A model generated the notes under the pieces. The model made no database searches, was not told the origin of the DNA, and saw only the letters and a list, made by a program, of their open reading frames with translations. From positions 1 through 22,805 of the IMG/VR virus record IMGVR_UViG_3300010151_000188: a stretch of 22,805 bases of DNA. The stretch is one strand, 5' to 3'. How positions within the stretch are numbered: the stretch's first letter is position 1; each line of letters opens with the position of its first letter. Shown piece after piece: positions 1 through 22,805 of the stretch. The translations under genes and the position numbers were made by a program. This stretch comes from a virus.

Positions 1-1
1 T

Positions 2-202
2 AACAGGGATATTATCTGGACAAAGAAAATGTTACATACAAAAAGAAATCTTCTTTATGAGAATTTACTTAACGACAAACATACTCATAGTTGGCAAATA
101 TCTAATTATGTTCCCAAGTGGATTATTGAGCAATTTGTAGAAAGAGGAGAAGATGATATTTTTGGTTATCTTTTTGATAACAACTTTAAATATAACAAAT
201 AA
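2..202 (+). CDS. C-terminal end of an unknown phage protein (cut by window start)
   Basis: An open frame runs from the first bases of the window to a TAA at 200-202 and gives 66 residues. It is open to the left edge, so the gene probably begins outside the window, although an ATG at 29 could also be the start. The fragment is rich in aromatic and basic residues and ends in NNFKYNK. I recognise no family. It is followed by an AAGGAG ribosome binding site for the next gene, which suggests the same transcript. Codon use matches the neighbouring early genes. Confidence 0.5.
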   Translation, partial: NRDIIWTKKMLHTKRNLLYENLLNDKHTHSWQISNYVPKWIIEQFVERGEDDIFGYLFDNNFKYNK

Positions 203-215
203 AAAGGAGAAAGAA

Positions 216-371
216 ATGAGCAGTAATACATATGAGCAAATTGCTTCTGAATTAAAACTAGACTTTAAGCATTTTTTAGAACTATATCTTAATCAGTCTA
301 CTAGTTTAGAAGAATTAGATATTATAGCAAAAGAAATGAAAGACAAATGGAATATAAAGGAGAATAGATAA
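216..371 (+). CDS. Small hypothetical protein, 51 aa
   Basis: This encodes a short acidic, helix-rich protein beginning MSSNTYEQIASELKLDF. I chose the ATG at 216 because AAGGAG lies at 204-209 with normal spacing. An upstream in-frame ATG at 153 would add a hydrophobic stretch that overlaps the preceding gene and lacks a good ribosome binding site. The stop forms TAATG with the next gene, so the two are probably translationally coupled. No family is recognised. Confidence 0.6.
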   Translation: MSSNTYEQIASELKLDFKHFLELYLNQSTSLEELDIIAKEMKDKWNIKENR

Positions 372-820
372 TGGGATTAGACCAAAGTGGCGGAAAGTTA
401 AATTATAAATACGAGTATGAATTTGAAAACCAACAAGGAGAAAAGGTAAAACATAGTTATACAGGAGTAGGGCATTTTGAGTGGAGAAAACACGCAAGAT
501 TGCAAGAGTTTATGACGAGATTATATATGGACAGAAATAATCTAAAAGATAAATGGAGGCTAAGAGATGATGGTTCGTGGTATCCAATAGAGTTTGGCAA
601 ATATAATAGAATTAGATTGAAAGAAGAAGATATAGACAAACTAGAAGAGGCAATTAAAGATAATTACGAAGAGTATTTTTGTGATGGTGGATTTTTATGG
701 GGACATCAAAGGCAAGAAACATACATGCATGCATATAGAGAGCAGGATTTAGAGTTTATAGAGTATGCAAGAAAGCGATTGAAAGACAACAAGAGAGTTT
801 ATTATTCTTGTAGTTGGTAA
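371..820 (+). CDS. Conserved phage protein of the MGLDQ...YYSC family
   Basis: This 149-residue protein has the layout of a widespread phage family: MGLD at the N-terminus, a central F-E-WRKHARLQEFM segment (about residues 36-48), an LKEEDIDKLEEAI helix, and a C-terminal KDNKRVYYSCSW. In databases the family is often labelled uncharacterised, or wrongly named phosphoglycerate kinase; that is family knowledge recalled from memory. No catalytic role is established and none can be read here. It starts in a TAATG overlap with the preceding gene, and its stop runs into a repeated 12-base motif. Confidence 0.75.
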   Translation: MGLDQSGGKLNYKYEYEFENQQGEKVKHSYTGVGHFEWRKHARLQEFMTRLYMDRNNLKDKWRLRDDGSWYPIEFGKYNRIRLKEEDIDKLEEAIKDNYEEYFCDGGFLWGHQRQETYMHAYREQDLEFIEYARKRLKDNKRVYYSCSW

Positions 821-830
821 AATAGTTGGG
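819..830 (+). repeat. 12-base intergenic motif, copy 1
   Basis: AAAATAGTTGGG overlaps the stop codon of the 149-residue protein and is followed by AAC. Exact copies lie at 4885-4896 and 4997-5008. Here AATAGTT (821-827) can also pair with AACTATT (844-850) to form a 7-bp hairpin. Confidence 0.6.
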
Positions 831-888
831 AACAAAAAAGAAAAACTATTGTTAAAGGTAGTATGAAACAAAAACAAAAGGAGAAAAA

Positions 889-1038
889 ATGAGTCAAGAC
901 TATATAAAAATTAAATTGAAAAGACTCAATAAAATTAAGATTTTTGTAGTAAAAAAGAATGACTATAATTCTTTATTGTCAGAGGTATTGAAAGTGTTTA
1001 GACAATTAGGATACAATGTAAAGGTGGAGGAAAAATGA
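889..1038 (+). CDS. Small basic hypothetical protein, 49 aa
   Basis: An ATG at 889 follows AAAAGGAG at 877-884 with good spacing and opens a 49-residue frame that begins MSQDYIKIKLKRLNKIKIF and ends in KVEEK. It has many lysines and alternating hydrophobic residues, so a small alpha/beta fold is possible. Its TGA overlaps the next ATG (ATGA), typical of this operon. No family is recognised. Confidence 0.5.
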   Translation: MSQDYIKIKLKRLNKIKIFVVKKNDYNSLLSEVLKVFRQLGYNVKVEEK

Positions 1039-1106
1039 GTAAAGAAATACAAACAAATCAAGAGTATGTAATAAGAACTCTGTGGAAGTCAGACCAAGTA
1101 TTTTAA
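1035..1106 (+). CDS. Possible 23-aa peptide
   Basis: The ATG overlaps the previous stop as ATGA, and GTGGAGG lies just upstream (1024-1030), so initiation is plausible. The product is 23 residues, from MSKEIQTNQEYV to WKSDQVF. It ends two bases before a strong inverted repeat, so it may act as a short leader peptide for that element. It could also be chance. Confidence 0.3.
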   Translation: MSKEIQTNQEYVIRTLWKSDQVF

Positions 1107-1107
1107 A

Positions 1108-1187
1108 TCAGAACAGAGGTGGAAGGTTCGGAACTTTAGGAAAACCGATTAAATCATTCCAACAAAGCCTCATAACCTCAGTTCTGA
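1108..1187 (+). ncRNA. Structured intergenic element A (80 nt, long closing stem)
   Basis: TCAGAACAGAGGT (1108-1120) is complementary to ACCTCAGTTCTGA (1175-1187) over 13 positions, with one A-A mismatch. Inside, AAGGTT-CGG-AACTTT (1123-1137) can form a 6-bp hairpin. No T-tract follows, so it is not an intrinsic terminator. It lies between a tiny ORF and the 152-residue gene, and the ribosome binding site of that gene starts about 10 bases past the stem. It could be a leader RNA or a regulatory hairpin. Function is unknown. Confidence 0.4.
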
Positions 1188-1207
1188 AAACTTAAAAAGG
1201 AGAATAG

Positions 1208-1666
1208 ATGAAAGTATATAGAAGATATCATAAAAAAGAAACAATGAAAGCAGGAAGATATTACATAGGAGATTTATGTTATATCTTGGATGAGGATGAT
1301 TGGGTAGAGGTATGTGATTTAATATTTCCCTTTAATGAAAAACATAATCACAAAGACATTGCCAATGTAGAACTTGGCGGAAGATTTAAATTAAAGAATG
1401 GAAAGATTATATCTTTGTATGGAACTGAACATGGAGATGGGACATACCATATAAAGAATATGAAAGATAATAACATAGGAAAACTTCATGTAGATAGCGG
1501 AACGTTAGGTTGCGTTATGATACAAGATAAAAATGAACTGCCTATGGGTAGTGGATATAAGACGAAAACATTTAAAGAGGATTTTGAGTTGGACTATACC
1601 AATAGCGGAGAGATTGTATTTAAGAATCTTGATGGAGATTGGATAGCATATATACCAACAATGTAA
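1208..1666 (+). CDS. Conserved phage hypothetical protein, 152 aa (GDLCYIL type)
   Basis: The 152-residue product starts MKVYRRYHKKETMKAGRYYIGDLCYIL. The segments AGRYYIGDLCY (about residues 15-25), YGTEHGDGTY (about 71-80) and a later VDSGTLGCV resemble a phage family with GDPCY, GDGxY and G-x-G motifs whose role is unknown to me. AAGGAG at 1196-1201 supports the ATG at 1208; an internal Met at residue 13 has no better signal. It lies between two structured intergenic elements and probably has its own translational control. No membrane segment is visible. Confidence 0.6.
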   Translation: MKVYRRYHKKETMKAGRYYIGDLCYILDEDDWVEVCDLIFPFNEKHNHKDIANVELGGRFKLKNGKIISLYGTEHGDGTYHIKNMKDNNIGKLHVDSGTLGCVMIQDKNELPMGSGYKTKTFKEDFELDYTNSGEIVFKNLDGDWIAYIPTM

Positions 1667-1670
1667 GATT

Positions 1671-1819
1671 TGGGGGTGGTGGATATTGTCGCTACTCTTT
1701 GCGAGGGAGTATTTGTCTAGGGTAGTAAGTAGTGAGACAAAATGTTATATATGTGTCTGCGGATGCTAATAAGAATATCTTACTAGTTATTGCATAGCAA
1801 TTATATTCAGAAACCCCCA
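1671..1819 (+). ncRNA. Structured intergenic element B (149 nt, multi-hairpin)
   Basis: TGGGGGT (1671-1677) pairs with ACCCCCA (1813-1819) as a closing stem. Inside, GGATATT (1681-1687) pairs with AATATCT (1774-1780, one G-U). TACTC (1693-1697) pairs with GAGTA (1707-1711), TTTGTCT (1712-1718) with AGACAAA (1735-1741), and ATTGC (1789-1793) with GCAAT (1797-1801). AGACA can alternatively pair with a second TGTCT at 1754-1758, so two exclusive folds exist. No gene fits here and no T-tract follows. A structured RNA is plausible but unproven. Confidence 0.4.
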
Positions 1820-1863
1820 CTAGATTTATGGGAACTTTAATTAACAAAAGGAGTATAAGTAGT

Positions 1864-1929
1864 ATGAAATTATTAGAAAAGATATTTACATCTATGTTAA
1901 AAGCAATAGGTATAAAGGAGGAGAAATGA
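1864..1929 (+). CDS. Possible 21-aa peptide
   Basis: AAAGGAG at 1847-1853 precedes an ATG at 1864 that opens a 21-residue frame, MKLLEKIFTSMLKAIGIKEE plus a final K. It would form an amphipathic helix. The TGA overlaps the next ATG as ATGA, and the next gene's AAGGAGG signal lies inside this ORF. The coupling favours real translation, but the size leaves this uncertain. Confidence 0.35.
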   Translation: MKLLEKIFTSMLKAIGIKEEK

Positions 1930-2120
1930 ATAAAAAAATAATACAAGCGATTAAAGAGTGGCTATCAGATAATATAGTAACTGATGATGAAATCAGTAGT
2001 ATATCAGATGGGACACATGATATAGTGTATGGAAGAAAAGAGTTAGCAGTATCTTTAATGGAAAAAATACATACATGGGAGAGATTTCCTGAAAACATAA
2101 ACATAGAGGAAGACAAATGA
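1926..2120 (+). CDS. Small acidic hypothetical protein, 64 aa
   Basis: The 64-residue protein begins MNKKIIQAIKEWLSDNI and is acidic overall. AAGGAGG directly upstream fixes the ATG. It overlaps both neighbours by four bases, so it is part of a coupled cluster. A helix-rich fold is likely from its composition. I recognise no domain. Confidence 0.6.
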   Translation: MNKKIIQAIKEWLSDNIVTDDEISSISDGTHDIVYGRKELAVSLMEKIHTWERFPENINIEEDK

Positions 2121-2524
2121 GAAAGAAAGATTTTGACTTAATGGATTATATGAGTGAAATACTAGATAATTTTTATAATAAAAATGGATTGGAAAGTATG
2201 TGTGCTTTGGATAGTCAGCATTGTGGAAACTATAAAAATCAAGAACAATATAAATGGTTGCAAAGATTTTCTATTGTTTGGGAAAAACTTGAAGATAGAT
2301 ACAATAAAAGAAATTATTATCAGTATACACGTTTGAAAGGAATGCAAATGAACAAAGGAAATAAATCATATCTATATACCAGAGGTAGTGTAAGTGGTTA
2401 TAGTATAGTTATTGAAAATCTTACACTTGAAGAAGAAAAAATATTGTGGAAAATAATACGACCAATATACCTTCTATTCAGAAAAACAAGAGTATTGGAG
2501 GAAATTTATAATGAAAGTAAATGA
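2117..2524 (+). CDS. Hypothetical protein, 135 aa
   Basis: This encodes 135 residues beginning MRKKDFDLMDYMSEILDNFY, rich in Tyr, Lys and Asn. GAGGAAGA at the end of the preceding gene serves as the ribosome binding site, and the ATG overlaps that gene's TGA. The C-terminal third (TLEEEKILWKIIRPIYLL, about residues 102-119) looks like a helical hairpin. There is no signal peptide and no recognisable catalytic motif. It overlaps the next gene by 14 bases. The product is probably phage-specific. Confidence 0.55.
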   Translation: MRKKDFDLMDYMSEILDNFYNKNGLESMCALDSQHCGNYKNQEQYKWLQRFSIVWEKLEDRYNKRNYYQYTRLKGMQMNKGNKSYLYTRGSVSGYSIVIENLTLEEEKILWKIIRPIYLLFRKTRVLEEIYNESK

Positions 2525-2882
2525 ATACAAAGCAAACCCCAACATAGAAACAGGTGGGACAAGCAGGTTCAGTGAGGTTATGTTAAAACCTATTGAACTA
2601 TTATTAGTATTTGGTAAACCCCATACATATGATAGTTATAAAGTATCAGGTGAGTATCTGTTTGAACACAGAGAAACAGGAACACCTATAACTCTATATG
2701 ATTGGAAATATACTACTCTGTATGAATCAGATGGTATTGAACCAGTAGATTTTTGGAAGTTAGATGAGGAGGTTCAGTTTAATATAGGTTCAAAAAATAG
2801 TTATGCTTTTGGATTTGATGAATGGATAAAATCTTTTATTAAAGATGAGTTAAATAAAATAAACAAAGGAGAAAGACAATGA
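2511..2882 (+). CDS. Conserved phage hypothetical protein, 123 aa
   Basis: The 123-residue product starts MKVNEYKANPNIETGGTSRF. It contains VFGKPHTYDSYKVSGEYLFE (about residues 34-53), ITLYDWKYTTLY (60-71) and FNIGSKNSYAFGFDEWI (90-106). A beta-rich core with a YDW/YDYK-like strand and a final 'FNIGxxN' segment recalls small proteins of unknown function in marine phages; this is a loose resemblance from memory. GGAGG upstream supports the start, which lies 14 bases inside the preceding gene. It overlaps the next ATG by four bases. Confidence 0.5.
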   Translation: MKVNEYKANPNIETGGTSRFSEVMLKPIELLLVFGKPHTYDSYKVSGEYLFEHRETGTPITLYDWKYTTLYESDGIEPVDFWKLDEEVQFNIGSKNSYAFGFDEWIKSFIKDELNKINKGERQ

Positions 2883-3151
2883 GCAAGATGAGTGAGTTAG
2901 ATAGAAAAAGACAAGAAGTGGAGGAAGTAATGAGCAATGAAAACGAAATAACAATACAAGTCTATTACACAATAGATGATGAGACAGGTATCAGACACTA
3001 CGATACAGATAGTATGCGTGATGAGTTTGATAAAGAGATTGAACAACTTGAAGACAACACACAAGCAGAGGTTGATGGTTGGAATGAGAAGCAAAAAGAC
3101 TATGCTATGGATAGTATGACAAGTGATGAAGTAGAAGGAGAAAAACAATGA
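2879..3151 (+). CDS. Acidic hypothetical protein, 90 aa
   Basis: The protein is very acidic, with segments TDSMRDEFDKEIEQLED (about residues 43-59) and a charged C-terminus, so it is probably mostly helical. The ATG at 2879 follows AAAGGAGA and overlaps the preceding stop. Two further Met codons (residues 4 and 18) could serve as starts. No family is recognised. The DNA-mimic idea suggested by its charge is speculation. Confidence 0.5.
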   Translation: MSKMSELDRKRQEVEEVMSNENEITIQVYYTIDDETGIRHYDTDSMRDEFDKEIEQLEDNTQAEVDGWNEKQKDYAMDSMTSDEVEGEKQ

Positions 3152-3309
3152 GTAAAAAAGCAAAAAATATTGATGCTAAGAATATTCATAGTGCAATAGA
3201 AGCATTTAAAATACAAGAAAAAATAGGAAAGTTGATAGACAAACTAGATAAACTGGGTTTTGAGTTTATGTTTTATAATCACCAGTCTTCTATAAGGAGG
3301 AAGAGATGA
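3148..3309 (+). CDS. Small basic hypothetical protein, 53 aa
   Basis: The ATG at 3148 overlaps the preceding TGA and follows AGAAGGAG. The 53-residue frame begins MSKKAKNIDAKNIHSAIEAF, continues as an amphipathic helix with KLIDKLDKLGFEFMFY, and ends in SIRRKR. Its last codons carry AAGGAGG, a strong ribosome binding site for an ATG at 3306. No family is recognised. Confidence 0.5.
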   Translation: MSKKAKNIDAKNIHSAIEAFKIQEKIGKLIDKLDKLGFEFMFYNHQSSIRRKR

Positions 3310-3363
3310 GAGATTATAAGTCTAGCCTTAAACGAAGGGTGGAAACCTGATTGGCAGAAATAA
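3306..3363 (+). pseudogene. Broken remnant of an NEGW-PDW phage protein
   Basis: A strong AAGGAGG site precedes an ATG at 3306, but that frame stops after 14 residues (MRDYKSSLKRRVET). In the +1 frame the same DNA encodes SLALNEGWKPDWQK, ending at a TAA at 3361-3363. LNEGWxPDW is a motif I recall from small conserved phage proteins. A one-base shift near 3318 would join the start to the motif. I read this as a decayed or frameshifted short gene. A genuine 14-residue leader peptide is the alternative. Confidence 0.35.
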
Positions 3364-3515
3364 AATCGTGTAAGTGCATGGATTGTTGGAAAACAATAAT
3401 GACTTACGAGTCGTGGGAATATAAAAATATAACATATTGCTATGCTTGTTGGCTAGCAATAACAGAAGAGGGGAGAGAAAAAAAAGATGAGAGATTACAC
3501 ACAAGAAAGTATTGA
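3351..3515 (+). CDS. Possible zinc-ribbon protein, 54 aa (TTG start)
   Basis: From a TTG at 3351 a 54-residue frame contains CKCMDCW (residues 7-13) and CYACW (30-34). The two CxxC pairs, about 17 residues apart, are typical of a zinc ribbon. The first in-frame ATG (3378) would fall inside the first CxxC, which argues for the TTG. GAAGGG upstream (3334-3339) is a weak ribosome binding site. The end overlaps the next gene by 29 bases. The paired cysteines support coding; the start is uncertain. Confidence 0.4.
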   Translation: MAEIKSCKCMDCWKTIMTYESWEYKNITYCYACWLAITEEGREKKDERLHTRKY

Positions 3516-3822
3516 ATCAAAATATAGAGCAGACTTGGAAAAACTTGGCAGTTATTCAATAATTATACCGCTAGACAAGGGGGATATTGGTTGTTATGTA
3601 GAAGGATTTGATGATATGAATGTTAAAGATTCTAATGAATTTTGTAGAGAAGTTGTTAATTTATTAGAGTTTGAAATAATAACAATGAATAATACACAAA
3701 AGAGTAAATCAAATAGATTTCTATATCTAGTTAAAGAGGTTACGAAAAAAATATGTAGGATGAATAACTTAACATTTAAAGATTCTGATGAGTTATTCTT
3801 ACTAGGTCAAGGCGATGCTTGA
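3487..3822 (+). CDS. Hypothetical protein, 111 aa
   Basis: This 111-residue protein begins MRDYTQESIESKYRADLEKL and contains a beta-type segment YSIIIPLDKGDIGCYVEGF (about residues 23-41), followed by helices. GAGGGGAGA at 3468-3476 is the likely ribosome binding site. The N-terminal MRDY matches the start of the broken ORF at 3306, perhaps by chance. It overlaps the downstream nuclease gene by 8 bases, so joint expression is likely. No domain is recognised. Confidence 0.55.
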   Translation: MRDYTQESIESKYRADLEKLGSYSIIIPLDKGDIGCYVEGFDDMNVKDSNEFCREVVNLLEFEIITMNNTQKSKSNRFLYLVKEVTKKICRMNNLTFKDSDELFLLGQGDA

Positions 3823-4549
3823 TATTAAAGATATATATAATGCATATCTTCAGAAACTTAATGAGGATAATCGTATCAATAGATATGAGGACAAGGAGCA
3901 TTGGTTCCATGCCTCATCCAGTGGAATGTGTATGCGTAAGATATATTACAATAGCATTGAGCAGGTAGATAGCACAGAGATAGACGAGAATACATTACGA
4001 TTGTTTAGACTTGGCGATTTAGTTCATGGAGATATACAAGATTCTTTAATGCTACACGCAGAGAAAGAGAAAGTAGATATATTAATTGAAGAAGAGATAC
4101 AGATAAAAGATATTAATGTTAGAGGATTCTTTGATATATGTATAGTGGATGATGATGCTATGTATGATATAAAAACGTGCAATAGTTTTAAGTGGAGGAA
4201 CTTGTTTGGTAGAACACCTGACCCTGAACCTGCGGAGAATTATGCATTGCAGTTAGGGACTTATGCTTATTGGTATCAACAAAAATATGATGCTGAATTA
4301 CAGAAGTTGGCTTTGGTTTATTACAACAAGGACACCTCATTAATGAGAGAGGTCAATGTCCCGAAGTCCTTTATTATCAAGGCTTACGAGTATTGGAAAG
4401 ATGTGAATGAACGATTTAAAATTGGGATACCAGAGGTATCTTTAGGCACCGCACCAGTTTATGAGTGGGAGTGTAATGTAAAATATTGTGGCTACTTTAA
4501 TCACTGCGGAGGTGGATTGAAGGGTCAAAGTAAATGGAGTAAACGATAA
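3815..4549 (+). CDS. Cas4/RecB-like PD-(D/E)XK nuclease with Fe-S cysteines
   Basis: The 244-residue protein carries the motif order of the Cas4/AddB-type branch of PD-(D/E)XK nucleases. There is a first cysteine in SSSGMC (C39) near RKIYY, a GDLVHG motif with H71, the catalytic acid in GFFDIC (D107), D118 and K120 in YDIKT, and QLGTYAYW with Q146 and Y150. Three C-terminal cysteines (C220, C225, C231) complete the set of four that bind a 4Fe-4S cluster in this family. Phage members process DNA ends for recombination, usually as 5'-3' exonucleases. With the ERF annealing protein downstream it probably forms an exonuclease/annealase pair. The family call is strong; polarity is inferred. Confidence 0.85.
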   Translation: MLDIKDIYNAYLQKLNEDNRINRYEDKEHWFHASSSGMCMRKIYYNSIEQVDSTEIDENTLRLFRLGDLVHGDIQDSLMLHAEKEKVDILIEEEIQIKDINVRGFFDICIVDDDAMYDIKTCNSFKWRNLFGRTPDPEPAENYALQLGTYAYWYQQKYDAELQKLALVYYNKDTSLMREVNVPKSFIIKAYEYWKDVNERFKIGIPEVSLGTAPVYEWECNVKYCGYFNHCGGGLKGQSKWSKR

Positions 4550-4564
4550 AACAAAGGAGTAATA

Positions 4565-4885
4565 ATGGCTAAAACATTAGCAACTGGAAGAAAAAAAGCA
4601 GTCAATACAAAGACTTATGCAACAGGTAGAAAGAAACATACCAATGTGCCTACATTAAAAACAGGTAGAGCAAGGATAACTTCAGCTGAAGGGAGACCAA
4701 GCAAAACTTTATATGTGTTAAAACATTTAGAGAAGCATGGGACTATCACTAGTTGGGATGCTATACAATTATATAATGCAACTAGGTTATCAGGTATCAT
4801 CTTTACCTTAAAGCAACAAGGGTATGTGATTGAAACCACTGGTGGCGAAGGTAGAAATTATGCTACTTATCATTTGAGAGGTTAA
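4565..4885 (+). CDS. Winged-helix DNA-binding protein with TGR-repeat tail
   Basis: This 106-residue protein has two parts. Residues 1-45 are a basic tail with three spaced repeats: ATGRKK (6-11), ATGRKK (19-24) and KTGRAR (32-37). Residues 46-104 look like a winged helix of the phage HTH_39 type (Pfam PF14090): LKHLEKHGTITSWDAIQLYN, then a recognition helix with TRLSGIIFTLKQQGY and a wing GGEGRNYATYHL. The tail may add minor-groove or nucleic-acid contacts, like an AT-hook. AAAGGAG precedes the ATG. It sits directly before structured element C, so it may be a regulator or an architectural protein. Confidence 0.7.
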   Translation: MAKTLATGRKKAVNTKTYATGRKKHTNVPTLKTGRARITSAEGRPSKTLYVLKHLEKHGTITSWDAIQLYNATRLSGIIFTLKQQGYVIETTGGEGRNYATYHLRG

Positions 4886-4896
4886 AAATAGTTGGG
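4885..4896 (+). repeat. 12-base intergenic motif, copy 2
   Basis: This exact copy of AAAATAGTTGGG starts at the last base of the stop codon of the winged-helix gene, just as copy 1 overlaps a stop. Its GGG is the beginning of the long stem of structured element C. Confidence 0.6.
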
Positions 4897-4993
4897 TGGT
4901 AGGCTTACAAATCCTCACATCATTCATACCCTTTTTATTGGTTAGTGAGATTATGCTACACATCACAAAGTGAGTTGATAAAGTTTACCACCC
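4894..4993 (+). ncRNA. Structured intergenic element C (100 nt, three-way junction)
   Basis: GGGTGGTAGGCTT (4894-4906) pairs with AAGTTTACCACCC (4981-4993) in a 13-bp stem with two G-U pairs. Inside, AATCCTCAC (4910-4918) can pair with GTGAGATT with a bulged C, and TCAC-AAA-GTGA forms a small hairpin near 4962-4974. The fold is that of a multi-branch RNA. There is no ORF and no T-tract. It lies between the winged-helix gene and a 74-residue gene. I could not match it to a tRNA or any known RNA class. Confidence 0.45.
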
Positions 4994-4996
4994 TAC

Positions 4997-5008
4997 AAAA
5001 TAGTTGGG
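4997..5008 (+). repeat. 12-base intergenic motif, copy 3
   Basis: A third exact AAAATAGTTGGG, followed by AAC as in copy 1, begins three bases after the closing arm of element C. It is not next to a stop codon. Confidence 0.6.
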
Positions 5009-5040
5009 AACCTTTTAAAGTTTGTGACATATAAGTGTTG

Positions 5041-5068
5041 TAAGCCAAAGCAATGGTGCCTTGGCTTA
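5041..5068 (+). other. Perfect 8-bp hairpin in the leader of the 74-aa gene
   Basis: TAAGCCAA (5041-5048) is perfectly complementary to TTGGCTTA (5061-5068), and an inner G-C pair extends it. It ends about 20 bases before the ATG at 5089. No T-tract follows, so a leader hairpin is more likely than a terminator. Confidence 0.45.
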
Positions 5069-5088
5069 AACCAAAATGGAGAATAAAA

Positions 5089-5313
5089 ATGAAAATAAGT
5101 AACATGATTAATAAGAGAATCAATGCAAATCTGAGTTTGATTAAATGGTATTCCGAACAATTAAAAGAAGAAGAATCGGAAAAAAAATACGAACTAATTA
5201 GAGATAAAATGCATTTAGTTGAAAGAGAACAAAATTTCTTAATTGATTTGCTAAATGCAATGGGTCAGGAAGAACTACAAGAACAAAAGGAAAAACAAAA
5301 TGAAACAAGATGA
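5089..5313 (+). CDS. Coiled-coil hypothetical protein, 74 aa
   Basis: The ATG at 5089 is preceded by TGGAGA. An upstream in-frame ATG at 5053 lies within the hairpin and is less likely. The 74-residue protein begins MKISNMINKRINANLSLIKW, is almost entirely helical and is rich in Glu and Lys, as in a coiled coil (about residues 15-70). It overlaps the next gene by 14 bases. No family is recognised. Confidence 0.55.
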   Translation: MKISNMINKRINANLSLIKWYSEQLKEEESEKKYELIRDKMHLVEREQNFLIDLLNAMGQEELQEQKEKQNETR

Positions 5314-5476
5314 AGATAGAGGATTGCTAGTCTGCTGTGATTGCGGTGGTTCACCTAGTAGTGAGCCTATGGAAGACGTAGGATGTAATGTATGGTCTGC
5401 CCTATGTAAAACTTGTAAAGACTGGGCGGATTTTAAATATGAAAAGGATTTAGAGGATGAGCAAGAAAACAATTAA
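5300..5476 (+). CDS. Small zinc-ribbon-like protein, 58 aa
   Basis: The 58-residue product has CCDCGG (residues 12-17) and CKTC (36-39), two CxxC pairs that fit a treble-clef or zinc-ribbon site, within an acidic protein. The ATG at 5300 follows AAAAGG and lies inside the end of the preceding gene. The rest (DWADFKYEKDLEDEQ) is charged. Small zinc ribbons in phage early regions often bind nucleic acid or host proteins; the role here is unknown. Confidence 0.6.
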   Translation: MKQDEDRGLLVCCDCGGSPSSEPMEDVGCNVWSALCKTCKDWADFKYEKDLEDEQENN

Positions 5477-5606
5477 CAGTGCTTGGGATATAAGAAAAGA
5501 AGGGAAACTAAATAAAAATAATATTATATTCAGAGACAGCACTTATAAAAGATTATTTAATAAAATGAAAAAAGTAAACGATAAACCAAAAAAGGAGATA
5601 AAATGA
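5457..5606 (+). CDS. Small basic hypothetical protein, 49 aa
   Basis: An ATG at 5457, inside the end of the zinc-ribbon gene and preceded by TTAGAGG, opens a 49-residue frame from MSKKTINSAWDIRKEGKLNK to a Lys-rich tail. Its TGA overlaps the ATG of the ERF gene (ATGA), and the AAAGGAG for ERF lies in its last codons. The coupling favours a real gene. The strongly basic composition may mean nucleic-acid binding. Confidence 0.5.
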   Translation: MSKKTINSAWDIRKEGKLNKNNIIFRDSTYKRLFNKMKKVNDKPKKEIK

Positions 5607-6277
5607 GAGTAGAAACAACAATGTCAGAATCAATTAAGAACTTGGCATCAGCACAAGTCAAGGTTCAAAAAGAGATTGAGGATATGGCACACGATAGTAA
5701 AGGATATGGATATAACTATACATCATACGATGCGTTAGTTAAATACTTGAGACCTCTACTAACCAAACATGGAATATCATTTGTTCAGATGCCAGTAGGC
5801 TCTAACAGTGAGATAGGTGTTGAGACTTTGTATATGCATACATCAGGAGAATGGGTACGTAGCGGTATGATGACACCGATTGCAGACTCAAAAGGTATGA
5901 ATATATATCAGTCTGTAGGTTCAGCTATTACTTACTTCAGAAGATACAGCTTGTCAGCATTCGTTGGTATTGCTAGTGATGCAGACAATGATGTAAAGGC
6001 TATAGAGGTTGATGCTAAACCTATAAACAAACCCGCACCTACACCAAAGAAAGTTGAGAGGGTAGAAGGAGAACCTATATCATCTACTGATGCAGTTATA
6101 TTGCGTGGTATGTGTCAAGGATTAAGTGAAGATACAAAGGAAAAAGTTAGAGAAGGCCTTGAAAGTAATCGTATCAATGCATCTACCATTAAAGATACAA
6201 AGAAATGGTTAGAAGGATTAATTAACGCTAAAGACCCTTCTTTGTCACAAGATGAAGTTGCAGAAGTTTTCAGTTGA
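5603..6277 (+). CDS. erf: ERF-family single-strand annealing protein
   Basis: This 224-residue protein matches the ERF superfamily (PF04404). Residues 1-30 are an N-terminal helix. GYNYTSYDALVKYLRPLLTK (36-55) is the family signature, followed by HGISFVQ and a beta strand. GSAITYFRRYSLSAFVGIAS (106-125) with DADND (126-130) is the conserved core end. Residues 135-155 are a proline-rich linker, and 156-224 are a helical tail of unknown partner. ERF proteins form rings that anneal complementary strands during phage recombination and circularisation. AAAGGAG precedes the ATG. The Cas4-like nuclease upstream and the SSB-like protein downstream fit an end-processing and annealing pathway. Confidence 0.9.
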   Translation: MRVETTMSESIKNLASAQVKVQKEIEDMAHDSKGYGYNYTSYDALVKYLRPLLTKHGISFVQMPVGSNSEIGVETLYMHTSGEWVRSGMMTPIADSKGMNIYQSVGSAITYFRRYSLSAFVGIASDADNDVKAIEVDAKPINKPAPTPKKVERVEGEPISSTDAVILRGMCQGLSEDTKEKVREGLESNRINASTIKDTKKWLEGLINAKDPSLSQDEVAEVFS

Positions 6278-6308
6278 TTATCGTCAGTGAAAACATTAAC
6301 TTTTGTTT

Positions 6309-6644
6309 ATGAAAACTAAAACAGTTAAAGTAGACAAGAAAAAAGTTGGAGATGTGAAAGGTGATACTTTCTTTAGGGAGATTGATTCTTCTAAACATTT
6401 CTTACGAACACCACCAGCAATAGCCTTTGATGAATTGGCTCTATCAAAAGCAGAAGAGTTTGGTGCAAGCAAAGTAATAGTTAAAGATACATTAACAGGC
6501 GTAAAGTATTACTCAACTATAAATGCTATAAGAACAAGAGGGTTTGCTTTTAACAGAGGACTGGGAAGTCAAGTAGGACTTGCCCTATCCGAGTGGAGCA
6601 AAAATGAAGAGAGCCAAGTTAAGATATTCAATAACACAGAATAA
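6309..6644 (+). CDS. Hypothetical protein, 111 aa
   Basis: The 111-residue product starts MKTKTVKVDKKKVGDVKGDT. I use the ATG at 6309 although there is no clear ribosome binding site; a TTG at 6303 would add two residues. The centre, KAEEFGASKVIVKDTLTGVK (about residues 45-64), looks alpha/beta, and RGFAFNRGLGSQVGLALSEW lies near the C-terminus. Its position after ERF suggests a role in DNA metabolism, but no motif proves it. A 7-bp inverted repeat, GTTTTCA/TGAAAAC, spans the ERF stop just upstream. Confidence 0.5.
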   Translation: MKTKTVKVDKKKVGDVKGDTFFREIDSSKHFLRTPPAIAFDELALSKAEEFGASKVIVKDTLTGVKYYSTINAIRTRGFAFNRGLGSQVGLALSEWSKNEESQVKIFNNTE

Positions 6645-6771
6645 AAAAGGCTTACATGATATGCTTTATTGCATTCTAACTTCTGATGATAATTGGATAT
6701 ACTTTAAGACTATTGAGTTAAAGAAAGCAAAAGATATTTTAAATGAACTAGAGAATAAGGAGACACAATGA
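6604..6771 (+). CDS. Small hypothetical protein, 55 aa
   Basis: The ATG at 6604 follows GTGGAG (6592-6597) and lies inside the end of the preceding gene. The product begins MKRAKLRYSITQNKKGLHDM and continues with a beta segment, YCILTSDDNWIYFKTIEL, then a Lys-rich helix. An N-terminal extension from a start at 6580 lacks a good signal. The stop overlaps the next ATG by four bases. No family is recognised. Confidence 0.5.
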   Translation: MKRAKLRYSITQNKKGLHDMLYCILTSDDNWIYFKTIELKKAKDILNELENKETQ

Positions 6772-6872
6772 AACTAGAAAAAACATTTAAACTTTTAGAA
6801 GAATTCCTTGTTGGGAAGAAGCTAAAAAAAACAGCTACAAAAAAAACAAAGAAAAATAAGGAGACAAAATGA
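6768..6872 (+). CDS. Lysine-rich peptide, 34 aa
   Basis: An AAGGAG site (6757-6762) and an ATGA overlap support an ATG at 6768. The 34-residue product is an amphipathic helix, MKLEKTFKLLEEFLVGKK, followed by a tail of Lys and Thr. The high charge suggests nucleic-acid contact. Its stop overlaps the next gene, and its last codons carry the next AAGGAG. Confidence 0.45.
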   Translation: MKLEKTFKLLEEFLVGKKLKKTATKKTKKNKETK

Positions 6873-7234
6873 GATATACAATATACTTATTATTGTTGCT
6901 TGTGTTCTTTTTTGGGTACGTTGGATGCGTTGCATCTAAATATAAACCAGTGGATGTTGGCACAACTACATCAGAATATACACCTGAACGTGTAAAAGAT
7001 GTGGAAGTTCCAGAGGTTCCTGAACTTACACCAGAAGAGAAGCAAGAAGTTCAAGAAGAGATTAAACAAACATATAAAGAGATAGAAGAAACTTTAGATG
7101 TTGAAAAGAAATCTGTTGAACAAATGAGAGATGATGTAGAGAAAATATTAGATGAAATAATTGAAGAGGATAGCACCGTAACAATATCATTTAATATGAC
7201 TACAAAGAACCCATTACATTTCAGTGAAAACTAA
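6869..7234 (+). CDS. Probable membrane-anchored lipoprotein, 121 aa
   Basis: The N-terminus MRYTIYLLLLLVFFFGYVGC is a signal-peptide-like hydrophobic stretch that ends in a lipobox-like YVGC with C20. The rest is an acidic, Glu-rich helical region (about residues 30-112), likely a coiled coil on the periplasmic or outer face. The YVGC fits the lipobox only loosely because position -3 is Tyr. Phage lipoproteins of this kind can serve superinfection exclusion or act as spanin partners. Its early-region location, away from the holin, argues for superinfection exclusion or envelope modification; this is inference. Confidence 0.6.
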   Translation: MRYTIYLLLLLVFFFGYVGCVASKYKPVDVGTTTSEYTPERVKDVEVPEVPELTPEEKQEVQEEIKQTYKEIEETLDVEKKSVEQMRDDVEKILDEIIEEDSTVTISFNMTTKNPLHFSEN

Positions 7235-7493
7235 AAGAGAAAAGAAGCTAACCTACAAAGAAATGGTGGGTATTTTGAGTGGGTTTAGAAAAGAGTTATT
7301 GATAATGAGAAATGAAATATCAAGTGTTCATTTCCTTATCAACTCTTTTTTAGAAATGAATGATGACGTAGATAGTTTAACCAACTTTATAGAGGGAAAA
7401 ATTGAAAAAGAAAAAGATGACACCGCAACAGATGGGGAGAAGGAACAGACAGAGGGGAGCAGAGTTACAAAGACTAGCAGTAAATCTGGCTAA
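7224..7493 (+). CDS. Phage hypothetical protein, 89 aa (GTG start)
   Basis: A GTG at 7224 starts an 89-residue frame, MKTKREKKLTYKEMVGILSG, that overlaps the lipoprotein end by 11 bases. An ATG at 7263 is the alternative start, and neither has a clear ribosome binding site. KLTYKEM followed by a long helical region with a heptad pattern recalls small phage proteins of unknown role. The last 92 bases overlap the next gene in another frame, and the polar tail (GEKEQTEGSRVTKTSSKS) may be a consequence of that overlap. Confidence 0.5.
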   Translation: MKTKREKKLTYKEMVGILSGFRKELLIMRNEISSVHFLINSFLEMNDDVDSLTNFIEGKIEKEKDDTATDGEKEQTEGSRVTKTSSKSG

Positions 7494-7752
7494 AGACTAC
7501 GACCTTGAAGCTCACAACAGAGACAGGGGAGGAGCTTGCCACCCATTAGGAGACATATTAATTGACGATAATTATTATGGGTGTAAGATGCGTAAAAATA
7601 TACCATCATATTTACTACCAGAGAAAGAAGAAATAGGAGTAGTTGTAAGAGCAGACAGAATTAAACCAGTAATAGTAATAGACCTTGAAAGATACTTATT
7701 AATGTTAAAACTTTTGAAAGAGGGAAGTAATGGAGATGAGAGCCTTGATTAA
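7402..7752 (+). CDS. Possible resolvase-type nuclease, 116 aa (TTG start)
   Basis: AGAGGG at 7391-7396 lies five bases before a TTG at 7402, which I take as the start; an ATG at 7417 is the alternative. The pattern GRRNRQRGAELQRLAV (residues 12-27), then HPLGDILI (47-54), then YYGCKMRKNIP (58-68) recalls phage PD-(D/E)XK resolvase-like proteins, which have an N-terminal Glu, an internal GD and a (D/E)CK. Here the acid before CK is Gly (G60), so activity is doubtful or the register differs. IGVVVRADRIKPVIVIDLER follows as core strands. The family call is tentative. Confidence 0.4.
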   Translation: MKKKKMTPQQMGRRNRQRGAELQRLAVNLAKDYDLEAHNRDRGGACHPLGDILIDDNYYGCKMRKNIPSYLLPEKEEIGVVVRADRIKPVIVIDLERYLLMLKLLKEGSNGDESLD

Positions 7753-7918
7753 AGTCTATAGAGACTTGTATGAAAAAGGAAAGATAACTGGAGCAGGAAT
7801 ATTAAGACATAATGAATTGGTTAAAAAATATAGAGAAAAATTAATGAAGTCTTTTGACTCTAAAACATCTCAAAGATTAAAAAAAATCAAGTACATAAAA
7901 GCAAAGGATAAAAAGTGA
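7730..7918 (+). CDS. Small basic hypothetical protein, 62 aa
   Basis: AGAGGGAA directly before the ATG at 7730 supports this start. The 62-residue protein begins MEMRALIKVYRDLYEKGKIT and is highly basic toward the end, with KKIKYIKAKDKK. A short helical DNA-binding protein is conceivable. It overlaps the preceding gene by 23 bases, and its stop overlaps a GTG start. No family is recognised. Confidence 0.5.
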   Translation: MEMRALIKVYRDLYEKGKITGAGILRHNELVKKYREKLMKSFDSKTSQRLKKIKYIKAKDKK

Positions 7919-8181
7919 AAATTAACTACAAAGATATATCAATTACATTTAAGTTTAGGCTTGAAGAGTTAGAGAATATGATTGAAGTATACACTAGACA
8001 GCCAAAGAAATGCGAACTTGAAGATGGAATAAGACAAGACTTAAGAAACATAAGAATGAAAGTAGAAGAAAAAATTATTTTAGAAAAACAAGCAGCAGAA
8101 CAAAGGCCAACTGAAGATATGAGAGAAGCTTCAGCTAACCCTACATCTGTTGAACACATAAAGGAGACAACTAATGAGTGA
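7915..8181 (+). CDS. Hypothetical protein, 88 aa (GTG start)
   Basis: The GTG at 7915 overlaps the previous TGA as GTGA, so coupled initiation is likely. The product begins MKINYKDISITFKFRLEELE. It has a long helical middle (about residues 14-65) and a polar, Pro/Ala/Thr-containing tail. The ATG of the SSB-like gene lies eight bases before its end, preceded by AAAGGAG. No domain is recognised. Proximity to the SSB-like gene hints at a DNA-metabolism role. Confidence 0.5.
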   Translation: MKINYKDISITFKFRLEELENMIEVYTRQPKKCELEDGIRQDLRNIRMKVEEKIILEKQAAEQRPTEDMREASANPTSVEHIKETTNE

Positions 8182-8452
8182 CTTTGTACCAAAACCAAAT
8201 ACAGCAAACCTATTTCATAATGACGTAGGTGACAACCCAAAGAGACCTAATTGGAAAACAATAGGGACAGTAACTTTCAACGGAGTTGAAGGATATGTTT
8301 CAGGTTGGAGTAAGAAAGCAAGCAATGGAAATGATTTTATATCTATTGTTTTTGAAGATAAGGAAACTTACGAATCTAAAAGAGGTGGAGCAAGACCTCA
8401 ACCTAAAGAAGCTACACCATCAACAGTAAAGGATAGCGATATACCTTTTTAA
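8174..8452 (+). CDS. SSB-like protein with DSDIPF tip, 92 aa
   Basis: The 92-residue protein ends in KDSDIPF, the acidic/hydrophobic tip by which bacterial SSB proteins (D-D-D-I-P-F) recruit replication and repair partners. Residues about 27-62 form a likely small beta domain (WKTIGTVTFNGVEGYVSGWS), followed by a proline-containing linker (70-85). It is shorter than a bacterial SSB (about 110-180 residues), so the fold may be reduced or different. Its position close to ERF and other DNA genes supports single-strand DNA binding. The tip is seen; the OB fold is inferred. AAAGGAG precedes the ATG. Confidence 0.6.
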   Translation: MSDFVPKPNTANLFHNDVGDNPKRPNWKTIGTVTFNGVEGYVSGWSKKASNGNDFISIVFEDKETYESKRGGARPQPKEATPSTVKDSDIPF

Positions 8453-8454
8453 CC

Positions 8455-8518
8455 TTTAGGCTGGGAAAACTGAATATTTTCCATATATTAATATACAAGT
8501 TAAACAACCTAGCCTAAA
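8455..8518 (+). ncRNA. Structured element D1 upstream of the methyltransferase
   Basis: TTTAGGCTGGG (8455-8465) pairs with CCTAGCCTAAA (8508-8518) over 11 bp with one G-U. The 42-base loop is AT-rich. It begins right after the SSB-like stop at 8452. It may act in the 3' end of that mRNA, but no T-tract follows it. Confidence 0.45.
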
Positions 8519-8528
8519 AACATTACCA

Positions 8529-8589
8529 AGCTGTCAGATTTTTTGATTGAGATTATATCAGTTAGTTTTTTCCTTTTGGTCTGACAGCT
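8529..8589 (+). ncRNA. Structured element D2: perfect 10-bp inverted repeat
   Basis: AGCTGTCAGA (8529-8538) and TCTGACAGCT (8580-8589) are perfect complements separated by 41 AT-rich bases. A T-run lies inside the loop rather than after the stem, so this is not an ordinary terminator. It could be an RNA hairpin, a protein-binding palindrome or an origin element. Confidence 0.45.
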
Positions 8590-8595
8590 ACACTT

Positions 8596-8699
8596 TGGGG
8601 TAACAGTATATATTAACATTTAAAAATTAAAGGAGTATACCTTACCTTTGTTAGAGATTGTTAAACATATACTTGGAGGTTGGCAAACCAGTTACCCCA
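8596..8699 (+). ncRNA. Structured element D3: nested stems before the methyltransferase
   Basis: TGGGGTAAC (8596-8604) pairs with GTTACCCCA (8691-8699). Just inside, AGTATAT (8605-8611) pairs with ATATACT (8667-8673), and TTAACA (8613-8618) with TGTTAA (8659-8664). A side hairpin is GGTT-GGCA-AACC (8678-8689). AAAGG (8629-8633) can pair with CCTTT (8645-8649). This nested order strongly suggests a folded RNA leader ending 18 bases before the methyltransferase ATG. A TTG-started 26-residue frame (8648-8728) also overlaps it, so coding origin is a competing reading. Confidence 0.45.
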
Positions 8700-8717
8700 C
8701 AAAAAACAAGGAATATA

Positions 8718-9413
8718 ATGATAAATAAAATACATAACGAAGATTGTTTAAAAACGATGAGCAGAATGCCAGATAATTATATTGATGTTATAATTACTTC
8801 CCCACCTTACAATCTTGGTAAATATCATCATACTGGCAACAAAAACACAAACTCGTATTCTGACAATATGAACGAAGAAGAATATCAAGATTGGCAACTA
8901 CAAGTATTAAATGAATGTTATAGAGTTTTAAAAAAAGATGGATATATGTTTTACAATCATAAAAATAGAATAAAAAATGGAACTCAAATAACTCCATACT
9001 CTTGGATATTAAAATCGTTATTTAATATAAAGCAAGAAATTATATGGATTAATCGTAGTCAAAACTTTGATAAAATACGATTTTATCCTTGGACAGAAAG
9101 AATATACTGGCTTACCAAAAATCCAAAAACAAAAATTTTTAATTCATTAAATAAACCTGATTATTTTGACTGGAAAGAATGGAAACCTGTGGGTACTAAA
9201 GGAAGTCATAAAAGAGCTTTTCCAGTAAAAATGGTAGAGGATTTATTAAGCGTTTGCTTGAATGCCAAGATAGTTTACGACCCTTTTATGGGTAGTGGAA
9301 CTACAGCACTTGCCTGTATAAATTTAGGAAAACAATATATCGGAAGCGAGATTGAAAAAGAATATGTTGATTTATCAAGAAAAAATATAGAGAACAAGAG
9401 TATTGCGATATAG
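8718..9413 (+). CDS. DNA methyltransferase (N6-adenine/N4-cytosine, TSPPY type)
   Basis: From the ATG at 8718 (AAGGAA upstream) this encodes 231 residues. HNEDCLKTMSRMPDN (6-20) precedes the catalytic TSPPYNLG (27-34), and the AdoMet-binding FMGSGTTA (190-197) comes near the C-terminus. Catalytic motif first and AdoMet motif last gives the beta-type order of PF01555. The substrate could be adenine N6 or cytosine N4. No restriction enzyme is adjacent, so protection of phage DNA from host restriction, or a regulatory use, is likely. A longer start at 8658 runs through the folded leader and is rejected. Downstream bases hold what looks like a second methyltransferase tail. Confidence 0.85.
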   Translation: MINKIHNEDCLKTMSRMPDNYIDVIITSPPYNLGKYHHTGNKNTNSYSDNMNEEEYQDWQLQVLNECYRVLKKDGYMFYNHKNRIKNGTQITPYSWILKSLFNIKQEIIWINRSQNFDKIRFYPWTERIYWLTKNPKTKIFNSLNKPDYFDWKEWKPVGTKGSHKRAFPVKMVEDLLSVCLNAKIVYDPFMGSGTTALACINLGKQYIGSEIEKEYVDLSRKNIENKSIAI

Positions 9414-9460
9414 CAGAAGCAAGATTAAAAGGAGTCAAAATACAAGGAGAGTTGTTTTGA
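9386..9460 (+). pseudogene. Out-of-frame tail of a second methyltransferase
   Basis: In the +1 frame relative to the intact methyltransferase, this stretch encodes YREQEYCDIAEARLKGVKIQ then GELF and a TGA. REQEYCDIAEARL followed by a short linker and GELF is a typical C-terminus of phage PF01555 methyltransferases. The intact gene already has its own end (GSEIEKEYVDLSRKNI). The remnant therefore suggests that an earlier methyltransferase was replaced by recombination or lost its frame. It overlaps the 3' end of the intact gene. Confidence 0.6.
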
Positions 9461-9651
9461 AAAATAACGATAAGATATTATGTATGATTAAACAGCGACT
9501 AGATGTTGGTGCTGCAAAGTATGGCGAACAAGTGCCGATTGATGGAAGTAGGGACAATCTTAAAGAAAGTATAGAGGAATTGTTAGACCTATGTGTCTAC
9601 TTGTCCGCTGTTGCCCTGGAATTGCATGAAAAATACAAAAATGCCGAATGA
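9457..9651 (+). CDS. Small MazG-like protein (TTG start), 64 aa
   Basis: AAGGAG at 9444-9449, seven bases before a TTG at 9457, marks the start; a longer TTG start at 9403 lacks such a site. The 64-residue product contains DVGAAKYGEQ (16-25), RDNLKESIEELLDLCVYLSA (32-51) and a final helix. KYG, then RDNL, then an E-rich helix followed by D, is the pattern of small phage all-alpha NTP pyrophosphohydrolase-like (MazG/DUF1599-type) proteins, which hydrolyse nucleotides. Only half of a full ExxE/ExxD site is clear, so activity is uncertain. It overlaps the methyltransferase remnant by four bases. Confidence 0.55.
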   Translation: MKNNDKILCMIKQRLDVGAAKYGEQVPIDGSRDNLKESIEELLDLCVYLSAVALELHEKYKNAE

Positions 9652-9758
9652 CGCATTATCTTGTAGTTTCAGGGCATTCAGTATAATTAGTGGATAGTTA
9701 TATCCAATAGAAAAAGTTATGGCCGTATAGGCCTATCCTCGTAAGGAAAATTTTTAAA
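9652..9758 (+). other. Intergenic region with short hairpins
   Basis: This gap holds TGGATA-GTTA-TATCCA (9691-9706), a perfect 6-bp hairpin, and TCCT-CGTA-AGGA (9736-9747) followed by AAAATTTTT. AAGGA in the second hairpin is also the probable ribosome binding site of the next gene, so folding could regulate its translation. No tRNA was found. Confidence 0.35.
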
Positions 9759-9965
9759 ATGTTTGAAAAATGTCCCAAGATTAATAGAATGTGTAGCTTC
9801 TGCTCTAAAAGCAGGTATAATAAAGATACAGGTAAATGGGATGGGAAAGAAAGATTATATTGCGGTGCTGCTAACACTACTGCACCAGTAAATCAGCTAC
9901 CAGATTGTTGGAAATATATGAGCAACAGTCAAAAGAAGAAGTTTAAACTAATGCGAAAGTTTTAG
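9759..9965 (+). CDS. Cysteine-rich hypothetical protein, 68 aa
   Basis: The 68-residue protein has cysteines at 5, 12, 15, 35 and 50, including MCSFC, which fit a small zinc-binding fold. It ends in a basic tail, KKKFKLMRKF. AAGGA upstream is partly in a hairpin. The stop TAG (9963-9965) overlaps the stop of the converging late operon. It is the last rightward gene and marks the end of the early block. Function is unknown. Confidence 0.55.
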   Translation: MFEKCPKINRMCSFCSKSRYNKDTGKWDGKERLYCGAANTTAPVNQLPDCWKYMSNSQKKKFKLMRKF

Positions 9966-11317
9966 GGATGTATATCAAAAGGATTAATATCTTCGTATTC
10001 TAGTCTACCAAATGTTTTTTTATAAAAAAATTTCATTGGTAATCCTTCATCAAATATCATTTCGTTTAAGTGTTCGCCAGTTGCTTTCTTTTTAAAACTA
10101 TCTGAACTTCGTTTAGAACCTGTTATAGGATACTTCCTACTTCGCAACTGTCCATCTAAACCTACTGCTGTACCCCCCTGTTTATATGAGGTAAATTTAA
10201 AATCAAGTTCATCTCTAAATTCTTTTACAAACATATTATCATTTCCTCTTAATTTTCTATTTTGAATTTGTTTTTTAAGATATGATTTAGGTACCTTGAA
10301 ATGTAATACTTGGTCACCATAATTACTTGCTTCTTTAAAACTTGTAGAAGCCCATACCATTCTTGGGGTAGTATATTCCTGACCTAACTTTGTAAGGTCG
10401 TGGAATTTATATGGTTGCACAAATTCGTTAAAAGGATTTTTAGGAATCTCTTTTGCACGACCATAAAGGTCATCTCTCCCAAAGTAATCTCTTGGTAAGG
10501 TATTTTGTTTTATTGGTATAAAACCAGGTTCAGTTTTAGTACGTCTTATATTTTCAATAACATTTCCTGTAGAAGGTTGAGTTGTATATGTAAAATCTGC
10601 GTTTCTGCCACCATAATTAGCATCATACAAATCATCAAGATAATCTTTTCTTGAATATCCCATCTCCCTGTATTGTTTTGGTCCTATTCTTTTTTGTATA
10701 TCTGTCAATGATAAAGGTATTTCTCCAGTTTGTTTATATCTTCTAAATAAATTCATACCATCTTCTGGGTTTGGAACTACTCTTTTAAATATATATTCTA
10801 ATTGTACATCATCTAACTGTTTAAAAAACCTGTGTTGTCTTCCAACTGCAAACCTTTCTCCACCTTCTTCTATAATATTATGTTTTGTAAATTGAGATTC
10901 GTAACCGTGAAAAACATCTATCAGCTCTTCTCCAGCATCATCTGCTAGTTTCATACCTCTTTTAGCAGCTACTGCATAACCCACAACAGGTAAGATAGAA
11001 GCATAGGATAGTGCTGCGTTTCCGTGTTCACCTTCTAAGGAGTATAGTATACCATCTGTTAAATCAGCTATACCACCAGCTATTTCTGTGACAGGTGCAG
11101 TTACAGGAGAAGCTATGCTAGCACCAGCTGTACCTAAACCGAAACGTTGTAATGCTCTGTGTATTTTTTCCCTTCTATCTAATTCAACTACATCTTTCTG
11201 TGTCTTTTTATTTACACGAATGGCATCTGCTGTATTCAAAGCATCAGCAACAGCAGTGTAATTAAACGAAGGAGAACCTGTTAGGTCTAACATTGTTGTT
11301 TTCTTTTTATCTGACAT
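9962..11317 (-). CDS. Virion-associated protein, 451 aa, possible ADP-ribosyltransferase domain
   Basis: This is the last gene of the leftward late operon; its ATG shares TAATG with the 1284-residue gene. Residues about 55-120 are Gly/Ala-rich hydrophobic segments that could insert in membranes. Further on, VFHGYES (135-141), VWASTSFKEASNYG (321-334) and NEMIFDEGLP (418-427) occur in the order of the H-Y-E motifs of ADP-ribosyltransferase folds. This is pattern recognition only. Phage T4 Alt is a known example of an ejected ADP-ribosyltransferase, so entry with the DNA is an attractive role. A purely structural ejection protein is the alternative. Confidence is high for the gene and low for the enzyme. 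Confidence 0.8.
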   Translation of the reverse strand: MSDKKKTTMLDLTGSPSFNYTAVADALNTADAIRVNKKTQKDVVELDRREKIHRALQRFGLGTAGASIASPVTAPVTEIAGGIADLTDGILYSLEGEHGNAALSYASILPVVGYAVAAKRGMKLADDAGEELIDVFHGYESQFTKHNIIEEGGERFAVGRQHRFFKQLDDVQLEYIFKRVVPNPEDGMNLFRRYKQTGEIPLSLTDIQKRIGPKQYREMGYSRKDYLDDLYDANYGGRNADFTYTTQPSTGNVIENIRRTKTEPGFIPIKQNTLPRDYFGRDDLYGRAKEIPKNPFNEFVQPYKFHDLTKLGQEYTTPRMVWASTSFKEASNYGDQVLHFKVPKSYLKKQIQNRKLRGNDNMFVKEFRDELDFKFTSYKQGGTAVGLDGQLRSRKYPITGSKRSSDSFKKKATGEHLNEMIFDEGLPMKFFYKKTFGRLEYEDINPFDIHP

Positions 11318-14300
11318 TAATATTTTTCTCTTTTTTGCTTTTTCTTAAATAGATATGTATATATAGCTTCAGCGTTTGGTTCTAATATTGGTTGGTCAGG
11401 ATGTGCTCTATTCCAAGACTCAATTTTTCTTTTAGCTTCTTCCTTTTTACCATTATAAACTAACTCTACAACCTGTTTATTAACCATCCTTCTCTTATAT
11501 TCAGTCTTTCCTTCTGTCTGTCCTGGTGTCTCAAATCTTTTTGTAAACTTTTTTGCATTAGAACCAAAAATTTTCATAAAGTTTTGAGGTGAACGTTTCA
11601 TTGCTCCACTAACCCCAAAGTCATCTATGTCTTCTATAATCTCACTTGTTGTATACCAAATTGCTTGCATATCATTCCAGATAACAGGTTCAACCGCAAA
11701 CCCAAGACCTTGCAATTTGTTTTCTGCTGCCATAAAATCTGAAACCACCCCTAAAGAACCTACCGCTGCAATCTCTTCTAAAGTAGGAGTAAGTAGTTCT
11801 TTCCAATACTCTCCTCTTTTGTAATTCTCTTCTCCTCCAAAAAATCCAGGTCTCATACCGCCATATTGAGTTCCAATCTTTTCTAATATATTTGCATCTT
11901 TATCAAATTCTCCTGTTGGCCCTAACTTAGACTGTCTCCAATCATATTCATCTTTACCAGATATAATATTTTGTACAAGTTCATAAGAGTTAATAATAAA
12001 TTTTCCACCGATACCAGCTCCTATACCCAATCTTAAAACAGGAAGAACATTTCCCTCTCCTAACTCTCTATTTAATCCAGTCTTAACTAATTTTGCCTGT
12101 TTAATTCCAAAAGTTTTTAAAACAAGAAGAGGTCTAAACATTGGTTCTGTTAAAAATAAAGGCTCTTTTAATAGGTTTCTTTGTAACTGTGTATCTTTTG
12201 AGAATTTAATAGCACCTCTTGAAAGCTCTTCAAATTTTAATTTCTTATTTCCTTTCCATATAACGCCATAATCTCTGTACAATTTATTTTTAGCCCAAGC
12301 TTGTCTACTCTGACCTGCAAGGGTGTCATTAATGATAGAATCTTTCATCTTTTTAGATAAAGGCAATCCTTTAAGCATAACATGTTCTCCATTAGCTACA
12401 CGGTTTAGATAGTTCATCATGTCAATACCAACAGATGCCGATGTTGAAAGATTGATTCTGTTTATTCCTGTAAAACCAGTGGCCGACAATATCTTGTCTA
12501 AAACTTTATCTGCTGTGCTATTCCCTCTTTTAGTTGTTCCAGAAAGAACCTGTAATGTATCTAAAAACTTACTATCCCCAAATATTCCCATGTCTTTTAA
12601 TAGGTTTCTTCTATTTCCAGAAACAAAATGTTTCATATAAGACTGAATACCTACACTATAGTTACCTAAAAACAATGACGATATAAGAGGTTGTGTTACA
12701 TTTACTAATGTTGCAAGACCTCCACCAATTTTAGTAGCAATCTGGAAGTCAACCATTCCTTTCACAAAATTTTTATTTTTGAAATTTTTATATGGGTCTA
12801 GCTCTATAATTCCGCTTACCCTAGATATTACCTCTTTCATCGTTTGGGCTGTCATCTTGTCTGGTGCAAAATACTCATCTTTTGTCCCAGGTTTTCTCAG
12901 TCTCCCAAATTCTATATCATCCATTAACTGAATAGCGTCATCAAAATTTTTCCCAAAAAATCGTTTGGTAGCAATTTTATTTGCTCCTTGATTGACATAG
13001 TTCATAACATTCACCGCTGCATTGGTTTCAAATATATCTATATTATATCTATTCTCTTTTTCAAGCCAACTAATATTTCCGCTTCTAGTTTTAGTTATGT
13101 TGTTGAAAGGTCTTGTAGCTTGTTGCATTAAGTGCATATCTAAATCACTAAACACTTTAAGAGAATCTCCTTTATAATAATCTCTTACACTATTAAAATA
13201 TGAAACAACAGACTTATCATTTTTATAATTTTCTAATATAGACTTTATTTTTTTATCTAAAAATGCTCTGGTTTCTTTATCATCGGCTAATTTTTTAACC
13301 CCAGAAAATATTTCAGGTCTTTCTCTCATTATACCCAACCTTATATCTTTTAATGCGTTTGCTAAATCGTCTTTAAGAAATCTAGCAGTATAAGCTTGCT
13401 CAAAAGCTACAACATCTATTCCTTCTTCTTTAAACATGGCATACATATCATCATAAATTGACCTTATAGCTCTTGCACCATCACTCATTTTTGCGTTTTT
13501 ACCTACATTCATTTCTAGTTCTGCAGTAATTTTTCGCATTAAATCTTTATCTGTAATCTTATCAAAGATACCAGCTTTTTTTAACCTATCTACAAAATGA
13601 CCTATATAAGAAGATTGCAGAGTTTTGTGGTTCTCTACATTAGCCATCATATACTTTGCTTTAACATGAACTCCAGGTCTACTCAATTTTGCTTCAGCAC
13701 TTCGCATCCATGACAATGCACTTGGGAACATATCTAATGTCAATTTATCAAATGTTTTACCAAGCATTCCAAGCGGTCCAGGTAAATAATGCCTACTATA
13801 TTCTCTGTCAAGAATCATCAGTTGTTTTGAAATGTCGTGTAACATATTTCTATTGCTTAGTTTTTTATTAATGTGATATAATTCTCTATTAGTAAGAGAA
13901 CTAAACCCTCTATCACCTGGTTTTAAGTTTTTAGGAACCCTACCTCCCCTTACTGAAAACAAAGTCTTTCTTACGTCATCTACTTTATATTTGCCTAGTC
14001 TATCCAGCTCATTCCCTATGCGTTTTACTAATTCAAAACGTGGAGTTTTTTTGCTGTTCTCAAGACTATATTTAGTAAAGAACTCTTCTTCTGGTAACTT
14101 TGTTGTTTTTCCAGTTTCATTATTTCTAAACCTAACCATTCCATTTTTATCACTATATCTTTCTACGAAAATAGAGTTGCCATTCTTGTCATACATAGTG
14201 CGTCTATGTGCAAAAGCTCCAGCTTTTAAATCTTGTAATGTTTCTCCAGCCCATCTTCTTATATCTTTTGGTAGACTATTAAACTTAAATGAATTTTTAT

Positions 14301-15171
14301 TTCCAAATACTCTATTGGTTTCCTCTATCAGCTTCTGTTGATTTTTAACAACTCCACCTAATCCTCTACTTAATAATTGAGCACCACCTAATATTCCACC
14401 AGTAACAGCAATATCTTCTGGGCTAGGTAATAATTTTCCTTGTTCCCAAGAATAGGGAGATGTAAAACCTACTGCCTCACCAGCTACTCTCGCCACTGCA
14501 GTAGGAACCCTTCCTTTAACTGCACTTGTTGTAGCAATTCCACCTAACTTACCAGCAGGGAAGGTAGCAAGACCGACTAAAGACTTGTTCATAACTTTAG
14601 CCCATTCTACATCATCTCCTGCAATCTTTTGATTTAGATATTCGTGAGTACCGCTGATTAATGCAAAACCACTTGAATCACGTACCAAGCGTTCCCCATC
14701 TTCTAAAAATGTTTTTTTTAGTTGGTCTCTAGCTTTACTTACGTATGTAGGTTTGGCTCCATTATTAGATACAATTCTTGCAGCATCATCTATTCCTTGT
14801 GTTACTTGTTTCCTAAGTGCTGCCTTTTTAACTGCTTGCTTGCTAGCAAACTGAACCCCAGCTGTTTTAAGGCTGGCAGTACCTATTCCTCCACCTAAAA
14901 CATACGCAGGCAGGTCCATACCAAACCCTAATATTGATGCGGTTATATCAAAGACGGTTCCATATTGAAACTCTGATAAGTCATATCTTTGTTCTTGGTT
15001 TACTAAATGGTCAGTTAAACCTATGATACTTTTATTATATGATTCTTTTAGCAGGTTGCTAAAGTGGTCTGGGTAAGATAATCTTATTGGTGCTTTTACG
15101 CCAGAATAGGGGTTTATTGGTGATGTTCCTAACCCTGATGTTAGATTTTGATATGAATTAGGGTCAGGCAT
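11317..15171 (-). CDS. Giant internal/ejection-type virion protein, 1284 aa
   Basis: At 1284 residues this is by far the largest gene. It is mostly helical and basic, with several hydrophobic Gly-rich stretches: about residues 74-105 (ILGFGMDLPAYVLGGGIGTA), 805-845 (KIGGGLATLVNVTQPLISSL) and 1040-1065 (LRLGIGAGIGGKFI). Such length and composition resemble internal virion proteins that podoviruses eject into the cell to form a DNA channel, like T7 gp16 in role; no homology is claimed. No lytic transglycosylase motif is evident. It is coupled by TAATG to genes on both sides. Being in a block with other helical virion proteins supports a role in ejection. Confidence 0.75.
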   Translation of the reverse strand: MPDPNSYQNLTSGLGTSPINPYSGVKAPIRLSYPDHFSNLLKESYNKSIIGLTDHLVNQEQRYDLSEFQYGTVFDITASILGFGMDLPAYVLGGGIGTASLKTAGVQFASKQAVKKAALRKQVTQGIDDAARIVSNNGAKPTYVSKARDQLKKTFLEDGERLVRDSSGFALISGTHEYLNQKIAGDDVEWAKVMNKSLVGLATFPAGKLGGIATTSAVKGRVPTAVARVAGEAVGFTSPYSWEQGKLLPSPEDIAVTGGILGGAQLLSRGLGGVVKNQQKLIEETNRVFGNKNSFKFNSLPKDIRRWAGETLQDLKAGAFAHRRTMYDKNGNSIFVERYSDKNGMVRFRNNETGKTTKLPEEEFFTKYSLENSKKTPRFELVKRIGNELDRLGKYKVDDVRKTLFSVRGGRVPKNLKPGDRGFSSLTNRELYHINKKLSNRNMLHDISKQLMILDREYSRHYLPGPLGMLGKTFDKLTLDMFPSALSWMRSAEAKLSRPGVHVKAKYMMANVENHKTLQSSYIGHFVDRLKKAGIFDKITDKDLMRKITAELEMNVGKNAKMSDGARAIRSIYDDMYAMFKEEGIDVVAFEQAYTARFLKDDLANALKDIRLGIMRERPEIFSGVKKLADDKETRAFLDKKIKSILENYKNDKSVVSYFNSVRDYYKGDSLKVFSDLDMHLMQQATRPFNNITKTRSGNISWLEKENRYNIDIFETNAAVNVMNYVNQGANKIATKRFFGKNFDDAIQLMDDIEFGRLRKPGTKDEYFAPDKMTAQTMKEVISRVSGIIELDPYKNFKNKNFVKGMVDFQIATKIGGGLATLVNVTQPLISSLFLGNYSVGIQSYMKHFVSGNRRNLLKDMGIFGDSKFLDTLQVLSGTTKRGNSTADKVLDKILSATGFTGINRINLSTSASVGIDMMNYLNRVANGEHVMLKGLPLSKKMKDSIINDTLAGQSRQAWAKNKLYRDYGVIWKGNKKLKFEELSRGAIKFSKDTQLQRNLLKEPLFLTEPMFRPLLVLKTFGIKQAKLVKTGLNRELGEGNVLPVLRLGIGAGIGGKFIINSYELVQNIISGKDEYDWRQSKLGPTGEFDKDANILEKIGTQYGGMRPGFFGGEENYKRGEYWKELLTPTLEEIAAVGSLGVVSDFMAAENKLQGLGFAVEPVIWNDMQAIWYTTSEIIEDIDDFGVSGAMKRSPQNFMKIFGSNAKKFTKRFETPGQTEGKTEYKRRMVNKQVVELVYNGKKEEAKRKIESWNRAHPDQPILEPNAEAIYTYLFKKKQKREKY

Positions 15172-16571
15172 TAACCCTCCAGAAGTTCTAATACATCTTG
15201 TATGGTTATTGCGTCACTTTTTTCTAGCTTTTTTTGAAGTCTTTCAACTTTATTAAATTTAGGATTGATTTTAAATTTAAAAGGGTCATCGCCTTCTCCT
15301 AATTGTCTTTTTAATTTTCTTTCCAACTGTTTTCTACTCCCCAACCCTTCAGCCTTCAATCTGTCCTTATTTAGGGTTTCAAAAATAAAATCAGAACCTT
15401 GAGCTGTAGCCTTTATATCGTCTAGTATTTGTACTATCTTCATATTGTCAGGGTCTGTAGAACCTTCTTCTTTTAGAATTGATATAAGATTGTCTACCTC
15501 TTTTGATACAGTTCCATAACCAGCCTCTTTTTTACCCATTTGTAAATAACTTTCTATCGCATCTAAAGATTCTCTAGCTTCTGGGATATCATCAATTTGA
15601 GATATTTCTAGTTTTGTTAATTCTTTCATAGAATCATCACCCCAGGGGTCAAATTCATCGTCTACGTCCAGTTCCTTCCTTGGGGCAGGTGCATCAACTG
15701 CTTTAAGTAAATCTATGTCAAATTCTAAATCAGGAGCTCTAAAATCAAGGTCTGCTTGTTCTAAGAGTGGGGAGTATGTATCCATAACATATTGAAGTTT
15801 GTTGTTATATTTATTTGTGTAATCATCTACTAATTTTTGTGTTGATAAAATACTTTCATTATTAGCAATATACATATCCTCTAATTTCCCATATGTTATA
15901 TCAGTAAGCTCTTCAAATGCTTCAGGAAGGTTTGTAATTGTAGAAGCTCTTAGCTCGTCTTCTGTTAAGGCCTTTAACTCGCCAGTCCCTGGGTCCGTTA
16001 TAGAATTTCTTTCATTATCTAAAGTCTGTTTAATTTGTACATTCTCTTTTCTGAGACTTTCAAGGTTTGAGTTATTCATTTGATATTTATTTCTTTCATC
16101 TGCAGATATAATAACATCACCGAAAGATTTTATTGCTTTATCTGCTGCCTGTGTTGCCATCTTATAATTAGGACTATCTTTTGGAATTATAGAGTAAAGT
16201 CTTGCTACATCCTTAAGCCCTTGTCCTTCATCATATTTTGTGAGTGCCAAATCTTTTATTGCTTGTTCTTCTTTTTTATTTACGTTCGCATCCACTGCTG
16301 AGTCAAAAGCTGTTACAAGTTCATCTAACCCCATACCATCTGCAATCTTACGCTTATCTGATAAGTATGGAAAACTTTTTTCAAACTGAAGAAATAGTTT
16401 ATAATCATCTCTTTTTGCTTGCTGTTCTAATCTTTCGTAGGCTAGGTCTTCTTTGGCTTCTAGCTCTGCACGTTTTAATCTGTCGGCTGGTGTCCCAAAA
16501 ATAGAATCAATAATATTGGTCTTTCTTTCTGGTATTTTTATATTAAATGCTCTGCTTAATCCACTTGCCAT
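15171..16571 (-). CDS. Helical virion protein, 466 aa
   Basis: The 466-residue product begins MASGLSRAFNIKIPERKTNI and is charged and almost all helical, with likely coiled coils at about residues 30-70 and 165-190. It lacks hydrophobic segments. AGGAGA precedes the ATG. The stop is TAATG-coupled to the 1284-residue gene. In podoviruses a set of helical internal proteins precedes the large ejection protein, so an internal virion or scaffold-like ejection role is likely. No named family is recognised. Confidence 0.6.
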   Translation of the reverse strand: MASGLSRAFNIKIPERKTNIIDSIFGTPADRLKRAELEAKEDLAYERLEQQAKRDDYKLFLQFEKSFPYLSDKRKIADGMGLDELVTAFDSAVDANVNKKEEQAIKDLALTKYDEGQGLKDVARLYSIIPKDSPNYKMATQAADKAIKSFGDVIISADERNKYQMNNSNLESLRKENVQIKQTLDNERNSITDPGTGELKALTEDELRASTITNLPEAFEELTDITYGKLEDMYIANNESILSTQKLVDDYTNKYNNKLQYVMDTYSPLLEQADLDFRAPDLEFDIDLLKAVDAPAPRKELDVDDEFDPWGDDSMKELTKLEISQIDDIPEARESLDAIESYLQMGKKEAGYGTVSKEVDNLISILKEEGSTDPDNMKIVQILDDIKATAQGSDFIFETLNKDRLKAEGLGSRKQLERKLKRQLGEGDDPFKFKINPKFNKVERLQKKLEKSDAITIQDVLELLEG

Positions 16572-16579
16572 ATTGTCTC

Positions 16580-17767
16580 CTATTCGTATGAATCTCCCTG
16601 GTCTTGTTCATCTCCAAAATTGCTTTGAATCCAATCAATCACTTCTTGTTGTGATGGGTACTGTCCAGTTGAATCAAAAATACCAGATACATAGCTATTC
16701 ACAAGGGTTGTTTCACTTTGACTTAGCCCGTATGAACTTATTGCAGAAGAAACATAATGAGGAAACTCTCCAGGATTACCTGTTCCTCCTAAATACTCTG
16801 CTAGGTCTGCATTGTTTGCTAATACATCTTCAGTAAGGTTTGATAGATTCTCTTTAAGTTGTCCAACTGTTCCTTTCATTAAGGAATCTAGCTCTCCAAG
16901 GTATGTAGACTCATTAGCCATCAGCTGTCTTTCTAATGCAGACTCCAATGTCTTGGTTGCTTCCTGTTTTCTTTGGGTTGTTCTATTGCTTAATATACCG
17001 CTAGTGCTTTCAGCGTCTGTCATTTGTAATAAAGTTGGCTGTTGTGAAGAAGCCTCCTCTAATGTTTTCCCAAACATACCCCCTCTAAGCTCTTGTAAGT
17101 TAGATAATTCTCCAGGCAAATTTGCTAAAGCATCCGCATATCTTCCAATACCAGCAGCTTCTAACTTTGCGTGAAGTTCTGTTCCTGGTGCTGCATCAGC
17201 ATACTCAAATCCAGCTAATGCTGCAAGTTCTTGTATGGATAGATTTTCTCCTCCTTGAGAACCTGGATTGGTAAATTCTGTATATTGACTAGCTTCAGTT
17301 GGGTTTAATGCACTAAAAAATGAAGACATTAAAGATGATGTGTCTGTTTTAAATCTTTCCATTGCTGGACCATATCCTTCATCTTGAACTCCACCTTCTC
17401 CAAAATAATCATTAGATGCACCATCTCCAGTATATCCACCTGTTCCATCTTCTGGGTCTATAATAGAAAGAGCATCAGGGTTTTGTAATCCAAATTTTTG
17501 CATTTCTCCATTGAAATAGTTTTCCCTTTTTTGAAAAGGGCTTTGTGTTTTAATTGGTGCTAAGTTTTGAAAGTTTGTATTGATTGGTGATTGCATACCA
17601 AACAGAGATTGTCCAAAAGGATTTTCTGAATTGTTTCTATTTGATAAATTTTGTAAAGGGACAACACCTAACAAGCTTTGAAGTCTACTTCTTCCACCTT
17701 TTCCAGTAGAACTTCCACCTTTTCCAGCATAAATATTTCTTCTAAATTTATTTTCTGCACTTTCCAC
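16580..17767 (-). CDS. Structural-type virion protein, 395 aa (GTG start)
   Basis: The start is a GTG at 17767 that overlaps the preceding stop as TAGTG; the next Met is far inside. The protein begins MESAENKFRRNIYAGKGGSS and has a Gly/Ser/Asn-rich, low-complexity first 150 residues, then an acidic helical part rich in Leu and Ala (about 170-330) and a C-terminal SQQEVIDWIQSNFGDEQ segment. The composition fits a virion interior or minor structural protein. It belongs to the coupled ejection-protein block. Function is inferred from context. Confidence 0.6.
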   Translation of the reverse strand: MESAENKFRRNIYAGKGGSSTGKGGRSRLQSLLGVVPLQNLSNRNNSENPFGQSLFGMQSPINTNFQNLAPIKTQSPFQKRENYFNGEMQKFGLQNPDALSIIDPEDGTGGYTGDGASNDYFGEGGVQDEGYGPAMERFKTDTSSLMSSFFSALNPTEASQYTEFTNPGSQGGENLSIQELAALAGFEYADAAPGTELHAKLEAAGIGRYADALANLPGELSNLQELRGGMFGKTLEEASSQQPTLLQMTDAESTSGILSNRTTQRKQEATKTLESALERQLMANESTYLGELDSLMKGTVGQLKENLSNLTEDVLANNADLAEYLGGTGNPGEFPHYVSSAISSYGLSQSETTLVNSYVSGIFDSTGQYPSQQEVIDWIQSNFGDEQDQGDSYE

Positions 17768-18558
17768 TATTCTGTTTCCACATTTAAGTCTATACTATCA
17801 TTATTGGTGCTCAAAGTCTGATTAGCATATTGCTTTAAAAAAGACTCATACCAGCTTTCATTACCACCTTGTAAAAATGACATGAGAGCCAGTTGAAGCC
17901 ATTCATCACTATCTTTGTATAATTCTGGATTTTTAAATTTCTTTACTTTTTTAGAGTATTCTACTGGGTCTTCTCCATATGCTTTAAATTGGTCTAAAAG
18001 CCCTTGAGTTCCATCTTTTATAAAATCAATAACTTTTCCTTCTCCGAAGTGATAGTCTTCAGTAGCTTCAGACCACTTAGTCTTCATATTTTCCTCAAAC
18101 TTTTGCCAACCTTCACTGTCTTTTATAACATCAAATGCTACATCCAACCCAAGGTCTTTCATTCTGTTTCCAAATTTTAAATCTTCAGTATATTTTTTGC
18201 TTAATTCTTTAACTTCCAAATCTATGTTTTTAGCAGCATCTCCTAGATACTGAACTGGAGAAGTATCTATACCTCCCCTAGCATCGCTTGCTCTGCGGTC
18301 TAGGTATGCAGCTTCTGCTGTTCCAAAAATCCAATCATCAATTTTATTAGAAGATAAACTTGTACCAAGCTTAAGAATATTTCCTAACATCCCTATGTCT
18401 CCAGCTTTAGAAACTTTATCTAATCTTTTTTGAACTTGTTCTTCAATATATAAAGTATCAGCTGCTTTGACCTTTATTAAATCTAACATTTGATTAAAGC
18501 CTTTGTTACTATACTTGGCTTGGTTGGTGTATTTACCTCTTACATTATATGCTGACAT
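17767..18558 (-). CDS. Probable virion protein, 263 aa
   Basis: The 263-residue protein begins MSAYNVRGKYTNQAKYSNKG. It has a helical, Lys-rich middle (DLIKVKAADTLYIEEQVQKR, about residues 26-45) and ends with LQGGNESWYESFLKQYANQT near the acidic C-terminus. There is no signal peptide. AAGGA lies just upstream of the ATG, in a gap with a hairpin. Its position between the 113- and 395-residue genes suggests a minor virion or ejection component. No domain is recognised. Confidence 0.6.
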   Translation of the reverse strand: MSAYNVRGKYTNQAKYSNKGFNQMLDLIKVKAADTLYIEEQVQKRLDKVSKAGDIGMLGNILKLGTSLSSNKIDDWIFGTAEAAYLDRRASDARGGIDTSPVQYLGDAAKNIDLEVKELSKKYTEDLKFGNRMKDLGLDVAFDVIKDSEGWQKFEENMKTKWSEATEDYHFGEGKVIDFIKDGTQGLLDQFKAYGEDPVEYSKKVKKFKNPELYKDSDEWLQLALMSFLQGGNESWYESFLKQYANQTLSTNNDSIDLNVETE

Positions 18559-18641
18559 ATGAATCCTTACTTGTGTCTGTTTGGGTTAAATTTACAAATT
18601 TATGAGAGGGTAAGTCAATCTTAACCCCTATAAAAACTCTA
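18559..18641 (-). other. Intergenic gap with a hairpin (late strand)
   Basis: On the late strand GGGTTAAG-ATTGA-CTTACCC (18608-18627) can form a 7-bp stem with one bulged T. No U-run follows, so it is unlikely to terminate. AAGGA near 18563 is the ribosome binding site of the 263-residue gene. The hairpin could adjust expression or mRNA processing between two late genes. Confidence 0.35.
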
Positions 18642-18983
18642 TTATTTAGGTATAACATTGCTTCCATCCACTGTTTGTTCAAATTCATCTGATTGTGTAT
18701 TTGCATTACCTGCTTCTGGAACAGAACCAAAAAACTTTTCTCCTTCTGCAACTCTTACTCCACCTTTAAATACTTTAAGAGCATTTTTCTTAGGTTTCTT
18801 TATATCTGAAAATTTTGCAAAAGTTTTAACTTCTTTCATTTCTGGACTGCTAAATTCTAATTCAAATAACTTTCCAAATTCTTTTCTTATTAGCTTTAAC
18901 CTTCCTCTATGGTATTGTATAATCTCTTCACCATTTTTCATATTCTTTACACTCACAGGACCTTTCTTTAGGGGTGTACTCAT
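18642..18983 (-). CDS. Small virion-region hypothetical protein, 113 aa
   Basis: The 113-residue protein begins MSTPLKKGPVSVKNMKNGEE and has a basic first half (YHRGRLKLIRKEFGKLFELE, about residues 24-43). A beta-type segment follows, then an acidic, Ser/Asn-rich tail. The ATG shares TAATG with the stop of the 729-residue gene. A small structural accessory role is plausible. No family is recognised. Confidence 0.55.
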   Translation of the reverse strand: MSTPLKKGPVSVKNMKNGEEIIQYHRGRLKLIRKEFGKLFELEFSSPEMKEVKTFAKFSDIKKPKKNALKVFKGGVRVAEGEKFFGSVPEAGNANTQSDEFEQTVDGSNVIPK

Positions 18984-21172
18984 TATCTTAGCCCTCTTGG
19001 TCTATATACTATAGTAATGTCTTCTATTTCAATATCTGCCTCTGTGCTACTGCTAGATGAAAGCTTAAGTTGTATTGATTTGCAAACAGTAGAGCTATTG
19101 AATGTAAACTTCTCAGTATTTCTAGTGCTTGAATTACTCAATGTATTGTTTCCACTAACAGCACCTGATATTGCAGTTGAGGTTAGAGCAGCACCATCTA
19201 CGCCATATGTTAAAGAGACATTGTTTGCATCTTTGTAGGTTATATATATACTATTAATTTTTTTATCAACAGAAGGAGCACCAAAATCATATTCTTTTGT
19301 TTGAATGTCTACAGTATGTGCAGCTGGTGTAGTGTTAAATCTTCTCAACTCCCCTGTTTCATCCATTATACATAGCTCTTGGTTGTAGGTTATAAAGTTA
19401 GTTGTTTTATCATCTACGAGAACACTATTCTCTGTAACATTTACAATAGATTGGGTGGCCATATCATATATATATCCTTTAATATCACTTCCACCATCTA
19501 TACTAGCATCGCCCAATATAAGTATTTGATTTCTTTTTGGTATAAAACCAATTTGAGCCTTATCGGCGTTTATGTTTGTAGACCATACTATATCATCAAT
19601 TCCATTAGAAAGCTTTGCTACGGTATCAAAGAATCCAAATAAACCATATTCATTTGCCCATATCAAACCCATATCTGTTTTAATGACAGCTCCAGAATTT
19701 GATAATCCCCTATTTTCAAATTCTCCTATTAACTTCCATCCTGAATCTGAAGCGGAACTAATATCAATTATAAATAACTTATTCTTTTTAAATACAAATA
19801 ACCTATCTTGAAACTCAACTAGTTTTATTATTTCGTCTCCGTCATTTGTTCCCACATCTATTGAGTAAGATTGTGGAAACGTGTCATATTTTCTAACAGG
19901 GGTATATTGGATTCTGTCTCCCAATTTTCTAGCTTTTCCTTCTGAATCTGGGTAAAACACATTACCAACAAAAGCACGTTGATTAGCTACAACAGCGGTT
20001 TGATAGGTATACTGACCATTGTCTTGGAAAGATAAAGCGTGTTCCTCTAGGTCATATCCATTTATCCCTCCATATGTTAAGGAGCTTGCATTTTGTAATA
20101 CATAAGCATAGTATTGATTTGTAGCAGCGGTTCCTTCTTTAGGGTCAGAGGTGTGGAACCAATCACCCTCATCTTGCAATGCATCAAATTCATCTCCTAG
20201 ACTAGTTCTTGAACCTTGTTCTAAATCTACATCTAATACTAATCTAAATTCATCGTCTATATCATTAAAGTTTCTAGCATAAACTCTAAACCCTTGTATA
20301 AATTTATCCATGCCTTGGTCTGCTATAGAAGCAGAAGTTAGTATAATGTTACCATCTGATACATCTACTGTGCTAGAAAATTTAGAAATTTTAGATTCTT
20401 GCCCATCAATATATACATAACTTATTCCAATGACGTATTTACCTTCTGCCCATAAACCAGAAGCTTCAGCACTTTGTGGAGCTACTGCCTCAACAGCTAC
20501 TATTATATCATCTGAACCAGGGTCTCCTAAGTCGTGGTATTTAGTTCCACCTACATTTGGGTCTACTGTGCCAGAAGATAAAGAAGCTATATCTCCCATA
20601 TCTGGTGCAGAAAGGAGTGAAGTTGCTGCATAATATTGTTTGGTTACAGCTCCTCCAGTCCATACACTGTCAGCTCTTTCAACAGGAATAAAAGTAGTTG
20701 TACTGCTCGTACTACTTGTTCTAAGTGTAGCATCAGCAACTCTTAATCCTCCATTAGCATAGTAATAAACAGGAATCACAGTAGATGGGTCATTTGAATT
20801 TATATCAAATTTTTCAGCCATTGTCTCTGTTGCATTCCCTATAAATACTTCACCACTCCCTCTTGTGTATCCTACATATTCACCTGTAGAATCTCCTGGA
20901 TTACTTGATGATATTATTTCATCTGTTTTAAAACTAAACAAACCTTTTCCAGGTGTAAATCCAGATGGGGATAAGTTAATAGTAGCATCTGCATCTCCAT
21001 CTGCAGCTATAAAAGTATCTGCTTCAAATTTTCCAGGTGCTTTTATCCTACCAACAGAGCTAACATCAATATTCTTTGCTTCTGCTAAAAACCCCTCTGG
21101 TAAGTCTTTTTTAGAGTCTTTATTGTTTAATCCTCCATCAAATCGTTGTATTAGTGCTGCTTGTTTTGCCAT
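18983..21172 (-). CDS. Large beta-rich virion protein, 729 aa (tail/stabilisation type)
   Basis: The 729-residue protein starts MAKQAALIQRFDGGLNNKDS, then DLPEGFLAEAKNIDVSSVGR (residues 23-42). This N-terminal pattern, an FxGGLNxK motif followed by D-x(n)-NxDV-x-x-x-GR, is shared by tail or stabilisation-type structural proteins of many podovirus-like phages, as recalled from family knowledge. The rest is rich in Gly, Ser, Thr, Asp and beta strands, with repeated Asn/Asp/Gly loops as in a beta-propeller. There is no signal peptide. The ribosome binding site is weak (AAAGAG). A tail-tube or tail-stabilising role is likely; the exact name is uncertain. Confidence 0.65.
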   Translation of the reverse strand: MAKQAALIQRFDGGLNNKDSKKDLPEGFLAEAKNIDVSSVGRIKAPGKFEADTFIAADGDADATINLSPSGFTPGKGLFSFKTDEIISSSNPGDSTGEYVGYTRGSGEVFIGNATETMAEKFDINSNDPSTVIPVYYYANGGLRVADATLRTSSTSSTTTFIPVERADSVWTGGAVTKQYYAATSLLSAPDMGDIASLSSGTVDPNVGGTKYHDLGDPGSDDIIVAVEAVAPQSAEASGLWAEGKYVIGISYVYIDGQESKISKFSSTVDVSDGNIILTSASIADQGMDKFIQGFRVYARNFNDIDDEFRLVLDVDLEQGSRTSLGDEFDALQDEGDWFHTSDPKEGTAATNQYYAYVLQNASSLTYGGINGYDLEEHALSFQDNGQYTYQTAVVANQRAFVGNVFYPDSEGKARKLGDRIQYTPVRKYDTFPQSYSIDVGTNDGDEIIKLVEFQDRLFVFKKNKLFIIDISSASDSGWKLIGEFENRGLSNSGAVIKTDMGLIWANEYGLFGFFDTVAKLSNGIDDIVWSTNINADKAQIGFIPKRNQILILGDASIDGGSDIKGYIYDMATQSIVNVTENSVLVDDKTTNFITYNQELCIMDETGELRRFNTTPAAHTVDIQTKEYDFGAPSVDKKINSIYITYKDANNVSLTYGVDGAALTSTAISGAVSGNNTLSNSSTRNTEKFTFNSSTVCKSIQLKLSSSSSTEADIEIEDITIVYRPRGLR

Positions 21173-21174
21173 TT

Positions 21175-21441
21175 TTATTTACTCTTTATATGTTGGTGTA
21201 ATTCTTTAAATCCTTTTATTAATAGTTCTATCATATGAGCTGTAATTAAATATATTAATACTAGCATTACTGCTAACACCATAATAAACATTGATACGGC
21301 TAGTGTAAGTGTGTAGGCTAAAGCCGAAACACACTCCACTACCCACTGTTGTAAACTTTTAGATGTTTTTAATCTTACTCTCTGGTCAAGTTTATTAAAA
21401 ACCGATTCTAATTCTCTTGCCAGATTGCTTAATGTTTTCAT
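21175..21441 (-). CDS. Small membrane protein, 88 aa
   Basis: I choose the ATG at 21441 because it shares TAATG with a cysteine-rich mini-ORF; a longer start at 21462 has no ribosome binding site. The product begins MKTLSNLARELESVFNKLDQ, has a long hydrophobic region (about residues 38-68) for one or two membrane passes, and a His/Lys tail. It lies between the holin and the virion genes, so a lysis accessory or second holin-like role is possible. It could also be a membrane component of the virion. Confidence 0.6.
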   Translation of the reverse strand: MKTLSNLARELESVFNKLDQRVRLKTSKSLQQWVVECVSALAYTLTLAVSMFIMVLAVMLVLIYLITAHMIELLIKGFKELHQHIKSK

Positions 21442-21473
21442 TAACAGCAACCGCATCCACATTCACAGTTCAT
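21441..21473 (-). CDS. 10-residue cysteine-rich peptide MNCECGCGCC
   Basis: On the late strand an AGGGGG ribosome binding site (21479-21484) lies five bases before an ATG (21473-21471). The frame encodes only MNCECGCGCC, with six cysteines in ten residues, then TAA. The last base of the stop is the first of the next ATG (TAATG). A strong site plus coupling suggests real translation. The peptide could bind metal. Very short Cys-rich ORFs of this kind occur in some phages, as I recall, but the role is unknown. Chance is the main alternative. Confidence 0.5.
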   Translation of the reverse strand: MNCECGCGCC

Positions 21474-21482
21474 ACAATCCCC

Positions 21483-21794
21483 CTATTTTTTTTCTAGTTG
21501 TTTTTTAACTTTGTTCCAAACTTTATTGTCTAATTCATTAGATGATAGTTCTACTACATAGTCCCCTACCACTAACAAAATACCAATAAGAGTTTCTTCA
21601 CTTACTAATTTCTTAAGTATTTTTGCTATTGTTTTACCCATTTTCTTATTTCTCCTGCGTTTATTTATTTTAATCAATTCTTTGTAGATTTTACTTTCCC
21701 TGTCCTCTACTTTTCTTTTTGTAGTAATTATTACTATTCTTGTTGCCATATTTTGTATTATGGCTCTGGCCTTGCCTTGTTTTCTTCTTGCCAT
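21483..21794 (-). CDS. Basic hypothetical protein, 103 aa (or 52 aa from an internal start)
   Basis: The full frame begins MARRKQGKARAIIQNMATRI, is strongly basic for its first 50 residues, then has KLVSEETLIGILLVVGDYVV (about residues 62-81), a hydrophobic segment. At residue 52 an ATG (21641) follows AGGAG (21652-21656), a better ribosome binding site than that of the first ATG (weak GAAGAAG). The 52-residue form could be the true or a second product. It sits between the holin and the Cys-rich peptide. No family is recognised. Confidence 0.5.
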   Translation of the reverse strand: MARRKQGKARAIIQNMATRIVIITTKRKVEDRESKIYKELIKINKRRRNKKMGKTIAKILKKLVSEETLIGILLVVGDYVVELSSNELDNKVWNKVKKQLEKK

Positions 21795-21937
21795 TACTTC
21801 TTCTTGTTTGTGTTGTAAATGCTTTTCTCAATCTTAATCTTCCTAGGGAACCCTAATAGGGTTACCCTAATACCAGCTCCTTGAAGTAGTCTTCAAAGAT
21901 AATCCATTGTAAGCCTTTTGTCAAGGATAAAATCTTT
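21795..21937 (-). other. Intergenic region with two hairpins (late strand)
   Basis: AGGGAACCCT (21845-21854) pairs with AGGGTTACCCT (21858-21868) around an AAT loop, as a 10-bp stem with one bulged A. TTGAAG-TAGT-CTTCAA (21881-21896) is a perfect 6-bp hairpin. Neither is followed by a U-run on either strand. No ORF with a start is visible in the gap. The hairpins could be mRNA processing or protection sites between the holin and the next gene. Confidence 0.4.
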
Positions 21938-22423
21938 CTACTTACTTTTATTAGAAGCTCCAAAGTAAAAACTAACAACTGCACTGGTTAATCCTCCGAG
22001 ATAACCAAGCACTAAATTAATCAAAGCTTCTGAATTTTGTTCTGGCGGCTGAAGAGTAACTAAAAATATATATCCTAGGAATCCACCTATAACAGATAGT
22101 CCCATTATTCTAGCTGTCCAGTCTTTACTAAAATGTTTTCTAGCGTCTTGTCCATCAGCTACTTCCATCTTAAACACATCAACATCAAGCTCTTTCATTT
22201 GTAAGTCAAAGGCTTGCTCTGCTTTCTTTAGCTCTATCATCTGTTCAGGACTAGCATTCTCTATAGCTTTCTCTACAGCTTGAGGGTTGTTAGGAACACC
22301 TAGCTTTTCAGCTATCATATTCATTGCCATTCCACCCATAGGTCCACCTAAAGCACTACCTAATGTAGGAGCCACAGCACCAACTACCTTCTTTAATATA
22401 CCTTTCTTTAATAAGTTCTTCAT
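21938..22423 (-). CDS. Holin, 3TM type (PF11351-like), 161 aa
   Basis: The 161-residue protein has a Gly/Ala-rich N-terminus (VAPTLGSALGGPMGGMA, about residues 17-33), an acidic helix, then DGQDARKHFSKDWTARIMGL (90-109) and two hydrophobic segments (about 106-123 and 133-155). It ends FYFGASNKSK. The DAR...KDWT motif followed by membrane segments is the signature of the phage 3TM holin family. Holins form lesions in the inner membrane at lysis. The endolysin is not in this window. AGGAGA upstream fixes the ATG. Its place in the late operon fits lysis timing. Confidence 0.8.
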   Translation of the reverse strand: MKNLLKKGILKKVVGAVAPTLGSALGGPMGGMAMNMIAEKLGVPNNPQAVEKAIENASPEQMIELKKAEQAFDLQMKELDVDVFKMEVADGQDARKHFSKDWTARIMGLSVIGGFLGYIFLVTLQPPEQNSEALINLVLGYLGGLTSAVVSFYFGASNKSK

Positions 22424-22432
22424 GCTATTCTC

Positions 22433-22805
22433 CTAATATATTAACCAATTAAATCCTACTTTGGACTCATAACTTTGAACGTCATACATATTAAAATAAC
22501 GACCTTCTAAAAATATTCCAAACTTGTTACTTATTTTCCAACCATAAACCAATCCTAAATCATAGTCCATTCCATTTTCTGCTACTTCATAATTAAATGA
22601 ATAGTCAGACATACCTTTTGTTACTGGGTATGCTGTGGTCCAAAAGTGAAACCAGTTCTTAGGTGTGTATTTATAATAATCTGCACCTACTGATAAACTT
22701 AATTCATTCTGATAACCAAGGTCTTTTGCATACTCTTCATTATAATCTTTAACAATCTCTCCATAGACCTGTTTATAGAACATATCATCTGTATTTGCTA
22801 CTAGA
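22433..22805 (-). CDS. Outer-membrane beta-barrel-like protein (5' end cut by window)
   Basis: The frame is open to the window edge, and codons for LVANTDD precede the first Met (22783), so the gene likely starts outside. The visible part has short alternating strands such as ELSLSVGADYYKYTP and GLVYGWKISNKFGIFLEGRY and ends in KVGFNWLIY. An aromatic last residue and this strand pattern are typical of outer-membrane beta barrels. Some phages carry such proteins near the lysis genes, possibly to alter the host surface. The barrel call is pattern-based. The holin ATG lies 10 bases past its stop. Confidence 0.55.
   Translation of the reverse strand, partial: LVANTDDMFYKQVYGEIVKDYNEEYAKDLGYQNELSLSVGADYYKYTPKNWFHFWTTAYPVTKGMSDYSFNYEVAENGMDYDLGLVYGWKISNKFGIFLEGRYFNMYDVQSYESKVGFNWLIY

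Follow-up and report, generated by a model that had tools for sequence, protein, structure and literature searches.

Structured RNAs of uncultured phages have scarcely been catalogued. Early promoters of phage HK022 are followed by the put RNAs (putL and putR), ~70 nt long and with two stem-loops (PMC9378689); an RNA of this kind is recognized by those features together with binding to the zinc-binding domain of RNA polymerase. Phage-encoded small RNAs include some derived from 3′ untranslated regions (UTRs) (PMC12197685), the mark of the latter being a discrete stable transcript or a processed fragment from an mRNA 3′ end. Comparative genomics has supplied candidate structured RNAs in large numbers (PMC2864571, PMC8040213), recognized by pairs that are kept by change on both sides, while miniature inverted-repeat mobile elements are recognized by several copies at unrelated sites and a target duplication at their ends.

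We analyzed the 22,805-base virus record IMG/VR IMGVR_UViG_3300010151_000188 over its full length (the window), in which two early genes of an uncultured phage are separated by an intergenic element of ~105 bases. Like HK022 putL and putR, it is a small structured RNA of an early phage region, beside early promoters; unlike them, it is closed by a single long stem and lies upstream of a promoter-like motif, whereas the put RNAs have two adjacent stem-loops and follow their promoter, and the Rfam scan gave no sequence match between the two. It resembles phage-encoded small RNAs, including those derived from 3′ UTRs, in being phage encoded, intergenic, ~100 nt long, and possibly of 3′-UTR origin; no sequence relation to them was found. 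It shares an intergenic position and pairs kept through changes with the comparative-genomics candidates but differs from them in belonging to one uncultured phage lineage, in three sequences, with no Rfam match. Miniature inverted-repeat or REP-like palindromes have in common with it inverted-repeat ends, precise presence or absence, and (in one phage) a direct repeat, but the element is a single copy at a fixed site, shows selection at the RNA level, and lacks a duplication in two of its three carriers. The features of the locus are as follows.

3815 to 4549 (+), gene for a Cas4-like PD-(D/E)XK nuclease, upstream of the element (phrog_1706, E 5.8e-23; Pfam PDDEXK_1 below cutoff)
4565 to 4885 (+), winged helix-turn-helix gene, its stop codon directly before the element (phrog_4973; Pfam HTH_39, E 2.7e-11)
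4885 to 4896 (+), left copy of a 12-base direct repeat, AAAATAGTTGGG, which is a single copy at the empty sites of relatives
4891 to 4996 (+), whole structured element (P1 plus an outer GT/AC extension), from folding, a stem scan, and homologues in contigs L006 and L007
4894 to 4906 (+), 5′ arm of the closing stem P1, GGGTGGTAGGCTT, with pairs kept in three sequences
4908 to 4918 (+), invariant core CAAATCCTCAC, in which CTCAC (4914 to 4918) is the 5′ strand of P2; identical in the window, L006, and L007
4945 to 4949 (+), second GTGAG, a rival for CTCAC in the window sequence only (pairing probability 0.64 versus 0.32)
4955 to 4960 (+), invariant GCTACA, probably unpaired; identical in the window, L006, and L007
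4970 to 4980 (+), invariant GTGAGTTGATA, in which GTGAG (4970 to 4974) is the conserved 3′ strand of P2; identical in the window, L006, and L007
4981 to 4993 (+), 3′ arm of P1, AAGTTTACCACCC, with pairs kept in three sequences
4997 to 5008 (+), right copy of the direct repeat and start of the promoter-like motif, from repeat comparison with relatives
4997 to 5040 (+), promoter-like motif of the next transcription unit, AAAATAGTTGGGAAC - 17 bases - ATATAAGTGTTG
5041 to 5068 (+), hairpin TAAGCCAA..TTGGCTTA within the presumed leader of the next gene, from sequence
5089 to 5313 (+), small gene downstream of the promoter-like motif; no PHROG match

P1 consists of 13 contiguous pairs, two of them G-U, and its arms were present to the letter as given in the original prediction; beyond it come a T-T mismatch and then GT/AC pairs (4891 to 4892 with 4995 to 4996). 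The + strand RNA of the element folded at -28.7 kcal/mol (z -3.1; 2 of 200 shuffles were as good), the - strand fold was much weaker (z -1.5), and the mean pairing probability of P1 was 0.98. A closing-stem scan of the whole window (spans of 45 to 130 bases) found an equally strong stem at only 2 sites on the + strand, the element included. The minimum free energy fold of the window sequence contains two inner arms, but CTCAC has two possible partners, the GTGAG at 4945 (mean probability, 0.64) and that at 4970 (0.32). In the L006 and L007 homologues, full-length inner pairing is possible only with the conserved GTGAG equivalent to that at 4970, and a nested fold is favored. The three-way junction described earlier is therefore not secure, since the window and its homologues have different inner arms and two GTGAG segments compete for CTCAC. 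P2 is invariant in all three sequences and so is predicted only, with the interior left without covariation support. An H-type pseudoknot, with CAAAUC x GAUUGG interleaved with CUCAC x GUGAG, is possible, but no varying pair supports it.

ARAGORN found no tRNA or tmRNA gene in the window, in agreement with the claim that the element has no tRNA layout. It had also been said not to be a terminator; an intrinsic terminator needs a U-tract, on the transcribed strand, behind a short G+C-rich hairpin, and here the loop is 74 bases long and the stem is followed by TACAAAATAG, with no U-run. Membership in an Rfam family is set by a covariance-model score at or above the gathering score of that family. 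The element had no match in Rfam 15 at gathering scores, and a relaxed search of 4600 to 5300 (E up to 10) returned three matches, which scored well short of gathering and did not cover the element, so that part of the proposed case for a new RNA class stood. A protein-coding origin was rejected, as no overlapping open reading frame exceeds 24 amino acids.

With the Cas4-like nuclease gene as the query, 12 viral contigs were obtained, and the junction 3′ of the winged-helix gene was inspected in them. Diverged homologues occur at the same junction in L006 (1214 to 1299) and L007 (5079 to 5164) as 86-base inserts with the stem GGGTCGTRARC/GTTTGCGACCC and the outer helix TRTAG/CTATA; relative to these, the window copy has ~20 extra bases in its apical part. 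The two inner invariant segments that form P2 and the GCTACA between them are unchanged across the alignment of the three sequences, an identity of 28 positions beside an adjacent gene that is ~78 to 82% identical at the protein level. All three copies begin 0 to 5 bases past the stop codon and end directly before the promoter-like motif, and the homologues fold with z values of -5.1 and -5.7.

Searches for further copies with a 21-base exact pattern gave no match. The core pattern matched only the L006 and L007 contigs; a long-insert version had no match, and no copy turned up in the genome_contigs collection or in the phage records. A looser core pattern yielded 39 loci, including the L006 and L007 contigs, and the others, which are without closing arms and GCTACA, were judged by eye to be chance. 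Covariance model R1, applied to every fetched locus and to 54 virus records at full length, returned the three known copies plus weak matches only: each carrier has a single copy, always at the same site, and the weak matches elsewhere (up to E 1) are without the core. Its - strand matches in L007 and L006 represent the same palindrome in reverse, and its weak matches in L182, L189, and L191 belong to a different closed-stem element.

The conserved pairing in homologues on which the original prediction depended was found. L006 and L007 retain every one of the 16 closing pairs that can be compared, and 3 of these pairs are changed on both sides (one is a C-G for G-C swap), though in three sequences only. 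In a consensus fold on the three-sequence alignment, 60 of 60 cells were standard pairs, compared with 33 to 55% paired in controls in which one arm was slid by 1 to 3 columns. When the six P1-arm substitutions between the window and L007 were placed at random on the two arms in a neutral simulation, all 11 pairs were kept with a probability of 0.001 (no transition bias) to 0.025 (strong bias). As + strand RNA, the variable pairs read G-U, U-G, or A-U, while on the - strand two pairs would break in each of two sequences, at different positions; selection therefore acts on the + strand RNA, as had been proposed from the G-U pairs of the window, and the loop letters stay identical. We regard this comparison of sequences as direct evidence that the stem is under selection as + strand RNA. 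The covariation score was matched by 20 of 500 shuffles because the alignment has three sequences only, and covariation of the element appears suggestive rather than conclusive because only two lineages carry it. For the same reason (three sequences, from two lineages, in the searchable data), a new RNA class by significant covariation was not established. The element, unclassified, adds one more to the many candidate structured RNAs of comparative genomics and would be a candidate small RNA family in a phage lineage with no cultured relative in the collections searched. The nuclease and a large structural protein had no counterpart in 50,697 phage records, and a literature search on pelagiphages found only unrelated work.

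Presence of the element is patchy. The stop codon region leads straight into AAAATAGTTGGGAAC, an empty site, in L001, L002, L003, L004, L005, L009, and L012; L008 has a different short palindrome at the junction, and L010 and L011 are without the winged-helix gene. A tree of the nuclease and Erf genes requires three changes to account for presence, and well-supported branches force at least two of these. Because presence changes repeatedly and a precise empty site is found in most close relatives, the element is accessory, lost or regained, and since close relatives do without it, it cannot be essential. A single recombination between the 12-base repeats of the window would give the empty site seen in relatives.

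Across 11 contigs, the motif that follows the element is present in 58 distinct copies, mostly ahead of early genes (consensus, AAAATAgTTGGGAAC - 17 - GTATAAgTAgTA); the second box, GTATAAGTAGTA, stands exactly 17 bases on in 34 of the 58, and copies in the window include those at 819 to 862, 1831 to 1862, and 4997 to 5040. The repeated motif looks like a two-box promoter, and GGAAC with a box 16 to 17 bases on is an arrangement that we take to recall extracytoplasmic-function sigma factor promoters.

We tentatively interpret the element, with a likelihood that we put somewhat short of even, as a folded RNA that forms the 3′ end of the early nuclease/winged-helix transcript, is accessory to the phage, and has an invariant unpaired core in its closed domain. 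The + strand element would be made as the 3′ UTR of the early mRNA that carries the Cas4-like nuclease and winged-helix genes, and its position directly after the stop codon fits that of a 3′-UTR-derived small RNA. The long closing stem would shut off a domain of 70 to 90 bases and shield it, or the mRNA 3′ end, from exonucleases, and the element may be stable or released as a small RNA. The invariant unpaired CAAATC, GCTACA, and TTGATA would be the working part, through which the core would bind a protein or another RNA. Phages would gain or lose the element precisely at the junction of the winged-helix gene and the next promoter. The 3′ end has no terminator or U-tract, and transcription may therefore simply run through into the next unit.

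The closest rival is a plain processing or stability stem, that is, a cis-acting mRNA element that serves as an RNase III-type processing site or exonuclease block with no specific loop partner. The position between two transcription units fits such an element, and the early intergenic DNA of the same phages has many long-stem elements (51 versus 10 shuffled), but a mere stem needs no core, and here the unpaired core is identical between lineages despite changed stem letters; relatives with the same gene order are, moreover, without the element. We consider this explanation rather unlikely. That the element is an ordinary inverted repeat arisen by chance in AT-rich intergenic DNA is very improbable: stems with similar scores do arise by chance inside window genes, but homologues contradict chance here, the stem being kept with compensating changes at the same junction in two other phages.

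A put-like antiterminator, a mobile palindrome, and a leader switch each fail a tested feature. By analogy with HK022, an RNA bound to RNA polymerase during synthesis could let the enzyme pass terminators into the next genes. The size and early location resemble those of the put RNAs (PMC9378689), and other elements in these phages begin a few bases after the promoter-like motif; this element, however, lies upstream of that motif and far from its own promoter, has one closing stem with an internal domain instead of two adjacent stem-loops, and is followed by no terminators that we could see, which makes such a function improbable. We give the same low weight to a small mobile or shuffled palindromic DNA cassette with inverted-repeat ends and a 12-base target duplication. 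It would account for imperfect terminal inverted repeats of 16 to 17 bases, the direct repeat at both ends in the window, the precise empty sites, and the need for at least two changes on the phage tree. The R1 search of 54 whole virus records found no copies at unrelated sites, however, but one per carrier, always at the same site. L006 and L007 are without the flanking direct repeat, so target duplication is not a general feature, and the promoter motif itself explains the repeat, so recombination between the repeats is enough for loss or gain. Still less probable is a cis-regulatory, riboswitch-like leader acting on the downstream gene through the two competing GTGAG segments: the window sequence allows two mutually exclusive CTCAC pairings and the element precedes a same-strand gene, but the promoter-like motif separates the two, the downstream gene differs among the three phages, and the second GTGAG is not conserved.

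Other folded elements are frequent in these phages. Noncoding DNA of 11 contigs contains 51 strong closing stems, compared with 10.1 (standard deviation, 2.9) in dinucleotide shuffles, and that of the window contains 6, compared with 0.3; further window examples are at 1108 to 1187, 1668 to 1821, 8455 to 8518, 8529 to 8589, and 8596 to 8699. The surrounding phages have at least five further conserved intergenic RNAs, and Rfam gave nothing for ten further loci. Two loci of the window are the following.

1668 to 1821 (+), a second, better conserved RNA with the closing stem TGGGGGT/ACCCCCA, in 8 relatives and 5 further contigs
8455 to 8705 (+), three tandem closed-stem RNAs, from the gene at 8174 to 8452 to a DNA methyltransferase gene

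The RNA at 1668 to 1821 is 72 to 96% conserved in relatives, has no Rfam match, and, like the element at 4891 to 4996, stands directly before a promoter copy; its 5′ domain, TTGGGGGTGGTGGATATTGTCGCYACTCTTTGCGARAGAGT, is invariant and has a loop of 7 bases, UUGCGAR, that resembles an anticodon loop in its layout. Every relative examined at the junction of the tandem three has a counterpart of the middle RNA (8529 to 8589), and in nine sequences 94% of cells were paired, 7 of 12 pairs were changed on both sides, and no shuffle equaled the score. Complementarity between the pyrimidine loop of this middle RNA, UUCCUUU, and AAAGGAA/G in the third RNA suggests one multidomain RNA. The motif TTGGCTAC, common to the element and the RNA before the methyltransferase gene, is too short for a claim of homology.

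At the promoter site at 819, the window has no RNA, G002 has a 115-base RNA, and G003 and G005 have a 77-base RNA; different RNAs at one site suggest exchange of RNA cassettes. The closed-stem ends of the window RNA at 1108 to 1187 (+), TCAGAAC-A-GAGGT/ACCTC-A-GTTCTGA, are common to G009 (oriented, 18275 to 18323), while the interiors are wholly different. Possibly, though we think it doubtful, the lineage swaps interchangeable small structured RNAs with covarying stems as accessory "RNA morons" at the edges of two-box-promoter transcription units, the element at 4891 to 4996 included, much as phages swap small protein genes. If so, any count of phage accessory content would have to include RNAs in addition to proteins. 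The element itself is a small but well-marked case: selection acts at the RNA level, Rfam has no match to it, and a single site supplies natural pairs of phages with and without it.

The different closed-stem element of the distant relatives L182 (4460 to 4640), L189, and L191, GGGAGTGAG..CTCACTCCC, lies before the nuclease gene region. Its loop reads CCTCCTT (CACCTCCTT in L191), the letters of the 16S anti-Shine-Dalgarno sequence, just before an AGGAG start site, and this element is possibly a translational switch. Arrays of TATTAGGGTAACCCTA-like palindromic repeats occur in one noncoding region in G003, G004, G005, G006, G007, G009, and G011, perhaps an origin or integration region. At 9612 to 9676 of the window, a strong stem, TGCCCTGGAATTGCATGA/TCTTGTAGTTTCAGGGCA, extends over a gene end where two opposite gene blocks meet and looks like a bidirectional 3′ end.

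Follow-up and report, generated by a model that had tools for sequence, protein, structure and literature searches.

The question raised by this locus was why three stems follow one another between a gene for an SSB-like protein and one for a DNA methyltransferase, and whether they act as RNA or as DNA. The window (the whole stretch of DNA analysed, 22,805 bases) is an entire IMG/VR record, is classed as linear, and is probably a fragment of a phage genome; the source phage is uncultured and aquatic, with close relatives in metagenomes only. Early small genes, including those for an exonuclease-like protein, ERF and the SSB-like protein, occupy the + strand from 1 to about 9,960, and the remainder carries large proteins on the - strand, two of which were checked for family without a match. 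A tRNA search of the window found none. The features considered are as follows.

8174..8452, + strand: SSB-like gene (PHROG SSB matches, E 8e-5), its stop codon directly 5' of element 1
8455..8518, + strand: element 1, closed stem-loop RNA with an 11-bp stem (fold z -3.8; stem kept in relatives)
8529..8589, + strand: element 2, closed stem-loop RNA with a 10-12-bp stem (fold z -4.35; covariation)
8596..8699, + strand: element 3, member of a new RNA family with P1, a P2 arm and a P3 hairpin (match to covariance model R1; fold z -3.5; covariation)
8596..8604, + strand: P1 5' arm of element 3, UGGGGUAAC
8605..8673, + strand: P2 arm of element 3 (helices 8605-8611/8667-8673 and 8613-8618/8659-8664)
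8678..8689, + strand: P3 side hairpin of element 3, GGUU-GGCA-AACC, with UGGC at 8681-8684
8691..8699, + strand: P1 3' arm of element 3, GUUACCCCA, complementary to 8596-8604
8718..9413, + strand: N4/N6 DNA methyltransferase gene (Pfam N6_N4_Mtase, E 1e-37)

All three stems described in the original prediction were found in place. The arms of element 1 (8455-8465 with 8508-8518) form 11 pairs, one of them G.U; those of element 2 (8529-8538 with 8580-8589) form 10 perfect pairs, which two further U.G pairs extend to 12, and UUCCUUU lies in the loop 5' of the 3' arm. Element 3 has helices of 9 bp (P1), 7 bp and 6 bp (both in P2). The minimum-energy fold of 8450-8720 contained the stems of all three elements and had an energy of -67.6 kcal/mol, compared with -47.6 kcal/mol (sd 4.6) for dinucleotide shuffles: z -4.31, with the + strand fold better than 200 of 200 shuffles. 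The - strand of the same region folded less well (z -2.7). Such complementary arms had been called unexpected in AT-rich DNA, and the joint fold (z -4.3) confirmed that they are improbable by chance. The stems were also said to lack a T-tract, and an intrinsic terminator (a GC stem and then a T run) was found behind none of the three.

Using the SSB-like protein as a query, twelve related loci were obtained with the same series after its stop codon: elements 2 and 3 in all, and element 1 in some. The SSB-like gene was conserved in L001-L010 and L050, and the next gene varied. The methyltransferase gene, which has its own Shine-Dalgarno-like AAGGA, occupies this site in the window record only. 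The description of the stems as lying before a methyltransferase consequently held for that record and failed for the relatives, in which the elements again follow the SSB-like gene and other genes come next. The stem of element 1 was preserved with altered sequence in L001, L002 and L005; at the corresponding position, L008 has it as AUUAAGGUGAG/CUCACCUUAAU. The stem was absent from L006, L007 and L010. Among 11 sequences of element 2, double changes (counts of which are inflated by relatedness, here and below) were found at 9 of 12 pairs, and the covariation score was 0.495, against 0.271 in shuffles, none of 500 being as high. Pairing of UUCCUUU in element 2 with AAAGGA in element 3, possible in the window, was rejected: both are constant, and L010 and L051 lack a partner.

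Element 3 belongs to a family whose common plan is a closing stem (P1), a long P2 arm and a short P3 hairpin, in which UGGC was invariant among 29 aligned sequences. The tip of P2 is usually a T-arm-like hairpin, GCAGG-UAWCCAAY-CCUGY. Most other copies have a longer core than the window, UGGCAUUU-AAGGAGUGUCGCAGGUAACCAAUCCUGUC-UACCUUU-AAUGC, followed by AAAUACGGUUGGCUACUGG, inside P1. The window copy retains P1, P2 and P3, its P2 tip being shortened and mostly lost; AAAGGA (8629-8634) and CCTTT (8645-8649) are a remnant of the family core. The conserved tip was absent from the window, L001-L005 and L008-L010, and therefore cannot be required in every phage. Two candidate roles for conserved letters were discarded: a contact between the tip loop CCAA and the P3 loop UUGG is possible, shows no covariation and is impossible in tip-less members; and a leader peptide beginning at AAGGARUG is contradicted by unconserved frames and by the window, L001, L204 and L225, where the triplet is no start codon.

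The sequence of P1 differed wholly between groups: GGGGUAAC, GGGCUAAC, AGGGCAAC, UUUGGGAUA and CUGGAGUAGAU, each with its own complement; UCCCUUCCC, UUCCCUUCUC, UUGGCCUAC, UUACAGCUCUC and UUUGCCCUACU, likewise unrelated and opposite their own complements; and, identified by eye, GAGGUGAAUA (L187) and GACGGACAGA (L184), each faced by its complement. Ten to twelve unrelated P1 sequences, every one complementary to its own partner, are not explained by relatedness. In an alignment of 16 full-length sequences (A3), the nine P1 pairs were formed in every sequence (100%), with double changes at seven of the nine and a covariation score of 0.177, compared with 0.103 (sd 0.008) in shuffles; none of 500 shuffles was as high. 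In a second alignment of 37 sequences (A5), made to the covariance model, there were 197 double-change cells against 60, and a score of 0.320 against 0.118; this signal vanished when the 3' partners were slid. The outer pairs of P3 co-varied in both alignments. When the arms of ten P1 sequences were swapped, a sequence's own arms were 100% paired and those of other groups 46%. Since A5 was fitted to the model, A3 and the arm swap constitute the cleaner evidence. Compensatory change, which had been proposed as the mark of an RNA, was thus strong in viral-metagenome homologues for A3, A5 and element 2, and the retention of pairs in element 3 while the sequence changes indicates that it works as RNA.

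The strand on which the elements act was addressed by a helix search that weighed A.C and G.U alike in elements 1, 2 and P1 on the + strand (for L148 and L163, P1 was taken as the inner stem GGGCAAC/GUUGCCC, here and in the start-distance analysis below). G.U was found 15 times and A.C once (binomial 0.0003, some of the sequences being related), whereas no preference for G.U over A.C is expected of a DNA hairpin. The elements were in sense orientation to the adjoining genes wherever a gene abutted. No reading frame was open throughout all 18 members (a longer P1 span being taken for L148 only), and a conserved protein frame through the region, which would have spoken against the original prediction, was likewise absent from these 18. 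Wobble asymmetry, sense orientation and the lack of a conserved frame together indicate that the elements most likely function in the sense transcript. The elements are conserved structures of + strand RNA rather than DNA sites, and their function very probably lies at the RNA level.

A DNA element beside the SSB and ERF genes, that is, a replication origin, a cruciform or a recombination site, is accordingly very improbable, in spite of some features in its favor: element 3 recurs in ERF or SSB operons, is usually present in one copy and adjoins a variable gene region. The absence of preference between G.T and A.C and the conserved arm sequence characteristic of a cruciform or recombination site were not found, P1 arms lacking the conservation expected of a recombinase site; the - strand fold was less stable; and L187 has two copies. 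Of the roles originally offered, an origin with cruciforms is therefore unlikely in view of the wobble asymmetry, the two copies in L187 and the differing junctions, while a structured leader or small RNA gained support from the compensatory changes, the sense-strand G.U pairs and the lack of a shared frame.

Two DNA patterns derived from element 3 revealed many further copies, and covariance model R1, built without the window sequence, matched the window at 8591-8704 (35.9 bits, E 3e-5) and also recovered the short versions in L001-L010. Across 38 whole related virus records, R1 gave one confident copy in each, with an additional weak hit in one of them (E 0.28); in L187, a second candidate (E 0.03) had a fully paired P1 (UAUAUUCCCUUCUC). 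The carriers differ in packaging and tail genes: G006 has a phrog_38 terminase, and G036 a phrog_2 terminase and a tape-measure protein. A search of Rfam 15 gave no family near its gathering score for the elements, the only matches being tRNAs and an unrelated motif elsewhere in L188/L191; microRNA-like matches at permissive thresholds were dismissed as chance. ARAGORN found neither the anticodon of a tRNA nor the tag of a tmRNA in element 3 loci. Matches of the region to INPHARED by blastn were rejected as methyltransferase coding sequence or chance, as was a single hit of the core pattern in GTDB, in bacterial coding DNA (L176), so that no prophage copy is known. The element 3 family is new, is not in Rfam and reappears at gene junctions in many different phages; its covariation is strong, its carriers include phages whose terminases and tail genes are unrelated, and blastn of 50,697 phage records detected none of it.

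Which genes adjoin element 3 bears on the suggestion that the stems are operators (or a riboswitch) of the methyltransferase. Upstream were two SSB-like kinds and other small genes, with a C5 methyltransferase in L185; downstream were N4/N6 and C5 methyltransferases, MazG-like and sigma- or HTH-like proteins and several small unknown proteins, some of these neighbor names being assigned by sequence rather than by family search. In a fair share of the phages (L054, L149, L152, L161, L163 and L166), methyltransferases of several families came downstream, directly or one gene off, and it is this frequency that speaks for such control. On the other hand, they do not form one family, many members precede other genes, and 37 of 38 loci with the methyltransferase family of the window lacked element 3; the homologous downstream genes expected of a riboswitch or gene-specific leader were not found. 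Control of the methyltransferase is thus largely refuted and hardly credible. Element 3 is usually present once per phage record, is portable between junctions and is tied to no single downstream gene. Because the gene junctions change, it is not the switch of one gene, which argues for an RNA function of a general kind during infection.

We tentatively prefer the reading that the elements are stable noncoding RNAs of general use. On this view, the early mRNA from the + strand carries three RNA domains in a row, each shut by its own terminal stem, after the SSB-like gene and ahead of a next gene that varies; element 3 is one member of a structured phage RNA family found at many gene junctions. 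The closed domains may stay folded within the early transcript or be excised from it, and may then act on a general target, the likely contact points being UGGC in the P3 loop and the T-arm-like tip of those members that are full-length. The function of such stable phage RNAs becomes testable with a family whose invariant positions are defined and whose natural variants are many.

Spacing between the genes tells in part against this reading. Element 3 was mostly squeezed tightly between two genes and rarely stood alone; in most members, the upstream stop codon was at the first closed domain or no more than about 10 nt from it. The distance from P1 to the start codon was bimodal among 37 element 3 loci, 6-9 nt or 14-21 nt: the former class had no Shine-Dalgarno except where the P1 3' arm was purine-rich (L149, L187), and the latter had one. 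The two preferred distances hint at a cis role in translation, and the tight packing, together with the missing tip in the members listed above, likewise opposes a stable RNA. The main rival, which we regard as possible and somewhat doubtful, is a generic cis-acting intercistronic leader, whatever gene follows, whose folds would bring the upstream stop and the next start together or gate ribosome access. The nearby stop codon, the spacing classes after P1 and promoter-like sites upstream of element 3 in L184 and L169 are consistent with it. However, short distances are expected from compact phage genomes alone, many copies precede genes with their own Shine-Dalgarno, and the number of promoter-like sites was near that expected in shuffles. 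Moreover, no start codon closely follows element 3 in L169. There it lies within about 700 nt of noncoding DNA, downstream of both a terminator and a promoter-like site, and more closed structured domains come after it (z -6.8); this long noncoding setting speaks for the stable RNA reading. A noncoding array of about 600 nt was also noted at L180:2700-3270 (- strand; G035), with the promoter-like TTGACA-17-TAAACT, hairpins, a terminator and element 3, after which come a closed multibranched RNA of 190 nt and then another (z -6.8).

In T7, RNase III sites, which are hairpins between early genes, split the early mRNA. The elements are likewise hairpins between early phage genes, and could be processing punctuation, with either RNase III or RNase P cleaving the stems or the T-arm-like hairpin. 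Tandem closed stems between genes without a terminator, and the resemblance of the tip to a T-arm, fit this proposal, which we nevertheless consider improbable: at 9-13 bp the stems are short for RNase III, a cut would require neither the core nor the conserved single-stranded UGGC, and the tip is missing in the window. Element 3 differs from the T7 sites in that its fold is branched, single-stranded positions are conserved and its P1 sequences are unrelated.

Returning to stable noncoding RNAs, the closest known, and loosely comparable, are T4 rnaC and rnaD (species 1 and 2 RNA), adjacent noncoding RNAs of the phage, about 120-140 nt long and transcribed as an array. They resemble the elements in size and adjacency, rnaC has a T-arm hairpin at its end, a further point of resemblance, and element 3 shares with them a terminal stem closing an RNA of 100-140 nt. 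However, the T-loop of T4 rnaC is canonical; T4 rnaC/rnaD lie in a tRNA cluster, and element 3 between protein genes in loci with no tRNA; and there is no sequence similarity, P1, P2 and P3 with UGGC being those of element 3. On account of location and loops, element 3 was not classed as a member. To our knowledge, the T4 stable RNAs have been without known function for decades. The phi29 packaging pRNA has a terminal stem and a three-way junction with a long and a short arm, and full-length element 3 resembles it in arm loops with complementary AACC/GGUU-like letters. The Rfam pRNA model did not match element 3, in which, unlike phi29, the complementary loops are not found in all members, the tip loop is often absent, and the carriers have ordinary large terminases. 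GOLLD and ROOL are ornate phage-associated structured noncoding RNAs whose function is not settled (PMC12286853). They are several times larger than element 3, and no Rfam match to either was obtained in the loci searched.

The tip hairpin GCAGG-UAWCCAAY-CCUGY also occurred at 44 other distinct places, at 26 of which a long closing stem adjoined it with its 3' strand, exceeding the 95% level set by shifted controls; the junction in these 26 was nearly always gapless, as in a T-arm on an acceptor stem. At L191:6665-6803 and in L188, L216, L226, L245, L249 and L248, tRNA-like RNAs were noted that combine an acceptor-like stem with the T-arm loop UAWCCAAY. Several start with a TGGCGGAATTAGACGC-like sequence, which resembles a leucine tRNA D-arm minus its GG, and tRNA genes adjoin in L191, L188 and L245; neither ARAGORN nor Rfam called the RNAs of the L191 type. 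The hairpin GCAGGTAACCAACCCTGC was seen just 3' of a replicase ORF at L202:3989-4006 and in L199, L207, L213, L218, L220 and L227, small contigs with the appearance of ssRNA phages. The shared tip hairpin is a lead, not proof of kinship between element 3 and the tRNA-like RNAs. That the tip is a portable tRNA-mimicking module of many unrelated phages, binding one common host factor, is unlikely; if true, the factor would be one of translation or tRNA metabolism, perhaps in counter-defence, and the module would be set in element 3 of early operons, in tRNA-like RNAs near phage tRNA genes, which have an acceptor-like stem and a D-arm-like TGGCGGAATTAGACGC start, and in the 3' region of ssRNA phages.

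Two further structures were observed downstream in the window. A long hairpin, TGCCCTGGAATTGCATGA..TCTTGTAGTTTCAGGGCA, spans the end of a MazG-like ORF at 9612-9676, and its counterpart in L010 has the stem GCCCTAGA..TCTAGGGC, which looks compensatory. At 9693-9757, immediately 5' of the ATG at 9759, GGATAGTTATATCC..GGCCGTATAGGCCTATCCTCGTAAGGA is conserved, the stretch being present too in L001, L002, L003, L006 and L069.
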